A stretch of DNA of 64,000 nt. It comes from Demequina sp. NBRC 110052. GTDB taxonomy: Bacteria; Actinomycetota; Actinomycetes; Actinomycetales; Demequinaceae. The DNA lies in contig NZ_BBRI01000002.1 of assembly GCF_002090075.1 (NCBI RefSeq), forward strand, positions 310,001 through 374,000, in the 5' to 3' direction. The notes below the pieces were generated by a model that was not told where the DNA came from, did not search any database, and saw only the letters and a program-made list of their open reading frames with translations. The translations under genes and the position numbers were made by a program. Positions 1 through 64,000 of this stretch are shown in pieces (positions within the stretch are counted from its first letter, which is position 1; each line of letters opens with the position of its first letter).

Positions 1-180
1 TCGGGTCGCGCCCGTCGCGAACCGACGAGCGGCCTCCTGAGCGGCGGCCTGGCTCGGGTAGTCAGGGTCGGGCAGGTACGTGTCGAAGGTCGCCCGCGCG
101 AAGTGGGGCGGTGGCACGAGCTGCCCGACCAGGTCGGAGGCGGGCACATGCGGCCGCCTGCCGACGAGGTCAGGAGTCAT
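1..180 (-). CDS. zapE: ZapE/AFG1-family ATPase, N-terminal 60 residues (gene runs off the window)
   Basis: The minus-strand frame opens at the ATG at 178-180 and reads on to the window edge without a stop, so only the N-terminus is present. It contains the family's opening signature LVPPPHFARATFDTYLPD (about residues 21-38) followed by PSQAAAQEAARRFA, which precedes the ATPase core. The Walker motifs lie outside the window. ZapE is an AFG1-like P-loop ATPase; in proteobacteria it acts at the division ring, but its role in actinobacteria is unclear. It starts 22 bp after the gnd stop on the same strand and is probably cotranscribed with it. Confidence 0.75.
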   Translation of the reverse strand, partial: MTPDLVGRRPHVPASDLVGQLVPPPHFARATFDTYLPDPDYPSQAAAQEAARRFATGATR

Positions 181-202
181 GTCTGCGGTGCAGGTGCGTC
201 GC

Positions 203-1636
203 TCAGGCCTCGACCTCGCTGCGGTCGCCCGACCACAGCGTGTGGAACGTCCCCTCGGCGTCCACGCGCTTGTAGGTGTGAGCCCCGAAGAAGTCGCGCT
301 GACCCTGGATCAGCGCGGCGGGCAGTCGCTCGGAGCGCAGCGCGTCGTAGTACGCGAGCGAGGACGAGAACGCGGGCGTCGGAACGCCCGTGAGCGCGGC
401 CATCGACACGATGCGCCGCCATGCGCCCACGCCCTCGGACACCGCGTCGGCGAAGTACGGGTCGACGAGCAGCGAGGCGAGCTCACCGTCACGCTCGTAG
501 GCCTCGGTGATGCGGTTGAGGAACCGTGCACGGATGATGCACCCGCCGCGCCAGATGCGTGCCATCGCGCCGCGGTCGATGTCCCAGCCGTACTGCTCGG
601 ACGCGGCCTGGATCTGGTCGAAGCCCTGCGCGTAGGCGACCACCTTGGACGCGTACAGCGCGAGCCGCACGTCCTCGATGAAGCCCTCGCGGTTGTTGAT
701 GTGCCAGTCCGACGTCGAGGCCGACAGCACGTCGCGTGCCGCCTCTCGCTGGGCGACCTGGCTCGAGATGGCTCGAGCGAAGGTCGCCTCGGCGATGCCG
801 GTGACGGGGACTCCGAGGTCGAGCGCGTTCTGCACGGTCCAGCGACCGGTGCCCTTCTGCCCCGCCTGGTCCACGATGACGTCCACGAGCGGCTTGCCCG
901 TGCGCGCATCGACCTGCCCGAGGACCTCTGCGGTGATCTCGATGAGGAAGCTCTCGAGGTCGCCCTCGTTCCACTGGGCGAAGATCTCGCCGATCTCCGC
1001 GGGGCTCAGGCTCAGGCCGTCGCGCAGCAGCTGGTAGGCCTCGCCGATCAGCTGCATGTCCGCATACTCGATGCCGTTGTGCACCATCTTGACGAAGTGG
1101 CCGGCGCCATCAGGGCCGACGTGCGTGCAGCACGGCACGCCGTCCACCTGCGCGGCGATCTTCTCGAGGATGGGGCCGAGCGTCTCGTAGGACTCAGCGG
1201 GGCCGCCGGGCATGATCGAGGGGCCTAGCAGCGCGCCCTCCTCGCCGCCCGAGACGCCCGCGCCGACGAAGTGCAGGCCGAGCTCCTTGAGCGCCGCCTC
1301 ACGCCGACGCGTATCCGGGTAGTGCGCGTTGCCCGCGTCGATGACGATGTCGCCCGTCTCGAGCAGCGGCACGAGCGAGTCGATCACGGCATCCGTGGCC
1401 GCGCCGGCCTGCACCATGATGACGACCTTGCGCGGACGCTCGAGCGACGCCACGAAGTCCTCGAGCGACTCCGAGCCAATGAAGTCGCCCTCGTCGCCGT
1501 GCTCCTCGATGAGCGACTGCATCTTCTGCGGGCTGCGGTTGTGCACTGCGACCGTGAACCCGTTGCGTGCGAAGTTACGGGCCAGGTTGCGACCCATCAC
1601 TGCGAGTCCGGTCACACCGATCTGGGCAAGCGCCAT
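203..1636 (-). CDS. gnd: 6-phosphogluconate dehydrogenase, decarboxylating
   Basis: 477 residues, the usual length for the NADP-type enzyme. It oxidises and decarboxylates 6-phosphogluconate to ribulose 5-phosphate in the oxidative pentose phosphate pathway. The N-terminus has the nucleotide-binding motif IGVTGLAVMGRNLARN. The substrate loop GAGVSGGEEGALLGPSIMPGG and the catalytic HFVKMVHNGIEYADMQ block follow. The helical domain holds the KGTGRWTVQNALDLGVP signature, and IWRGGCIIRARFL lies toward the C-terminus. The ATG is preceded by an AGAGGAC ribosome-binding site about five bases away. The gene is followed closely by zapE and is divergent from the DUF3000 gene across about 100 bp. Confidence 0.97.
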   Translation of the reverse strand: MALAQIGVTGLAVMGRNLARNFARNGFTVAVHNRSPQKMQSLIEEHGDEGDFIGSESLEDFVASLERPRKVVIMVQAGAATDAVIDSLVPLLETGDIVIDAGNAHYPDTRRREAALKELGLHFVGAGVSGGEEGALLGPSIMPGGPAESYETLGPILEKIAAQVDGVPCCTHVGPDGAGHFVKMVHNGIEYADMQLIGEAYQLLRDGLSLSPAEIGEIFAQWNEGDLESFLIEITAEVLGQVDARTGKPLVDVIVDQAGQKGTGRWTVQNALDLGVPVTGIAEATFARAISSQVAQREAARDVLSASTSDWHINNREGFIEDVRLALYASKVVAYAQGFDQIQAASEQYGWDIDRGAMARIWRGGCIIRARFLNRITEAYERDGELASLLVDPYFADAVSEGVGAWRRIVSMAALTGVPTPAFSSSLAYYDALRSERLPAALIQGQRDFFGAHTYKRVDAEGTFHTLWSGDRSEVEA

Positions 1637-1725
1637 GTCAAGTCCTCTGGGGTCGGGGAACAGTCCTCGCCCAGCCTAGAGGCTCCTCGACCGCGTGGCG
1701 TACCGGACGCTCGCGCGCACGGTCC

Positions 1726-1731
1726 TAGGCT
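1726..1731 (+). promoter_or_regulatory. -10 element of a leaderless promoter (DUF3000/RNase D operon)
   Basis: TAGGCT lies exactly six bases before the ATG at 1738, so transcription should begin at the start codon itself. No Shine-Dalgarno sequence is present between them. The same spacing recurs at ten other genes in the window. Confidence 0.6.
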
Positions 1732-1737
1732 CGGACC

Positions 1738-2298
1738 ATGGCAGACGACATCGCGTCGGCGCCCGAGCTGTTCCGCGAGGCGCTGCGGTCCATTGCGGGC
1801 GCGCACGTGCGTCGCGACGTGCGTGTGGTCGAGGTGCCGGCGCCGGGGCGGATCGCGCCGTACGCGGCGGCGATCAGCGGCGAGGCCGTCGATCCCGGCA
1901 TCGAGGCGTCGGGGCGGTTCGTGCTGCTGCACGATCCTGACGGCAACGATGCGTGGGACGGCACGTTGCGCGTGGTCGCTCTGGTCAAGGCGCAGGTCGA
2001 GCCCGAGGTCGGCGCCGACGAGATGTGGGCGGACGTCGCGTGGGCGTGGCTCGTGGAGGCGCTCGAGGATCTGCCTCACAGGGAACGAGGAGGAACGGTG
2101 ACGAAGGTCGTGTCGCGGTCGTTCGGGGAGATCTCCGAGCGTCCGGACGAGGTGCATGTGGAGGTGCGGGTCTCGTGGACCCCGGAGGACGCCGAGATCG
2201 GCGCGCACGTCACGGCATGGACCGAGCTGCTCGCCTCGTGCGCCGGCCTCCCTCCGGTCCCGGACGGGGTGGCCGTGCTGCGGGGGCGTCCGGCATGA
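1738..2298 (+). CDS. DUF3000 domain-containing protein
   Basis: 186 residues, matching the actinobacterial DUF3000 family, whose function is unknown. No catalytic motif, signal peptide or membrane segment is visible. The protein looks soluble, with a conserved-looking central block around GRFVLLHDPDGNDAWDGTLRVVALVKA. Its stop overlaps the start of the RNase D-like gene by ATGA (2295-2298), which indicates translational coupling. DUF3000 next to a ribonuclease D homologue is a common actinobacterial arrangement, so a role alongside that nuclease is plausible but unproven. Confidence 0.85.
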   Translation: MADDIASAPELFREALRSIAGAHVRRDVRVVEVPAPGRIAPYAAAISGEAVDPGIEASGRFVLLHDPDGNDAWDGTLRVVALVKAQVEPEVGADEMWADVAWAWLVEALEDLPHRERGGTVTKVVSRSFGEISERPDEVHVEVRVSWTPEDAEIGAHVTAWTELLASCAGLPPVPDGVAVLRGRPA

Positions 2299-3557
2299 CG
2301 GACGCGCCGGAGACTGAGCAGACCGAGCCCGCCGTCGTCCCGCTCACGGAGCCCGCGGGCGGCGTCCCCGACGTCGTGGACACGCCCGACGCTCTTGCCG
2401 AGGTCGTCGCCCGCTTCGCCGCCGGCACGGGTCCGGTCGCCGCGGATGCCGAGCGCGCGTCAGGATTCCGCTACGGCCAGGCCACCTACCTCGTGCAGTT
2501 CAAGCGGGAAGGCGCGGGACTCGCGCTGATCGACACCGCCGCCCTGACCGACCTCAGCGCGTTCGGGGAGGCTGTGGGCGACGCGGAGTGGGTGTTCCAC
2601 GCCGCAAGCCAGGACCTGCCCGGCATGCGGGAGCTGGGCCTGAGCCCGGCCAGGATCTTCGACACCGAGCTCGCTGCGCGCCTTCTCGGCTGGCCCAAGG
2701 TGGGACTCGCCGCGGTCGTCGAGCGCGTGCTCGGCCTCGCGCTCGCCAAGGAGCACTCCGCGCAGGACTGGTCGACGCGGCCACTGCCTCATGACTGGCT
2801 CGTGTATGCCGCGCTCGACGTGGAGGTGCTGATCGAGGTGGCCACGCACCTGCGCGGCGAGCTCGAGGCAGCCGGCAAGCTCGCGTGGGCGGAGCAGGAG
2901 TTCGAAGCCGTGCGGCTCGCGCCGCCTTCGGAACCGCGTGTGGACCCGTGGCGACGCACCTCCGGCTCGCACCAGTTGCGCGATCAGCGCGCGCTCGGCA
3001 TCGTCAAGACGCTGTGGGAGGCGCGCGAGCGTGAGGCCCAGCGTCGCGACATGTCGCCCGGTCGCGTACTGCGCGATGCCGCGATCGTCGCGGCGGCGCA
3101 GGCGAAGCCAGCGACCTACGACGACCTCGTCGCCATCCCCGAGTGGCGCTCGCGCGGCACGCGGCGAGCCGCGAGCCGTTGGTGGCCGCACATCGAGGAG
3201 GCGCTCGCGCTGCCCGAGCGTGCCCTGCCCCCGCGTCGCGGTCCCCGGGGCGACGGTCCTCCCCCGCCTCGCGCGTGGAAGGACAAGCGCCCGCTCGCGG
3301 CGGCACGGCTCGCGCTCGCGCGCGACGGTATCCAGGAACTCGTCGAGCGCCATGGCATGCCAGCCGAGAACCTCATGCAGCCGGACGCGGTCCGACGCTG
3401 CTGCTGGGAGCTGGTCGATGCCGAGCCCACGGCGCTGCGCGCCTTCCTGTCGGGGCGTGGAGCGCGCGAGTGGCAGCTCGATCTCGTGGTGCCCGTGCTC
3501 GTCGACGCCTTCACGCGCGCCGCAGAGGAGCCCGCCGAGGCGACCGAGGACGCCTGA
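2295..3557 (+). CDS. Ribonuclease D-like 3'-5' exonuclease with HRDC domain
   Basis: 420 residues from the ATG that overlaps the DUF3000 stop; the frame is open upstream, but this start fits the coupling. Residues about 45-200 form a DEDDy exonuclease domain. Asp51 and Glu53 (DAE) are in motif I, Asp107 (SQDLPGM) in motif II, and Tyr171 with Asp175 (YAALD) in motif III. The second half contains HRDC-like segments (about 230-290 and 335-400), beginning LRDQRALGIVKTLWEARE. RNase D trims 3' ends of structured RNA, and the actinobacterial homologues are presumed to do the same. The gene converges on dxs with a 20-bp gap. Confidence 0.88.
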   Translation: MTDAPETEQTEPAVVPLTEPAGGVPDVVDTPDALAEVVARFAAGTGPVAADAERASGFRYGQATYLVQFKREGAGLALIDTAALTDLSAFGEAVGDAEWVFHAASQDLPGMRELGLSPARIFDTELAARLLGWPKVGLAAVVERVLGLALAKEHSAQDWSTRPLPHDWLVYAALDVEVLIEVATHLRGELEAAGKLAWAEQEFEAVRLAPPSEPRVDPWRRTSGSHQLRDQRALGIVKTLWEAREREAQRRDMSPGRVLRDAAIVAAAQAKPATYDDLVAIPEWRSRGTRRAASRWWPHIEEALALPERALPPRRGPRGDGPPPPRAWKDKRPLAAARLALARDGIQELVERHGMPAENLMQPDAVRRCCWELVDAEPTALRAFLSGRGAREWQLDLVVPVLVDAFTRAAEEPAEATEDA

Positions 3558-3577
3558 CCGCTCCGTCCGCGCGACCG

Positions 3578-5443
3578 TTACGCGAGCAGTTCCTGAGCGG
3601 TGTCCGCGATCGCGGACGCGTCCAGGCCCACCTGCTCGAGGATCTGGGCGCGGCTCGCGTGGTGGAGGAACTCGCGCGGCACCCCGTGGTGGGACCACCG
3701 TGTGTGCCTGCCTGCGAGGCGCGCGAACTCCTCCCACGACTGGCCCAGGCCAGCGTCGACGAGCCCGTCCTCGATGGTGACGACGAGCTCGGCGTCACCC
3801 ACGATCTCCAGCAACCCCTCCGGCACGGGGTGGACCCAGGTCGCACTCGCGGCCAGGACGGAGCGTCCATCCGCCGCGAGCTTGCCTGCGACCTCGACCG
3901 CTGTGGCCGCCATCGGGCCGAGCCCCAGGACCACGACGTCGGGCGCACCGGACCCATGCTCGGCGAGCACGTCGATGTCCTCGACGCTGCGCAGGGATGG
4001 AAGCGGTTCGCCCAGCGCGCCCTTGGGATAGCGGACCACCGTCGGGGCGTCATCGACGTCGATCGCGTCGCGAAACGCCGATCTCAGGGTGGGCTCGTCG
4101 CGCGGTGCGGCCAGTCGCAGGCCGGGAACGTGGCGCAGCAGCGCCATGTCCCACATGCCGTTGTGGCTGGCTCCGTCGTCGCCGGTCACTCCTGCGCGGT
4201 CGAGCATGAACGTCACGCCTGCACGGTGCAGCGCCACGTCCATGAGCACCTGATCGAACGCCCGGTTGAGGAAGGTCGCGTAGACCGCGAAGACCGGGTG
4301 CAGTCCCGCATAGGCGAGGCCCGCCGCGCTGGTCACGGCGTGCTGCTCCGCGATGCCGACGTCGATGACGCGGTCGGGGAACTCGTCGGCGAACGGCTGC
4401 AAGCCGACGGGGGCGAGCATGGCCGCTGTCAGGGCGACGAGGTCGTCTCGCTCGCGACCGGCCTTGAGCATCTCGTCGGCGAAGACCTTGGTCCACCCGA
4501 ACCGTGACGGCTCGATGGGCAGTCCGGTCTCGGGGTGGATGCGTCCCACGGCGTGGAACCGATCCGCGACGTCCTGCTCGGCGGGCGAGTATCCGCGGCC
4601 CTTCACCGTGAGTACGTGAACCAGCACCGGCCCGCCGAAGTCTCGCGCCTGCCGCAGCGCCTGCTCCAGGTGACGCTGGTCGTGGCCGTCGATGGGTCCG
4701 ATGTACTTGAGGCCCAGGTCCTCGAACATGCTCTGCTCGGTGAGCAGCCCCTTGAGCGCACGCTTGCCGTGCATCACCGTGTTGTAGGTGAACGAGCGGA
4801 ACCGTCCCCGGTTCTCGAAGGTGCGCTTGCCCCAGCCGAGGAACTGCTCGTAGCGGCGATCCGTGCGGATGCCGTCGAGCTTGCGCGCGAGCCCGCCGAT
4901 CGTGGGCGCGTACGAGCGGCCGTTGTCGTTGACGACCACGACGATGCGGTCGCCGCCCGCGGCGAGCGAGTTGAGCGCCTCCCACGCCATGCCGCCGGTG
5001 AGCGCGCCGTCGCCGATGACCGCGACGGCCGTCCGGTCGCGCTCGTCACGCAGCGTGTGACCGCGCGCGATGCCGGAGGCCCACGACACCGCGGTCGAGG
5101 CGTGCGAGTTCTCGACGATGTCGTGCTCGCTCTCGGCGCGCGACGGATAGCCGGAGAGCCCCCCGCGCCTTCGCAGCTCGGAGAAGTCCTTGCGTCCCGT
5201 CACCAGCTTGTGAACGTACGACTGGTGTCCCGTGTCGAACACGATCGAGTCGAGCGGAGACTCGAAGACGCGGTGCAGCGCGAGGGTGAGCTCCACGACT
5301 CCCAGGTTGGGCCCGAGGTGCCCGCCCGTGCGCGACACGGAGTCGACCAGCACGTCGCGGATCTCCTCGGCGAGCGCATGAAGCTGCTCGTACGAGAGGT
5401 CGGCGAGGTCGCGCGGCGACTCGATGCGCTCCAGCACACTCAC
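3578..5443 (-). CDS. dxs: 1-deoxy-D-xylulose-5-phosphate synthase
   Basis: 621 residues, standard for Dxs. The thiamine-diphosphate enzyme condenses pyruvate and glyceraldehyde 3-phosphate in the first step of the MEP isoprenoid pathway. Visible motifs are FDTGHQSYVHKLVTGR, the TPP/Mg loop GDGALTGGMAWEALN, and the pyrimidine-domain block DVGIAEQHAVTSAAGLAYAG; the DRAGVTGDDGASHNG loop follows. The listed GTG is the first in frame, but the AAGGAG ribosome site abuts it. The GTG two codons later (5435-5437) sits five bases from that site and is a better initiator, giving MLERIESP. A polyprenyl diphosphate synthase that would use the product lies near 31 kb. Confidence 0.97.
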   Translation of the reverse strand: MSVLERIESPRDLADLSYEQLHALAEEIRDVLVDSVSRTGGHLGPNLGVVELTLALHRVFESPLDSIVFDTGHQSYVHKLVTGRKDFSELRRRGGLSGYPSRAESEHDIVENSHASTAVSWASGIARGHTLRDERDRTAVAVIGDGALTGGMAWEALNSLAAGGDRIVVVVNDNGRSYAPTIGGLARKLDGIRTDRRYEQFLGWGKRTFENRGRFRSFTYNTVMHGKRALKGLLTEQSMFEDLGLKYIGPIDGHDQRHLEQALRQARDFGGPVLVHVLTVKGRGYSPAEQDVADRFHAVGRIHPETGLPIEPSRFGWTKVFADEMLKAGRERDDLVALTAAMLAPVGLQPFADEFPDRVIDVGIAEQHAVTSAAGLAYAGLHPVFAVYATFLNRAFDQVLMDVALHRAGVTFMLDRAGVTGDDGASHNGMWDMALLRHVPGLRLAAPRDEPTLRSAFRDAIDVDDAPTVVRYPKGALGEPLPSLRSVEDIDVLAEHGSGAPDVVVLGLGPMAATAVEVAGKLAADGRSVLAASATWVHPVPEGLLEIVGDAELVVTIEDGLVDAGLGQSWEEFARLAGRHTRWSHHGVPREFLHHASRAQILEQVGLDASAIADTAQELLA

Positions 5444-5518
5444 TCCTTCGGGAACGGGGTAGACATCACTGTACGCGTCACGACGGGTGCCGCCGCGGCA
5501 TCAGCAGGGTGAACGCCG

Positions 5519-5555
5519 TCGGCGCGCCCGCCGTTCCCGACGAGGCGCGCCGACA
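5519..5555 (-). terminator. Hairpin downstream of acnA
   Basis: An 11-bp perfect inverted repeat (GTCGGCGCGCC at 5519-5529 against 5545-5555) surrounds a 15-base loop just past the acnA stop. It has no clear U tract, so termination is inferred from position. Confidence 0.5.
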
Positions 5556-5563
5556 TGAGGTCG

Positions 5564-8260
<2,697 letters not shown>

Positions 8261-8349
8261 CGCTGAGTCCTCCAGTGCTCGGGGTCGAGTTCATCCTAGC
8301 CGCCGCGCGAGGGCGGTCGCCGCCCGCCCGGATGGTCCCGACGCGCCGG

Positions 8350-9531
8350 TCAGGCCGCGGAGAACGTCGCCACGGTCTCCACGTGGTGGGTCATCGGGAA
8401 CAGGTCGAACGCCTGCGCCTCGTCGAGTGCGTACCCGCGCTCTCGGAGCAGTCCGGCGTCCCTGGCGAGCGCGACGGGGTCGCACGCGACATACACGATG
8501 CGGGGCGCGCCGAGCCGCGCGATCGCCTCGATCGTGCGCGCCTTCGCGCCCGATCGTGGCGGGTCGAGGACCACCGTCGCGTCGGACCAGTCACGGCCCT
8601 GAGCGGCTCGCTCAAGGTATCGGCGGACGTCCTCGCCCACGGCCGTCGAGCCCGCCCGACGCGCGAGGTTGCCCGCGAGCGCTGGCGGCACCTTCCCCTG
8701 CAAGGGCGCCTCGACGGCGACGACGTCGCGATCCGCAGCGGCGAAGGGCACCGCGAGCAATCCGGCACCTGAGTAGAGGTCGAGCACCGGGCCGTCGGCG
8801 AGGGCGCGCGCGACGGTGGCGTCGACCAGGGTGGCGGGCGCCTCCCGGTGGACCTGCCAGAAGTCGGCGGCCCTCACGCGGTACGCGAAGGAGCCCGACT
8901 CTGACTCGACTCGCTCGTGCAGCCACCGCCGGCGAGCGTCGCGCCCGGTGGTCGTGACCGCCGTCTCGCCGGTGGAGCTGACGGCCACGTCGATGCGCGA
9001 GCCGGGCGCCGCGCTCGCGTCGAGCAGAGCGCTCTCGGCCTCGGGCACCGCGAGGGGCATGCGGGTCACGCGGCGCCTCTCCCCCGTCCCGGCAACCGCC
9101 ATGGACGCGTGCCCATCTGCACCTGCCACCGCGCTCACGCGCGTCCGGTAGCCCAGCCCGCCGCGCTCATCGTCGCCAGCCGCGGCATGCACCTCGCCCG
9201 TGAAGTCCACGTGGGCGAAGCGCTCGAACGCTTCCTTCAGCACGGCGAGCTTCCACGCTCGCTGGGCCGGCAATGCGACGTGTCCGAGCTCGGCTCCCCC
9301 GACGCCGCCCGCGGCCGCCTCCGGCCACGGGTGCTCGACCCTGTCGGGCGACGCCTCGAGGACGGCGACGGTGTCAGCGCTCCAGAAGCGCGCGTCGGGC
9401 GCGGGATCGACGACCTCGGCCTCGACCACCTCCCCCGGCAGGGCGTGGCGCACGAACACGGCGCGGCCCTCGTGTCGAGCGATGCAGTGTCCGCCGTGCG
9501 CTGGCGCTCCGACCTCGAGACGGATTCTCAT
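8350..9531 (-). CDS. TRAM-domain class I SAM-dependent RNA (uracil) methyltransferase
   Basis: 393 residues from the ATG at 9529-9531. The open frame continues far upstream, but that part is a shadow of the permease gene. Residues 1-60 form a TRAM RNA-binding domain (VRHALPGEVVEAEV). The C-terminal half is a TrmA/RlmD-type methyltransferase with the SAM loop VLDLYSGAGLLAVPFA, the VVLDPPRSGAK motif and the catalytic-cysteine block IVYVACDPVALARD. The four-cysteine iron-sulfur motif of RlmD is not evident. It would methylate C5 of a uridine in rRNA or tRNA; the target cannot be assigned. The start overlaps the permease stop by ATGA, so the genes are coupled. Confidence 0.9.
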   Translation of the reverse strand: MRIRLEVGAPAHGGHCIARHEGRAVFVRHALPGEVVEAEVVDPAPDARFWSADTVAVLEASPDRVEHPWPEAAAGGVGGAELGHVALPAQRAWKLAVLKEAFERFAHVDFTGEVHAAAGDDERGGLGYRTRVSAVAGADGHASMAVAGTGERRRVTRMPLAVPEAESALLDASAAPGSRIDVAVSSTGETAVTTTGRDARRRWLHERVESESGSFAYRVRAADFWQVHREAPATLVDATVARALADGPVLDLYSGAGLLAVPFAAADRDVVAVEAPLQGKVPPALAGNLARRAGSTAVGEDVRRYLERAAQGRDWSDATVVLDPPRSGAKARTIEAIARLGAPRIVYVACDPVALARDAGLLRERGYALDEAQAFDLFPMTHHVETVATFSAA

Positions 9532-11417
9532 GCGCGGGTCTGACCGTCGGTCTCGAGTGCGAGCGCTCGCTCGCGTGCTGACTCGAGGTGCCACGGCACG
9601 GCCGAGACGACGACGTTCGGCACGTCGAGCAGTTGTTCGCGCAGTCGCTCGCTGGACTTGTTGTGCAGCAGCCGCTCCCACCAGCGCCCGACCACGTATT
9701 CGGGCACGTAGACGACCACCATGTCCCGCGGGCTCGCGCGATGCAGGGACCGCACGTACTCGATCACGGGGCCACCGAGGTCGCGATAGCGGGACTCGAG
9801 CACGATGAGAGGCATCCCCAGCTCGCGTCGGCCCCACTCGCGCTGCAGCCGCTCCGCGTCCTTGGGCTCGATCGCGACCGTCACGGCCTCGAGCCGCGCG
9901 TGGCGGGCGGCCTTCGCGAAGGCCATCGCACGCATCGCCGGCCGGTGGAGCTGCGCCACCAGCACGATGCCGTGGGTCGCGCTGGGCAGGGCATCCGAGC
10001 GGTCGTCCGGAGTGAGTGCCACATCGGCGCGCATGTGCGCGTAATGCTTGGAGATGGCTCGCATGAGGATCACAAGGCTCACGATCAGCACGAGCGCGAT
10101 CCAGGCGCCTGACGCGAAGTTGAAGACGGAGACGACGATCCACACGAGGAACGCGACGGCCGCGGCGACCACGTGCAGCACTCGCCTGCCCGCGAGGGCG
10201 CGCCGCTTGCGGCGGGAGCCCTCGCGCGTCACGGCTGCGCCGAGGTGACGCACCATCGCGATCTGGCTGAGCACGATCGAGGCGAACGCCCCGATCACGT
10301 ACATATGGATCAGCACCAGAAGCTCGGCGCCCGAGAGGACGATCAGCAGCGAAGACAGACCTGCGACGATCAGCACGCCCCCGCGGAACACGTAGCGGTC
10401 GTTGGCCATGGAGAGCTGGCGCGGCAGGTAGGCATCCCGTGCGAGCAGCGAGGCGAGGCTGGTGAAGCGGCGGAACACCGCGAACGCGGCCGCGTACAGC
10501 AACGCGACGCCCGCGATGGCGACGCCCCACAGCGCGAGCGGTGCCCCGAGCACGGCGTCGGTGGCCTGGAGCATCACGGGCCCGCTGGCCCAGCCGGAGA
10601 TGCGGTAGCGCCAGGCGAGCCACACGATCGCGATGAACGCGGCTGCCGCGGCGCCGGTGGCGACGAGCAGGGTGCGTCCCGCACGGCGACCTCGTGGCGG
10701 TGCGTGGAACGGGCCCGCGGACGCGAGGTGCTCGATACCCGTCACCATCACGGCGCCCGAGGCGATGGCGCCCGCGAAGGCCGCCATCACGGAGAGGCTT
10801 CCCGCCTGCGCGGAGCCGCTGGGCGAGGTGGCCGCGTCGGCGTGGAGCACCCCGAGCACGGCGAGAACGGCCACCACGATGAGGAAGCCGAACCATACGG
10901 CGAGCAGCACGCGCGTGCGATCACGGATGCCGCGCAGGCTCACGAGCGTCATGATGCCGATCACGCCGACGCCGACCACACGCTCCCAGCCCCGCGCCTG
11001 CGGGACCACGAATGTGATGATGCCGGTGATCGCGGACACCGACACGGCCACGGTGAAGAAGTAGTCGACGAGCAGGGCGGCACCACTGACGAGGCCGTAC
11101 TGGGCGCCGAGCTCGTCCCGTACCAGTCCGTAGTCGGCACGCTCGTCTGGGCGCGCCCTCACGTTGGAGCGGTAGGCGAACCCGAGCAGCAGCATGATCG
11201 CGACGACGCCGACGCCTACCCACAGGGTCGCCCCCTGCTGCCCTCCGCGACGCAGGGCGTCGAGGATCGCATCGGGCGCATACGCCACTGCCGAGAGGAG
11301 CCCTGCGCCGAATACGGGCAGGGCGAGCCGCGTCCTCAGGGTCACCTGGCCTGCGCTGCCCGTGGCCACCGGATGCCCGAAGACGAGGCCCTTCAGCGTC
11401 TCGAGAAACGTCCGCAC
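9528..11417 (-). CDS. APC-superfamily permease with cytosolic C-terminal domain, KimA-like
   Basis: 629 residues with a GTG start. About twelve hydrophobic segments fill residues 30-460, followed by a roughly 150-residue soluble domain of universal-stress-protein character (LVAQLHRPAMRAMAFAKAARHARLEAV). The N-terminal KGLVFGHP...LLSAVAYAPDAIL stretch resembles the KimA/YdaO potassium importers. However, the Asp that I recall as functional in KimA, seven residues before the conserved Tyr, is Gly39 here. The gene diverges from two TrkA-type potassium regulators across 41 bp, which supports a potassium role. Substrate assignment is inference; amino acid transport remains possible. Confidence 0.8.
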   Translation of the reverse strand: MRTFLETLKGLVFGHPVATGSAGQVTLRTRLALPVFGAGLLSAVAYAPDAILDALRRGGQQGATLWVGVGVVAIMLLLGFAYRSNVRARPDERADYGLVRDELGAQYGLVSGAALLVDYFFTVAVSVSAITGIITFVVPQARGWERVVGVGVIGIMTLVSLRGIRDRTRVLLAVWFGFLIVVAVLAVLGVLHADAATSPSGSAQAGSLSVMAAFAGAIASGAVMVTGIEHLASAGPFHAPPRGRRAGRTLLVATGAAAAAFIAIVWLAWRYRISGWASGPVMLQATDAVLGAPLALWGVAIAGVALLYAAAFAVFRRFTSLASLLARDAYLPRQLSMANDRYVFRGGVLIVAGLSSLLIVLSGAELLVLIHMYVIGAFASIVLSQIAMVRHLGAAVTREGSRRKRRALAGRRVLHVVAAAVAFLVWIVVSVFNFASGAWIALVLIVSLVILMRAISKHYAHMRADVALTPDDRSDALPSATHGIVLVAQLHRPAMRAMAFAKAARHARLEAVTVAIEPKDAERLQREWGRRELGMPLIVLESRYRDLGGPVIEYVRSLHRASPRDMVVVYVPEYVVGRWWERLLHNKSSERLREQLLDVPNVVVSAVPWHLESARERALALETDGQTRA

Positions 11418-11458
11418 GTCGCACCATCCTAGGGCGGCCGGGTATAGCGTGGTGCCTT

Positions 11459-12124
11459 GTGCATATCGTGATCCTCGGATGCGGGCGCACCGGCGCCTCG
11501 CTCGCGACAGAGTTCGAGGCGCGCGGTCACTCGGTCGCCATCATCGATCAGGCCGCCGACGCCTTCCGCCGTCTCCCCGCCGATTTCCAGGGCCAAAAGA
11601 TCACCGGCATCGGCTTCGACCGCGAGACATTGATGTCCGCCGGGGTCGAGGACGCGTACGCCTTCGCGGCCGTCTCGAGCGGCGACAACTCCAACATCCT
11701 GGCGGCGCGCGTGGTGCGTGAGACGTACGGCGTGGAGAACGTGGTGGCGCGCATCGCCGATCCAGGTCGCGCAGAGGTGTACCGCCGGCTCGGGATCCCT
11801 ACCGTCGCCCCAGTGCCGTGGACCACGGCGCAGATGGTGGACCGCATGCTTCCTGGCGGCGTCGATGAGCTGTATCACGACCCCGCAGTCGGCATCGCGG
11901 TGAGGAGGATCCCTGTGAACGCCGCGTGGATCGGCCGCCCCTACGCGGATCTCGAGGCGGCGATGAAGACGCGACTCGTGTATGTGGTGCGGTTCGGCGA
12001 GCCCGTGCTCCCCGATGCGAGGACGCTGATCCAGGCTGACGACGAGGCGTGCTTCGCCGTGCCCGACGCTGTGGCTCGCACCGCCGAGCGGGTCGCGGCA
12101 CGTCCCCCGGGAGGGAAGGCATGA
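11459..12124 (+). CDS. TrkA-type potassium uptake regulatory protein (CeoB-like)
   Basis: 221 residues with a GTG start. It has an N-terminal RCK_N Rossmann domain opening with VILGCGRTGASLATEFEARGH and an acidic IIDQ after the second strand. The C-terminal RCK_C domain covers about residues 135-215. Such proteins bind NAD(H) or ATP and gate Trk/Ktr potassium channels at the membrane. Its stop overlaps the next trkA gene by ATGA. No TrkH/KtrB channel gene is in the window. The nearest membrane partner is the divergent KimA-like permease. Confidence 0.88.
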   Translation: MHIVILGCGRTGASLATEFEARGHSVAIIDQAADAFRRLPADFQGQKITGIGFDRETLMSAGVEDAYAFAAVSSGDNSNILAARVVRETYGVENVVARIADPGRAEVYRRLGIPTVAPVPWTTAQMVDRMLPGGVDELYHDPAVGIAVRRIPVNAAWIGRPYADLEAAMKTRLVYVVRFGEPVLPDARTLIQADDEACFAVPDAVARTAERVAARPPGGKA

Positions 12125-12795
12125 AGGTCCTGATCTGCGGCGCCGGCTCGGTCGGCCGGTCCATCGCGTCGGACCTCATCTCGCACGGGCATGAGGTCCT
12201 GCTGCTCGACAACCAGCCCGCAGCGATGCGTGTGGCGCAGGTGCCCGAGGCCGAGTGGATGCTCGCGGACGCGTGCGAGCTCGCCGCGCTGCGCGAAGCC
12301 AACGTGCAGGACATGGACGTGGTCGTGGCCGCGACGGGCGACGACAAGGCGAACCTCGTCATCTCGTTCCTCGCGAAGACCGAGTTCGCTGTACCGCGCA
12401 CCGTCGCGCGCGTGAACAACCCGCGCAACGAGTGGATGTATGACGCGCAGTGGGGCGTCGACGTCGCGGTCTCCACGCCGCGCATCATGACCGCCATGGT
12501 CGAGGAGGCAGTGGCCGTCGGCGACCTGGTGAAGGTCTTCAGCTTCCACCAGTCTGGCGCGTCGATCGTGGAGGTGACGCTTCCCAAGACCTCGCCGGTC
12601 GTCGGGGCGCTGACGCGCGAGATTCCCTGGCCCTCAGAGATCGTGCTCTCGTGCATCGTGCGCGGCGACCGCGCGATCGCGCCGAGCCCTCAGGACACGC
12701 TCGAGGCCGGCGACGAACTGCTGTTCATCGTGTCGGCGGACGCGGATCCTCAGGCTCTGGACGCTGTCCTGAGCTCCGAACCAGGAACCAGATAG
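12121..12795 (+). CDS. TrkA-type potassium uptake regulatory protein (CeoC-like)
   Basis: 224 residues from the ATG that overlaps the previous stop. It is a second RCK protein: VLICGAGSVGRSIASDLISHGHEV forms the nucleotide-binding loop, and the RCK_C half includes DTLEAGDELLFIVSADADP. Paired CeoB/CeoC genes are typical of actinobacteria and are presumed to form a heteromeric ring. The 3' end overlaps the convergent DUF3159 gene by 71 bp. Confidence 0.88.
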   Translation: MKVLICGAGSVGRSIASDLISHGHEVLLLDNQPAAMRVAQVPEAEWMLADACELAALREANVQDMDVVVAATGDDKANLVISFLAKTEFAVPRTVARVNNPRNEWMYDAQWGVDVAVSTPRIMTAMVEEAVAVGDLVKVFSFHQSGASIVEVTLPKTSPVVGALTREIPWPSEIVLSCIVRGDRAIAPSPQDTLEAGDELLFIVSADADPQALDAVLSSEPGTR

Positions 12796-13408
12796 CCCAT
12801 AGCGTCAGCGCGGTGAGGGGTAGTCCCATCACGAGCTTCGCGGTGCCGAGTACCGCGACCTCGCCCGCGAGGTACAGCGGGACCTGCACCACGAGGCGCA
12901 GCGCGAACATCGCGGCGAGCATCGCCGAGCCCCACTGCATGCGCCACATGGTGCTGCGGTCCTTGCGCCAGGCCTGACCGGTGCCGCGCAGCAGCGCCAT
13001 GACGACGCCCACAAGCGGCCAACGCACCGCCATGGTGAGAAGCACGCCGACGCACCAGGCCGCGTTGATCCAGAAACCCGGCACGAAGTACTCGCCCGCG
13101 TCGCCTGCACGCCACGCCCACACCGCGCCGAGCCCGACACCGACGACGCCGGAGAACGCCTGCGTCGCGGGGGTGCGCGCGATCAGGCGCGCGGCGACCA
13201 TGACGACGACCGTGGCCACCGACGCGATCACGGGCACCTTGAATCCCGGCCAGATCACGTAAGCCACGACGAACACGAGCCCCGGCAGGGCGGCTTCGAT
13301 GAAGCCGCGCCAGCCCCCCATCGCCTCCTGCAGGGAGAACGACTCGGCGTCGAGCAGGCCCGCGAGGCCTGCGCGCGGTGGGCGTTCGGGGGTCTTCTCG
13401 TCGCTCAT
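12725..13408 (-). CDS. DUF3159 family membrane protein
   Basis: 227 residues from the ATG overlapping the OB-fold gene stop (ATGA, 13405-13408). Five to six hydrophobic segments are visible, starting LPGLVFVVAYVIWPGF. The conserved-looking block TGQAWRKDRSTMWRMQWGSAMLAAMFALR follows the fourth. The family is restricted to actinobacteria and has no known function. It is the last gene of the DUF4193-dut-OB-DUF3159 set. Its final 71 bp lie antisense to the second trkA gene. Confidence 0.85.
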   Translation of the reverse strand: MSDEKTPERPPRAGLAGLLDAESFSLQEAMGGWRGFIEAALPGLVFVVAYVIWPGFKVPVIASVATVVVMVAARLIARTPATQAFSGVVGVGLGAVWAWRAGDAGEYFVPGFWINAAWCVGVLLTMAVRWPLVGVVMALLRGTGQAWRKDRSTMWRMQWGSAMLAAMFALRLVVQVPLYLAGEVAVLGTAKLVMGLPLTALTLWAIWFLVRSSGQRPEPEDPRPPTR

Positions 13409-13692
13409 CGGAGCTCGTAGCGCGGGTTGTAGATGCGGGGTTCGGCGTCGGTCGCGCACACGCGGCCCTCGAGGTCGAGCTCGCGGCCCGGCTCAACGCC
13501 GGGGACGTGCCTGCGGCCCATGAACACCACGTGGACATAGCCGGTGCCGTCGTCCACCCGGGCCACCACCGCAGGCGGGGCGCCTGCGGGCTCGACCTGG
13601 AGCGCGACGATGCGTCCGCTCACGCGGGCGACGGTGCGGGGCTCGAGATCCCTTGCCTGCGTCACCTCGTCGAGCATCAGCGCCTGGGTCAC
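13405..13692 (-). CDS. OB-fold nucleic acid-binding protein
   Basis: 95 residues forming a single OB-fold: VSGRIVALQVEPAGAPPAVVARVDDGTGYVHVVFMGRRHVPGVEPG resembles the RecG/AspRS anticodon-binding type. The function is unknown. It overlaps dut upstream and DUF3159 downstream, each by ATGA, so the three proteins are probably made in fixed proportion. A link to nucleic acid metabolism is suggested only by the fold and by dut. Confidence 0.82.
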   Translation of the reverse strand: MTQALMLDEVTQARDLEPRTVARVSGRIVALQVEPAGAPPAVVARVDDGTGYVHVVFMGRRHVPGVEPGRELDLEGRVCATDAEPRIYNPRYELR

Positions 13693-14138
13693 GATCCAGA
13701 CACCCCCGTGGAGCCGAAGCCGCCGTCGCCGCGGTGCGAACCCGGGAGCGAATCGACCTGGACGAAGTGCGCGCGCTCGACCTGCTGGATCACGAGCTGT
13801 GCGATCCGGTCGCCGACGGCGAGCGTCACGGGCTCCGACGCGTCGGTGTTGAGCAGGGTCACCGAGATCTCGCCGCGGTAGCCGGCGTCGACGGTGCCTG
13901 GAGCGTTGACGACAGTGACGCCGTGCTTCGCTGCGAGGCCCGAGCGCGGGTGCACGAGCGCGACGTAGCCGTCTGGCAGCGCGATGCGCACGCCTGTCGG
14001 CACGGTGGCCCTCTCCCCCGGCGCGAGCGTCAGCGCGACGCGCGTCGTGAGGTCAGCCCCGGCGTCGCCGGGATGGGCATAGGACGGCACGGGGACCGAG
14101 GGGTCCGTCGTGCTGAGCAGCACCTCGACGGGTCGCAT
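13689..14138 (-). CDS. dut: dUTP diphosphatase (trimeric dUTPase)
   Basis: 149 residues from the ATG at 14136-14138. It hydrolyses dUTP to dUMP, keeping uracil out of DNA and feeding dTMP synthesis. The five dUTPase motifs are present in order: PGDAGADLTT, HPRSGLAAKHG, NAPGTVDAGYRGEI, RIAQLVIQ, and the C-terminal glycine-rich arm GSHRGDGGFGSTG. The frame is open further upstream, but that segment is proline/arginine-rich and overlaps the DUF4193 end. Confidence 0.96.
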   Translation of the reverse strand: MRPVEVLLSTTDPSVPVPSYAHPGDAGADLTTRVALTLAPGERATVPTGVRIALPDGYVALVHPRSGLAAKHGVTVVNAPGTVDAGYRGEISVTLLNTDASEPVTLAVGDRIAQLVIQQVERAHFVQVDSLPGSHRGDGGFGSTGVSGS

Positions 14139-14161
14139 GATTCCTGACGTGGGCGCGAGCC

Positions 14162-14461
14162 CTACGCCGCGCACTCCGAGCAGATCGGGTCGTCGCCGCG
14201 GAACTCGGCGAGCTGACTGCGGTGGTGGACGAGGAAGCACGACATGCACGTGAACTCGTCCTGCTGCGCGGGTAGCACGCGTACCGAGAGCTCCTCGCCG
14301 GAGAGGTCGGCTCCGGGGAGCTCGAATCCCTCCGCGGCCTCCGCCTCGTCCTCGTCGACCACGCCCGAGGTCTTGTCGGCGCGGCGCGCCTTCAACTCCT
14401 CGATCGAATCGGCCGAGATCTCGTCGTCGGTCTTGCGGGGGGCATCGTAATCGGTGGCCAT
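14162..14461 (-). CDS. DUF4193 family protein, small zinc-ribbon type
   Basis: 99 residues from the ATG giving MATDYDAPRKTDDE, the family's typical opening. The first 60 residues are acidic and probably disordered. The C-terminus carries two CxxC pairs (FTCMSCFLVHHRSQL and PICSECAA) that could bind zinc. DUF4193 is near-universal in actinobacteria; function unknown. It lies 23 bp upstream of dut on the same strand. Confidence 0.88.
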   Translation of the reverse strand: MATDYDAPRKTDDEISADSIEELKARRADKTSGVVDEDEAEAAEGFELPGADLSGEELSVRVLPAQQDEFTCMSCFLVHHRSQLAEFRGDDPICSECAA

Positions 14462-14601
14462 TGCGGCATCGGTCCCTTCACAGCACGGTCGTGCCCGGTC
14501 AATGTCCCGAGGGGTGGATTCATTCCCCGGGCGGCGCACAGATTATGCGCCAAAAGCCGCGGCGGCGCCACCTCGACGGCGCCCGGGCGTGGCGCGGGCC
14601 C

Positions 14602-15420
14602 TCAGGCGGTGTCCCACAGGCGCTCGACGCCGCATTCGGCGAGTGCGTCGCGGAAGGTCTCCCACGCGTCGGGCGCGGCCGCGATGACAAGCCGCTCGTC
14701 AGGCGCGCCGCCGTCGAACGAGGCCACGCGCACGCCTGCCTCCGACGCGATCAGGGCACCTGCGGCGAAGTCCCATGCGTGCGTCCCGTGCTCGTAGTAC
14801 GCGTCGACCGCGCCCGCCGCGACCTGGCACAGATCGAGCGCCGCGGAGCCGAGCCGCCGGATGTCGCGCACGCGCGGCAGGAGTTCCGCGACGATCCGTC
14901 CCTGCACCGCACGCACCTCCGCGCGGTACTGGAATCCTGTGGCCACGAGGGTCTGCGACAGGGGCGGACCGCCCGAGCGGCGCAGCGCGAGGCCATCACG
15001 CCAGGCGCCGTGGCCCCTCGCCGCAGTCCACAGCGTGCCGGTGCCGTCGAGGAACGCGCCGGCGAGCGCGGTCCACTCGCGCGGACGCGGCGCCCCCTGG
15101 ACTGCGGCCACGGAGACTCCGAACGCGGGCGAGCCATACGCATAGTTGACCGTGCCGTCGATCGGGTCGAGCACCCACGTGATGCCCGACGTGCCGACGA
15201 CGTCGTCGCCTTCCTCGCCCAGGATGCCGTCGTCCGGGCGCAGCCGCGCGATCCTGCGTCGCAACAGCTCCTCCGACGCGAGATCGACCTGGGTGACGAT
15301 GTCGACGTCGGAGGACTTGGTCGCCGCCACCGTGGCCGTCGCGCGGCCTGCCATCACCAGTTCGCCTGCCTCCCGCGCGAGGACGGTGGCGGTCTCGAGC
15401 AGAGACAGGGGCTCGGTCAT
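14602..15420 (-). CDS. Inositol monophosphatase family protein
   Basis: 272 residues. The metal-binding signatures of the Mg-dependent sugar phosphatase superfamily are intact: GEEGD near residue 68, the central WVLDPIDGTVNYAYG, and HAWDFAAGALIASEAG near the C-terminus. It would hydrolyse inositol 1-phosphate, or histidinol phosphate or fructose 1,6-bisphosphate in related subfamilies; the substrate cannot be chosen from sequence. CAGGAT lies exactly six bases before the ATG and may serve as a leaderless -10. It diverges from sepH across 65 bp. Confidence 0.9.
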   Translation of the reverse strand: MTEPLSLLETATVLAREAGELVMAGRATATVAATKSSDVDIVTQVDLASEELLRRRIARLRPDDGILGEEGDDVVGTSGITWVLDPIDGTVNYAYGSPAFGVSVAAVQGAPRPREWTALAGAFLDGTGTLWTAARGHGAWRDGLALRRSGGPPLSQTLVATGFQYRAEVRAVQGRIVAELLPRVRDIRRLGSAALDLCQVAAGAVDAYYEHGTHAWDFAAGALIASEAGVRVASFDGGAPDERLVIAAAPDAWETFRDALAECGVERLWDTA

Positions 15421-15485
15421 GCGTCCATCCTGCCGCACCGCGTGGCGTGCCGGGATTGCGCCCGACGCCGTGGCACCCTGAGGCC

Positions 15486-16523
15486 ATGACCGAGCTTCAT
15501 CTCGTGGGCCCGGCCGAGGACGGTCAGCACGTCATCGTCGCGACCGACGACGGCCAGGAGTTCCGCCTCGCCGTGACGGACGCGTTGCGCCATGCCGTCC
15601 GCCACGCCGCCGTGCGCGCGCGGGAGAGCGCGAGCACCTCCGCCCCCGAGGCGGCCGCAACCATGAGTCCCAAGGAGATTCAGCAACGCATCCGCGGAGG
15701 CCTGACCGCCGCGGAGCTCGCTGAGCTCACGGGGCAGCCCGTGGAGGCGCTTGAGAAGTTCGAGGCTCCGGTGCTCGCCGAGCGCGCATACATCGTGCAG
15801 CTCGCACGTGACACCCGCATCGGCGGCGATGCGGGAGCCCCGCAACTGGGCGACCTCGTCGCTGACCGCCTGGTGCAGCGCAGTGTCGACCCCGAATCGC
15901 TCGCGTGGGACGCATGGCGCGAAGTCGACGAGCCGTGGCACGTGTGCGTGGACTTCCGCGCCGACGGCCGCACCGTGCGGGCCCTATGGAGCTTCGACCA
16001 CCAGTCGCGTGGCCTGACCGCGCGCGACGACGAGGCACGCTGGCTGACCGAGACGGAACTGCTCGACGTGCCGATCCCGAAGCGTCACCTTTCCGCGGTG
16101 CGGGAGGAGCGCGCGGCAGACACGCTCGATCTCCACCCTGCACGCCCCGTCGCACCCGCCACGCCCACGCCGGAGCCCGAGAGCGCCACCGAGCTGCTGC
16201 TCCAGGACCTGCACGAGCGCCGTGGTCAGCGCGACCAGGTGGACGAAGACGATCTCGAGGAGTTCGACGAGGACGGCGGCTTCGAGGGCTTCGGACCCGC
16301 GGCGAAGGCGCGCCAGGCCGAGACGGGCTTCGGGAAGCGCCAGGGCTCTCCGGCGACCCCCGCGTCGGGCACGCCGACCGAGGCGACCACCGGCGAGAAC
16401 CGCACCGCAGAGAGCCCCTCCGCTCCCCCCGCGACGCCCGCCTCGGGCGAGAGGCGCCCGCGCAAGGGCCGTGCCTCCGTGCCGAGCTGGGACGAGATCG
16501 TCTTCGGCGCGCGCAACGACTGA
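15486..16523 (+). CDS. sepH: Septation protein SepH (DUF3071)
   Basis: 345 residues. The N-terminal about 190 residues match the DUF3071 domain of SepH, including the helix-turn-helix-like MSPKEIQQRIRGGLTAAELAELTG. The remainder is an acidic, Ala/Pro/Thr-rich linker ending in GRASVPSWDEIVFGARND, a typical SepH C-terminus. In Streptomyces, SepH binds FtsZ and stimulates its assembly during division. CACCCT stands exactly six bases before the ATG, a weak match to a leaderless -10. The gene converges on the phosphodiesterase-like gene. Confidence 0.93.
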   Translation: MTELHLVGPAEDGQHVIVATDDGQEFRLAVTDALRHAVRHAAVRARESASTSAPEAAATMSPKEIQQRIRGGLTAAELAELTGQPVEALEKFEAPVLAERAYIVQLARDTRIGGDAGAPQLGDLVADRLVQRSVDPESLAWDAWREVDEPWHVCVDFRADGRTVRALWSFDHQSRGLTARDDEARWLTETELLDVPIPKRHLSAVREERAADTLDLHPARPVAPATPTPEPESATELLLQDLHERRGQRDQVDEDDLEEFDEDGGFEGFGPAAKARQAETGFGKRQGSPATPASGTPTEATTGENRTAESPSAPPATPASGERRPRKGRASVPSWDEIVFGARND

Positions 16524-16547
16524 CGCAGTCGCCTCGTAGGCCAGGCG

Positions 16548-17717
16548 TCAGCGCGACGCGAGCGTGAGCAGCGGAACCTGCAGCTCGTCCGGCGTGAGAG
16601 AGCCGTGCATGCCGACCAGGTGGAGCGAGTGCGGAGTCTGCGTGCGGGAGTCGACTACCGTCGCGCGGTCGGCCATGGCCACGACCACGTCCCCGATCCG
16701 ATCCGCGACCGCGGGATCCAGGGCGCCGATCACGCCGGACTCGGCCACCTCGGCACGTGTGCCGACCGCTGCATGCGAGCCGAGCGTCTCGCTCCACCGC
16801 TGAGCCACCGCCGAGGCATCGACGCCCTCACGGACGTGGACATGCACGGCGCGAGGCTCGCCCGCGATGAGCTCCACGCCTTCCCGTAGCGAGGGCTCGT
16901 CGGCGACGTCCCAGCGAGGCGCCCCGGTGACGTCGACCATGCCGTGGTCGGCGGTGACGATCATCGTGACGTCGCGCGGCAGCGAGGCCGCGAGTCGCCG
17001 CAGCTCGCGGTCCGCGTCTTCGAGCGCCGCGACCCACTCGTCGCCCGCCCATCCGGAACGGTGGCCTGCGGCGTCGATGTCGCCCCAGTACAGGTACGAG
17101 ACGCCAGGCTCGCGCGCGACGGCAGCCGCGATGTCCACGCCGTCGCCCAGGCGGGTCGCTCCGATGAAGTCTCCGCCCCGCAGGACGGCGTGCGTGAGCC
17201 CGGAGCCTGCGAACTTGGGCTTGCCGATGGTCGTGACGGTGAGCCCCTCGCGCTGGGCCTCTGCCAGTAGCGACGGCCGCGGCTGCCACTCCTCGGGACG
17301 CGCGGCACCCTCCCACGAGATGAGGTTCGCGAGTTCACCTGTACGCGGGTTCCTCACGGTGTAGCCGGCCATGCCCGTACGGCCGACGGGCTCGCCGGTG
17401 CCGAACAGGGCGAGCGACGACGCGGTCGTCGTCGGGAAGCCCGCCGTGATGGCGCCCGAGACCGCCGAGCGCAGGAACGGCGCGTGCCCGCGCCGCGCGT
17501 CGAGCTGAAGGTGCCCCAGCCCGTCGAGCAGCACGACCACGACATGGCGCGAGCGCGGCAGTCCCAGCCGCGCACGGTCGTCGTCGGCGGAGCGGCCGGT
17601 GACCGCATGCGAGGCGCCCACTGCCGCCAGAGCGCCGGGGAGCACCGCTCCGAGCTCACGTCCGCCCAGGTCGGGACGGACCAGGCCCACCTCGGCTAGC
17701 CGTGCGGCGAAGCTCAC
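16548..17717 (-). CDS. Alkaline phosphatase superfamily protein (nucleotide pyrophosphatase/phosphodiesterase-like)
   Basis: 389 residues from the GTG that overlaps the DUF5998 stop (GTGA). Metal-binding motifs are visible in order: VVVVLLDGLGHLQL, the probable nucleophile Thr in FPTTTASSLALFGTG, YWGDIDAAGHRSGW, and VTADHGMVDV. This is the NPP/type I phosphodiesterase pattern. No signal peptide is seen, so it is probably cytoplasmic. The physiological substrate is unknown. It is translationally coupled to the DUF5998 gene. Confidence 0.88.
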   Translation of the reverse strand: MSFAARLAEVGLVRPDLGGRELGAVLPGALAAVGASHAVTGRSADDDRARLGLPRSRHVVVVLLDGLGHLQLDARRGHAPFLRSAVSGAITAGFPTTTASSLALFGTGEPVGRTGMAGYTVRNPRTGELANLISWEGAARPEEWQPRPSLLAEAQREGLTVTTIGKPKFAGSGLTHAVLRGGDFIGATRLGDGVDIAAAVAREPGVSYLYWGDIDAAGHRSGWAGDEWVAALEDADRELRRLAASLPRDVTMIVTADHGMVDVTGAPRWDVADEPSLREGVELIAGEPRAVHVHVREGVDASAVAQRWSETLGSHAAVGTRAEVAESGVIGALDPAVADRIGDVVVAMADRATVVDSRTQTPHSLHLVGMHGSLTPDELQVPLLTLASR

Positions 17718-18280
17718 CCGCGCTCCCCCAGGCTGCGCTGCAGCGTCGCAGCGAAGTCCTGGAGCGCGCGCATCGCCGACTCGCCGTCCGCGATCGCGCT
17801 GACGCGCACGAGCGTGTCGTCCCCGGTGATGCCTCCCGTGTAGCCGTGGTCGGCCTCGCAGTTCTCGTCTCCGCACGTGGCGGGCTCGAGCTCGATGCGA
17901 GTGTGGATGCCGTTGCCCACGGCGAGGATCAGCTCGCTCGGCAGGTCTCCCTCGCGGAACCGCTCGGGATGCGCCACGACGTGGGTGAGCGCCATCGTGC
18001 GGATATTGCTGAGGAGGCTGGTCTCGACCGTCGCCTGAGCCTCGTGGCCGCCTTCGCCGCTGGGGCCCACGCCGTCGTCCATGTGGACGCGCATGAGGCG
18101 CGACTCAGTGAGGACGAGCACCGTCATGTGGCGCCGCACCTCGGACGTGTCGAACGTCGTCTCAGTCTGAACGAAGTGCGCCCGGACGGTCTCCCCCGCG
18201 ATCGCGGACTTCAGCACTGTGGTGGCGAGCGCCGGGTAGTAGCCGGCGACGGCGACGGACTCCTCGAGCGTGGACGACAT
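17714..18280 (-). CDS. DUF5998 family protein
   Basis: 188 residues from the ATG giving MSSTLEESVAVAGYYP. A conserved-looking stretch reads HMTVLVLTESRLMRVHMDDG. A cysteine pair lies in PATCGDENCEADHGY and could bind metal. The family is actinobacterial and uncharacterised. It lies immediately upstream of the phosphodiesterase-like gene and diverges from the topoisomerase IV A gene. Confidence 0.8.
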   Translation of the reverse strand: MSSTLEESVAVAGYYPALATTVLKSAIAGETVRAHFVQTETTFDTSEVRRHMTVLVLTESRLMRVHMDDGVGPSGEGGHEAQATVETSLLSNIRTMALTHVVAHPERFREGDLPSELILAVGNGIHTRIELEPATCGDENCEADHGYTGGITGDDTLVRVSAIADGESAMRALQDFAATLQRSLGERG

Positions 18281-18426
18281 GCGCGCTATTGTTCCACCTC
18301 GCATGCGCGCGCCGCGACCCTGACAGGCGGCGGCCCCGCTTCGCACGTCCCGCGTGGCGCGCACACGGGTGCCCTCGGGGCGCGAGACAATGACGCCTGG
18401 CCGAGCGGCCCATGGACAGGAGAGTG

Positions 18427-20865
18427 ATGGCAGCCACGCCCGACGCGCAGATCGTCGACATCGACGTCAGCACCGAGATGGAGACCTCGTTCCTCGAGTA
18501 CGCGTACTCGGTGATCTACTCGCGCGCCCTCCCTGACGCGCGCGACGGTCTCAAGCCGGTGCAGCGTCGCATCGTCTACACGATGAGCGACATGGGGCTG
18601 CGCCCCGACCGGGCGCACGTGAAGTCGTCGCGCGTGGTCGGCGAAGTCATGGGCAAGTACCACCCGCACGGTGACGGCGCGATCTACGACGCGCTCGTGC
18701 GCATGGCACAGCCGTTCTCGCTGCGGCTGCGCCTGGTGGACGGCCACGGCAACTTCGGTTCGCTCGACGACGGCCCCGCTGCCTCCCGGTACACCGAGGC
18801 GCGCATGGCGCCGGGGGCGATGGCCATGGTGGCCGACCTCGGTGAGGACGTCGTCGACTTCATCCCGAACTACGACAACAAGCTCGAGCAGCCTGCCGTG
18901 CTGCCGAGCGCCATCCCGAACCTGCTCGTCAACGGCGCGCAGGGCATCGCGGTGGGCATGGCCACCAACATGGCCCCGCACAACCTCGTCGAGGTCGTCT
19001 CGGCGGCACGCCACCTGCTGCATCACCCGAAGGCGGAACTCGACGAGCTGATGAGGTTCGTGCCGGGCCCGGACCTTCCCGGAGGTGGCCGCATCGTCGG
19101 CCTGGACGGCATCCGCCAGGCGTACGAGACGGGCAAGGGGGCGTTCAAGACGCGGGCCACCGCGCGCGTCGAGAAGGTCACGCCGCGCCGCCAGGGCATC
19201 GTCGTGACAGAACTGCCGTACCAGGTGGGACCAGAGAAGGTCATCGAGAAGATCAAGGACGGCGTCTCGAGCCGCAAGCTCGAGGGCATCTCCGCCGTCA
19301 CCGACCTCACGGACCGCCATCACGGCCTGCGCCTGGTCATTGAGATCAAGAACGGCTTCAACCCCGACGCCGTGCTCGAACGCCTCTATAAGGTGACGCC
19401 GCTCGAGGAATCCTTCTCGATCAACAACGTCGCCCTCGTCGACGGGCAGCCGCGCACCATGGGTCTCAAGGAGCTGCTGAAGGTCTGGGTGGACCACCGG
19501 CTCGACGTGGTGCGCCGCCGCAGCGCCTACCGGCTCAAGGCACGCAAGGACCGCCTGCACCTCGTGGACGGCCTGCTGATCGCGATCCTCGACATCGACG
19601 ACGTGATCCAGATCATCCGCACCTCGGACGATGCCGCCGCGGCCAAGGAACGCCTCATGACGGCGTTCGACCTGAGCGAGATCCAGTCGGAGTACATCCT
19701 CGAACTGCGCCTGCGGCGCCTCACGAAGTTCTCGCGCCTCGAGCTGGAGAATGAGAAGGCGCAGCTGCTCGCCGAGATCGCGGAGCTCGAGGAGATCCTC
19801 GGCTCCGATGCGGTGCTGCGCGACGTCGTGGGCCGCGAGATGGATGCGGCCGCCGCCGAGCACGGCACCCCCCGTCGCACGATCCTCCTCGCGGATGCGG
19901 GCGCACCGGCCACCACGGGCGTGCCGGGGACCGGAGCGGCCAAGCCCGCGGCGATGTCCATGGAGATCGAGGACACCCCGTGCTTCGCGCTGCTTTCCAC
20001 GACCGGCCTCGTGGCCCGCACTGCCGACGACTCGCCCGTTCCCACGGATGGCCGCCGCTCGGCACACGACGTGCTGCGCGCCGTCGTCCCGGCCTCGGCT
20101 CGCGCCGATGTGGGGGTCGTGACGTCGGCGGGACGCGTCCTGCGTCTGAGCCTCCTCGACGTGCCCGCCCTGGCCCCGTCATCGGAGCCGCCGTCGCTCG
20201 GCGGCGGCGTGCCATTGGCGGAGCTGCTGGTGCTCGACAAGGGCGAGGAGGCCGTGTCGATCGTGCCGCTCGGTTCTGAGACGCCTCTCGCCCTCGGCAC
20301 TGCGCAGGGCGTGGTGAAGCGCGTGACTCCCGGTGACGAGCCGAGCAGGGACGCCTGGGAGACGATCGGCCTCAAGGATGGCGACCGCGTGATCGGCGCC
20401 GCACCGGCGAGCGACGACGCTGAGGTCGTGTTCGTGACGTCGGATGCGCAGCTGCTGCGCTTCTCCGCGGGCGGCGTGCGACCTCAGGGCCGCTCTGGCG
20501 GCGGCATCGCGGGCATCAAGCTGGCGGCGGGCGCGCAGGTCCTGCACTTCGGAGTCGTCGCGCCCGATGCGGTGGAGCCGGTGGTCGTCACGATCGCCGG
20601 CCCGTCGGCCGCGCTTCCCGGCACCACTCCTGGCGCCGCGAAGGTCACGCCCTTCAGCGAGTACCCGGCCAAGGGGCGCGCGACCGGCGGCGTGCGCGCG
20701 CACCGGTTCTTGAAGGGCGAGGACGCGCTGCTGCACGCGGCGGTCGTGCCCTCTCCTCCGCGCGCCACCTCGGGCGCGGGCCAGGCCGTCGATCTGCCTT
20801 CCGAGCCGGGCCGACGCGACGGCTCAGGAACGCCGCTCGCGGCGCCCGTGCAGGGCATCGGGTAG
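18427..20865 (+). CDS. parC: DNA topoisomerase IV subunit A (ParC/GyrA-like)
   Basis: 812 residues from the ATG at 18427, chosen because AGGAG lies four bases upstream. ATG 18412 and GTG 18424 are in-frame alternatives. The breakage-reunion domain has the quinolone-resistance region ([43 protein letters not shown]) and the catalytic tyrosine Tyr122 in [11 protein letters not shown] coiled coil covers about 430-480. The C-terminal domain has beta-pinwheel repeats with only a degenerate GyrA box ([12 protein letters not shown]), which favours ParC over GyrA. The enzyme decatenates chromosomes. Its partner subunit lies at 24-26 kb on the other strand. Confidence 0.92.
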
Positions 20866-20979
20866 TGGAGAAGCCCGACCCACGCGCCTAACTCGCGTCC
20901 TATGTCCGCCGGAACGCTCGTCGTATCCGCTAGCGTCAGGTTCACAGCATCTTGAGAAACCTGGTCGCGAGGGGGCGTC

Positions 20980-22305
20980 ATGGTCGAAGAGAATTGGCAA
21001 CGCGCAAGGCTGATACCCGTTGTCGGGAACTCGACGGCCGGCGAACGCGAACAGCGTGCAACGAGTGCCCTGCTCGCGGTGCTGTCAATCGTGCGACCAC
21101 TTTCCACGGAACTGTTGGCACCGTTGGGCGCGACGCGCGCGGCCAAGGCGACCGTTGAGACCTTCATCGAGCCGACCTTCAAGGACAAGTCAGGTCAGTC
21201 CTTCCGCCCCGATGGCCTCATTCGTGTCCACTTCGGGAAGCAGGACCCTTGGGTCGCGCTCGTTGAGGTGAAGACCGGCTCGAATGCACTCCGCGTCGAG
21301 CAGGTGAACTCGTACATTGAGCTCGCTCGTGCCCACGGGTTCGACATGGTAATCACCATCTCGAACGAGATTGCACCCTCGGAAGGTCAGCATCCCACCG
21401 TCGGACTCAACGTGCGTTCGAACTCGAGGGTCAAAGTCGCGCACTTCTCGTGGACTCGCGTTGCTGCCATAGCGAGTCGCGTGCGCGATCGTTCGAACGT
21501 CGACGATCACGAACAGGCATGGATCCTTGGGGAGCTCTTGAGATATCTCGAGCACCAGAACTCGGGCGCTCTCGAGTTCGATGACATGGGTGAGAGCTGG
21601 ACTGCCGTCCGGGATGCAGCACGCGGTGGAACTGTGGCCGCTCGTGACCCCGGCACGGAAGACGTCGCCTCGCGGTGGGACCAGCTCATGACGTACGCAG
21701 CGATGAAGCTCTCAATCCGCATCAACGAAGACGTCGAGGAGGTTCTGCCGAAGTCGCACAGGACGGATGCGGCCGCACGCCGCAAGGACTTTGCGAAAGA
21801 ACTCGCCGACGAGGGCACTCTCACGGCGTACCTTCGTGTGCCCCGGACCGCAGGTGACATACAGATCTCGGCAGACCTGCGTGCACGCCAAGTTGCGCTC
21901 GCCATGACGGTCGCCGCGCCATCCGACAAGAAGGCTCGCGGGAGCCTGACGTGGCTCACGCGCCAACTTCCCGACGCGCCTGACGATCTCCATATCGATT
22001 GCTATGCCAAAGGGTCATCGAGACCGGTCAGCGGCATCATGAGCACGATCCGGACCGACCCCGCTCAGATGTTGGACTCCCTCGGAGACGACATCGCGAG
22101 GTTCGTGGTCCGCGTGCAACGTGACGTGTCGGTCGGACGGCGCGGCGGCAAGAATGCGGGCTTCGTCGGATCGGTGATCGACTCCACGTTCAGCTTCTAC
22201 GACTCGGTCGTGCAGCCCATCACTCCGTATCAGGAGCGTGCGCCAAAGGCCTCCGCAGCTGGCTCCGTCGCTTCCGAGCGAGAGCTCGGATCAGACGACG
22301 AGTAG
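20980..22305 (+). CDS. Solitary PD-(D/E)XK nuclease-like protein, function unknown
   Basis: 441 residues with an ATG preceded by GAGGGGG. Residues about 60-130 carry a PD-(D/E)XK arrangement: Pro77-Asp78 (SFRPDGLI), Glu96-x-Lys98 (LVEVKTG), and a Gln108-x3-Tyr112 pair (QVNSY) like motif IV of RecB/Cas4 nucleases. The C-terminal 300 residues match nothing I recognise. Base composition is lower than the neighbours: two counted 60-base lines gave 55% and 65% G+C, against 77% for a line of the adjacent parC gene. It sits alone between the convergent topoisomerase IV genes, suggesting acquisition. A DNA-targeting or defence role is possible but unsupported by known partners. Confidence 0.6.
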   Translation: MVEENWQRARLIPVVGNSTAGEREQRATSALLAVLSIVRPLSTELLAPLGATRAAKATVETFIEPTFKDKSGQSFRPDGLIRVHFGKQDPWVALVEVKTGSNALRVEQVNSYIELARAHGFDMVITISNEIAPSEGQHPTVGLNVRSNSRVKVAHFSWTRVAAIASRVRDRSNVDDHEQAWILGELLRYLEHQNSGALEFDDMGESWTAVRDAARGGTVAARDPGTEDVASRWDQLMTYAAMKLSIRINEDVEEVLPKSHRTDAAARRKDFAKELADEGTLTAYLRVPRTAGDIQISADLRARQVALAMTVAAPSDKKARGSLTWLTRQLPDAPDDLHIDCYAKGSSRPVSGIMSTIRTDPAQMLDSLGDDIARFVVRVQRDVSVGRRGGKNAGFVGSVIDSTFSFYDSVVQPITPYQERAPKASAAGSVASERELGSDDE

Positions 22306-22337
22306 TCGAACTCGAGATACTCCCGCGACGCGGGACA

Positions 22338-23618
22338 TCAGCGTTCGAACGACCACTCGCGGTCAGTGATGAGCTTGCCCACGACGAGTCCGACGAGGAT
22401 CGCGATTCCTGCCAGGAACACCTGCAGCAGGCCGGACGTCGCCTCGATGTAGTCCGCTTCGTTGAGGGACACGATCGCCTCGTGCGCGGGGACGCCCGGG
22501 ATCTGCACGAGCGCGGCAGGCACCTGCAGCGTGATGACCGGCCAGCGTCCACCCCTCGCCATCACGGCGGCGAGGATGCCGATCATGACGCACGCGATCG
22601 CGGTGGCCATCTGGATCGGAAGGTCGAACTGGTGCTGGAGTAGGTTGCGCGCGACGTAGGCGACCATGCCGATCCACGCCGCGGTGAGCGCCATGCGCCA
22701 TGGCGAGTTGAACATGAGTGCGAAGCCCGCGACGCCGACGAAGCTGCCGACCGCCCAGATCAGGGCTTGAGCCCAGAGCGGAATCGTCGCGTCCCGCTGC
22801 GAGGTGTCGAGACTGCTCATCAAGGACAGCGACCAGACCGCCACTCCGGCGCCCATCACGATCATGAGGCCGAATGCGACACGCGACAGTCCGGCAGAGA
22901 AGTCGAGCTTGGCCATGTCGAGGGTGCCGGTGATGAGCGCGAAGCCAGGCAGTAGGAACAGCACCGAGGAGATGTAGCCGGACGCGTGGACCTCGAGTCC
23001 AGGGCCCACGAGGCCGATCAGCCCGAGTACGCCCAGGTAGAGAGCCGTCGCAACGAGCGCGGCGATCATCGTGGTGCCGAGCGCGTTGAAGCCCCGATGC
23101 GCGAGCCCGCGCCTCAGGTACTGGCCTGCACCTGCGGCCACGAACACGGTCGCGATCTCGATCACGTGCGCGTGATTCAGCGCCGCGAAGCCTGCGCAGG
23201 CCGCGCCCGCCGCGGCGGCATTGAACCATGCGGAGTACCGGGCTGGCGTGCGCTCGATCGCGTCGAGCGCGCGGTGGATGTCCCCCGGCGTCGCGGACTC
23301 GGGAAGCGACCGCCTGAACCCGTCGAGCGCCGCGATCCGGTCGGCATTGACGCCGGCCTTGCGCAACTCGGACACCTCGGTCCTGAACATGTGGCCCACG
23401 CGGGAGGTGACGGTGATCTCGGTCAGCGTGACCTGCTCGCGGATCTCTTCGACGCCGAGCGCGTGGCCGACGGCCTGCATGGCCTGCTTGACGCGGTAGC
23501 TTGCGGTGCCCGCCTCGAGCATCATCAGCCCGGTGCGCATGATCGCGCCGGAACGGCGCCCGAGGTCGAGCGCGTCCATGTCGTCGGGGGCCGGCGTTGC
23601 GTCGCTCACGTGGCCCAT
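22338..23618 (-). CDS. Threonine/serine exporter family protein (ThrE)
   Basis: 426 residues from the ATG at 23616-23618; a GTG nine bases later is also possible. Residues about 20-170 form the DUF1212 cytoplasmic part (RTGLMMLEAGTASYRVKQAMQAVGHALG). About ten membrane segments follow (DUF1212 C-terminal and DUF3815-type halves), with ISSVLFLLPGFALITGTLDMAKLD between them. ThrE of Corynebacterium exports threonine and serine by proton motive force. The gene follows a small membrane-protein gene on the same strand. Confidence 0.88.
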   Translation of the reverse strand: MGHVSDATPAPDDMDALDLGRRSGAIMRTGLMMLEAGTASYRVKQAMQAVGHALGVEEIREQVTLTEITVTSRVGHMFRTEVSELRKAGVNADRIAALDGFRRSLPESATPGDIHRALDAIERTPARYSAWFNAAAAGAACAGFAALNHAHVIEIATVFVAAGAGQYLRRGLAHRGFNALGTTMIAALVATALYLGVLGLIGLVGPGLEVHASGYISSVLFLLPGFALITGTLDMAKLDFSAGLSRVAFGLMIVMGAGVAVWSLSLMSSLDTSQRDATIPLWAQALIWAVGSFVGVAGFALMFNSPWRMALTAAWIGMVAYVARNLLQHQFDLPIQMATAIACVMIGILAAVMARGGRWPVITLQVPAALVQIPGVPAHEAIVSLNEADYIEATSGLLQVFLAGIAILVGLVVGKLITDREWSFER

Positions 23619-23667
23619 TGTGGCAAAGGTCGCCGCGACATCGGAGGGTTCGAGGTCCCGGTCGCGA

Positions 23668-24075
23668 TCAGCGACCGACGCGCCGGCGCCAGTCGACGAT
23701 CCTGCGGATGCGCTCATGACGCACCGCGGCGGCGGTGCGCTCAAGCACGAGCGCGGCGACGATCGCGACGAGCACGAACACCCACGGCTCGGAGATGAAC
23801 ACCAGCCCGAGGGTGGCGATGGCTACCGCGACGACGACCAGGAGTGCCCTCGCGGGTCCCGGCGTGCGCTCGAGGACAGCGAGCTCGTCCGCGAACTCGA
23901 CCTCGCGGTCGGCGTCGCTCAGCTCCTCCTCCAGCATCGGGCAGCGCGCGGGCAGCCCGATCAGCGAGCGGTGACGGAACACGTGACGCGACGGCCCAGG
24001 CTCGATGCGCGAGCGCGCGTGGTAGCCGTACGGGTGTGCCGCGCAGAGCGGCCTGGTCTCCTCGATGTCGCTCAT
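23668..24075 (-). CDS. Small predicted membrane protein, function unknown
   Basis: 135 residues, not recognised. The N-terminal half is soluble and has two cysteines (CAAHPYGYHARSRIEPGPSRH, CPMLEEEL). Residues about 72-110 form two hydrophobic segments (ARALLVVVAVAIATLGLVFI and WVFVLVAIVAALVL). A basic tail (RHERIRRIVDWRRRVGR) follows. Its ATG overlaps the parE stop (24072-24075), so it is translated after topoisomerase IV subunit B, but nothing suggests a functional link. Confidence 0.65.
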   Translation of the reverse strand: MSDIEETRPLCAAHPYGYHARSRIEPGPSRHVFRHRSLIGLPARCPMLEEELSDADREVEFADELAVLERTPGPARALLVVVAVAIATLGLVFISEPWVFVLVAIVAALVLERTAAAVRHERIRRIVDWRRRVGR

Positions 24076-26168
24076 GCGTCGATCCTCGTCCTGTCCAGCG
24101 CGGCAGCGCCCGCGACGATGAAGTCGCGGCGCGGGCCCACATCGTTGCCCATGAGCAGCTCGAACACTCGCTCGGCGGCCTGCGCATCGGCCGCGGTGAT
24201 GCGCCGAAGCGTGCGGTGTTCGGGGTCCATGGTGGTCTCGGCCAGCTGGTCGGCGTCCATCTCACCGAGGCCCTTGTACCGCTGGATGTCTTCCTTGTAC
24301 CGGCGTCCCGCACGCTTGAGCTCGCGCAGCGTGTCGTTCAACTGCTGCTCGGAGTACGTGTAGATGTACTCCTTCTCGCGACGTGCACTTCCCATCACCT
24401 CGACACGGTGCAGCGGGGGCACCGCCGCATACACGCGGCCCGCGTCCACCATGGGACGCATGTAGCGGAAGAACAGCGTGAGCAGCAGGGTGCGGATGTG
24501 TGCGCCGTCCACGTCGGCGTCCGCCATGAGGATGATCTTGCCGTAGCGGGCCTGCTCGAGGTCGAACGTGCGCCCCGATCCCGCGCCGAGGACCTGGATG
24601 ATGTTCGCGCACTCCGCGTTGTGCAGCATGTCGGTGACCGACGCCTTCTGCACGTTGAGGATCTTGCCTCGGATGGGGAACAGCGCCTGGAACTCGGAGC
24701 GGCGCGCGAGCTTCGCCGTGCCGAGCGCGGAGTCCCCCTCGACGATGAAGAGCTCGGACTCGTTGACGTCGTTGCTGCGGCAGTCCGTGAGCTTGGCGGG
24801 CAGCGAGCTCGTCTCGAGCGCGTTCTTGCGCCGCGAGATCTCCTTCTGCTTGCGCGCGGCGACGCGCGCCCGCATCTCCGCGACGATCTTCTCCATCACG
24901 ATCGTCGCCTGAGTCTTGTCGTCGCGCTTGGACGAGCCGAGCACCGCGCCGAGCTCGCGCTCGACGACCTTGGCGACGATGCCGCGCACAGGAGAGGTGC
25001 CGAGCACCTCCTTGGTCTGTCCCTCGAACTGCGGCTCGGGGATGCGCACCGTCACCACGGCGGTGAGCCCAGCCATGATGTCGTCTTTCTCGATGCGCTC
25101 GGCGCCATCCTTGCCGGTGAGCTTGAGGCGCCGCGCGTTCGTCTCGATGGTCTTGCGCAGGATCTTCACGAGCCCCTGCTCGAAGCCCGACTGATGGGTG
25201 CCACCCTTGGGAGTGGAGATGATGTTGACGAAGCTGCGCACCTCGGTCTCGTAACCCGTCCCCCACCGCAGGGCGATGTCCACGACGCACTCGCGCTCGA
25301 CCTCCTCGCTGACGAGGTGGCCATTGGCCTTCAGCACCGGAACCGTCTCGGTGTAGGTGTCGGTGCCGCGCAGCTCCCACGTCTGCGTGATCGCGGTGTC
25401 GGCGGCGACGAAGTCCACGAAGTCCTTGGCGCCGCCCTCGAAGCGGAACGTCTGCTCGCTCGGCTCGAGCGGATTGCGCTCGTCGCGGACCACGAGCGAC
25501 AGGCCGGGCACGAGGAATGCGGTCTGACGCGCGCGCGTGATCAGGTCGTCGAACGAGAACGACGCTGACTTGTTGAAGATCTGACGATCGGCCCAGTACC
25601 GGATCCGCGTGCCGGTGCGGCCCTTGGCGACCTTGCCGACCTTCTCGAGCTCGGATCCCGTCACGAACGGCGAGAACTCAGCGTCGGGCGTCGCGCCTGA
25701 GGCGGGATCCGCGAACAGGCCCGGCTCGCCTCGCCGGAAGGCCATGTGGTGCGTCGCGCCCGAACGGTCGACCCACACGTCGAGGCGCTCGGACAGCGCA
25801 TTCACGACGGAGGCACCCACGCCATGCAGACCGCCCGACGCGGCATACGAGCCGCCGCCGAACTTGCCTCCCGCGTGGAGCTTGGTCATGACGACCTCGA
25901 CTCCGGTGAGGCCCGTCTTGGGCTCGACGTCCACGGGGATGCCGCGACCGTTGTCGCGCACCTCGACCGAGTCGTCGGGGTGGAGGATCACCTCGATGCG
26001 GTCACCGTAGCCGCCCAGCGCCTCGTCCACCGAGTTGTCGATGATCTCCCACAGGCAGTGCATGAGACCACGCGAGTCGGTGGTGCCGATGTACATGCCG
26101 GGACGCTTGCGCACGGCCTCGAGACCCTCGAGGACGGACAGATGGCGTGCGGAGTAGTCAGAGCTCAC
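24072..26168 (-). CDS. parE: DNA topoisomerase IV subunit B (ParE/GyrB-like)
   Basis: 698 residues with a GTG start. The GHKL ATPase domain shows RKRPGMYIGTTD, the Mg-binding Glu41/Asn45 helix (WEIIDNSVDEAL), VRDNGRGIPVD and GGLHGVGASVVNALS. The TOPRIM domain shows FIVEGDSALGTAKLAR and LMADADVDGAHI, and the tail has RYKGLGEMDADQLAETTMDP. It supplies ATP-driven strand passage with the subunit at 18-21 kb. TAGAAT lies exactly six bases before the GTG and there is no ribosome site, indicating a leaderless mRNA. Confidence 0.94.
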   Translation of the reverse strand: MSSDYSARHLSVLEGLEAVRKRPGMYIGTTDSRGLMHCLWEIIDNSVDEALGGYGDRIEVILHPDDSVEVRDNGRGIPVDVEPKTGLTGVEVVMTKLHAGGKFGGGSYAASGGLHGVGASVVNALSERLDVWVDRSGATHHMAFRRGEPGLFADPASGATPDAEFSPFVTGSELEKVGKVAKGRTGTRIRYWADRQIFNKSASFSFDDLITRARQTAFLVPGLSLVVRDERNPLEPSEQTFRFEGGAKDFVDFVAADTAITQTWELRGTDTYTETVPVLKANGHLVSEEVERECVVDIALRWGTGYETEVRSFVNIISTPKGGTHQSGFEQGLVKILRKTIETNARRLKLTGKDGAERIEKDDIMAGLTAVVTVRIPEPQFEGQTKEVLGTSPVRGIVAKVVERELGAVLGSSKRDDKTQATIVMEKIVAEMRARVAARKQKEISRRKNALETSSLPAKLTDCRSNDVNESELFIVEGDSALGTAKLARRSEFQALFPIRGKILNVQKASVTDMLHNAECANIIQVLGAGSGRTFDLEQARYGKIILMADADVDGAHIRTLLLTLFFRYMRPMVDAGRVYAAVPPLHRVEVMGSARREKEYIYTYSEQQLNDTLRELKRAGRRYKEDIQRYKGLGEMDADQLAETTMDPEHRTLRRITAADAQAAERVFELLMGNDVGPRRDFIVAGAAALDRTRIDA

Positions 26169-26174
26169 CCCGAG

Positions 26175-26180
26175 ATTCTA
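26175..26180 (-). promoter_or_regulatory. -10 element of a leaderless promoter (parE)
   Basis: TAGAAT on the minus strand is separated by exactly six bases (CTCGGG) from the parE GTG at 26168. Confidence 0.6.
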
Positions 26181-26187
26181 CGGAGAC

Positions 26188-26234
26188 GCCCGACGCGCCG
26201 GTGACGGGCGCGCCGAGGCGCACCGGCGTCGGGC
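26188..26234. terminator. Imperfect hairpin between the GNAT gene and parE
   Basis: GCCCGACG and CCGGTG (26188-26203) pair with CACCGG and CGTCGGGC (26221-26234), leaving a two-base bulge and a 17-base loop. Position downstream of the GNAT stop fits a terminator; there is no U tract. Confidence 0.35.
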
Positions 26235-26240
26235 ATGGGC

Positions 26241-26702
26241 TTAGGACGAGGGGCGGTGACGCACCGCTGTCATGGCGATGTTGTCGCTCTTGACGAAGAA
26301 GCCGAGCTCCTCGTAGATCTCGCGTGCCGCGGGGGTGGCGTGCAGCTCGACGACCTCGATCTCGCGGCGATCCGTCTCCTCCAACAGTGCGCGCATGACC
26401 GCGTGCGCGTAGCCCTTGCGCTGATGCTGCGGCGCCGTGGAGACCCACTGCACGTATCCGACCTGGTGCGAGTGCGCTCCGGGGCGCGGGAGCCGGGGTC
26501 CCACGTTGACGAGGCCGCAGCACGCGAGCCCGCCCTCGGGTGCGTCGATCACCATGCCGATGAGGTCGTCGCCGAGGCGCGCTCGCACGGTGCGCATCGA
26601 CTCCGCAGCCCACTGCGGCGTGGGCTTCGCGCCCACGGACTTGTACATGAGGGCGCCGAGGTGCACGATCTCTGCGGCATCGGATGCGACGGCCTGTCGC
26701 AC
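26241..26702 (-). CDS. GNAT family N-acetyltransferase
   Basis: 153 residues if translation starts at the GTG at 26700-26702, eight bases past the upstream stop. An ATG at 26756 would add 18 residues but overlap the preceding gene by 47 bp. The acetyl-CoA motif is visible as VGYVQWVSTAPQHQRKGYAHAVMRALL, with ATPAAREIYEELGFFV at the C-terminus, the standard GNAT fold pattern. The acceptor substrate is unknown. Confidence 0.82.
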   Translation of the reverse strand: MRQAVASDAAEIVHLGALMYKSVGAKPTPQWAAESMRTVRARLGDDLIGMVIDAPEGGLACCGLVNVGPRLPRPGAHSHQVGYVQWVSTAPQHQRKGYAHAVMRALLEETDRREIEVVELHATPAAREIYEELGFFVKSDNIAMTAVRHRPSS

Positions 26703-26709
26703 CCGCGGC

Positions 26710-27060
26710 TCAGCGCCAGGCGACCGCGACGATGACATTGAGGATCGTGAGGCCACCGACGGTCGCCCAGATGGGCACGGGCACCGCGTCCTTCTTGCGG
26801 TACATCAGGACGAGCACCGTGATCGTCAGGGCGACCAGCAGCTTGACGGTGATCTTGCCGTTGTCGACGTGGTCACCGTTGCCCGAGCCATACGCCACGC
26901 CCACGAGGGCGATACCCGTGACGAGCTGAGTGAGCGCGCCGTGCATCATGCCCGAGGCGAATCGCTTCACCTTGTCCGACATCCCGTACAGGAAGCCTCC
27001 GAGCAGGGCAGCGAGGCCCAGGAAGTGGAGGATGAGGAGGATGATCCGCAGGACGTCCAC
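26710..27060 (-). CDS. Four-helix membrane protein, function unknown
   Basis: 116 residues with a GTG start and AAGGAG nine bases upstream. Four hydrophobic segments cover almost the whole chain: RIILLILHFLGLAALLGGFLYG, LTQLVTGIALVGVAYG, KLLVALTITVLVLMY and IWATVGGLTILNVIVAVAW. It resembles small actinobacterial integral membrane proteins without known function. It is followed by the GNAT gene on the same strand. Confidence 0.75.
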   Translation of the reverse strand: MDVLRIILLILHFLGLAALLGGFLYGMSDKVKRFASGMMHGALTQLVTGIALVGVAYGSGNGDHVDNGKITVKLLVALTITVLVLMYRKKDAVPVPIWATVGGLTILNVIVAVAWR

Positions 27061-27185
27061 GTGCGCGTGCTCCTTCTGGCCGCCTGGTTGGGTTGGCGAC
27101 TGGGTCGATGCTATCGCGACCGCGTCGCGCCGCCGTGGCGCGACTGTCGGAGACTCGCGAAACGAGCCCGCAATCGTCCTGGCCC

Positions 27186-27191
27186 TACGCT
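27186..27191 (+). promoter_or_regulatory. -10 element of a leaderless promoter (EamA transporter)
   Basis: TACGCT is exactly six bases (GACGCC) before the GTG at 27198. No ribosome-binding site intervenes. Confidence 0.6.
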
Positions 27192-27197
27192 GACGCC

Positions 27198-28193
27198 GTG
27201 ACCGCAGCGTCGGCCGTGCGCCGCTCCCCCGCCCTAGGAGCCCTCTACGTCCTCACGGGCGCGTTCCTCTTCGGATTCAACGGCTCGATGACGAAGGTGG
27301 TGCTCCAGGCTGGGATCACCGCGCAGCAGCTCACGCTGTTCCGCGTGCTGGGGACCGCGCTCATCGCCGGCGCGGTGCTGCTCGTGACCGACCGCGCCCA
27401 GTTCCGAGTCACACTCCGCGAACTGCGCGCATTCGCCCTGCTCGGCATCGGAGGGCTCGCGATGGTGCAGTGGCTGTACGCGGTGGCCATCGCCCACCTG
27501 CCCGTCGGCGTCGCGCTGCTGTTCGAGTACATGGCCGTGATCATCGTCGCGTTGGTGGCGAGGGTCGTGTTCAAGGAGCGCGTGCATCCGCGCCTGTGGT
27601 GGGCCATCGCTGCCGTACTCGCCGGTCTCGCCGTGGTCGCGCAGGTGTGGGACTCTAACCTGTCCGTGCTGGGCGTGCTCGCGGGACTCGGCGCCGCCTG
27701 CGCGTATGCGCTGTACTTCCTCGCCGGCGAACGCTCCGTCGCAGGGCGGCCCCCGATGGCCGTCGCATTCTGGGCCGCCGCCTTCGCCACCGCGTTCTGG
27801 CTCGTGTTCTCCGGGTGGTGGACGATGCCCGCGGACACCTTCACCGCAGAGGTGTCCTACGGTGGCACGCTCGACTTCATCGCCACCCCGATGTGGCTGC
27901 CGCTGGTCGCCATGGTCGCGCTGGGGGCGTTCGCCCCCTTCACCCTGATCTTCATGTCGCTGCGCCACCTCAGCGCCACTGCCTCGGGCGTGCTCGCCTC
28001 GTCGGAGGTGCTGTTCGCGTTCATCGTGGCGTGGCTGTGGCTCGGCGAGACTCTCGCGCCTCTCCAACTCGCGGGCGCCACGGTGGTCTTCGTCGGGATC
28101 GTCGGCGCCCAGACCGCGCGCGAACGCCCGCCCGGGACTGCGACGGACGCCGATGACGCCTTCGCGCTCGGAGTGCCTCCCGAGGTGCCCTGA
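27198..28193 (+). CDS. EamA/DMT family transporter
   Basis: 331 residues from the GTG at 27198, chosen because of the -10 hexamer six bases upstream; the frame is open 35 codons further. Ten hydrophobic segments form two EamA repeats (about residues 10-140 and 165-300). The first repeat begins LYVLTGAFLFGFNGSMTKVVLQAG, and the second ends ASSEVLFAFIVAWLWLGETL. RhtA-like exporters belong here; the substrate cannot be predicted. It converges on sigA across a bidirectional hairpin. Confidence 0.88.
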   Translation: MTAASAVRRSPALGALYVLTGAFLFGFNGSMTKVVLQAGITAQQLTLFRVLGTALIAGAVLLVTDRAQFRVTLRELRAFALLGIGGLAMVQWLYAVAIAHLPVGVALLFEYMAVIIVALVARVVFKERVHPRLWWAIAAVLAGLAVVAQVWDSNLSVLGVLAGLGAACAYALYFLAGERSVAGRPPMAVAFWAAAFATAFWLVFSGWWTMPADTFTAEVSYGGTLDFIATPMWLPLVAMVALGAFAPFTLIFMSLRHLSATASGVLASSEVLFAFIVAWLWLGETLAPLQLAGATVVFVGIVGAQTARERPPGTATDADDAFALGVPPEVP

Positions 28194-28213
28194 CGCGGGA
28201 GCCGAAGACAGCG

Positions 28214-28246
28214 AACGGCCGCTCCCTCCGGAGAGGGGCGGCCGTT
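28214..28246. terminator. Bidirectional hairpin between the EamA transporter gene and sigA
   Basis: AACGGCCGCTCC (28214-28225) pairs with 28235-28246 with one G-T pair and a nine-base loop. It lies between two convergent genes and can act on both. Confidence 0.65.
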
Positions 28247-28269
28247 CTCGATCGCGCGCGGTGTGCCGC

Positions 28270-29292
<1,023 letters not shown>

Positions 29293-29523
29293 CTCGTCGT
29301 CCGAGGTCTCGGCCTCCTCGACAGGCTCATCCTTGGTGGAGGCCTTCGCGGCGGTCTTGCCCGAGGACTTCGTCGCCGGCTTCTTCGCGGCGGGCTTCCT
29401 CGCGGCAGGCTTCTTCTCCGCGGTCTCGGTGGTCTCGACGTTCTCGTCGGCGGCCGATGCGGCCTTGGCGCTGCTCCGCTTGGCGGCGGGCTTCTTGGCG
29501 GCGGTAGTCGTGGCCCTACTCCT
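29293..29523 (-). other. sigA: In-frame SigA N-terminal extension lacking a standard start codon
   Basis: Translating upstream of the SigA ATG gives an unbroken frame to a TGA at 29524-29526. It is rich in AAKKPAAKR-type blocks, and [20 protein letters not shown] closely resembles the usual start of actinobacterial SigA. The codon where Met would be expected, just before ATTT, is AGG (29515-29517). A strong AAGGAG site (29519-29524) is seven bases from an ACG codon (29509-29511) and one base from the AGG. Options are ACG initiation, a mutation or base-call error in the start codon, or real initiation at 29292. Confidence 0.7.
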
Positions 29524-29533
29524 TCAACATCAT
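29516..29533 (-). other. Five-codon open frame (MMLKE-stop) embedding the sigA ribosome-binding site
   Basis: ATG ATG TTG AAG GAG TAG lies directly before the SigA extension. Its AAG GAG codons are the Shine-Dalgarno sequence. Ribosomes initiating here would stop three bases before the extension frame. It may be coincidence; no ribosome site precedes it. Confidence 0.3.
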
Positions 29534-29536
29534 GGG

Positions 29537-29555
29537 GACCGGCGCGACGCCGGTC
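29537..29555. other. Perfect 8-bp hairpin in the sigA leader
   Basis: GACCGGCG (29537-29544) pairs with CGCCGGTC (29548-29555) around a three-base loop, four bases upstream of the five-codon frame. In the transcript it would stand just ahead of the ribosome site. Confidence 0.5.
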
Positions 29556-29800
29556 TCTGAGGTCTTGCTGGTGGCTGCCCTTTGCGGTTCAGTCCCCGAG
29601 CGGCGCGGCCATGCTGTGCGCCCCCGAGGTCCCGCGCGGCGGGAACGGTGGCCTGAGCATGGATGACCTCTCCGGGGCTGGGGAAGCTCGGAGGCTTCTG
29701 ACCGCCTCGCGCAAATCCATTAAAGTATAACGCCCAGCGCAAGCCCGATGCTCCCGGCTCGACAGCGAATTTCGCGGCCCGACGCCCGTTATCAGGCGGT
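29556..29800. promoter_or_regulatory. sigA leader and promoter region, no gene seen
   Basis: No coding frame with support is seen. On the minus strand TATACT (29724-29729) is the best -10 candidate in the window and would place the transcript start near 29717, leaving a leader of about 190 bases before the ribosome site at 29519-29524. I found no convincing -35 at 17-18 bp. The DUF4192 gene ends at 29801 immediately upstream. Confidence 0.45.
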
Positions 29801-30838
29801 TCATCCCACTTCGCGAAGCCATCCCGGGAGGAGGCCACGGGTGGCAGTTTCGCACAGAAGCGCCGCCAGCCTGCATTCGTCGTCGCGCCGGATAGCCGCC
29901 TGAGCCGATGCCAGGCACGATGCCAGATCTCCCCACCACCATGACAGCAACGCGCGCACTGCGGACGCCTCCGCGCCGGAGCGTCCGCGGCACAGATCCT
30001 CGATGCGCATCAGCACCGCATCGAACGCCTCCACTGATCGCGGACTGGGGCGCGCATCACCGCGCATCACGCCGTCCAGGCACGCATCCGTGTCGTCGGA
30101 CGGCACGCCCGCGAGCGTCTCTCGTACAGCGGTCGCGCCCGCGCCGAAGACCTCCAGGATGAGCGCGTCCCTCACCGCGCTGTCCGTCAAGGCATCGCCG
30201 AGCCGCCCGACGACGGGCGGGGCGAGGCCGTCGGCGGCCCCCCACGCGTCGGTGGCGTCCGCGGAGTCTGCGAGCGCGGCGCGCCACAGTGCGTGAGCCT
30301 CTTCGCGCCATACGGACGCATCGAGCTCACGCTTCCGCCGCGAACGTGCCCCCGCGCGGCGCGCGGAGGTCCGATGCGCTCGCTCGTCCTCCTTCCGTGC
30401 CCGGGAGGCCTGTGAGGCGTCACGCGCTGCTGGCAGGCGGCGCCCACCCGGAGGGCAGCAGTGCGGATCCGCGCAGCTCGGCGAGCGGTAGCGTCCGGCG
30501 CTGACCACGAGCGAGTCCTCGACCTCCAGGAGGCCCTCAAGCCCCTCTCGCACGAGCTCTCCTGCGGCGCACTCCCAGTCGACGCGGGCGTCGGTGAAGG
30601 ACACGATCGCGCAGCGCCGGAACCTCATCGCACGGCAATGGGTCACCACGGAGCCCGCGAACGAGGCCGCGATCTCCGGCATCAGACACGCGCGGCGATC
30701 GAGACTCGCGGCCATGCCGACGCTCCCGTCACCGCGAAGCGCCACCACCGCTACCGACTCGGGCGGGACTGCATACACGAGTTCGGCCAGAGCGGCCAGC
30801 CAGGCGTGATGGGAGGTGGTTCTGCGTCGCGCTGTCAT
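29801..30838 (-). CDS. DUF4192 family protein
   Basis: 345 residues from the ATG at 30836-30838; a GTG three codons earlier is possible. The family hallmark CADPHCCPPGGR follows an N-terminal domain beginning AWLAALAELVYAVPPESVAVVALRG. A very basic linker (SRARKEDERAHRTSARRAGARSRRKRE) separates this from a helical C-terminal domain with SWWWGDLASCLASAQAAIRRD. DUF4192 proteins are actinobacterial and uncharacterised. The gene commonly neighbours sigA, as here. Confidence 0.85.
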   Translation of the reverse strand: MTARRRTTSHHAWLAALAELVYAVPPESVAVVALRGDGSVGMAASLDRRACLMPEIAASFAGSVVTHCRAMRFRRCAIVSFTDARVDWECAAGELVREGLEGLLEVEDSLVVSAGRYRSPSCADPHCCPPGGRRLPAARDASQASRARKEDERAHRTSARRAGARSRRKRELDASVWREEAHALWRAALADSADATDAWGAADGLAPPVVGRLGDALTDSAVRDALILEVFGAGATAVRETLAGVPSDDTDACLDGVMRGDARPSPRSVEAFDAVLMRIEDLCRGRSGAEASAVRALLSWWWGDLASCLASAQAAIRRDDECRLAALLCETATRGLLPGWLREVG

Positions 30839-30939
30839 GGAACCCACTTCAGCGGCGCCGAGCGGTGTGTGGGACCGAGCCCCTCATGTTCGTGGAGAAC
30901 TCGCCTCACGCGAGTGGCTGTGGACGACCGCGCGCGGCC

Positions 30940-30945
30940 TAGGCT
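30940..30945 (+). promoter_or_regulatory. -10 element of a leaderless promoter (polyprenyl diphosphate synthase)
   Basis: TAGGCT is exactly six bases (GGGCGC) before the GTG at 30952. Confidence 0.6.
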
Positions 30946-30951
30946 GGGCGC

Positions 30952-32022
30952 GTGCTCGATCTCTCCCCCACCGCTGTCGTCGCCCGCGTCGACGAGTCGA
31001 TCGTCGCCGCACTCGACGCCGCATCGGACTCGATCGCGCCGCTCGGCGCTCACGCCGACGACCTGCTGGGGCCGCTCGCTGCGGCGTCTCGTGGCGGCAA
31101 GCGGCTGCGCGCGCAGCTGCTGGTCACCGCGCACGCGGCGCACGGCGGGTCGGACGTCGCCGTCTTCGGCGCGGCCGCAGCCGTCGAATGGTTCCAGACG
31201 GCAGCGCTCATCCACGACGACGTGCTCGACGGCTCCGACACTCGCCGAGGCGCCCCGGCAGCGCATCGGCGGTTCGAGGCGCTGCACCGCGACCGTGGCC
31301 TCGATGGCGATGCCGTGGCATTCGGCAGCGCGAGCGCGATCCTCGCGGGCGACATCGCGCTGATGATCGCGCAGCGTGCGCTCGCGTATGCGTGCGCGCC
31401 CCACCGTGACGGCGCGCGCGCGATGACGCTGTTCGCCGAGATGGCCGAGTTGTGCACCGCCGGTCAATACCTTGACATGCGGATCGCCGCAGAGCCACTC
31501 GACGCACTCGACGGCCTCGAGGACCAGATCCTCGCCACGATGCGCTCCAAGACCGCGTCGTACTCGTGCGAGCACCCCCTCGCGATCGGCGCGGCGCTCG
31601 CAGGTGCCACCGACGCGCAGGTGCAGGCCATGCGAGAGATCGGAGTGCCGCTCGGCATCGCGTTCCAGCTGCGCGACGACGTGCTCGGCCTCGTCGGCGA
31701 CCCTGCCGTCACGGGGAAGCCTGCCGGCGACGACGTGCGGGAGGGCAAGCGCACCCTGCTCGTTCAGCACGCCTGGACCCACGGAGACGACGCCACCAGG
31801 GACGCGGTGCGCGCGGCGCTCGGCGTCGAGGACATCGACGCCGCCGCGCTCGCGCGCGCCGTCGACGCCATCACTGCCTCGGGCGCCCTGGAAGCTGCCG
31901 AGTCACGCATCGACGCGCTGGCAAGGCCCGCGCTCGATGCGCTGGCAGCTCTCGAGCTGGAGGCGACCGCTCGCGACCGGCTCCTCGAACTGGGCCGACG
32001 CCTCACCGCACGCGACGCCTGA
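30952..32022 (+). CDS. Polyprenyl diphosphate synthase (geranylgeranyl-type trans-prenyltransferase)
   Basis: 356 residues with a GTG start. Family motifs run in order: GGKRLRAQLLV, the first Asp-rich motif LIHDDVLDGSDTRRGAPAAH, MRSKTASYSCEHPLAIGA, and the second motif QLRDDVLGLVGDPAVTGKPAGDDVREGKRTLL. The second motif has DDxxG rather than DDxxD, as in many actinobacterial homologues. It would extend isopentenyl diphosphate units to a C20-C45 chain for quinones or carrier lipid; the length cannot be read from sequence. dxs in this window supplies the pathway. Confidence 0.93.
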   Translation: MLDLSPTAVVARVDESIVAALDAASDSIAPLGAHADDLLGPLAAASRGGKRLRAQLLVTAHAAHGGSDVAVFGAAAAVEWFQTAALIHDDVLDGSDTRRGAPAAHRRFEALHRDRGLDGDAVAFGSASAILAGDIALMIAQRALAYACAPHRDGARAMTLFAEMAELCTAGQYLDMRIAAEPLDALDGLEDQILATMRSKTASYSCEHPLAIGAALAGATDAQVQAMREIGVPLGIAFQLRDDVLGLVGDPAVTGKPAGDDVREGKRTLLVQHAWTHGDDATRDAVRAALGVEDIDAAALARAVDAITASGALEAAESRIDALARPALDALAALELEATARDRLLELGRRLTARDA

Positions 32023-32074
32023 GCCGCGCGTCTCACGCGACTCGTGGCACGTGTCGCCCGTGTGGGGCGTGCGG

Positions 32075-32422
32075 TCAGAGCTCGGTCTGAGCGGCGCGAC
32101 GTACCGCGGCGCGGCGACCCTCGCGCAGGGCGTGCATCGGAGTTCCGCCGAGCTCCTCGGATGGCGAGAACAGCCAGTTCATCGTCTCGTCGTCGGTGAA
32201 GCCCGCGTCCTTCAGCAGCGTGAACGTGCCGTGCAGGGTCGCGAGCACATGCGGAGCGTGATCGCCGGGGACGATGAAGTCGGCGGGGAGCGCGAGAGCC
32301 GAGTTCGGCCCGCGTCGCACCGCGATCAGGCGCCCTTCGCGCAGCAGGTCTCGCACGCGCGAGGCCTCCACGCCGATCCGTTCAGCGAACTCGGGCACTG
32401 ACAGCCACTCAATCTCATCCAT
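32075..32422 (-). CDS. Rv2175c-family DNA-binding protein
   Basis: 115 residues from the ATG giving MDEIEWLSVPEFAERIGVEASRVRDLLREGRLIAVRRGPN, an excisionase/MerR-like winged helix-turn-helix. The C-terminal half (LATLHGTFTLLKDAGFTDDETMNWLFSPSEELGGTPMHALREGR) is the Rv2175c C-terminal domain. In M. tuberculosis Rv2175c is a DNA-binding substrate of the Ser/Thr kinase PknL. A PASTA kinase gene lies 1.5 kb away, so a similar link is plausible but unproven. Confidence 0.88.
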   Translation of the reverse strand: MDEIEWLSVPEFAERIGVEASRVRDLLREGRLIAVRRGPNSALALPADFIVPGDHAPHVLATLHGTFTLLKDAGFTDDETMNWLFSPSEELGGTPMHALREGRRAAVRRAAQTEL

Positions 32423-32482
32423 CACGGGGACAGCGTACAAACCCGGGTCCAGGTCTTGCCGACCGCCGACGCATGACTTACA

Positions 32483-32506
32483 GTCACATTTGTCACATGC
32501 GTCACA
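32483..32506 (+). promoter_or_regulatory. Three GTCACA boxes in 9-bp phase, MtrA-like operator
   Basis: GTCACA occurs at 32483, 32492 and 32501, each start exactly nine bases after the last, 33-56 bp before the LysM transglycosylase start. MtrA of mycobacteria recognises direct repeats of GTCACA-type 9-mers near oriC and cell-wall genes. The motif match is seen; MtrA binding is inferred. Confidence 0.55.
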
Positions 32507-32538
32507 TTAGACGCATCCGTTACGGCATGGAGACAGAC

Positions 32539-33879
32539 GTGAACAAGCCCACGCGCGCCCCCGAAACACCACGACGAGGCACCTGCCGTGCCGCGGCATC
32601 CGTGCTCGCCGCGCTCGCCGTCACGGCCCTGAGCACGGTGTCCGCCGAAGCCGACGAACGCCACCGCGTCGGCTCGGGCGACACCGTCAGCGCCCTGGCT
32701 TCGCAGTACGGCACCACGGTGAGCGCGATCGTCCGCGCGAACGACCTTGACGACCGCGCGACCATCTACGTGGGGCAGACGCTCACGATCCCCACAGACG
32801 CCGACGCGCCGACCAGCAGCGCGCGAACCCACCAGGTCGCGCCAGGCGACACCGTCTGGGACCTCGCGCGCGGGTACGGCACCACCGTCGCCAAGATCGT
32901 GGACGCCAACTCGCTAGGGTCCAACGCGGTCATCCGCATCGGCCAGACGCTCACCATCCCCGGCGCCACAGCGTCGGGCAGCGCACCCACCGCAGCCCCC
33001 GCCGCGACCACCCTGACGCACACCGTGGCCCCCGGAGACACCGTCTGGGACCTCGCGCGTGCCTACGGCACCTCCGTCAAGGCCATCGCCGAGGCGAACC
33101 GGCTCGGCTCCCGCACCGTGATCCGCATCGGCCAGACGCTCACCATCCCCGGCGCCACCGCGCCGGGCGGCACCGCCGCATCGGTCGCTCCCACGCTCGC
33201 CACGCCCGAGAACATCTCGTCCTTCGGGACTAGCACGGCGATCCATCGCGTCGGCGCCGGTGAGACCCTGTCAGCGATCGCCGCTCGCTACGGCTCCTCG
33301 GTGGCCGCGATCGTCGAGGCCAACGGCATCAAGAACCCCTCCCTGATCCGCGTGGGGCAGAGCCTCACCGTGCCCGGCGCCGTCGCCTCGGGCCTCGTGG
33401 GAGACAGCTTCGCGGGACGGACCTACTCAGCGCCGGTCGTCGCGTCCGCGAATCAGAACAAGGCCACACTGCTCGCGATGGACGTGCCCACGCGCGCGCA
33501 GATGCAGTCCATGGTCGTCGCGACCGCCCAGAGCATGGGCGTCAGCACGGCGCTCGCGCAGGCGATCGCCTACCAGGAATCCGGCTTCAGCATGCGGGCC
33601 GTCTCCCCTGCCAACGCGATCGGCACCATGCAGGTGATCCCCACGTCTGGCGCATGGGCATCGGACCTCGTGGGGCGCGACCTCAATCTCCTGGTGCCCC
33701 AGGACAACGTCACCGCGGGCGTCGCGATCCTGCGCCAGCTCACGCGCACCAGCTCCTCGCTCGAGACCGCGATCGCCGGCTACTACCAGGGCGCAGCCTC
33801 CGTACGGAAGTACGGCATGTTCGCCGACACCGAGCGCTACGTCGCAAGCGTCCTCGCCCTCATGGAGCGTTTCGACTGA
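32539..33879 (+). CDS. Secreted LysM-repeat lytic transglycosylase
   Basis: 446 residues from the GTG at 32539, chosen because GGAG lies six bases upstream; the in-frame ATG at 32527 has no ribosome site. A signal peptide (about 1-38, core AAASVLAALAVTALSTVSAEA) is followed by four LysM domains of about 45 residues, each beginning with a xHxVxxGDTV-type motif. A C-terminal SLT domain has the catalytic Glu in YQESGFSMRAVSPANAIGTMQV and GYYQGAASVRKYGM. It would bind and cleave peptidoglycan outside the membrane. LysM2 and LysM3 share a 38-bp identical DNA stretch. The gene is probably under the phased GTCACA boxes upstream. Confidence 0.92.
   Translation: MNKPTRAPETPRRGTCRAAASVLAALAVTALSTVSAEADERHRVGSGDTVSALASQYGTTVSAIVRANDLDDRATIYVGQTLTIPTDADAPTSSARTHQVAPGDTVWDLARGYGTTVAKIVDANSLGSNAVIRIGQTLTIPGATASGSAPTAAPAATTLTHTVAPGDTVWDLARAYGTSVKAIAEANRLGSRTVIRIGQTLTIPGATAPGGTAASVAPTLATPENISSFGTSTAIHRVGAGETLSAIAARYGSSVAAIVEANGIKNPSLIRVGQSLTVPGAVASGLVGDSFAGRTYSAPVVASANQNKATLLAMDVPTRAQMQSMVVATAQSMGVSTALAQAIAYQESGFSMRAVSPANAIGTMQVIPTSGAWASDLVGRDLNLLVPQDNVTAGVAILRQLTRTSSSLETAIAGYYQGAASVRKYGMFADTERYVASVLALMERFD
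32932..33158 (+). repeat. 38-bp direct repeat marking duplicated LysM modules
   Basis: An identical 38-base sequence occurs at 32932-32969 and 33121-33158, exactly 189 bases (63 codons) apart. It covers the end of LysM2 and of LysM3. The starts of the two modules also share a GACACCGTCTGGGACCTC block, so the duplication spans the whole module. Confidence 0.85.
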
Positions 33880-33946
33880 GCGACGCGTTGTGAGGGAGAC
33901 CCCCCGCCAGCGGCGGCGCCTCCCGAGAGCCCATCCGTCCCCTGCC

Positions 33947-33952
33947 TAGAAT
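33947..33952 (+). promoter_or_regulatory. -10 element of a leaderless promoter (PASTA kinase)
   Basis: TAGAAT is exactly six bases (GTGCCT) before the GTG at 33959. The earlier GTG at 33953 would fall inside the spacer, so 33959 is favoured. Confidence 0.6.
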
Positions 33953-33958
33953 GTGCCT

Positions 33959-35917
33959 GTGTCCGAGACCCTCACCGACCCCCTCCTCGGCCGTCTGATC
34001 GACGGCCGCTACGAGGTGCGCGACCGCGTCGCCATCGGCGGCATGGCGACCGTCTACGTCGCCTTCGATCGCCGCCTCGAGCGCGAGGTCGCACTCAAGG
34101 TCATGCACTCCAAGGTCGCAGAGGACGCCGACGCTGCAGCCTTCGCCTCGCGCGTGCGCCGCGAGGCGCGTGCCGCCGCCAGGCTCACCCATCCGGGCAT
34201 GGTGCGCGTCTACGACCAGGGCGTCGACGGCGACATCTCCTACCTCACGATGGAGTACGTCGACGGCGAGAACCTGCGCCACCGCATGGCCCAGGAGCTC
34301 ACGCTGTCGCTGGGCGAGTCCCTCTCGATCACCGAGCAGGTGCTCGACGCGCTCGCCGCCGCGCACCGGCAGGGGCTCGTGCACCGCGACGTGAAGCCCG
34401 AGAACGTCCTGATCGACGAGGACGGCCGCGCCAAGGTCGCCGACTTCGGGCTCGCACGCGCCGTCACAGACGTCAGCGCCACCGCACCCACCGGCGTCAT
34501 CATGGGCACCGTCGCCTACCTGGGACCCGAGCTCGTGTCCCGCGGCGAGGCAGACGCCCGCACCGACGTGTACGCCGTCGGCGTGCTGCTGTTCGAGATG
34601 CTCACCGGACGCCAGCCGTTCACCGGCGACACGCCCGTGGACGTCGCGACTCGCCACGTCCACGAGGACGTCCCCGCGCCGTCCAGCTTCGTCCCTTGGC
34701 TCCCGCCCGAGCTCGACGACCTGGTGCAGCACCTCGCCTCCCGCTCCCCCGACGCGCGCCCGGCCGACGCGGCGGCAGCTCTCGCGCTCGTCCGCCAGAC
34801 CCGCGCCATCATGGACGACCCCACGCTCGACCGCCGCGCCGACCCTCCTTCCGGCGCCGTGCCGGTCGACCTGGGCAACGGCGACGCCACGACCGTGCTC
34901 GATCCGGCGCCCTCAGGAGCCACGGTGGCACTGCCCGTCGGCCTCGCCGCGCTCGCAGACGACGACGTAGTCGACGCGATCATCGTCGAGGACGACCCCG
35001 AGGCGATCTCCCCTGCCCCCACCCGCAACAAGGCAGGGCTGTGGATCGGCGCGATCATCGCGGCCATCCTCACGCTCCTCGCGCTGGGACTGTGGTGGTA
35101 CACCGCGATCGGGCCCGGCGCCTACACCACCGTTCCCAACGTGGACGGACAGAGCGCCGAGCAGGCCGAGAACATCCTCACCGCCGCAGGATTCGTCGTC
35201 TCCACCGACTCGCGCAACGACGATGCCGTGCCGGAAGGCTTCGCGATCGAGACTGAGCCCGGCCAGCAGAGCCGCGTGCTCAACGGCTCGGACATCACGC
35301 TCGTCGTGTCGCTCGGCCCGCGCATGGTCGAGGTGCCCACGCTCGTGGGAATCCAGGAAGCCGACGCGCTCGCCGCACTCCAAGATGCCGACCTCACCGC
35401 AGGCGAGATCGCACGCCCCTACAGCGACACCGTGCCGCAGGGCCAGGTCATGGAGGCCTCGTTGGAGGCAGGGGCGTCAGTGCGCCACTCCACGCCCGTG
35501 AACCTCACGGTGTCCAACGGACCCGAGCCGATCAGCATCCCCGACGTCTACGGACTGAGCGAGGAGGAGGCGCGCGACGTGCTCGCCGGCTACGCGCTCA
35601 ACGTCACCGTCGAGTACGGCCGCACCGAGGACGTCGACAAGGGCGAGGTCTACCTCCAGGACCCGGCCGCAACGTCGGATGGGTTCCGCACCCAGGCGGT
35701 CACGATCACCGTGTCCGAGGGCCTGCCGCTTGTCACGGTCGACGACTACGTGGGCATGGACGCGCAGGGCGCGCAGAAGGCGGCGAAGGATGCTGGCCTC
35801 AAAGTCACCATGTACGGCAAGTGGCCGTGGAGCTCCAAGGAGTCCATCGTGGACCAGTCCCTCACCCCCGGCCAGGAGGTGGAGAAGGGCACGGCCATCG
35901 TCCTCATCTACAACTGA
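33959..35917 (+). CDS. Serine/threonine protein kinase with four PASTA domains (PknB-like)
   Basis: 652 residues. The Hanks-type kinase domain (about 12-285) has Lys47 (VALKVM), the catalytic loop HRDVKPENV (Asp144) and DFG at 162-164. The activation segment reads GTVAYLGPE, with Gly in place of the usual Ala of APE. A transmembrane helix lies at about 360-381 (LWIGAIIAAILTLLALGLWW). Four extracellular PASTA domains follow, starting near TVPNVDGQ, VEVPTLVG, ISIPDVYG and VTVDDYVG. PASTA kinases sense peptidoglycan fragments and control growth and division. It lies just after a cell-wall hydrolase gene. Confidence 0.93.
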   Translation: MSETLTDPLLGRLIDGRYEVRDRVAIGGMATVYVAFDRRLEREVALKVMHSKVAEDADAAAFASRVRREARAAARLTHPGMVRVYDQGVDGDISYLTMEYVDGENLRHRMAQELTLSLGESLSITEQVLDALAAAHRQGLVHRDVKPENVLIDEDGRAKVADFGLARAVTDVSATAPTGVIMGTVAYLGPELVSRGEADARTDVYAVGVLLFEMLTGRQPFTGDTPVDVATRHVHEDVPAPSSFVPWLPPELDDLVQHLASRSPDARPADAAAALALVRQTRAIMDDPTLDRRADPPSGAVPVDLGNGDATTVLDPAPSGATVALPVGLAALADDDVVDAIIVEDDPEAISPAPTRNKAGLWIGAIIAAILTLLALGLWWYTAIGPGAYTTVPNVDGQSAEQAENILTAAGFVVSTDSRNDDAVPEGFAIETEPGQQSRVLNGSDITLVVSLGPRMVEVPTLVGIQEADALAALQDADLTAGEIARPYSDTVPQGQVMEASLEAGASVRHSTPVNLTVSNGPEPISIPDVYGLSEEEARDVLAGYALNVTVEYGRTEDVDKGEVYLQDPAATSDGFRTQAVTITVSEGLPLVTVDDYVGMDAQGAQKAAKDAGLKVTMYGKWPWSSKESIVDQSLTPGQEVEKGTAIVLIYN

Positions 35918-35940
35918 GCCGCCGCGAGGCGGCAGACGCA

Positions 35941-35977
35941 CGAAGGGGCGGGCATCCAGTGGATGCCCGCCCCTTCG
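35941..35977. terminator. 17-bp perfect hairpin between the PASTA kinase and DAHP synthase genes
   Basis: Bases 35941-35957 pair perfectly with 35961-35977 around a three-base loop (AGT). The stem holds a GAAGGGGCGGGCATCC core. It lies between convergent genes and should stop transcription from both sides. Confidence 0.85.
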
Positions 35978-35989
35978 ACGTACGGTGCG

Positions 35990-37339
35990 TCAGTCGCGCT
36001 GGCTCAGCAGCTCCGCGACCAGGAACGCCATCTCCAGCGACTGCTGGTGGTTCAGGCGCGGGTCCACCTTGGTCTCGTAGCGGAAGGCGAGGCCCTGGTC
36101 GTCGATCTCCTCGGCGCCGCCGATGACCTCGGTCACGTCGTCGCCCGTGAGCTCGACGTGAAGGCCGCCGGGGACCGTGCCCAGCTCGCGGTGCACCTCG
36201 AAGAAGCCGGTGACCTCGTCGAGGATCGTGTCGAAGCGTCGGGTCTTGAAACCCGAGTCCGAGGTGAACGTGTTGCCGTGCATCGGGTCCGTGAGCCACG
36301 TGACGAAGACGCCCGAGTCGCGCACGCCCTCGACGATCGAGGGCAGCACGTCGCGCACCTTGTCAGCGCCCATGCGCGCCACGAAGGTCAGGCGACCCTG
36401 CACGTTCTCGGGGTTCAGGCGCTCCGCCAGCGCGATCGCGTCGGCCGCCGTGCTGGTCGGCCCGAGCTTCACCGCGATGGGGTTGTGGATCTTCGACATG
36501 AACTCCACGTGCGCGCCGTCCAACTGGCGCGTGCGCTCGCCGATCCACAACAGGTGGGCCGAGCAGTCGTACGGCAGGCCAGAGCGCGAGTCGATGCGAG
36601 TGAGCGAACGCTCGTAGTCGAGCAGCAGCGCCTCATGGCTCGAGAACATCTCAACCGTGCGCAGGGCGTCGAATTCTCCCCCGGCGGCCTCCATGAAGCG
36701 CACAGCGCGGTCGATCTCTGAGGCCATCTGGTCGTACCGGGCGTACGCAGGGTTCGCCGCGAAGCCCTTGTTCCACTGGTGCACGCGGCGCAGGTCCGCG
36801 AAGCCTCCGGTGGTGAACGCACGGATCAGATTCAGCGTGGACGCGGACACGTGGTAAGCGTCCAGCAGTCGCTCGGGGTTCGGCACCCGAGACTCCTCCG
36901 TGAACGCGAAGGAGTTGACGATGTCACCACGGTAGGCGGGCAGCGTCACGCCGTCGCGCGTCTCGGAGTCCGACGAGCGCGGCTTCGCATACTGGCCTGC
37001 CATGCGACCGATCTTCACGACGGGCGTGGATGCGCCGTACGTCAGCACGACCGCCATCTGCAGGATCGTCTTGATCTTGTTGCGGATGCGGTCTGCCGTC
37101 GCCTCCGCGAAGATCTCGGCGCAGTCGCCGCCCTGCAGGACGAACGCCTCGCCGCGGCCTGCCGCCGCGAGGTGCTCACGGAGCACGTCAGCCTCTCCCG
37201 CGAACACCAACGGAGGCACCTGCCTGAGGCGCTCCGTGGCGCGCGCGAGCGCATCCGGGTCTGGCCAGGACGGCTGCTGCTTCGCCTCGTACTCAAGGTA
37301 CGAGTCGATGCCCGCCGCCTGGAGGGCTTCCTCGCTCAT
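35990..37339 (-). CDS. aroG: Class II 3-deoxy-7-phosphoheptulonate synthase (DAHP synthase)
   Basis: 449 residues, typical of the class II (plant/mycobacterial AroG) enzyme. It condenses phosphoenolpyruvate and erythrose 4-phosphate in the first step of the shikimate pathway. Visible blocks are VLQGGDCAEIF, the KIGRMAGQYAKPRSSD loop, PERLLDAYHVSASTLN, SSHEALLLDYE and the metal-binding TDPMHGNT. The gene follows the phosphofructokinase gene by seven bases, so the two are probably one operon. trpD lies at 44-45 kb. Confidence 0.95.
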   Translation of the reverse strand: MSEEALQAAGIDSYLEYEAKQQPSWPDPDALARATERLRQVPPLVFAGEADVLREHLAAAGRGEAFVLQGGDCAEIFAEATADRIRNKIKTILQMAVVLTYGASTPVVKIGRMAGQYAKPRSSDSETRDGVTLPAYRGDIVNSFAFTEESRVPNPERLLDAYHVSASTLNLIRAFTTGGFADLRRVHQWNKGFAANPAYARYDQMASEIDRAVRFMEAAGGEFDALRTVEMFSSHEALLLDYERSLTRIDSRSGLPYDCSAHLLWIGERTRQLDGAHVEFMSKIHNPIAVKLGPTSTAADAIALAERLNPENVQGRLTFVARMGADKVRDVLPSIVEGVRDSGVFVTWLTDPMHGNTFTSDSGFKTRRFDTILDEVTGFFEVHRELGTVPGGLHVELTGDDVTEVIGGAEEIDDQGLAFRYETKVDPRLNHQQSLEMAFLVAELLSQRD

Positions 37340-37346
37340 GCGGGCG

Positions 37347-38546
37347 CTACGCCTGCCCGATCTCGGCGAGCATCTCCGTGTACCACGGGGTGCTCACGTC
37401 GAACGCCTTGTGGCCGGCGATGCGCGGGAACGGGATGGCCTTGAGGCGGCCGCCGTCTTCCTCGTCGTGGCCCACGACGCCGGGCTCGCCGCGCAGGGCG
37501 CACTCTACGGCGTAGTCGGTCATCGACTTGATCAGGCGCAGGTCCTCTGCGTTGGCGCGCGCGGAACGCGAGAAGTAGCCCGACTTCTGCACCATGACCT
37601 TCTCCGCACCGATGCGCTCTGCGAACTGCTTCGCGAACCAGTTGCCAGGGTTGATCGTGTCCAGCTTCACGTGACCGAACGGGTCCTTCTCGACGGTGCC
37701 GCCGGCCTCTTCGATCTCCTTGATGATCTCGGGCACGCCGGCACCCTCCGAGAGGAAGATGTTGACGTTGCCGGTCGAGTCCATGATCGCCTTGAGGCGC
37801 TCCGCCTCGGCATCGAGGTCGATCGAGGCCTCAGGCACGTACAGCGCGTGGATGTCCCAGCGGTCCTGCGACAGACCGATCTCCGGCACCCACTCCTGGT
37901 CCTTGACCCACTCGCGGTACTTCATGCCGGCCGCGGCGGTCAGCCAGCCGCACGCACGGCCCATGACCTCGTGCACGATCAGCATGCGCGGGGCCGAGCG
38001 GTGCTCACCGATGACGTTCTGCGCGAAGACCGACGCCTGCTCGGCGGCCGACCAGGCTCCCAGCGACTGGCGGATCGGCACGATGTCGTTGTCGATCGTC
38101 TTGGGCAGGCCCACCACGGTGAGCTCGTAGTCGTTCTCGTGCAGGTACGCGGCGAGGTCGGCGGCGGTCGTGTTGGTGTCGTCGCCGCCGATCGTGTGAA
38201 GCACGTCCACGCCGTCAGCCTTGAGCTGCTCGGCCGCGACAGCCAGCGGGTCCTGACCCTCCTGGACCAGTCCGCGCTTGACGCAGTCGGCCACGTTGGT
38301 GAGCTTCACGCGCGAGTTGCCGATGGGCGAGCCGCCGAACTCGTGGAGGATGCCCGCCTTGGCACGCACGGCGTCGCCGATCTGCACGTACTCGCCGCGC
38401 AGCAGGCCCCAGTAGCCGTGCTGGTAGGCGATGATCTCGATGTCCGGGTCGATCTCGGTGTAGCGACCGATGAGGCCGCCCACGGCGGACGAGAGGCAGG
38501 GGGCGAAGCCTCCCGCGGTGAGCAGTGCGACGCGGCGAACCGACAT
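37347..38546 (-). CDS. pfp: Pyrophosphate-dependent 6-phosphofructokinase
   Basis: 399 residues from the ATG with AAAGG eight bases upstream. The phosphofructokinase fold shows LTAGGFAPCLSSAVGG at the N-terminus, GGDDT at 120-124 and GLPKTIDND around 148-154. Asp at the second position after GG (GGDD instead of GGDG) is the established signature of pyrophosphate as phosphoryl donor, which makes the step reversible. Other blocks are HEVMGRACGWLTAAAG and KSGYFSRSA. It would interconvert fructose 6-phosphate and fructose 1,6-bisphosphate. It is seven bases upstream of the DAHP synthase gene. Confidence 0.93.
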   Translation of the reverse strand: MSVRRVALLTAGGFAPCLSSAVGGLIGRYTEIDPDIEIIAYQHGYWGLLRGEYVQIGDAVRAKAGILHEFGGSPIGNSRVKLTNVADCVKRGLVQEGQDPLAVAAEQLKADGVDVLHTIGGDDTNTTAADLAAYLHENDYELTVVGLPKTIDNDIVPIRQSLGAWSAAEQASVFAQNVIGEHRSAPRMLIVHEVMGRACGWLTAAAGMKYREWVKDQEWVPEIGLSQDRWDIHALYVPEASIDLDAEAERLKAIMDSTGNVNIFLSEGAGVPEIIKEIEEAGGTVEKDPFGHVKLDTINPGNWFAKQFAERIGAEKVMVQKSGYFSRSARANAEDLRLIKSMTDYAVECALRGEPGVVGHDEEDGGRLKAIPFPRIAGHKAFDVSTPWYTEMLAEIGQA

Positions 38547-38644
38547 GGCAGTACCTTTCTTCGGCTGTCTGGAATCCTCAGTCATTCTAGGGGTGCGCGC
38601 TCGACGGGGCCGACGGCCATCGGTCCCGTGCGTGCGAGCCTGCG

Positions 38645-39370
38645 TCAGGCCTGCGCGGGCCCGTCCGACGCGTCGGTCGCCTCACGCGCCGCACGATCGA
38701 GCTCGCGCTTGTACTGCGCGGCGTCGCGGTCGGCGATCTCCTGGCCTGACAGCGCGGCGATCGCTGCCATCACCTCGTCGGTCAGCGCGCGGAGCGCGTC
38801 GCGGTCGTCCTGCTTGCCGCGGTAGTCGCCGATGGAGATCGGAGGGCCGATGCGCACTCCGATGTCCGCGCGCGAGGGCACCTTCTGCCCGATCGGCTGC
38901 GCTACGTCGGTGCCGATCATCGCGACCGGCACGATCGGAACGCCAGCCTCGATGGCGAGGCGCGCAACGCCCGTCTTTCCGCGATACAGGCGGCCGTCGG
39001 GGCTGCGGGTGCCCTCGGGATAGATGCCGAGCAGTTCGCCGCCCTGCAGCACCTGCATCCCGGTGCGCAGCGCCGCCTCCGACGCGCGTCCACCTCCACG
39101 GTGCACCGGAATCGTGCCGACACCCTCCATGAACGCCTTGGTCGCCCAGCCCTTCACACCCCTGCCGGTGAAGTACTCCTCCTTACCGAGGAACACGACC
39201 TTGCGCTTGAGGACGAGCGGAAGGAACACCGAATCGGAGAAGGACAGATGGTTCGAGGCGAGGATCGCTCCGCCGGACTCGGGGACGTTCTCCGTGCCCT
39301 CGGCCCACGGGCGGTAGTAGCCCTTCAGAGGCGGCCCGAGCAGCACGTGCTTGAACAGTCCGTAGTACAT
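38645..39370 (-). CDS. plsC: 1-acyl-sn-glycerol-3-phosphate acyltransferase family protein
   Basis: 241 residues. The acyltransferase motifs are clear: SNHLSFSDS (HX4D-like catalytic pair in block I), VGTIPVHRGG (block II), GIYPEGTRSPDG (block III) and GVPIVPVAMIG (block IV). It would acylate lysophosphatidic acid in phospholipid synthesis at the membrane. The C-terminal 50 residues are charged and helical. It follows the glucokinase gene after 26 bp. Confidence 0.92.
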   Translation of the reverse strand: MYYGLFKHVLLGPPLKGYYRPWAEGTENVPESGGAILASNHLSFSDSVFLPLVLKRKVVFLGKEEYFTGRGVKGWATKAFMEGVGTIPVHRGGGRASEAALRTGMQVLQGGELLGIYPEGTRSPDGRLYRGKTGVARLAIEAGVPIVPVAMIGTDVAQPIGQKVPSRADIGVRIGPPISIGDYRGKQDDRDALRALTDEVMAAIAALSGQEIADRDAAQYKRELDRAAREATDASDGPAQA

Positions 39371-39396
39371 CCGTCCCCTAGCCTCCTGGATCGATG

Positions 39397-40356
39397 TCAG
39401 CCGACGACGGCCTCGCGTGCGAGCGCCGCGGCACCGACGATACCCGCATCGTTGCCCATCTCGGCCGCGACGATGGGCGTCGTGGGACGCAGGCCCTGGG
39501 CCGGCACGTGCTCGGCATACGCCTGACGCGCGGGCTCCAGCAGTAGGTCACCCGCAGCGACCACGCCACCTCCGACCACGAAGACCTCTGGATCGAGGAT
39601 CGCTGCGACGGATGCCAGGCCCTCGCCGATCCACGTGCCGAGGTCGTGCAGAAGCTCGATCGCGAGCTCGTCTCCCTCCGCCGCCGCAGCAGTCACGTCG
39701 GGACCGCCGATGCGTGCGGCGTCGCCGCCCGCACGCGCCAGCAGGGCTGCGGCGCGCACCTCGCGTTCGATGCCCGCGCGTCGGGCCTCGCGCGTCAGCG
39801 CCGAACCCGAGCCGTATTGCTCCCAGCAGCCGCGGCGACCGCAGCCGCACGGGAGCCCGTCGGGAACGACGCGCATGTGGCCGAGCTCTGCGGCGAACCC
39901 GTACGCGCCGCGCACCAGCTCGCCGTTCACGATCAGCGCGGCGCCGATGCCGGTACCGATCGTGATCATCGTCATGTTCTGGGCGTGCTGGCCAGCGCCG
40001 TGCACGTACTCCGCCCAGCCAGCGGCGTTGCCGTCGTTCTCGACGACCACGGCGACGTCGTCACGGCCGACGAGCTCGCGCACCTTGTCGCCGAGCGCGT
40101 ACTCGCGCCACGCGATGTTGGGAGCGAACGTCATGTGGTTCCGGTCAGAGCTCGCGAAGCCTGCAGCGGCGAGCCCGATCGCGTGGAACTCGTACGTCTG
40201 CGCAAGCTCGGCCACGGCATCGGCGATCGCGGCGTCGATGCTCGCGGGATCCTGAGGCTGCGTCTCACGGCGAAGCTTCGCCACGATGCGCCCGTCGGCG
40301 TCGACGACGCCCACCGCGATCTTGGTGCCTCCGATGTCCACTCCGATGGCGTGCAT
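39397..40356 (-). CDS. glk: ROK family glucokinase
   Basis: 319 residues from the ATG giving MHAIGVDIGGTKIAVGVVD; the open frame extends upstream only as a shadow. The ATP phosphate loop is DIGGTK, the sugar site is ENDGNAAGWAEY, and the ROK signature with zinc-binding cysteines reads CGCGRRGCWEQYGSG. The GTGIGAALIVNGELVRGA block is intact. It phosphorylates glucose to glucose 6-phosphate, the main route in actinobacteria. Downstream genes are plsC and the PPi-dependent phosphofructokinase, so two sugar-phosphorylating enzymes share a neighbourhood. Confidence 0.93.
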   Translation of the reverse strand: MHAIGVDIGGTKIAVGVVDADGRIVAKLRRETQPQDPASIDAAIADAVAELAQTYEFHAIGLAAAGFASSDRNHMTFAPNIAWREYALGDKVRELVGRDDVAVVVENDGNAAGWAEYVHGAGQHAQNMTMITIGTGIGAALIVNGELVRGAYGFAAELGHMRVVPDGLPCGCGRRGCWEQYGSGSALTREARRAGIEREVRAAALLARAGGDAARIGGPDVTAAAAEGDELAIELLHDLGTWIGEGLASVAAILDPEVFVVGGGVVAAGDLLLEPARQAYAEHVPAQGLRPTTPIVAAEMGNDAGIVGAAALAREAVVG

Positions 40357-40438
40357 GACCCTCGCTCTCCTGGCTCGTCTCCCCGGTGCACAAGGGTATC
40401 GTGAGGGCGACCAGCCCACGTGCCACTGGAGGCCCACG

Positions 40439-42220
40439 ATGGACACCGCCGAGCGACCTCTCGAGCGCAACATTCCGACGATGATCCATGACGCGTGGGT
40501 GCGGCATGCGGATCGGACCGTGCTGCGATACACCGACGAGAGCGACGCCTGGCACGATCTCACCGGTGCCGAGGCGCAGGCGCTCGTGAAGGCGGTCGCC
40601 AAGGGCTTCATCGCGCGCGGCGTCGAGCCCGGGCAGACGGTCGCGATCATGGCGCGCACGCGCTACGAGTGGTCGATCATCGACATCGCGCTGTGGAGCG
40701 CGGGAGCGCTGCCGGTGCCGATCTACGACACGTCGTCCGCGTCGCAGATCGACTGGATCACGTCGGACTCCGAGGTCTCGATGATCGTCGTCGAGACCGC
40801 CGAGCATGCGGCGCTCGCGCGCAAGGTCGCCGCGGACTCCGAGAGTCCTCTCCAGACGATCCTCGTGATCGACGACGGCGCACTGGACCAGCTCGCCGAG
40901 GAGGGCCGAGCCGTGGACGACGCTGAGCTCGCGCGACGCATCGCCCTCGCAGGCCACGACGACATCGCGACCATCATCTACACGTCCGGCACGACCGGCC
41001 GGCCCAAGGGCGTCGCCCTCACCCACTTCTCATACGTGCGCCACACCCGCGGGATCCAGCAGGAGCTCGAGCCCGTGCTGCTGTCCGAGGGCGCCTCGAC
41101 GGTCCTCTTCATGACCCTCGCGCACTCGCTCGCGCGCCTCGTCGAGGTCGTGCTGCTCGCGTCGGGCACGGTGATCGGCTACTGCCCCGACTCGCGCAAG
41201 CTCGTCCCGCTGCTGGGCACCTTCAAGCCCACGCTGCTGCTCGCGGTGCCGCGCGTGTTCGAGAAGGTCTACAACTCCGCCGAGCAGAAGGCTGCCGCAG
41301 GAGGCAAGGTCAAGATCTTCCGCTGGGCTGCCAAGCAGGCCATCGACTACTCGAGGTCGAAGGGCACCTCGCGGGGCTCCTCGGCGCTCCTCAAGCTCCG
41401 ACACAGGATCGCCTACGCGCTGGTGCTCTCCAAGATCGCCGACGTGCTGGGGGGCAACGCACGCTGGGCCATCTCCGGTTCGGCGCCGCTCGGAGAGCGC
41501 CTCGGCCACTTCTACGGCGGCCTCGGCCTGCACGTCATGGAGGGCTACGGCCTCACTGAGGTGAACGCCGCCTCGCACGTGAACAGGCCCGATGTCACCA
41601 AGATCGGCACGGTCGGCAAGGTGCTGCCCGGCATGGAGGCCAAGGTCGCCGACGACGGCGAGATCCTGATGCGCGGCGACATGCTGTTCACCGGGTACCA
41701 CCACAACCCGCAGGCCACCGCCGCCACCATGGTGGACGGCTGGTTCGCGACTGGCGACATCGGCACGATCGATGACGAGGGCTTCCTCACGATCACCGGC
41801 CGCAAGAAGGAGATCATCGTTACCGCGGGAGGCAAGAACGTCGCGCCTGCCGTGCTCGAGGACCGGCTGCGCGCGTACCCGCTCGTGTCGCAGTGCGTGG
41901 TCGTGGGCGACGGCAAGCCCTTCATCGCGGCGCTCGTGACGCTGGACGCCGAGGCCCTCCCGGGATGGCTCAAGGGCAAGGACCTGCCCGAGATGACCAT
42001 CGCCGAGGCCGCCGAGCACCCCGTGGTTCGTGAGCACCTGGACCGCGCCGTCGAGCGCGCGAACAAGGCGGTCTCGCGCGCCGAGTCGATCCGCAAGTAC
42101 GACCTGCTGCTCGACGACTTCACGGTCGACAACGGCTACCTCACGCCGTCGCTCAAGGTGAAGCGCGCGTCCGTGCTGGCGGACTACGCGGAGCGCATCG
42201 AGTCGCTCTACGCAGGCTGA
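40439..42220 (+). CDS. Long-chain fatty-acid CoA ligase (AMP-dependent synthetase)
   Basis: 593 residues from the ATG with GGAGG six bases upstream. The AMP-binding P-loop is IIYTSGTTGRPKGVALTH. Other adenylate-forming motifs are SGSAPLGERLGHFYGGLGLHVMEGYGLTE, GWFATGDIGTIDDEGFLTITGRKKEIIVTAGGKN and the C-terminal lysine region (LTPSLKVKR). The layout matches FadD15-type ligases. It activates fatty acids to acyl-CoA via acyl-AMP. It is divergent from the glucokinase-plsC operon. Confidence 0.94.
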   Translation: MDTAERPLERNIPTMIHDAWVRHADRTVLRYTDESDAWHDLTGAEAQALVKAVAKGFIARGVEPGQTVAIMARTRYEWSIIDIALWSAGALPVPIYDTSSASQIDWITSDSEVSMIVVETAEHAALARKVAADSESPLQTILVIDDGALDQLAEEGRAVDDAELARRIALAGHDDIATIIYTSGTTGRPKGVALTHFSYVRHTRGIQQELEPVLLSEGASTVLFMTLAHSLARLVEVVLLASGTVIGYCPDSRKLVPLLGTFKPTLLLAVPRVFEKVYNSAEQKAAAGGKVKIFRWAAKQAIDYSRSKGTSRGSSALLKLRHRIAYALVLSKIADVLGGNARWAISGSAPLGERLGHFYGGLGLHVMEGYGLTEVNAASHVNRPDVTKIGTVGKVLPGMEAKVADDGEILMRGDMLFTGYHHNPQATAATMVDGWFATGDIGTIDDEGFLTITGRKKEIIVTAGGKNVAPAVLEDRLRAYPLVSQCVVVGDGKPFIAALVTLDAEALPGWLKGKDLPEMTIAEAAEHPVVREHLDRAVERANKAVSRAESIRKYDLLLDDFTVDNGYLTPSLKVKRASVLADYAERIESLYAG

Positions 42221-42250
42221 GCCACGCGGACGCGCGACTGCAGCACCCGA

Positions 42251-42496
42251 CTACCCCGCGCGTCGGCCCTGCACGAGCCGGAGCGGCGGGATCAGCCCGC
42301 CGCCTGCGAGGTTGGCGACCGCTGTCGCCTGATCCTCGTCCATCTCGAGCGGAGCGCCACGCGCCGGCTCGGCCGCGTGTCCAGGCGCCACCGGCGCGGG
42401 CGCGGCGCCCGGGCGAACGGGAATCGTCAGGAAGCTGACCACGCAGTCCGAGCATGCTCGGCCGCGGACCTCGCAGGAATCGCAATCGATGATCAT
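42251..42496 (-). CDS. Small cysteine-rich actinobacterial protein, function unknown
   Basis: 81 residues from the ATG at 42494-42496. The N-terminus MIIDCDSCEVRGRACSDCVV has two CxxC-type pairs (Cys5/Cys8 and Cys15/Cys18) that could bind zinc or a cluster. The C-terminal half is a Pro/Ala linker ending DQATAVANLAGGGLIPPLRLVQGRRAG. I recall similar short proteins in related actinobacteria but no function. TAGCGT lies seven bases before the ATG, and alternative starts (GTG 42505, ATG 42526) are in frame. It is convergent with the acyl-CoA ligase gene and divergent from the exonuclease gene. Confidence 0.7.
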   Translation of the reverse strand: MIIDCDSCEVRGRACSDCVVSFLTIPVRPGAAPAPVAPGHAAEPARGAPLEMDEDQATAVANLAGGGLIPPLRLVQGRRAG

Positions 42497-42562
42497 GCTC
42501 GTCACGCTACGAGAGGGGTCTGACATCGGCCCATGGGCGTGGTGCATGTCAGTGGCCGGACG

Positions 42563-42568
42563 TACCGT
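42563..42568 (+). promoter_or_regulatory. -10 element of a leaderless promoter (DEDDh/GIY-YIG nuclease)
   Basis: TACCGT is exactly six bases (CATCGC) before the ATG at 42575, which also fixes that start against the earlier in-frame ATG at 42533. Confidence 0.6.
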
Positions 42569-42574
42569 CATCGC

Positions 42575-44299
42575 ATGACCACGCCGGACCTCGTCCCCCT
42601 TCTCGCAGGCACGCAGCGCAGCCTCGAGCAGATCGGCGAGCCGTTGTCGGCCACCACCTTCGTGGTGGTGGACCTCGAGACGACCGGCGGCTCTCCACAG
42701 AGCTCGGCGATCACGGAGATCGGAGCCGTCAAGACCTGCGGCGGCGAGGTGCTCGGCGAGTTCCAGACCCTCGTCGATCCGGGAATGCCGATCCCGCCCA
42801 TGATCGTGGCCCTGACCGGGATCACCGACATGATGGTGACCGCCGCTCCGCGCATCGAGCAGGTGCTGCCGGCCTTCCTCGAGTTCCTCGGCGACGCGGT
42901 GCTCGTGGCGCACAACGCGCGCTTCGACGTCGGCTTCCTCAAGGCCGCGTGCCGCGAGCACGGTTACCCGTGGCCACGCGTGGAGGTCGTCGACACGGTC
43001 ACGCTCGCGCGGCGCTCCACCACCAAGGAGGAGGCGCCGAACAAGAAGCTCGCGACGCTCGCGCGGGTTTTCGGCACCCAGGTCACCCCGAACCACCGCG
43101 CGCTCGAGGATGCGCGCGCCACGTCCGAGGTGCTGCACGGCATGCTCGAACGCCTCGCACGCTTCGGGATCACGCACCGTGAGGACCTCGACGCGCTCCG
43201 CAACCCGATGCCTGAGGCCATCCGACGCAAGGCCCCGATGGCCGAGACGGTGCCTGCGAAGCCCGGCGTCTACATCTTCCGAGGCCCGCGTGGCGAGCGC
43301 CTGTACGTCGGTACCTCCAAGAACCTGCGCGCGCGCGTGAAGAGCTACTTCACGCGCGGCGAGCAGCGGCGCGGCGTGCGCGACATGCTCGCCCTCGCCA
43401 CCTCGGTGGACACCCACGTGTGCGCTACCGAGGTCGAGGCGAACGTCGTCGAGGTGCGGCTCATCGCTGAGCACCGGCCCAGGTACAACCGGCGCTCGGC
43501 ACGGCCTGAGCGCACCCCGTGGGTGAAGCTCACGGCCGAGCCCTACCCGCGGCTCGCGGTCGGTCGCGCGCTCCAAGGCGACGAGGCCGCACTCGGACCC
43601 ATGCGCAGCGCGAGCGATGCTCGACGTGCGGTGGAGGCGATGCAGCACGCGCTGGGCCTGCGTACGTGCACCACGAGGCTGCCGATCACGCCTCGGTCCG
43701 ATGCGCGCGCATGCCTGCTCAAGGACATCGGCGCGTGCAGCGCCCCGTGCGTCCGCGGCGCCTCCGCCGAGTACGCACCGACGGTCGAGGCGGCCCGCGC
43801 CGCCATGGCGCTCGACCCCTCCCCCGTCGTCGATGCCCTCGCGACTCAGATCGCCGAGCATGCCGAGAGGCTCGACTACGAGCGCGCCGCGGAGCTCCGT
43901 GATGGCATCTCCTCGCTGGTCGAGGGCGGCATGCGAGCACAGCGGCTCGCGGCACTGCGCCGAGTCTCCATCGTCGCGGCGCGAGCGGAGGCCGGTGCGT
44001 GGGACCTCGTCTCCGTGAGCGGTGGCCTACTGGCAGGTTCGGCCCGCATTACCGCGGGCGTATGGGAGGCGGCTGACCGGCTGCGTGACGCCTGGTCGAG
44101 CCTCGACGTCGCGGTGCCGCTGATCGAGGAGCAGGAGATGCTCGCGCGGTGGCTCGAGCGCCCCGGCACGCGCCTGCTTCACATCGAAGGAGACTGGGCG
44201 CTGCCCCTCATGGGAGCGGGCAGGCACGCCGCCTGGGTCGATGCACGTCGCGACGACCGAGCGCGACTCTCGGACTCCCGTGGGGGCCGGGGCCACTGA
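42575..44299 (+). CDS. DEDDh exonuclease fused to a GIY-YIG (UvrC/Cho-like) domain
   Basis: 574 residues. Residues about 27-195 are a DnaQ-like DEDDh exonuclease with Asp33/Glu35 (VVDLETTGG), Asp118 (HNARFDVGF) and His174/Asp179 (NHRALEDA). Residues about 225-315 are a GIY-YIG endonuclease domain (PGVYIFRG and LYVGTSKNLRARVKSYF). A UVR-like segment (ERLDYERAAELRDGISSL) lies near 440. The C-terminal UvrC RNase H-like half is absent. M. tuberculosis Rv2191 has this fusion. A role in nucleotide excision repair or DNA end processing is likely, but the substrate is unproven. Confidence 0.9.
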   Translation: MTTPDLVPLLAGTQRSLEQIGEPLSATTFVVVDLETTGGSPQSSAITEIGAVKTCGGEVLGEFQTLVDPGMPIPPMIVALTGITDMMVTAAPRIEQVLPAFLEFLGDAVLVAHNARFDVGFLKAACREHGYPWPRVEVVDTVTLARRSTTKEEAPNKKLATLARVFGTQVTPNHRALEDARATSEVLHGMLERLARFGITHREDLDALRNPMPEAIRRKAPMAETVPAKPGVYIFRGPRGERLYVGTSKNLRARVKSYFTRGEQRRGVRDMLALATSVDTHVCATEVEANVVEVRLIAEHRPRYNRRSARPERTPWVKLTAEPYPRLAVGRALQGDEAALGPMRSASDARRAVEAMQHALGLRTCTTRLPITPRSDARACLLKDIGACSAPCVRGASAEYAPTVEAARAAMALDPSPVVDALATQIAEHAERLDYERAAELRDGISSLVEGGMRAQRLAALRRVSIVAARAEAGAWDLVSVSGGLLAGSARITAGVWEAADRLRDAWSSLDVAVPLIEEQEMLARWLERPGTRLLHIEGDWALPLMGAGRHAAWVDARRDDRARLSDSRGGRGH

Positions 44300-44341
44300 G
44301 ATGCGCGGCACCCTTACGGCCGACCCCGTCGCGAGCCGTGA

Positions 44342-45382
44342 TCAGGACTGCGTCGCTGCGGCCCAGCGCTCGAGCGAGTCCTGCGCCCTGCCCTCGTCGA
44401 TCGCCGCCGCAGCGTGCTCGAGGCCCGCGGCGAAACGCTCGACGAGCGAGCCGCTCGAGGTGCCCGCCAGGGTCGCGTCCGCGACCATTCCGGCGGCAGC
44501 ATTGAGCAGCACTGTGTCGCGCACAGCGCCCTTCTCGCCGCCGAGCAGGCGACGCGCGATCTCGGCATTCTCTGCTGGCTCGCCGCCGCGGAGATCGTCG
44601 AGCGTGATCGGGGCGAGGCCGAGGTCTCGCACAGGGTCCAGACGCAGCTCGACGACCTCTCCCCCGCGCACCTCCCACACGGTGGCCGCACCGGTGGGCG
44701 CCAACTCATCGAGTCCGTCGTCTCCGTGGAACACGAGCGCTTCGCGTCCCTGAGCGGCGACCACGCCGGCGAGGACGGGCGACACGCGCATGCTCGAGGA
44801 GCCGATCGCTGTCGCCTCGGGCTGAGCCGGATTCGTGAGCGGTCCGAGGATGTTGAACGTCGTCGGCACTCCGATCTCCTTGCGGATCGGCATCGCGAAG
44901 CGCATCGAGGGGTGGAACACCTGCGCGAAGCAGAAGGTGATGCCCACCTCCGTCGCCAGCTCCGCGACGCGCTCCACCGGAAGGTCGAGCCGCACACCGA
45001 GCTCCGCGAGCACGTCGGCCGAGCCCGACTTCGACGTCGCCGCGCGGTTGCCGTGCTTGACGACCGTGAGCCCAGCCCCCGCCATGACGAGCGACGCCAT
45101 CGTCGAGATGTTCACCGTGTGCGCGCCATCACCGCCCGTGCCGACGATGTCGACCGAACGAGTGGGCACGGTGAACCTGACAGCGTGCTCGAGCATGGCC
45201 GTAGCCAGGCCCGCGACCTCGTCGGCGGTCTCGCGCTTGACTCGCAGCGCCGCGAGGAAGGCGGCCATCGCCACGGGCGACGCGGAGTCGGTAAGGATCT
45301 GGTCCATCACGCTCGCGGTGTCCTCTGCGGTGAGGTCCTCGTGCTCGACGAGCCGCGAGAGCAGCTGCTGCAGGGTCGCCAT
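44342..45382 (-). CDS. trpD: Anthranilate phosphoribosyltransferase
   Basis: 346 residues from the ATG giving MATLQQLLSRLVEHEDLTAEDTASVMDQIL. The PRPP and anthranilate sites are visible in DIVGTGGDGAHTVNISTMASLV, KHGNRAATSKSGSADVLAELG, FAQVFHPSMR, and FNILGPLTNPAQP. It transfers phosphoribose to anthranilate in tryptophan synthesis. It is not with other trp genes here. The receiver-like gene directly upstream ends five bases before this start, so the two are probably one transcript. Confidence 0.96.
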   Translation of the reverse strand: MATLQQLLSRLVEHEDLTAEDTASVMDQILTDSASPVAMAAFLAALRVKRETADEVAGLATAMLEHAVRFTVPTRSVDIVGTGGDGAHTVNISTMASLVMAGAGLTVVKHGNRAATSKSGSADVLAELGVRLDLPVERVAELATEVGITFCFAQVFHPSMRFAMPIRKEIGVPTTFNILGPLTNPAQPEATAIGSSSMRVSPVLAGVVAAQGREALVFHGDDGLDELAPTGAATVWEVRGGEVVELRLDPVRDLGLAPITLDDLRGGEPAENAEIARRLLGGEKGAVRDTVLLNAAAGMVADATLAGTSSGSLVERFAAGLEHAAAAIDEGRAQDSLERWAAATQS

Positions 45383-45387
45383 GGCGC

Positions 45388-45801
45388 TCAGGCGGTGAAG
45401 AACTCGGCCACGGCCTCGCGCACGGCGAAGGGGTCGAGCGGGTGGGCGACCGCGGCGTCGGCCTCGGACCACGTTGCGAGCCACGCATCACCGGGGCGTC
45501 CGACGAGCAGCAGGATCGGCGGGCAGTCATACAGCTCGTGCTTCATCTGGCGCGCGATCCCCATGCCGCCGACCTTGGCCGCCTCGCCGTCGAGAATCAC
45601 CAGGTCGAAGGACTGCTCGTCCAGCAGAGAGATTGTCGCGTCGTGCGTGGCGGTCTCGGTCCATTCGATGGCGCGATCCGCCACCGTGGAGCCGACCGCG
45701 AAGCGCACCTTGTCGCGCACGTTGCGGTCGTCGCTGTACAGGAGGATGCGGGCAGTGGCCGTGCCGACCGCGCCCTCGTGGCGTGTCTGGAGGTCGCTCA
45801 T
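45388..45801 (-). CDS. Atypical response-regulator receiver-like protein
   Basis: 137 residues, a stand-alone receiver fold. The acidic pair is Asp24-Asp25 (LLYSDDRN) and the expected phosphoacceptor is Asp71 (DLVILDGEA). The conserved Thr/Ser is Val100 (LLLVGR) and the conserved Lys is His120 (AHPLDP), so the switch residues are missing. Such receivers often work without phosphorylation. No output domain and no histidine kinase gene are nearby. It lies upstream of trpD and diverges from ctaE across 90 bp. Confidence 0.75.
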   Translation of the reverse strand: MSDLQTRHEGAVGTATARILLYSDDRNVRDKVRFAVGSTVADRAIEWTETATHDATISLLDEQSFDLVILDGEAAKVGGMGIARQMKHELYDCPPILLLVGRPGDAWLATWSEADAAVAHPLDPFAVREAVAEFFTA

Positions 45802-45891
45802 GCCGCCCATTCTGGCACGCCCCCAGGGGCACCGGCGTGTACGGCCCGCAGGTGGCTCCGCGATGGCCGCCCGTAGGCTTTAATAGGACCT

Positions 45892-46521
45892 ATGTCCCAC
45901 AGCACGACTGCGCCGTCGCCCATACATGCCACCCGGCCGAATCAGGTGGCTGTCGGAACCATCGTGTGGCTGAGCTCCGAGCTGATGTTCTTCGCCGGAC
46001 TCTTCGCGATGTACTTCACTCTGAGGGCTCAGGTGCCCGACGAATGGGCCGCACACACTCCGCTCCTGAACATCCCCTTCGCGGCTGCGAACACGACGAT
46101 TCTGGTGCTCAGCTCGTTCACGGCGCAGGCAGGCGTCTGGGCGGCGGAGCGTTACCAGCGGCGCCGCACCGGCTCGCTCCTCAATGTGCGCAGCTGGGGA
46201 ATGCACGAGTGGTTCGTGCTCACGTACATCATGGGCTCGATCTTCATCGCCGGTCAGGTGTACGAGTACGCGATGCTCGTCAGCGAGGGCCTCACGATCT
46301 CGTCGAGTCCGTACGGATCAGTGTTCTACCTGGCCACCGGATTCCACGGCCTGCACGTCCTCGGTGGACTGATCGCGATGCTGTTCGTGCTGGGCCGCTC
46401 GTTCGCCGCCAAGAAGTTCGGCACCCACGAGGCCACCACCACCATCGTCGTGTCGTACTACTGGCACTTCGTCGACGTCGTGTGGATCGCGCTGTTCGCC
46501 GTGGTCTACCTCGTCCAGTAG
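45892..46521 (+). CDS. ctaE: Cytochrome c oxidase subunit III
   Basis: 209 residues with five hydrophobic segments, as in actinobacterial CtaE. Signature stretches are [66 protein letters not shown] and [24 protein letters not shown]. It stabilises the aa3 oxidase core. TTTAAT stands seven bases before the ATG. qcrC follows after 13 bp, so oxidase subunit III and the bc1 genes form one operon. Confidence 0.95.
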
Positions 46522-46534
46522 GGAACTGAAGACA

Positions 46535-47320
46535 ATGCACGCACTCGCACGCAAGCGCTACCACAAGGCCGCGCCGCTCTTCCTGGTGCTCGCGCTCCTC
46601 GCGCTCATCACCGGACTCGGCGCCGTCATCACCTCGCAGACCGCTGAGGCCGCCACCACCACGTCCGCCTCGGACGTCGAGGAGGGCCAGAAGCTGTTCG
46701 CCGCCAACTGCGCCACCTGCCACGGCATCGATGCGCAGGGTCAGGACGGTGTCGCGCCCTCGCTCATCGGCGTCGGCGCCGCCGCCGTCGACTTCCAGGT
46801 CGGCACCGGTCGCATGCCGATGCAGGCCTCGGGACCGCAGGCGCCCGCCAAGGACGTGCAGTTCACTGAGGACGAGATCGCGCAGCTGGCCGCCTACGTC
46901 GCGTCGCTCGGCGCCGGACCGGCGATTCCCACGGCCGAGCAGGTGGATCCGGAGCTCGGCGACGCCGCGAACGGCATGCAGCTCTTCCGCACGAACTGCG
47001 CCATGTGCCACGGCTCGGTCGGTGGTGGCGGCGCGCTGACGCAGGGCAAGTTCGCCCCGTCGCTGTTCGCGACGACCCCCACGCACATCTACGAGGCGAT
47101 GCTGACCGGTCCGCAGTCGATGCCGGTGTTCAACAACGCCAACATCACTCCCGAGGACAAGCGCGACATCATCGCCTACCTGGTTGCGCAGCGTGATGGC
47201 TCCCCTGGCGGTATCGCGTTGGGCGCGATCGGCCCCGTCGCCGAGGGCTGGGCGGCGTGGTTCATCGGCATCGGACTGATCATCGCCAGCACGATCTGGA
47301 TCGGAGCGCGTTCCTCATGA
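46535..47320 (+). CDS. qcrC: Diheme cytochrome c subunit of the bc1 complex
   Basis: 261 residues. An N-terminal membrane anchor (about 14-35) precedes two class I heme domains with CATCH at 59-63 and CAMCH at 155-159. A C-terminal helix (GWAAWFIGIGLIIASTIWIG) ends the chain. In actinobacteria this protein replaces soluble cytochrome c and passes electrons directly from the bc1 complex to aa3 oxidase within one supercomplex. Its stop overlaps qcrA by ATGA. Confidence 0.96.
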   Translation: MHALARKRYHKAAPLFLVLALLALITGLGAVITSQTAEAATTTSASDVEEGQKLFAANCATCHGIDAQGQDGVAPSLIGVGAAAVDFQVGTGRMPMQASGPQAPAKDVQFTEDEIAQLAAYVASLGAGPAIPTAEQVDPELGDAANGMQLFRTNCAMCHGSVGGGGALTQGKFAPSLFATTPTHIYEAMLTGPQSMPVFNNANITPEDKRDIIAYLVAQRDGSPGGIALGAIGPVAEGWAAWFIGIGLIIASTIWIGARSS

Positions 47321-48357
47321 GCATCGACAACCACACGGAGCACGTCGAGTTCGAGGACCCGGGCGTTCCGGACCACCGTCCCCGCAAGGCCGACGTCGAT
47401 GACAAGGCGGACAAGCGCGCGGAGCGACAGACCGCGTTCCTCTTCGGTTTGTCGATCGTTGGCACGCTGATCGCCGTCGTAGGCTACTTCGCGATTGACC
47501 TGGGCGAGGACGTCGAGTCGATCCAGCGCTTCACGATGGTGCTGGGACTCGGCATCTTCCTCGCCATGATCGGCATCGGTCTCGGCGCGATCCACTGGGC
47601 GAAGACGCTCATGCGCGACCACGAGATGGTCGAGGAGCGGCACGAGATGCGCTCGAGCGACGAGGCACGCGAGGGCGCGATCCAGGATCTCAAGGACGGC
47701 GTAGTCGACTCGGGCCTGGGCGGCCCGAAGCGGCGCACGCTGCTCAAGGGCTCGTTGATCACCGCGCTGGCGATCGCCCCGCTGTCCGTGCTGGTGCCGC
47801 AGATCGGCTCCATGGGCGGCGACTGGAACGTCTCCAAGTTCCGGCACACCATGTGGACCGCAGGAACGCGCCTCGCGCGCGACCCCGATGGCACCCCCAT
47901 CAAGGCGTCCGACGTGACGATCGGCTCGGTCTTCCACGTGATCCCCGAAGGCCTCAACGACCTCGAGCACCACCTCATCGAGGAGAAGGCCAAGGCCGTC
48001 GTGCTCCTGATCCGCCTCGACCCCAAGGACCTCAACGTCCAGCCGGGCCGCGAGGACTGGTCGTTCGACGGCATCGTCGCGTACTCCAAGATCTGCACGC
48101 ACGTCGGTTGCCCCGTGGCGCTGTACGAGCAGCAGACCCACCACCTGCTGTGCCCGTGCCACCAGTCGACTTTTGACGTCGCCAACGGCGCCAAGGTCGT
48201 CTTCGGTCCGGCGAAGCGGCCCCTGCCGCAGCTGCCGATCGCAGTCGACGACGACGGCTACATCGTCGCGCAGCGCGACTTCGAGGAGCCCGTGGGCCCC
48301 AGCTTCTGGGAGCGTCTGCAGGGCGATGACTCCACCGCCGAGGAGGTCGACCACTGA
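47317..48357 (+). CDS. qcrA: Rieske iron-sulfur subunit of the bc1 complex
   Basis: 346 residues from the ATG that overlaps the qcrC stop. Three membrane segments (about 40-60, 73-92, 142-165) are the actinobacterial pattern. The Rieske ligands are Cys260/His262 (CTHVGC) and Cys279-Pro-Cys281-His282 (CPCHQSTF), with the disulfide partners Cys265 and Cys281 present in their usual places. It accepts electrons from menaquinol. Its stop overlaps the qcrB start (TGATG). Confidence 0.96.
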   Translation: MSIDNHTEHVEFEDPGVPDHRPRKADVDDKADKRAERQTAFLFGLSIVGTLIAVVGYFAIDLGEDVESIQRFTMVLGLGIFLAMIGIGLGAIHWAKTLMRDHEMVEERHEMRSSDEAREGAIQDLKDGVVDSGLGGPKRRTLLKGSLITALAIAPLSVLVPQIGSMGGDWNVSKFRHTMWTAGTRLARDPDGTPIKASDVTIGSVFHVIPEGLNDLEHHLIEEKAKAVVLLIRLDPKDLNVQPGREDWSFDGIVAYSKICTHVGCPVALYEQQTHHLLCPCHQSTFDVANGAKVVFGPAKRPLPQLPIAVDDDGYIVAQRDFEEPVGPSFWERLQGDDSTAEEVDH

Positions 48358-50066
48358 TGGGCACCAAGCTGAACAAGGCTGCCTCCGGCACCGCCAACTA
48401 CGTCGACGAGCGCACCGGCATCGGAGCTCTCGTCAAGTTCCTCTCGCGCAAGCTCTTCCCCGACCACTGGTCGTTCATGCTGGGAGAGGTCGCGCTCTAC
48501 TCCTTCATCGTGCTGCTTCTCACGGGTGTGTTCCTCACCGCGTACTTCGTACCGTCGATGGACATCGTCACCTACGAAGGTCCGCTCGCCACGATGCAGG
48601 GCGTCGAGATGTCCAAGGCGTTCGAGTCGACGCTGTGGACGTCGTTCGAGGTGCCTGGCGGACTCCTGATCCGTCAGATCCACCACTGGGCCGCGCTCAT
48701 GTTCACCGCCGCGATCATGATCCACATGGCGCGCGTGTTCTTCACCGGAGCCTTCCGCAAGCCGCGCGAGATCAACTGGCTCGTCGGCTTCACGCTGATG
48801 ATCATGTCGCTCGCGGCTGGCTTCACCGGCTACTCGCTTCCCGACGACGTGCTCTCGGGCAACGGCCTGAGAATCATCGACGGCGTCATCAAGTCGATCC
48901 CGATCATCGGCTCGTACATCTCGTACTGGCTGTTCGGCGGGGAGTTCCCGGGTGAGGTGCTGATCCCCCGCCTCTTCACTGCCCACGTGCTGCTCGTGCC
49001 CGGTCTCATCCTCGGGCTCGTGGCTGTCCACCTGTTCCTGGTCTTCCTGCACAAGCACACCCAGTACCCGGGAGGAGGGCGCACACACAAGAACGTGGTC
49101 GGCCTGCCCCTGTTCCCCGTGTACACGGCCAAGGCCGGTGGCTTCTTCTTCGTGGTGTTCGGCATCATCGCGCTGCTCGGCGCGCTGTTCACGATCAACC
49201 CGGTGTGGAACTACGGGCCCTACGACCCCTCGCCTGTCTCGGCGGGCACCCAGCCCGACTGGTACATCCTGTTCGTGGACGGGGCGCTGCGCCTCATGCC
49301 CGGCTGGCTCGGAGGCTTCCCGTTCGAGTGGGAGATCTGGGGCTGGACGCTCTCGCTCAACATCCTCATCCCCGCCGTGATCATGCCCGGCCTGCTGTTC
49401 GGGTTCATGGCGCTGTACCCCTGGATCGAGGCCTGGGCCACCGGCGACCGCGGCGAGAAGCACGTGCTCGACCGTCCCCGCAACGCACCGGTGCGCACCG
49501 GCATCGGCGTCGCGGTGATCTCGTTCTACCTGATCCTGGTCCTCGAGGGCTCGAACGACATCATCGCCAACCTCTTCCACCTGTCTCTGAACGACCTGAC
49601 GTATACGTTCCGCATCGCGATCTTCGTGGTGCCGCCGCTCGCGTTCTGGATCACCAAGCGCATCGCCATGGGCCTGCAGCGCAAGGACCGCGAGCTCGTG
49701 CTCCACGGGCATGAGTCGGGACGCATCGTGCGCCACGAGAGCGGCGAGTACGTCGAGGTCCACACGCCCCTGGATGACCAGGAGCGCTGGCTGCGCGTCA
49801 ACTACGACAACATCGCGCCGATGGAGCTCGAGCCTCAGTACAACGAGGAGGGCGTCGCACGGCCCGGCTACAAGTGGGAGAGCTTCAAGGCCCGCCTGTC
49901 GCGCTTCTACTTCGAGGACCGCGTCGAGCCCGTCACTCCCGCCGAGCTGGCCGCCGCGCAGCACCACGGCCACGGTGCCGAGGAGCACGACTCCGACGGC
50001 CACGCTGAGGCGACCGAGGCCGACGCGGCGCTCGACGCCGAGCTCGCGGAACTCAAGAAGGACTGA
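48357..50066 (+). CDS. qcrB: Cytochrome b subunit of the bc1 complex
   Basis: 569 residues, longer than classical cytochrome b because of the actinobacterial C-terminal extension. Transmembrane helices begin at [23 protein letters not shown]. Heme-ligand histidines are in [34 protein letters not shown] and in the [24 protein letters not shown] helix. The Qo-site motif reads GPYDPSP rather than PEWY. The tail (from about 430) is hydrophilic and His/Glu-rich. It oxidises menaquinol and is the target class of bc1 inhibitors such as Q203 in mycobacteria. Confidence 0.96.
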
Positions 50067-50078
50067 CCGCCTTCACGC

Positions 50079-50133
50079 GTACGAGGGCCCGGAGGAGCAT
50101 GGTGCACGACGCCGCTCCCCCGGGCCCTCGTAC
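50079..50133 (+). terminator. 20-bp hairpin after qcrB
   Basis: Bases 50079-50098 pair with 50114-50133 with one mismatch around a 15-base loop, beginning 13 bases after the qcrB stop. ATTTCC follows. This ends the ctaE-qcrCAB operon. Confidence 0.8.
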
Positions 50134-50301
50134 ATTTCCACTCCCACCCAGCCCGCGCGTCGGGCCTGGAATACGCTCGTGTCAGCCGGAACATCTGCGA
50201 GGCCGCGCCGGTTGACGTACAACGGAAGCCGGGAGGCGCTCCGCCGCCCGGCCGACGACCACCACCGCTCTCCTCGATGGGGAGCACGAGAAGGAGGAAG
50301 A
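50134..50301 (+). promoter_or_regulatory. sodA upstream region
   Basis: No gene is seen. TACGCT at about 50173-50178 is a possible -10, giving a leader of roughly 120 bases. A strong ribosome site AAGGAGG (50291-50297) lies four bases before the sodA ATG. Confidence 0.4.
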
Positions 50302-50922
50302 ATGGCCGACTACAGCCTGCCGGATCTCAGCTACGACTACGGCGCCCTCGACCCGCACATCGCCGGCGAGATCATGGAGCTTCACCACTCGAAGCACCAC
50401 GCCGCCTACGTCGCGGGTGCGAACACCGCCCTCGAGAAGATGGCGGAGGCCCGCGACACCGACAACTTCGGCGCGATCGCCGGCCTCGAGAAGGCGCTCG
50501 CCTTCAACCTCGGTGGCCACACGAACCACTCGATCTTCTGGACCAACATGTCGCCCGAGGGCGGGGACAAGCCGACCGGGGAGCTCTCCGCCGCGCTCGA
50601 CGAGCACTTCGGCTCGTTCGAGAAGTTCCAGGCGCACTTCACCCACAACGCGATGACGATCATGGGCTCCGGCTGGTCGATCCTGGCGTGGGACACCATC
50701 GGCAAGAAGCTCGTCATCGTGCAGCTCTACGACCAGCAGGGCAACGTCCCCGTGGGCCTCATTCCGCTGCTCATGCTGGACATGTGGGAGCACGCCTTCT
50801 ACCTCCAGTACCGCAACGTCAAGGCCGACTACGTCAAGGCGTGGTGGAACGTCGTGGACTGGGCCAACGTCCAGCAGCGCTTCATCACCGCGACCGCGAC
50901 GCAGGGACTCCTGGTTCCGTAA
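50302..50922 (+). CDS. sodA: Fe/Mn superoxide dismutase
   Basis: 206 residues from the ATG four bases after AAGGAGG. Metal ligands are visible as the His in [17 protein letters not shown], the His in [11 protein letters not shown], and Asp plus His in [15 protein letters not shown]. It dismutates superoxide in the cytoplasm. Fe versus Mn cannot be decided from the sequence. It lies between the bc1 operon and the convergent oxidase genes, close to the main site of superoxide formation, which may or may not be meaningful. Confidence 0.96.
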
Positions 50923-51007
50923 CGCGACTCGACACCCCCGACGGGCGTGTCAGAGCCCGTCGCTGCAAGCGCCTCACAGAGCGCGCTGAGGCGGCGACCA
51001 GGGCTCG

Positions 51008-51039
51008 GGGCGGGTCTCCTTCGGGAGACCCGCCCTTTT
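51008..51039 (+). terminator. Intrinsic terminator of sodA with UUCG tetraloop
   Basis: GGGCGGGTCTCC (51008-51019) pairs perfectly with 51024-51035. The loop is TTCG closed by C-G, the extra-stable tetraloop, and TTTT follows. It is the clearest intrinsic terminator in the window. Confidence 0.92.
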
Positions 51040-51364
51040 CGCGTCTGAGGCAGTCACAGGGTTCGCGGCAACGGCAGTGGCGCAGTGGGTCACGGGGCGG
51101 CTGTCCGCCCTCTGCCCCAGTGGACCGTCAGTGACGTTGACGGGCCGCACCCGCGCGCTGGTGGACGATTCTGTACCACTGAGCACTCGCGCGCGGCGGA
51201 CGCTCCGGATCGCAACGCGCGTCTCGGTACGTCGATGTCCACTGCGATGCGCGCGGGAGCGGAAACCGTCACTGAGCGTCCACTGGGGCGCGCAGAACGG
51301 CATGTGTGCGCGCAGGGCGCCCGATCCCGCTCTCCTCTCCACTGACGGCGTCGGAGAGCGCGAG
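51040..51364. repeat. Non-coding island with nine CAGTGR/YCACTG hexamers and a long inverted repeat
   Basis: No supported gene lies here. CAGTGG occurs at 51075, 51083 and 51118, and CAGTGA at 51129. On the right, CCACTG occurs at 51176, 51239, 51280 and 51339, and TCACTG at 51269. All left copies have one orientation and all right copies the other. Bases 51114-51136 pair with 51267-51289 at 21 of 23 positions. The island is bounded on both sides by strong terminators. It could be a small non-autonomous element, a binding-site cluster or a structured RNA. Confidence 0.6.
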
Positions 51365-51397
51365 AAGGGCCCCGGCACTCGCGGTGCCGGGGCCCTT
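51365..51397. terminator. 14-bp perfect hairpin after ctaF
   Basis: AAGGGCCCCGGCAC (51365-51378) pairs perfectly with 51384-51397 around a five-base loop. It lies 38 bases past the ctaF stop on the minus strand and ends the ctaCDF operon. Confidence 0.8.
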
Positions 51398-51435
51398 GCT
51401 GCAGTCCGCCGAAGGCGGCCGAGACAACCGTGCGC

Positions 51436-51837
51436 TCAGTGCGAGTAGCGTCCCGTCGAGTACTCCATGACCCAGCCGACCAGGCCCACGACACCCACGA
51501 TGGTGGCAGGCACCATGATCCACCAGCCGACGGCGAGCGCAACGAAGGCCAGCGCTCCACCGGCGGCCAGCACGAGCGGCCACCAGCTCCACGGCGCGTA
51601 CAGGCCCTGGTCACCCGCGTGGTCGGCGATCTCGCCGTCAGCGAGGTCCTCAGGGCGGCGTCCGTGGCGCTTCTCGAGCATCTTGAAGTAGATGCCGACC
51701 ATCAGCGACAGGCCTGCCGTGAGAAGGATCGCGGGGAAGCCCACCATCTCTTGGAAGTCCGTGAGGAACCCGTAGATGAACGCGATCAGCAGGAAGAACA
51801 GTCCTGGCAGGAAGAAGGTATTCGCTTCGATCTTCAT
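51436..51837 (-). CDS. ctaF: Cytochrome c oxidase subunit IV (actinobacterial type)
   Basis: 133 residues, matching the actinobacterial CtaF family. Four hydrophobic segments are visible: FFLPGLFFLLIAFIYGFLT, GFPAILLTAGLSLMVGIYF, WWPLVLAAGGALAFVALAVGWWI and MVPATIVGVVGLVGWVMEY. The opening MKIEANTFF is typical. It is a structural subunit of the aa3 oxidase. It is the last gene of ctaC-ctaD-ctaF, starting 13 bases after ctaD. Confidence 0.95.
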   Translation of the reverse strand: MKIEANTFFLPGLFFLLIAFIYGFLTDFQEMVGFPAILLTAGLSLMVGIYFKMLEKRHGRRPEDLADGEIADHAGDQGLYAPWSWWPLVLAAGGALAFVALAVGWWIMVPATIVGVVGLVGWVMEYSTGRYSH

Positions 51838-51850
51838 GTGAGAGCCTCCC

Positions 51851-53572
51851 CTACTTCACGGGCGCGTGGTCGGTGTTGTCACGCTCTGCCTGGTGGTGGT
51901 CGCGTGCGGCCGCCTCCGGGTGGTGGAGGTCGAACGCGGGGCGCTCGGAGCGGATGCGCGGGATGGAAGTGAAGTTGTGGCGCGGCGGCGGGCAGGACGT
52001 GGCCCACTCGAGCGAGTTGCCGAAGCCCCACGGGTCGTCGACGGTCACCTTGGGCGCGCGACGCGACGTGATGTACACGTTCCACAGGAACGGGAGCGTC
52101 GACAGCGCAGTGAGGAACGCACCGAAGGTGGACACCTGGTTCATCCAGGTGAAGCCGTCCTCTGGGAGGTAGTCCACGTAGCGTCGGGCCATGCCGTCCG
52201 CGCCCAGCCAGTGCTGGATGAGGAACGTCGTGTGGAAGCCGAAGAACAGCAGCCAGAAGTGGATCTTGCCCCAGCGCTCGTTGAGCATCCTTCCGGTGAA
52301 CTTGGGCCACCAGAAGTAGAAGCCGGCGAACATCGCGAACACCACGGTGCCGAAGACGACGTAGTGGAAGTGGGCGACCACGAAGTACGTGTCGGACACC
52401 GGGAAGTCCAGGACCGGCGAGCTGAGAATGATGCCCGTGAGGCCTCCGAAGAGGAACGTCACGAGGAAGCCCACGGACCAGAGCATCGGCGTCTCGAACG
52501 AGAGCTTGCCTCGCCACATGGTGCCGATCCAGTTGAAGAACTTCACGCCCGTCGGGACCGCGATGAGCATCGTCATGAACGCGAAGAACGGCAGCAGCAC
52601 GGCACCGGTGACGTACATGTGGTGCGCCCACACGGACACGGACAGCGCCGCGATCGCGATGGTCGCGTACACGAGGCCGTGATAGCCGAACAGGGGCTTA
52701 CGCGAGAATACCGGGAAGATCTCGGAGACGATGCCGAAGAACGGCAGCGCGATGATGTAGACCTCCGGATGTCCGAAGAACCAGAACAGGTGCTGCCACA
52801 GGATGGCGCCGCCGTTGTCAGGGTTGAACACCTGCGAGCCGAGCGTGCGGTCCGAGCCGAGCGCGAACAGCGCGGCCGCCAGCGGCGGGAACGCGATGAT
52901 CACCAGCATCGAGGTCACGAGCGTGTTCCACACGAAGATGGGCATGCGGAACATGGTCATGCCGGGTGCGCGCATCGTGACGATGGTGGTGATGAAGTTG
53001 ACCGAACCGAGGATCGTTCCGAAGCCACCGAGCGCGAGGCCGAAGACCCACAGGTCCCCGCCCACGCCAGGCGAGTAGACCGCGTTCGACAGCGGCGCGT
53101 ACGCGAACCATCCGAAGGAGGCCGCTCCGGCGGGCGTGAAGAAGCCTGCCATCGCGATCATGCCGCCGAACAGGTACAGCCAGTAAGCGAACATGTTCAG
53201 ACGCGGGAAGGCGACGTCGGGTGCGCCGATCTGCAGCGGCATGATGACGTTGGCGAAGCCCGCGAACAGCGGCGTCGCGAACAGCAGCAGCATGATCGTG
53301 CCGTGCATGGTGAACAGCTGGTTGTACTGCTCTGCCGACTGGACGATCTGGATGCCCGGCGCGAACAGCTCGGCACGGATCAGCAGCGCGAGGATGCCTC
53401 CGACGACGAAGAAGAAGAACGACGTCGCGAGGTACATGTAGCCGATGGTCTTGTGGTCCGTGGAGGTGATCCACTTGATGACCTGCGAGCCGGAGCGGCT
53501 GGGCGCGGCGGGGATCGTCTCCACGACGGCGACGTCAGTGGTGGCCTCGTATGCGGTGGTGGCCATGGTCAC
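51851..53572 (-). CDS. ctaD: Cytochrome c oxidase subunit I
   Basis: 573 residues from the GTG that overlaps the ctaC stop and sits five bases after GAGGAG; an ATG two codons later is 11 bases away. Twelve membrane helices carry the heme and copper ligands. They include [22 protein letters not shown] (heme a His), [22 protein letters not shown] (CuB His and Tyr), [10 protein letters not shown] (CuB His pair) and [13 protein letters not shown] (heme His residues). It reduces oxygen to water and pumps protons. It is coupled to ctaC and ctaF. Confidence 0.97.
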
Positions 53573-54432
53573 TCACTCTCCTCGATGCCGATGCGGATGG
53601 CCTGGTCGCGCGAGTACTCGAGGCCGATCGCGCCGGTCTGGCCGGCGGCGCGCAGCGACTCGATGTACGCGTCGTACTCCTCGCGAGAGACGACCTTCAC
53701 GTTGAACAGCATCGATGCGTGGTACTCGCCGCACAGCTCTGCGCACTTGCCCTGGTACGTGCCCTCCTGCGTGGGCATCACCTGGAACACGTTCGTCTTG
53801 CCGGGGATCGTGTCCTCCTTGTAGAGGAACGCGGGGATCCAGAACGAGTGGATGACGTCGCGCGAGTCGAGGATGAACTCGACGTTCTCGTCGACGGGGA
53901 GGTACAGCGTGGGGAGCGTCTCCTCGACGCCCTCCTCGCCGGTCAGCTGCGCCTGCACGCCGATCGAGTGCACGTCGTCGCTCAGGTAGTTGAAGTCCCA
54001 GCTCCACTGCTTGCCGATGACCTGGATCTGCAGGTCGGGCTCTGCGGAGACATCCTTGATCTCCGCGATGCCGCGGGCGGTCCACGTGAAGAGGACGCCG
54101 ATCATCAGCAGCGGCACGACCGTGTACATCAGCTCGAGCGGGACGTTCGCACGCGTCTGCATGGGCAGCTGCGTGTCGTCCTTGCGCTTGCGATACACGG
54201 CAACCGCCCACAGGATCAGGCCCCATGTGACCACGCCGACGGCGAGCGCGGCGATCCACGAGCCGTTCCACAGCGAGATGATGGTGCCAGTGTGGTTGGT
54301 GATCTCCGGCGTTGACGGGAGGGCGCCGTTCTCGATGCCGGTGGAGCAGCCGGCGAGCGTCGTTGCCGCCGTGGCTGCCGCCACCGTCGTCAGGGTGCGC
54401 CTGAGCATACGGGGACTGGTATTGAGGGACAC
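53569..54432 (-). CDS. ctaC: Cytochrome c oxidase subunit II
   Basis: 287 residues with a GTG start. A lipoprotein signal ends in TTLAGCS (Cys29). Two membrane helices follow (about 53-80 and 100-118). The CuA site is complete: His195 (DVIHSFWIP), Cys230, Glu232, Cys234, His238 and Met241 ([12 protein letters not shown]). It receives electrons from the diheme cytochrome c. TATGCT lies exactly six bases before the GTG, indicating a leaderless mRNA. Only 32 bp separate it from the divergent cysteine desulfurase homologue. Confidence 0.96.
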
Positions 54433-54438
54433 GTCCTC

Positions 54439-54444
54439 AGCATA
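54439..54444 (-). promoter_or_regulatory. -10 element of a leaderless promoter (ctaC operon)
   Basis: TATGCT on the minus strand is exactly six bases (GAGGAC) before the ctaC GTG at 54432. It is separated by only eight bases from the -10 of the divergent gene. Confidence 0.65.
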
Positions 54445-54452
54445 GCGCGCGG

Positions 54453-54458
54453 TACCGT
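54453..54458 (+). promoter_or_regulatory. -10 element of a leaderless promoter (cysteine desulfurase homologue)
   Basis: TACCGT is exactly six bases (GAGCGC) before the ATG at 54465. Confidence 0.65.
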
Positions 54459-54464
54459 GAGCGC

Positions 54465-55595
54465 ATGCCTCTGACCCGCCTGTTTCTGGACGCTTCAGGG
54501 TCGGCCCCGATGACCTCTCGCACGCTGGACGCCGTGCGTGCGGGCTTCGCAGACGGATGGGCCGATCCTCGACGGCTTCACGCGGAGTCTCGCCGTGCCC
54601 AGAGTCTCGTGGAGGGCGCTCGGGAGGCCATCGCCGATGCGCTGGGATGCCCCGCGCACGAGGTCGCCTTCACGCCCTCCCCCGTGCTCGCGATCGAGCG
54701 CACGATCGCCGCAGTGCACCTCGCACGTCGGGGCCGCGACCGCATCCTCGCCACAGCGATCGAGCGCGATGCGACGTTGTACGCGGCTTCGTGGATCGCA
54801 CCGGGCAGGGTCGAGACGGTTGCCGTGGATTCGCTCGGTCACCTCGAGCTGGAGTCCCTGCGGGCGGCGCTCGACTATCCCGACGTCACGCTCGCCGCGG
54901 TGCAGCACGTGAACCACGAGCTGGGCACGGCTCAGCGTCTCGCGAGCATCGCGGAGCTGACGCGCGCCGCGGAGGTGCCTCTCGTCGTGGACGCCACGGC
55001 CTCCGTGGGGCACCTCGACGTGCCCGACGTGTGGGACGCCCTGGTAGCGAACCCGGCGGACTGGGGCGGGCCGGCAGACATCGGCGTGGTGGCGATCCGC
55101 TCGCGCACGCGCTGGCTGCAGGCATGGCCGGAGCGCTCCGGCTGGGAGGCGGGCTCGATCTCGGTTCCTCTCGCGTTGGCCGCCGCCGTCGCGCTCCAGG
55201 AGCGGATGGAGCACCGCGAGGCCACGGCGACGCGGCTTGGCGCGCTCGTGGACCGGATCCGCGCCGCAGCGGTGCAGATTCCGGGCGTCGCTGTCGTCGG
55301 AGACCCCGAGGAGCGCGCTCCGCACCTGATCACCCTCGTGTGCGAGGGGGTGTCCGGCGAGGCGCTGCTGACGCGTCTCGACAAGGAGGGCATCGCCGTC
55401 GGCTCCGGCTCGGCCTGCGAGACGGACAGCCTGCAGCCCAGCCGCGTGCTGGGGGCCGTGGGGGCTCCGAGCGACGGCAACGTCCGCCTGGGTCTGCATC
55501 CCGGGGTCACCGACACGGATGTGGACCGCTTCCTCGACGCGCTGCCGCGTGCGATGGAGGACGTGCGGGGCAAGCCGGGCCCTCTCCTGTACTGA
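54465..55595 (+). CDS. Cysteine desulfurase homologue lacking the PLP lysine
   Basis: 376 residues of the NifS/IscS class V aminotransferase fold. The PLP-ring Asp176 (VPLVVDATASVGHLDV) and the catalytic-loop cysteine Cys318 (VGSGSACETDSLQPSRVL) are present. The Schiff-base motif, normally SxHKxxGPxGxG, reads NPADWGGPADIGVV, with Asp199 where Lys is expected. The NNE motif is VNHELG. Loss of the lysine should prevent normal PLP chemistry, so the protein may have another role or use another residue. An ErpA-type iron-sulfur carrier is the next gene, convergent, so a cluster-related role is still attractive. Confidence 0.82.
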   Translation: MPLTRLFLDASGSAPMTSRTLDAVRAGFADGWADPRRLHAESRRAQSLVEGAREAIADALGCPAHEVAFTPSPVLAIERTIAAVHLARRGRDRILATAIERDATLYAASWIAPGRVETVAVDSLGHLELESLRAALDYPDVTLAAVQHVNHELGTAQRLASIAELTRAAEVPLVVDATASVGHLDVPDVWDALVANPADWGGPADIGVVAIRSRTRWLQAWPERSGWEAGSISVPLALAAAVALQERMEHREATATRLGALVDRIRAAAVQIPGVAVVGDPEERAPHLITLVCEGVSGEALLTRLDKEGIAVGSGSACETDSLQPSRVLGAVGAPSDGNVRLGLHPGVTDTDVDRFLDALPRAMEDVRGKPGPLLY

Positions 55596-55617
55596 GGCTC
55601 GCCGGGCGGCTGCCCCC

Positions 55618-55666
55618 TGACGCACGAAGGACGGCAGGGCCGCAGCCCATGCCGTCCTTCGCGTCA
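55618..55666. terminator. Bidirectional hairpin between the cysteine desulfurase homologue and erpA genes
   Basis: CGAAGGACGGCA (55625-55636) pairs perfectly with 55650-55661 around a 13-base loop. TGACG and CGTCA extend the stem across a two-base bulge. Confidence 0.75.
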
Positions 55667-55680
55667 GAACGAGTCGCGGA

Positions 55681-56034
55681 TCAGGAGAACGAGTCTCCGC
55701 ACGCGCACGAGCTGGCGGCGTTCGGGTTGTCGATCGTGAAGCCCTGCTTCTCGATCGTGTCCGCGAAGTCGATCGTCGCGCCGTCGAGGTACGGCACCGA
55801 CATCTTGTCGACGATGACCTCGACGCCGGAGAAGTCCTTCACGGCGTCCCCGTCGAGCGACCGCTCGTCGAAGTAGAGCTGGTAGATCAGGCCGGAGCAG
55901 CCGCCGGGCTGCACCGCGAGACGCAGACGCAGGTCGTCGCGGCCCTCCTGCTCGAGAAGGCTGCGCACCTTGGCGGCGGCGGCGTCGGTGATGACGACGC
56001 CGTGGGTGGGCGTCGCGGTGGCGGTGTCGGTCAT
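55681..56034 (-). CDS. erpA: Iron-sulfur cluster insertion protein, ErpA/HesB type
   Basis: 117 residues from the ATG giving MTDTATATPTHGVVITDAAAAKVRSLLEQEG. The three cluster-binding cysteines of A-type carriers are present: one in VQPGGCSGLIYQLYFD and two in SSCACGDSFS at the C-terminus. It receives [Fe-S] clusters and delivers them to apoproteins. Candidate clients here include QcrA, aconitase and NadA. Confidence 0.93.
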   Translation of the reverse strand: MTDTATATPTHGVVITDAAAAKVRSLLEQEGRDDLRLRLAVQPGGCSGLIYQLYFDERSLDGDAVKDFSGVEVIVDKMSVPYLDGATIDFADTIEKQGFTIDNPNAASSCACGDSFS

Positions 56035-56271
56035 GGCGACTCCTTTCGTTGATACCTCTACAAGAGTACGTCTGTCGCGGACATTCCTGAAGCGCCCGCC
56101 CGGGAGCGTCGCGGCAGGCACATGCCCGACGCTATGGCTTGGCTCGGCGCAGACGTCCCGCGAGGAGGCGGACCCGACGGCGGCTGAGGGGGTGACGCCG
56201 CCGGGCCCTGCTCCGTCAACGTGCGGGCGAGTGCATCTGCACCCGTGATGTCGCCGCTGGCGCGCGGACTC

Positions 56272-57264
56272 TCAGGAGCTCCAGGTCTGCGCGACCCGCG
56301 TGATCGCGTCTGCCAGGCCGGATTCGCCGGGCATGCCCTCGTGCGCGCCGTGGATGCCGGCAGCCATGAGGTCCCGGCGACCCACGTGGATCTCTGCGGA
56401 GATGGCCACCGCCGGGATGCCCCGCGCGGCGGCGAGCAGCGCGACCGGAGAAGGAGTGCCGTGATCCAGTGCAGCGTGCGACAGCGTCGGCGCGACGACG
56501 ACGGCGAGATCGGCCTCGTCGACGGCGGCGGGAAGGCCTGCCATGCGCGCGAGCGTGACCGCGCCTGGCTCGAGCCGTGCGCCCAGCGCCGCGAGGGCAT
56601 AGGCCAATCCGCCGGCGGCTCCCGTGCGCGGCTGATCCGAGAGGCGACGAGTACCTCCGAGCAGGTCCGCGGCAGCGGCCACGTTGTCCGCCACGGCCGC
56701 GCGCTGGCGCCACCGTTCCTCCTGATCCTGCGCGGCGACGGCAAGTGCGGCGTCGGACTCGCGACCCTCCCGCACGGCGGCGCTCATGCCGTGGAACCCC
56801 AGCAGCGGCCGGTCGGAGGAGGCGAGCGCGACCATATCCAGCGGTGCGAGCGCAGTACGCGCGCCCTCGAGGCTCTGCCCCCATACGTCGCCGGCGTCGC
56901 CCGCAGGGCTCGCGTCCCCCAGCGGCACGATCACCCGACGGGCGGGGCCTCCGTCGGCCGAGGCTTCCGAGGCGAGACCGAGCAGGGCGGTCGCCAGGTC
57001 GGCCGGGTTCCACCGCGTCGACCCGCCCGCCGGAGCGAGCAGCATCGCGCCCTCGACCACGGTCGCCTCGGCCCCCCCGACGGTGATCCGAGGCCCCTGC
57101 AGAGCGTCGGCGCTGCGAGGGCCCCCGTCGCCCACCGGAACAGCCGTGACCGTGACGTCGGGACGAGCGCTGAGCCAGGCCGTGCGCACAGTCTGAGCCA
57201 CCGCCTCGGCCGTCAACGACCGGGATTCGCCCGGCCATCCCTCCACCAGCACCGCCACTCGCAT
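56272..57264 (-). CDS. Glycerate-kinase-family protein, divergent
   Basis: 330 residues from the ATG at 57262-57264. The frame stays open for kilobases upstream only because it is antisense to nadA, DUF3043 and the reductase. The N-terminus (VAVLVEGWPGESRSLTAEAVAQTVRTAW, then PVGDGG at 43-48) and the RTGAAGGLAYALAALGARLEPGA block fit the GlxK fold. The usual GEGRxDxQ motif is not found; the equivalent stretch reads VVAPTLSHAALDHGTPSPVALL. Kinase activity is therefore uncertain. CACACT lies six bases before the ATG. It diverges from nadA. Confidence 0.75.
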   Translation of the reverse strand: MRVAVLVEGWPGESRSLTAEAVAQTVRTAWLSARPDVTVTAVPVGDGGPRSADALQGPRITVGGAEATVVEGAMLLAPAGGSTRWNPADLATALLGLASEASADGGPARRVIVPLGDASPAGDAGDVWGQSLEGARTALAPLDMVALASSDRPLLGFHGMSAAVREGRESDAALAVAAQDQEERWRQRAAVADNVAAAADLLGGTRRLSDQPRTGAAGGLAYALAALGARLEPGAVTLARMAGLPAAVDEADLAVVVAPTLSHAALDHGTPSPVALLAAARGIPAVAISAEIHVGRRDLMAAGIHGAHEGMPGESGLADAITRVAQTWSS

Positions 57265-57381
57265 GGCACCAGTGTGCCGGTTTCGCGCACCACGAGGAGC
57301 CACGCCGTGGCCCCGTCCACACGCCTCGGTGAAGCGACCACGACGAGCAGAGCGGGTGCGCGCACGTGAGACAATGCACGA

Positions 57382-58587
57382 ATGAGCGCGACCTTCACGG
57401 AACCTGCCGCGTCGCCTGCGCTGCTGCTGCTCGGCCAGCGCCGCGACCCCCTTTCGGAACGCGGGGTGGACTGTCCCGGCGACCTTCCCGCTCCGTCGGA
57501 TCCAGGCCTGGTGGAGCGCGCTCTGGCAGCGAAGGAGGCGCTCGGCGACCGGGTGTTCATCCTGGGCCATCACTATCAGCGCGACGAGGTCATCCAGTTC
57601 GCCGACGTCACGGGCGACTCGTTCAAGCTCGCGCGCGACGCCGCGAACCGTCCTGAGGCGGAGTTCATCGTCTTCTGCGGCGTGCACTTCATGGCGGAGA
57701 GTGCCGACATCCTCACCACCGACGCCCAGCAGGTGGTGCTGCCGGACATGGCGGCAGGCTGCTCGATGGCCGACATGGCGAACATCAACCAGGTCGAGGA
57801 CGCGTGGGAGCAGCTCGCGGAGGCCGGGATCACCGACCGCACCGTGCCGATCACGTACATGAACTCGACAGCTGCGCTCAAGGCTTTCTGCGGCCGCCAC
57901 GAAGGCGCCGTGTGCACCTCCTCCAACGCGGAGACCGCGCTGCGGTGGGCGTTCGACCAGGTGGGCGGAGTCGAGGGCGACGGCAAGGTGCTGTTCTTCC
58001 CCGACCAGCACCTGGGGCGCAACACCGCCGTGCTGAAGCTCGGTCTCAGCCTGGACGACTGCGTCGTGTACGACCCGCGCAAGCCGCTCGGCGGCAATAC
58101 TGCCGAGGAGCTGGCTGCGGCGCGCATGATCCTGTGGAAGGGCCACTGCTCCGTGCATGGCCGCTTCCGCAAGGAGAATGTCGATGCGCTGCGAGAGCGC
58201 GTGCCGGGCATCAACATCCTCGTGCACCCCGAGTGCGCGCATGAGGTCGTGAACGCTGCGGACTACGTCGGTTCGACCGAGTACATCATCAAGGCGATCG
58301 AGAACGCCGAACCCGGCAGCGCGTGGGCCATCGGCACCGAGCTGAACCTGGTGCGCCGCCTCGCGGACGCGCACCCCGACAAGCAGATCCACTTCCTCGA
58401 GGACACCGTCTGCTTCTGCTCGACCATGAACCGCATCGACCTGCCGCACCTCGTGTGGGCTCTCGAGTCGCTCGTGGCTGGCGAGGTGCCGAACGTGATC
58501 GCCGTGGACGAGCAGACGCAGGCAGAGGCGAAGGTCGCCCTTGACCGCATGCTCGCGTTGCCCGCACCCGAACCCGCCAAGGACTGA
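57382..58587 (+). CDS. nadA: Quinolinate synthase
   Basis: 401 residues. Characteristic stretches are ILGHHYQRDEVIQFADVTGDSF, FCGVHFMAESADIL, YMNSTAALKAFCGRHEGAVCTSSNAE, FPDQHLGRNTA, HPECAHEV and DTVCFCSTMNRIDLPHL, the last carrying a cluster cysteine. It makes quinolinate from iminoaspartate and dihydroxyacetone phosphate with a [4Fe-4S] cluster. NadB and NadC genes are not adjacent. GACAAT is exactly six bases before the ATG, a near match to the leaderless -10. Confidence 0.96.
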   Translation: MSATFTEPAASPALLLLGQRRDPLSERGVDCPGDLPAPSDPGLVERALAAKEALGDRVFILGHHYQRDEVIQFADVTGDSFKLARDAANRPEAEFIVFCGVHFMAESADILTTDAQQVVLPDMAAGCSMADMANINQVEDAWEQLAEAGITDRTVPITYMNSTAALKAFCGRHEGAVCTSSNAETALRWAFDQVGGVEGDGKVLFFPDQHLGRNTAVLKLGLSLDDCVVYDPRKPLGGNTAEELAAARMILWKGHCSVHGRFRKENVDALRERVPGINILVHPECAHEVVNAADYVGSTEYIIKAIENAEPGSAWAIGTELNLVRRLADAHPDKQIHFLEDTVCFCSTMNRIDLPHLVWALESLVAGEVPNVIAVDEQTQAEAKVALDRMLALPAPEPAKD

Positions 58588-58629
58588 CACCATCCGGTCG
58601 CGACGCCGCGGCCCCGACAGGAAAGCACC

Positions 58630-59199
58630 ATGAGCAATCACGACAGCACCGTCGACCTTCCGGACGACGACAGCACGGTCCCTGCAGGCAAGGGTCACCC
58701 GACGCCCAAGCGCAAGGCGCAGGAGGCCGCGAACCGTCGGCCGCTGGTGATGGACCCCAAGGCCGATGCCAAGGCGCGCCGCGAGAAGGCGCGCCAGTCG
58801 CGCGCCAAGGAGAACACGGCCCTCAGCTCCGGCGACGAGCGCAACTACCCCGCCGAGCACCGCGGACCTGAGAAGGCGTACATCCGCGACTTCATCGATG
58901 CGCGCCGCTCGCTCGCCGAGTGGGCCGTCCCCGTGATGCTGTTCTTCGTGGTGGTCACCCTCTTCGTGGGTGACACGGCGATCGCTACGCTCGCGATCCT
59001 GTTCTTCTACCTCATCATCCTGGGCATGGCGCTCGAGGTGTGGCTGTCCACCCGCCGCCTCAAGAAGCTGCTCGAGGCGAAGTTCGGTGCGGGCAAGCTG
59101 CCGCGCATGTGGCGCTTCTACGCGATCACGCGCGCCATGAACCTGCGCGCGATGCGCCTTCCCAAGCCGCGCGTGAAGCGCGGCGAGTTCCCGTCCTAG
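58630..59199 (+). CDS. DUF3043 family membrane protein
   Basis: 189 residues. The N-terminal 90 residues are very charged (PTPKRKAQEAANRRPLVMDPKADAKARREKARQSR), followed by PAEHRGPEKAYIRDFIDARRSLAEW. Two membrane helices are WAVPVMLFFVVVTLFVG and IATLAILFFYLIILGMALEVWL. A basic tail with MWRFYAITRAMNLRAMRLPKPRVKRGEFP ends the chain. The family is actinobacterial and uncharacterised. An AGGAAAG site lies upstream of the ATG. It follows nadA by 42 bp. Confidence 0.9.
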   Translation: MSNHDSTVDLPDDDSTVPAGKGHPTPKRKAQEAANRRPLVMDPKADAKARREKARQSRAKENTALSSGDERNYPAEHRGPEKAYIRDFIDARRSLAEWAVPVMLFFVVVTLFVGDTAIATLAILFFYLIILGMALEVWLSTRRLKKLLEAKFGAGKLPRMWRFYAITRAMNLRAMRLPKPRVKRGEFPS

Positions 59200-59238
59200 C
59201 GTTTTCGTAACGTTTCGACGCGGGCGGGGGAACGCGAT

Positions 59239-59244
59239 TATGGT
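59239..59244 (+). promoter_or_regulatory. -10 element of a leaderless promoter (aldo/keto reductase)
   Basis: TATGGT is exactly six bases (GGACCC) before the ATG at 59251. Confidence 0.6.
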
Positions 59245-59250
59245 GGACCC

Positions 59251-60267
59251 ATGATCAATTACCGATTCCTGGGAAAGTCCGGCCTCAAGATCACCGAGCT
59301 CACGTACGGCAACTGGCTGACGCACGGCTCGCAGGTCGAGAACGAGCAGGCGGCCGCGTGCGTGCGTGCCGCGCTCGACGTGGGCATCACGTCGTTCGAC
59401 ACGGCCGACGTCTACGCGAACACCGCCGCCGAGACCGTGCTGGGCGAGGCTCTCAAGGGCGAGCGTCGCGAGAGCCTCGAGATCTTCACGAAGGTGTACT
59501 GGCCCACCGGCCCCAAGGGCCCGAACGACACGGGACTGTCGCGCAAGCACATCATGGAGTCGATCGATGGCTCGCTGACACGCCTCCAGACCGACTACGT
59601 GGACCTCTACCAGGCGCACCGCTTCGACTACGAGACGCCGCTCGAGGAGACGATGGTGGCGTTCGCCGACATCGTGCGCCAGGGCAAGGCCCACTACATC
59701 GGCGTGAGCGAGTGGACTGCCGACCAGATCCGTGCGGGCGCCGAGCTCGCCAAGGAGCTGCGCATCCCGTTCGTCTCGAACCAGCCTCAGTACTCGATGC
59801 TGTGGCGCGTCATCGAGGACCAGGTCGTGCCCACCTCCGAGGAGCTGGGGATGTCCCAGATCGTGTGGTCTCCGGTGGCCCAGGGCATCCTCACGGGCAA
59901 GTACCTGCCGGGCCAGCCCGCGCCTGAGGGCTCGCGCGGTACGGACGAGAAGGGCGGCAAGTCGATGATCGGCCGCTTCCTCGACAACCAGGAACTGCTC
60001 GAGCGGGTGCAGGCGCTGCGTCCGATCGCCGAGGAGCTCGACCTCACCATGGCTCAGCTGGCCATCGCCTGGGTGCTGCAGAACAAGAACGTCTCCGCTG
60101 CGATCATCGGCGCCTCGCGCCCCGAGCAGGTCGTGGACAACGCGAAGGCGTCGGGCGTGGAGATCCCCGCCGAGCTGATGGCGCGCATCGATGCTGCGCT
60201 CGGCGACGCCATCGAGTCCGACCCCGCCAAGACCGCGGAGTCGAGCCCTGCATCTCGCCTGATCTGA
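59251..60267 (+). CDS. Aldo/keto reductase, voltage-gated potassium channel beta-subunit type
   Basis: 338 residues. The AKR tetrad is visible as Asp in SFDTADVYANTAAETVLGEAL with Tyr in the same helix, Lys in IFTKVYWP, and His in YQAHRFDYETPLEETM. The C-terminal NADPH site is AAIIGASRPEQVVDNAKASG. The LRCLG-like start (YRFLGKSGLKITELTYGNWLTHG) places it with Kv-beta/YghZ-type reductases (AKR6/14). The substrate is probably a small aldehyde, but this is not readable from sequence. Confidence 0.92.
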   Translation: MINYRFLGKSGLKITELTYGNWLTHGSQVENEQAAACVRAALDVGITSFDTADVYANTAAETVLGEALKGERRESLEIFTKVYWPTGPKGPNDTGLSRKHIMESIDGSLTRLQTDYVDLYQAHRFDYETPLEETMVAFADIVRQGKAHYIGVSEWTADQIRAGAELAKELRIPFVSNQPQYSMLWRVIEDQVVPTSEELGMSQIVWSPVAQGILTGKYLPGQPAPEGSRGTDEKGGKSMIGRFLDNQELLERVQALRPIAEELDLTMAQLAIAWVLQNKNVSAAIIGASRPEQVVDNAKASGVEIPAELMARIDAALGDAIESDPAKTAESSPASRLI

Positions 60268-60291
60268 TCCCCGCCCGCGCCTGGGGTGCGG

Positions 60292-60338
60292 ACATGCGAA
60301 GGCCCCCGGAGTGTCCCGCTCCGGGGGCCTTCGCATGT
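60292..60338 (+). terminator. 20-bp perfect hairpin after the aldo/keto reductase gene
   Basis: Bases 60292-60311 pair perfectly with 60319-60338 around a seven-base loop. The core is GAAGGCCCCCGGAG. The following bases TTC AAAGGAG contain a ribosome site for the next short frame, so the hairpin may also shape that leader. Confidence 0.8.
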
Positions 60339-60353
60339 TCAAAGGAGAAAACA

Positions 60354-60464
60354 ATGCACGTACGCCTGGCAGGTGCGTACACAGTCTCCAACGCCCGACG
60401 CGCGGGTAGCGTTCCCGCTGTGACGGACTTTTTTCCAGGATCGCCGCGGGCACGCACATGCTGA
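60354..60464 (+). CDS. Possible 36-residue leader peptide before the nucleotidyltransferase-like gene
   Basis: ATG at 60354 has an AAAGGAG site (60341-60347) six bases upstream. The frame reads MHVRLAGAYTVSNARRAGSV and then PAVTDFFPGSPRARTC before a TGA at 60462-60464, which overlaps the next gene's start region (ATG at 60458). The peptide resembles nothing I know. Inside it, TAGCGT (60407-60412) lies seven bases before an in-frame GTG at 60420, so a leaderless 14-residue version is also possible. Confidence 0.4.
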   Translation: MHVRLAGAYTVSNARRAGSVPAVTDFFPGSPRARTC

Positions 60465-60883
60465 GCTGGGCCGAGGTCCGCGCGCGCATCGACGCGCTGG
60501 GCCTGCCGTCCGAGCGGGTGGTGCTCATGGGCTCGGGACCCATGGTCGCCCACGGCTTGGTGGAAAGTGTGGGGGACGTCGACCTTGTCGCGTCCGACGA
60601 GGCCTGGGAGCGGGCGACGCGACTCGCGCCACCGACCGAAGGACTTCACGGCGACCTTGTGGTGAGGCTCGGAGACGTCGAGGTCTTCTCCGGATGGCAT
60701 GGCACCCCCGCGGCAGCACTGCTGGAGACGGCCACGCTGATCGACGGCATCCTCGTCGGCACGCTCGCGGACGTCCTCGAGTTCAAGCTCGCCCTGAAGC
60801 GCCCCAAGGATGCCACCCACATCGCCCTGCTGCGCGCCGCGCTCGGTGCGCCAGGCGCCGCTGACGAGTCACCTGGGACCTGA
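60458..60883 (+). CDS. Nucleotidyltransferase-fold protein, function unknown
   Basis: 141 residues. LMGSGPMVAHGLVESVGDVDLVAS resembles the GSxxxxG...DxD core of minimal nucleotidyltransferases, and the LADVLEFKLALKRPKDATHIALLRAAL tail is typical of the aminoglycoside/toxin-like NTase proteins that check a substrate. No partner HEPN or antitoxin gene is adjacent. No clear ribosome site precedes the ATG; it may be reached by coupling from the short upstream frame. The last 15 bases overlap the convergent LysR gene. Confidence 0.65.
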   Translation: MLSWAEVRARIDALGLPSERVVLMGSGPMVAHGLVESVGDVDLVASDEAWERATRLAPPTEGLHGDLVVRLGDVEVFSGWHGTPAAALLETATLIDGILVGTLADVLEFKLALKRPKDATHIALLRAALGAPGAADESPGT

Positions 60884-61771
60884 CGAGGCGATCTCGAGCA
60901 GTCGCGTGGCTGCCGGCGAGAGGCGCCGGCGTGGATCCCATACGGCTGCAAGCGGGCGCACCATCGGTCCGCCCTGCATGTGCACCCTACGCAGTCGCCC
61001 TGCGGCGAGGTCGTCGCCGACGGCTCTCGCGCTGAGCGCCCCCACTCCCCCTCCGGCGACGATCGTGGCGCGCACGGCCGCGGTGGTCGACAGCTCGGCG
61101 GCCGGCGCGGCGATCGGCTCGTCGCCGAGCGTGGCACGCAGCGCACGCTCGAGGGTCTCGCGCGTCCCTGAGCCCGACTCGCGGCTCACGAGCGGCGTCC
61201 GTGCGATCTCGGCCGGCGTCACCGCCGTACGCCGAGCCCAGGGATGACTCGGGGCGACGACCAGCACCACCTCGTCGTGTGCCACGACCAGGTTCGCCAG
61301 GCCGGCGGGCGGTTCGGGCGACTCGACGAAGCCGAGGTCGTCGGCGCCGGACCGCACGCGCTCGACGACCTCCACGGAGTTGACCGCGGTGAGCTCGACG
61401 TGTGCCGCGTCGGCATCGGTGGAGTACGCGACGAGCCAGCCGGGCACGAGGTGCTCGGCGACTGTGAGGCTGGCAGCAAGGCGCAGGTGTGCCGCCGAAT
61501 CGGCGCGCAGCGCCGCGACTGCCTGGTCGAACGCCTCCGCCTGGCCGACGAGAGCGCCCGCCCACTGCGCCACGAGCACGCCGTGGTCGGTGAGCGACGT
61601 GCCGCGTGCGGTGCGCGAGAAGAGCGACAGCCCCCAGCGGCGCTCGAGTGCCTTCATGCGCTGGGACACCGCCTGCTGGGAGACGCCAAGCGCGGCAGCC
61701 GCACCCGTCAGGCTGCCCACCCGCTCCACCGCCGAGATCATCCGGAGCTCGTCGAGACTTGTCTGCGGCAT
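60869..61771 (-). CDS. LysR family transcriptional regulator
   Basis: 300 residues. The N-terminal helix-turn-helix reads ISAVERVGSLTGAAAALGVSQQAVSQRMKALERRWG. The C-terminal periplasmic-binding-like effector domain extends from about residue 90, including VVAPSHPWARRTAVTPAEIARTPLVSRESGSGTRETLERAL. It resembles the CysB/CbbR-like group. It diverges from the TDT transporter gene across 79 bp containing an ATACC-N3-GGTAT palindrome, so it probably controls that gene and itself. Confidence 0.92.
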   Translation of the reverse strand: MPQTSLDELRMISAVERVGSLTGAAAALGVSQQAVSQRMKALERRWGLSLFSRTARGTSLTDHGVLVAQWAGALVGQAEAFDQAVAALRADSAAHLRLAASLTVAEHLVPGWLVAYSTDADAAHVELTAVNSVEVVERVRSGADDLGFVESPEPPAGLANLVVAHDEVVLVVAPSHPWARRTAVTPAEIARTPLVSRESGSGTRETLERALRATLGDEPIAAPAAELSTTAAVRATIVAGGGVGALSARAVGDDLAAGRLRRVHMQGGPMVRPLAAVWDPRRRLSPAATRLLEIASSGPR

Positions 61772-61796
61772 CGCGGCTCACAATCCTTGCTTGTGG

Positions 61797-61809
61797 ATAC
61801 CCTCGGTAT
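61797..61809. promoter_or_regulatory. Palindrome ATACC-N3-GGTAT, candidate LysR operator
   Basis: The 13-base dyad lies between the divergent LysR and TDT transporter genes. It fits the symmetric A/T-ended sites recognised by LysR-type regulators. Binding is inferred. Confidence 0.45.
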
Positions 61810-61850
61810 TCACTCTACTGGGCACCGCTCCCACTTGGGACGCTGATGAC

Positions 61851-62960
61851 ATGACCGCACGCCCTGCCTTTGCCGCCATCACTCCCAACTGGTTCGCGAT
61901 CGTGATGGGCACCTCGATTCTCGCGACGGGCGCGGCGACTCTCCCGGTCTCCCACCCGATCCTCGAGGTGGTCGCCTGGACGGCCTGGGCACTCGCGGGC
62001 GTAGCCCTCGTCGCGATCGTCGCCGCGACCGCTGGACACTACGCCACGGATCGCGGAGCGGTCCGCCGCTACCTTGACGATCCCTCGATGGCGCACTTCT
62101 ATGGGGCGCCCGCGATGGCGCTGCTGGCATTCGGTGCGGCGACGCTCACGGTGGCGCCGCCGCTGCTGGGAGAGCGCCTGGCAGTGGGATTGCACGCCGC
62201 GCTATGGATGCTCGGCACGGCCCTAGGGCTCGCCACGGCGGTCGGCATACCCGTGATAGCCTTCACGTCCCACCGGGTCGAGGCCGACGCCGCGTCGGGC
62301 GCGTGGCTCATGCCCGTGGTCCCACCGATGGTCTCTGCCGCGACGGGCGCGATGCTGCTTCCCTACGTCGACGGGGAGATCGCCAGAACGCTCGCACTCG
62401 CGTGCTATGGCATGTTCGGGCTGAGCGCACTCGGCGCGCTGATGGCCATCGCCTCGCTGTGGAATCGCCTCGCGCATCACGGGATCGGCGCCGCGTCAGC
62501 GGTGCCCACGCTCTGGATCGTGCTCGGACCGCTCGGACAATCCGTGACCGCCGTGGGCCTGCTCGCGGACCACGCCGCACCCGCGCTCGGCATCGACGCG
62601 CACGCACTGCTGGTGTTCTCGCTGCTGTACGGCGTCCTCGTCATGGGATTCGCGATGATGTGGCTCGCGATCAGCCTCACCGTCACCGCGCGCACGGTGC
62701 GCACTCGTCTGCCGTTCACCCTCGCGTGGTGGGCGTTCACGTTCCCGGTCGGCACGTGCGTCACGGGCGCGAGCGCGCTCGCACGGCACACCGGCGCGAG
62801 CGCTCTGACGTGGCTGGCGGTCGTGCTCTACGGACTGCTCGCCGTCGGATGGGCCGTCGCCGCGACCGGCACCCTGGGCGCCTATCTCCCCCGTGGACGA
62901 CGCGCCGCAACGGCGGGAACCGACGTTCCGGTCGTGGCGGAGGTCACAGCGCGGCGTTGA
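61851..62960 (+). CDS. TDT family transporter (tellurite-resistance/dicarboxylate, SLAC1-like)
   Basis: 369 residues from the ATG at 61851; the open frame upstream overlaps the LysR gene. Ten hydrophobic segments are visible, opening ITPNWFAIVMGTSILATGAATLP, the typical SLAC1/TehA start. The fifth and later helices include PVVPPMVSAATGAMLLPYV and WWAFTFPVGTCVTGASALARHTGA. Family members carry C4-dicarboxylates, sulfite or anions. Divergent LysR-type regulators often accompany sulfite or malate exporters of this family. The 3' end overlaps pyrD by 17 bases. Confidence 0.88.
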   Translation: MTARPAFAAITPNWFAIVMGTSILATGAATLPVSHPILEVVAWTAWALAGVALVAIVAATAGHYATDRGAVRRYLDDPSMAHFYGAPAMALLAFGAATLTVAPPLLGERLAVGLHAALWMLGTALGLATAVGIPVIAFTSHRVEADAASGAWLMPVVPPMVSAATGAMLLPYVDGEIARTLALACYGMFGLSALGALMAIASLWNRLAHHGIGAASAVPTLWIVLGPLGQSVTAVGLLADHAAPALGIDAHALLVFSLLYGVLVMGFAMMWLAISLTVTARTVRTRLPFTLAWWAFTFPVGTCVTGASALARHTGASALTWLAVVLYGLLAVGWAVAATGTLGAYLPRGRRAATAGTDVPVVAEVTARR

Positions 62961-63951
62961 TCCTCGCAGGCCACGCGGGGCCCTCGTAGACGAACGCGGT
63001 GTAGCCCTGCAGCAGGGTCGCGCCTGCATCGAGCATCGCTCGCGCATCCTCGACGGTGGTGATGCCACCGACGCCGATCAGGCACATGCCTGGCCCCACA
63101 CGCTCGCGCAGGCGCGTGATGACCTCGAGCGCTCTTGCGCGCACCGGTGGGCCGGAGAGCCCTCCAGGCCCGCGTTCGTGGGCGATCGTCGTGTTCGTGG
63201 CGATGATGCCGTCGAGCCGCAGCTCGAGCGCGAGGTCCGCGACCGCGTCGACGTCCTCGTCGGCCAGGTCGGGCGCGATCTTGACGAGCAGCGGGACGTG
63301 CCGGTCAGGCTGCGCATCGTCGGCGGCGGCGCGCACATGCTCGAGGATCGGTCGCAGTGACTCGGTCGACTGGAGGTCCCGCAGGCCCGGGGTGTTGGGC
63401 GAGGACACATTGACGACCAGGTAGTCCGCGTACGGCGCGAGCTCACGAGCCGAGTAGGCGTAGTCGGTGGCCGCATCCTCCGCGGCCGTCACCTTGGTCT
63501 TCCCGATGTTGACGCCGAGGATGATGTCCCGGCCCGCGCGTCGGGCGCGTAGCCGCGCGAGGCGACGCGCCACGGCGTCGGCGCCCTCGTTGTTGAATCC
63601 CATGCGATTGCGCAGGCCGCGCACGTCCTTCTCGCGCCACGAACGGGGCCGTTCGTTGCCGGGCTGAGCGCGTGCCGTGACGGTGCCGATCTCGATGTGC
63701 GAGAAGCCAGCGGCGGCGAGGCCGGGGACCGCCTGAGCGTTCTTGTCCATGCCCGCGGCGAGCCCCAACGGAGCCGGGAACGGCAGGCCGAGAGCCTCGA
63801 CCGCCGCTCCCGCGCGCGGGGCCGGGAACAACCGTCGCCCTCCCAGGATCCGTAGCATCCGGCCGCCGAATCGGAAGCCCTGCACCGCCGCCCGATGCGC
63901 GAGCTCGGGATCCATCCGGTAGATGACGTGTCGCAGGACGAGGTCGTACAT
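62944..63951 (-). CDS. pyrD: Dihydroorotate dehydrogenase (quinone), class 2
   Basis: 335 residues. The N-terminal membrane-associating helix ([26 protein letters not shown]) marks class 2. FMN and orotate sites are [55 protein letters not shown] (with the class 2 catalytic serine), KIAPDL and [10 protein letters not shown]. It oxidises dihydroorotate to orotate with menaquinone in pyrimidine synthesis. TAGGTT is exactly six bases before the ATG, so the mRNA is leaderless. It diverges from the next gene across 32 bp. Confidence 0.96.
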
Positions 63952-63957
63952 GGCACC

Positions 63958-63963
63958 AACCTA
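63958..63963 (-). promoter_or_regulatory. -10 element of a leaderless promoter (pyrD)
   Basis: TAGGTT on the minus strand is exactly six bases (GGTGCC) before the pyrD ATG at 63951. Eight bases separate it from the -10 of the divergent gene. Confidence 0.65.
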
Positions 63964-63971
63964 GTGCGGGA

Positions 63972-63977
63972 TAGTCT
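63972..63977 (+). promoter_or_regulatory. -10 element of a leaderless promoter (truncated divergent gene)
   Basis: TAGTCT is exactly six bases (CGGGGC) before the ATG at 63984. Confidence 0.6.
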
Positions 63978-63983
63978 CGGGGC

Positions 63984-64000
63984 ATGACCTCACTCAACGC
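63984..64000 (+). CDS. First codons of a gene divergent from pyrD (truncated by window edge)
   Basis: Only MTSLN and part of a sixth codon are present, too little for identification. The call rests on the -10 hexamer TAGTCT six bases upstream and on the 32-bp divergent spacing shared with the ctaC/cysteine desulfurase homologue pair. Confidence 0.5.

Follow-up and report, generated by a model that had tools for sequence, protein, structure and literature searches.

A gene of low G+C between parC and thrE

What does the gene of low G+C that lies between parC and thrE in Demequina sp. NBRC 110052 encode, and what might the protein do? The question was addressed in a stretch of 64,000 nt (contig NZ_BBRI01000002.1, positions 310,001 to 374,000), called the window below, for which the original prediction had proposed a stand-alone PD-(D/E)XK nuclease serving as a single-gene defence or DNA-quality system. 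The features of the locus, in window coordinates, are as follows.

18412..20865, + strand: parC (topoisomerase IV subunit A), flanking gene, by Pfam
20866..22337, no strand: putatively acquired interval from the parC stop to the thrE stop, by comparison with the gap of relatives
20980..22305, + strand: 441-aa gene with ATG start, predicted nuclease plus chaperone-like domain
22338..23744, − strand: thrE-like exporter, flanking gene, by Pfam
24072..26168, − strand: parE (topoisomerase IV subunit B), by Pfam

An ORF of 441 residues is indeed present on the + strand at 20980–22305 and fills most of the parC–thrE interval. It lies, as predicted, between convergent topoisomerase IV genes (parC on the + strand, parE on the − strand), and its direct right-hand neighbour is thrE, which is followed by one small ORF before parE. 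The lower base composition noted earlier was also confirmed: the ORF has a G+C content of 62.4% and a GC3 of 74%, compared with 67–74% and 83–91% in the five other ORFs measured, and 21001–22000 has the lowest G+C among the 64 segments of 1 kb. The second-lowest 1-kb segment (52001–53000, 63.2%) is located close to a sign change in GC skew. A consensus scan detected no sigma-70-type promoter or terminator-like site, and no repeats were found flanking the parC–thrE interval. The gene stands alone as had been claimed, with no methylase or helicase directly adjacent according to Pfam (direct neighbours parC and thrE); likewise, among these immediate neighbours there is no cognate methyltransferase gene, as a type II restriction-modification system would have.

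The N-terminal part is a predicted PD-(D/E)XK nuclease

Sequence comparison and modelling show the window protein to be a predicted PD-(D/E)XK nuclease whose active site is conserved; its features are as follows.

21007..21555, + strand: PD-(D/E)XK nuclease fold, residues about 10–192, by AlphaFold2 model and structure comparison
21049..21051, + strand: E24 on helix 1, invariant, by alignment and model
21208..21213, + strand: P77-D78, invariant, by alignment
21265..21273, + strand: E96-x-K98, E and K invariant, by alignment
21301..21315, + strand: Q108xxxY112, Q and Y invariant, by alignment

The PD (77–78), ExK (96–98) and QxxxY (108–112) elements read earlier from the sequence are all present, and E24, P77, D78, E96, K98, Q108 and Y112 show no variation across the 50 aligned rows, the window protein included. 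AlphaFold2 run on this 50-row alignment modelled the whole protein with a pLDDT of 89.5 and a pTM of 0.86. The closest fold match of the nuclease part was AF1548 (1y88; Z 9.2, rmsd 3.1 over 115 residues), comparisons with Can2, FokI, MspJI and N.BspD6I gave Z of about 7 (7.1 for MspJI), and EcoT38I was the sole Foldseek match at E ≤ 0.001 (E 5.8e-4). Two traits by which the superfamily is recognized, conservation of the D...(D/E)xK residues and a restriction-endonuclease-like core fold, were found, and the nuclease identity thus held up on the invariant active site and the modelled fold together. The predicted activity would be metal-dependent cleavage of nucleic acid, most likely DNA.

Residues about 10–192 therefore share their fold and catalytic residues with the catalytic domains of AF1548, Can2, FokI and MspJI, whereas the window protein fits no Pfam family of the superfamily, has no sequence match in the PDB and carries a different partner domain. 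Its relatives fit weakly: among the 50 members, matches at E ≤ 1 were obtained to VRR_NUC (PF08774) in 23, to Tox-REase-7 in 12 and to TnsA-like in 11, with best E values of 0.00068 for VRR_NUC and 0.012 for Tox-REase-7, and in the Pfam search the window protein itself had no VRR_NUC match. PADLOC and PHROGs returned nothing for it at E ≤ 1, and Pfam and NCBIfam returned one match each, far below cut-off. No model of PADLOC-DB 2.0.0 matched the window protein, and the 50 members gave two weak single-member matches. A PDB sequence search with the window protein gave no relevant match, profile searches of the PDB (whole protein, C-domain and nuclease) gave weak unrelated matches or none, and a BFVD fold search gave nothing at E ≤ 0.001. 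In the open-licence literature, judged by titles and abstract openings, no paper describing the family was found, and the passages on YbjN, chaperones and TerD seen in PMC7159879 do not mention it. The family, a nuclease joined to a chaperone-like domain, is real; it is named in none of the four libraries searched and is widespread, with 348 loci in one genome scan.

The C-terminal region resembles a chaperone fold

The remaining part of the protein comprises a joint, a folded domain and a tail.

21562..21612, + strand: conserved joint between the domains, residues 195–211, with G196, D202, M203, G204 and W207 invariant, by alignment
21649..22212, + strand: segment inside the C-terminal region, by modelling and structure comparison
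22261..22302, + strand: acidic tail, residues 428–441, of low model confidence and probably disordered, lacking S-x3-SS[QM]D, by sequence and model

When modelled alone, residues 195–424 reached a pLDDT of 92.3. The model resembles most the YbjN proteins and the class I type III secretion chaperones, by fold only: YbjN (6vu7) matched with Z 7.2 and rmsd 4.0 over 131 residues, followed by Spa15 (Z 7.0), AmyR (6.7), SycN-YscB (6.3), VecA (6.2) and SicP (6.0), where a best Z of about 7 is to be read against the guide that values below 8 may reflect a common arrangement. YbjN/AmyR or type III secretion chaperones account for 12 of the 16 rows at Z ≥ 5.2 and represent nine different proteins or complexes; the remaining four (2a8e, 2plg, 1yb3 and 8q8o) are not named as such, and three other proteins at Z 6.8–7.1 rank among the YbjN and chaperone matches. 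The first clearly different fold was T4 MotA, at Z 5.1. YbjN was also the best Foldseek match of the domain (E 0.044). When the C-domain was compared by hhalign with a profile of 20 YbjN sequences from the order, the probability was 1.1% (0.1% for the nuclease part as a control), so the relation is a resemblance of fold and descent is not demonstrated. The earlier description of this region as unrecognized is thereby corrected and the region partly explained: it resembles a known fold (YbjN/type III secretion chaperone-like, Z about 7). No domain with an established housekeeping role turned up in this region.

According to PMC3575483, DR1245, which has the YbjN/type III chaperone fold, has the element order a-b-b-b-a-b-b-a. 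The modelled C-domain follows this order with extra helices and one additional strand ahead of the last helix. YbjN, AmyR and several of the class I type III chaperones (TY-chaperones) are its nearest folds, DR1245 itself being absent from the listed structure-match rows, whereas the C-domain differs from this group in its extra helices and late strand, in the lack of detected sequence similarity and in being fused to a nuclease. TY-chaperone domains are reported in ADP-ribose-linked conflict systems in PMC9503650, where TY-Chap1-3 place a fold of this type in a proposed conflict context. The likeness is one of fold type, and TY-Chap1-3 sit in ARG-centred gene clusters, whereas no conserved cluster was found for the present family.

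The tails of relatives often carry a motif. S-x3-SS[QM]D was found in 41 of 66 tails, namely those that a pattern could cut from 77 target genes, compared with 6 of 13,200 shuffled tails. It is absent from the window protein and from the counted members of its Acidimicrobiia clade; L065, titled Acidimicrobiales, carries it. Many of the otherwise variable tails of L057–L113 keep a peptide of the S-T-x-x-S-S-Q-D type.

The gene is patchily distributed and probably transferred

The family is a patchy accessory gene: two of the 44 genus genomes have it, and 28 of 396 in the order. The other 42 genus genomes, a few of them incomplete, gave no match. The second copy of the genus (L039, in genome G018) is 59% identical to that of the window and lies about 3.3 kb beyond the thrE start; the parC–thrE gap of G018 is 77 bp. 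This genome is one of nine genus relatives with an empty parC–thrE site (gap 27–86 bp, stop codons counted), and in 31 others the interval measures 0.4–4.5 kb, the comparison covering these two sets and the window genome, 41 of the 44 in all. Presence at this locus in all relatives with normal composition, which would have spoken against the original prediction, is not what the genus genomes show.

The length of the interval ranges between 27 bp and 4.5 kb across the genus. In nine cases (in the L154–L184 set) it contains a roughly 900-aa ORF, presumably PEP carboxylase, and others contain different ORFs, some of them acetyltransferase-like by eye.

In a tree of 71 rows, the window protein and L039 fall within a clade of 17 rows with support of 100/100. 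The other 15 rows are from Acidimicrobiia, 13 by title and two presumably so, as judged by name. This placement, together with the low G+C, points to acquisition of the window copy from Acidimicrobiia, the probable direction of transfer. Of the 348 family loci found by the genome scan, some were on contigs titled Planctomycetota or Verrucomicrobia(les); the best 80 were kept for analysis. The patchy spread, the plasmid copies described below and the Acidimicrobiia clade around the window copy together argue for horizontal transfer.

The nuclease is coupled to the C-domain and in one clade to TerD

A search with the C-domain in 396 genomes of the phylum gave a match in 24. In 22 of the 23 C-domain loci inspected, the window included and two fragments in G489 left out, a PD...ExK...Q...Y motif lies upstream in the same frame, and the remaining locus is cut by the contig start. 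The 28 order genomes with the family comprise 17 with a full-length standalone form, seven with TerD and four with only a short nuclease form, classes that were assigned from match length and position. Short nuclease paralogues without the chaperone-like domain, of about 280–320 aa, were seen at L026–L031, one of which (L030, from a genome outside those four) contains DUF2510 by Pfam scan; in two large genomes, G158 and G197, short paralogues lie 2–3 kb from a full-length copy.

An N-terminal TerD domain (PF02342) characterizes one clade, as found by Pfam scan of two order copies and two plasmid copies, and TerD lies in the same open frame in seven of seven order genomes of the fused type. Plasmid matches came from eleven Rhodococcus and Streptomyces records, 10 of which carry the annotation 'TerD family protein', the eleventh having none. 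The fused relatives of Streptomyces and Rhodococcus plasmids have the nuclease and the C-terminal domain in common with the window protein (33–37% identical) but differ by the N-terminal TerD (two plasmid copies scanned), which Pfam did not find in the window protein and which is absent from its genome. None of the 17 genomes tested with the standalone form has TerD either, and dependence of this form on TerD was rejected. Because TerD occurs in only 32 of the 396 order genomes, its absence from the standalone genomes is not significant avoidance. PMC7824862 presents TerD as a domain that binds ligands and might be the sensor of a nucleotide-type Ter signal, and PMC3710099 mentions a TerD-dependent anti-phage system. 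The TerD fusions hint at an input from stress or conflict.

Neighbouring genes and the defence question

A single-gene defence role is not supported so far: the protein has no PADLOC model, the gene has no conserved neighbours, and no defence-like genes were seen by eye at parC–thrE. Patchiness, transfer, the retained active site and the absence of a partner can be counted for such a role, and both it and its mechanism would be putative for the nuclease family. A defence hotspot at parC–thrE was rejected, the 31 other intervals of 0.4–4.5 kb containing no defence-like gene by eye. A conserved operon was also rejected. Neighbours were clustered over at most eight called genes per side at 77 of the 80 loci (three had no called target), with a rough gene caller, and no family extended beyond 15 of the 77 loci; the widest, presumably ABC ATPases, occurs at scattered positions.

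Of the 174 eligible called genes lying at most three genes from the nuclease, 115 were sampled as near neighbours; they matched 77 PADLOC families at E ≤ 1e-10, each of the first 25 listed with at most two proteins, and PDC-M68B, PDC-S30, PDC-S48, UzuA and RT_UG22 are among those listed, with one protein each. As a control, 119 of 122 eligible genes at a distance of at least six genes gave matches to 13 families, with up to four proteins per family (mad3, AriA). PD-T4-6 models make up many of the near families and probably reflect one kinase-type protein matching many of them, so family counts are not gene counts; the near-neighbour list leans towards defence without showing a clear enrichment. 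Of nine P-loop neighbours, which were hand-picked and hence biased upward, PADLOC models matched six at E ≤ 1e-8: AbiLi beside L066, PDC-S01 beside L038, PifA near L090 and weaker ones near L064, L092 and L074. The other three had no match. No phage carriage was detected by tblastn in INPHARED, and none of the 62 IMG/VR stretches that fitted two short peptide patterns was a relative, although distant relatives could escape such a search.

Possible functions of the protein

The reading that we tentatively prefer, with somewhat less than even confidence, is that of a stand-alone, horizontally spread nuclease acting as effector in a response to stress or conflict, in which the chaperone-like domain binds a protein partner. 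The nuclease would cut nucleic acid, most likely DNA, with a divalent metal. The chaperone-like domain would hold an extended protein segment from a partner, a phage protein or a misfolded protein, and binding of this segment would gate or target the nuclease; in relatives, the tail peptide may perhaps be the segment that is bound. TerD fusion would add a ligand-sensing input, and the gene would act alone and move alone. The invariant catalytic residues (50/50), the C-domain fold, the coupling of nuclease and C-domain (22/23), the TerD fusions, the transfer and the tail motif are counted for this effector. Counted against it are that the C-domain is assigned by fold only (Z about 7, Foldseek E 0.044, profile 1.1%), that the standalone form lacks TerD, that there is no conserved neighbour, no phage or viral carrier and no clear PADLOC enrichment, and that the tail motif is missing from the window protein. 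What makes the family interesting is the pairing of a conserved nuclease with a domain most similar to folds that bind protein segments, together with its link to the TerD stress system through fusion. Should the nuclease be gated by the chaperone-like domain, the family would offer a simple one-gene model of a nuclease triggered by a peptide.

Other functions would fit parts of the same evidence. An accessory nuclease of DNA repair or replication, recruited to DNA intermediates by a partner (for instance a single-strand-binding protein) that the chaperone-like domain holds, is unlikely. It would be consistent with the weak VRR_NUC matches (23/50 members, best E 0.00068), and, according to PMC3575483, DR1245 of Deinococcus directly binds the SSB-like DdrB; however, the dr1245 knockout described there recovers from gamma irradiation with a slight delay only, and the gene studied here is patchy (2/44 genus, 28/396 order), apparently transferred and without a conserved neighbour. 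It is distinctly unlikely that the protein is a type IV-like restriction enzyme that depends on modification and uses its C-terminal domain to read modified DNA. The single gene without a directly adjacent methylase agrees with this, as does MspJI, a modification-dependent enzyme, among the nuclease fold matches (Z 7.1), and the DNA-binding domain of T4 MotA matches the C-domain (Z 5.1); YbjN and most type III chaperone rows score above MotA, however, Pfam identified no known modified-base reader, and no PADLOC model matched. A selfish or toxin-like nuclease that persists through its own spread, with the chaperone-like domain keeping it silent in place of an antitoxin, is very unlikely: a single, patchy, apparently transferred gene and weak Tox-REase-7 matches (12/50 members, best E 0.012) speak for it, but no antitoxin-like ORF stands out in the interval among ORFs of at least 100 aa, and the interval lacks bracketing repeats.

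A more novel reading, which we consider quite unlikely, is a new one-protein family of immune sensor-effectors. Its type III chaperone-like pocket would recognize a peptide exposed on a phage protein or on a damaged one, and would release the fused PD-(D/E)XK nuclease, with TerD as the ligand sensor in one lineage and the SSQD tail as a lock or docking site in many others.

The TerD fusion may be mentioned in a 2012 paper on the Ter system by Anantharaman and colleagues. Among the fused copies, L025 has a TGA within the match and is a possible pseudogene, and RES-type, ThiF and Mov34/JAB genes lie near the copy on a Rhodococcus plasmid (L032, 4552–14148).
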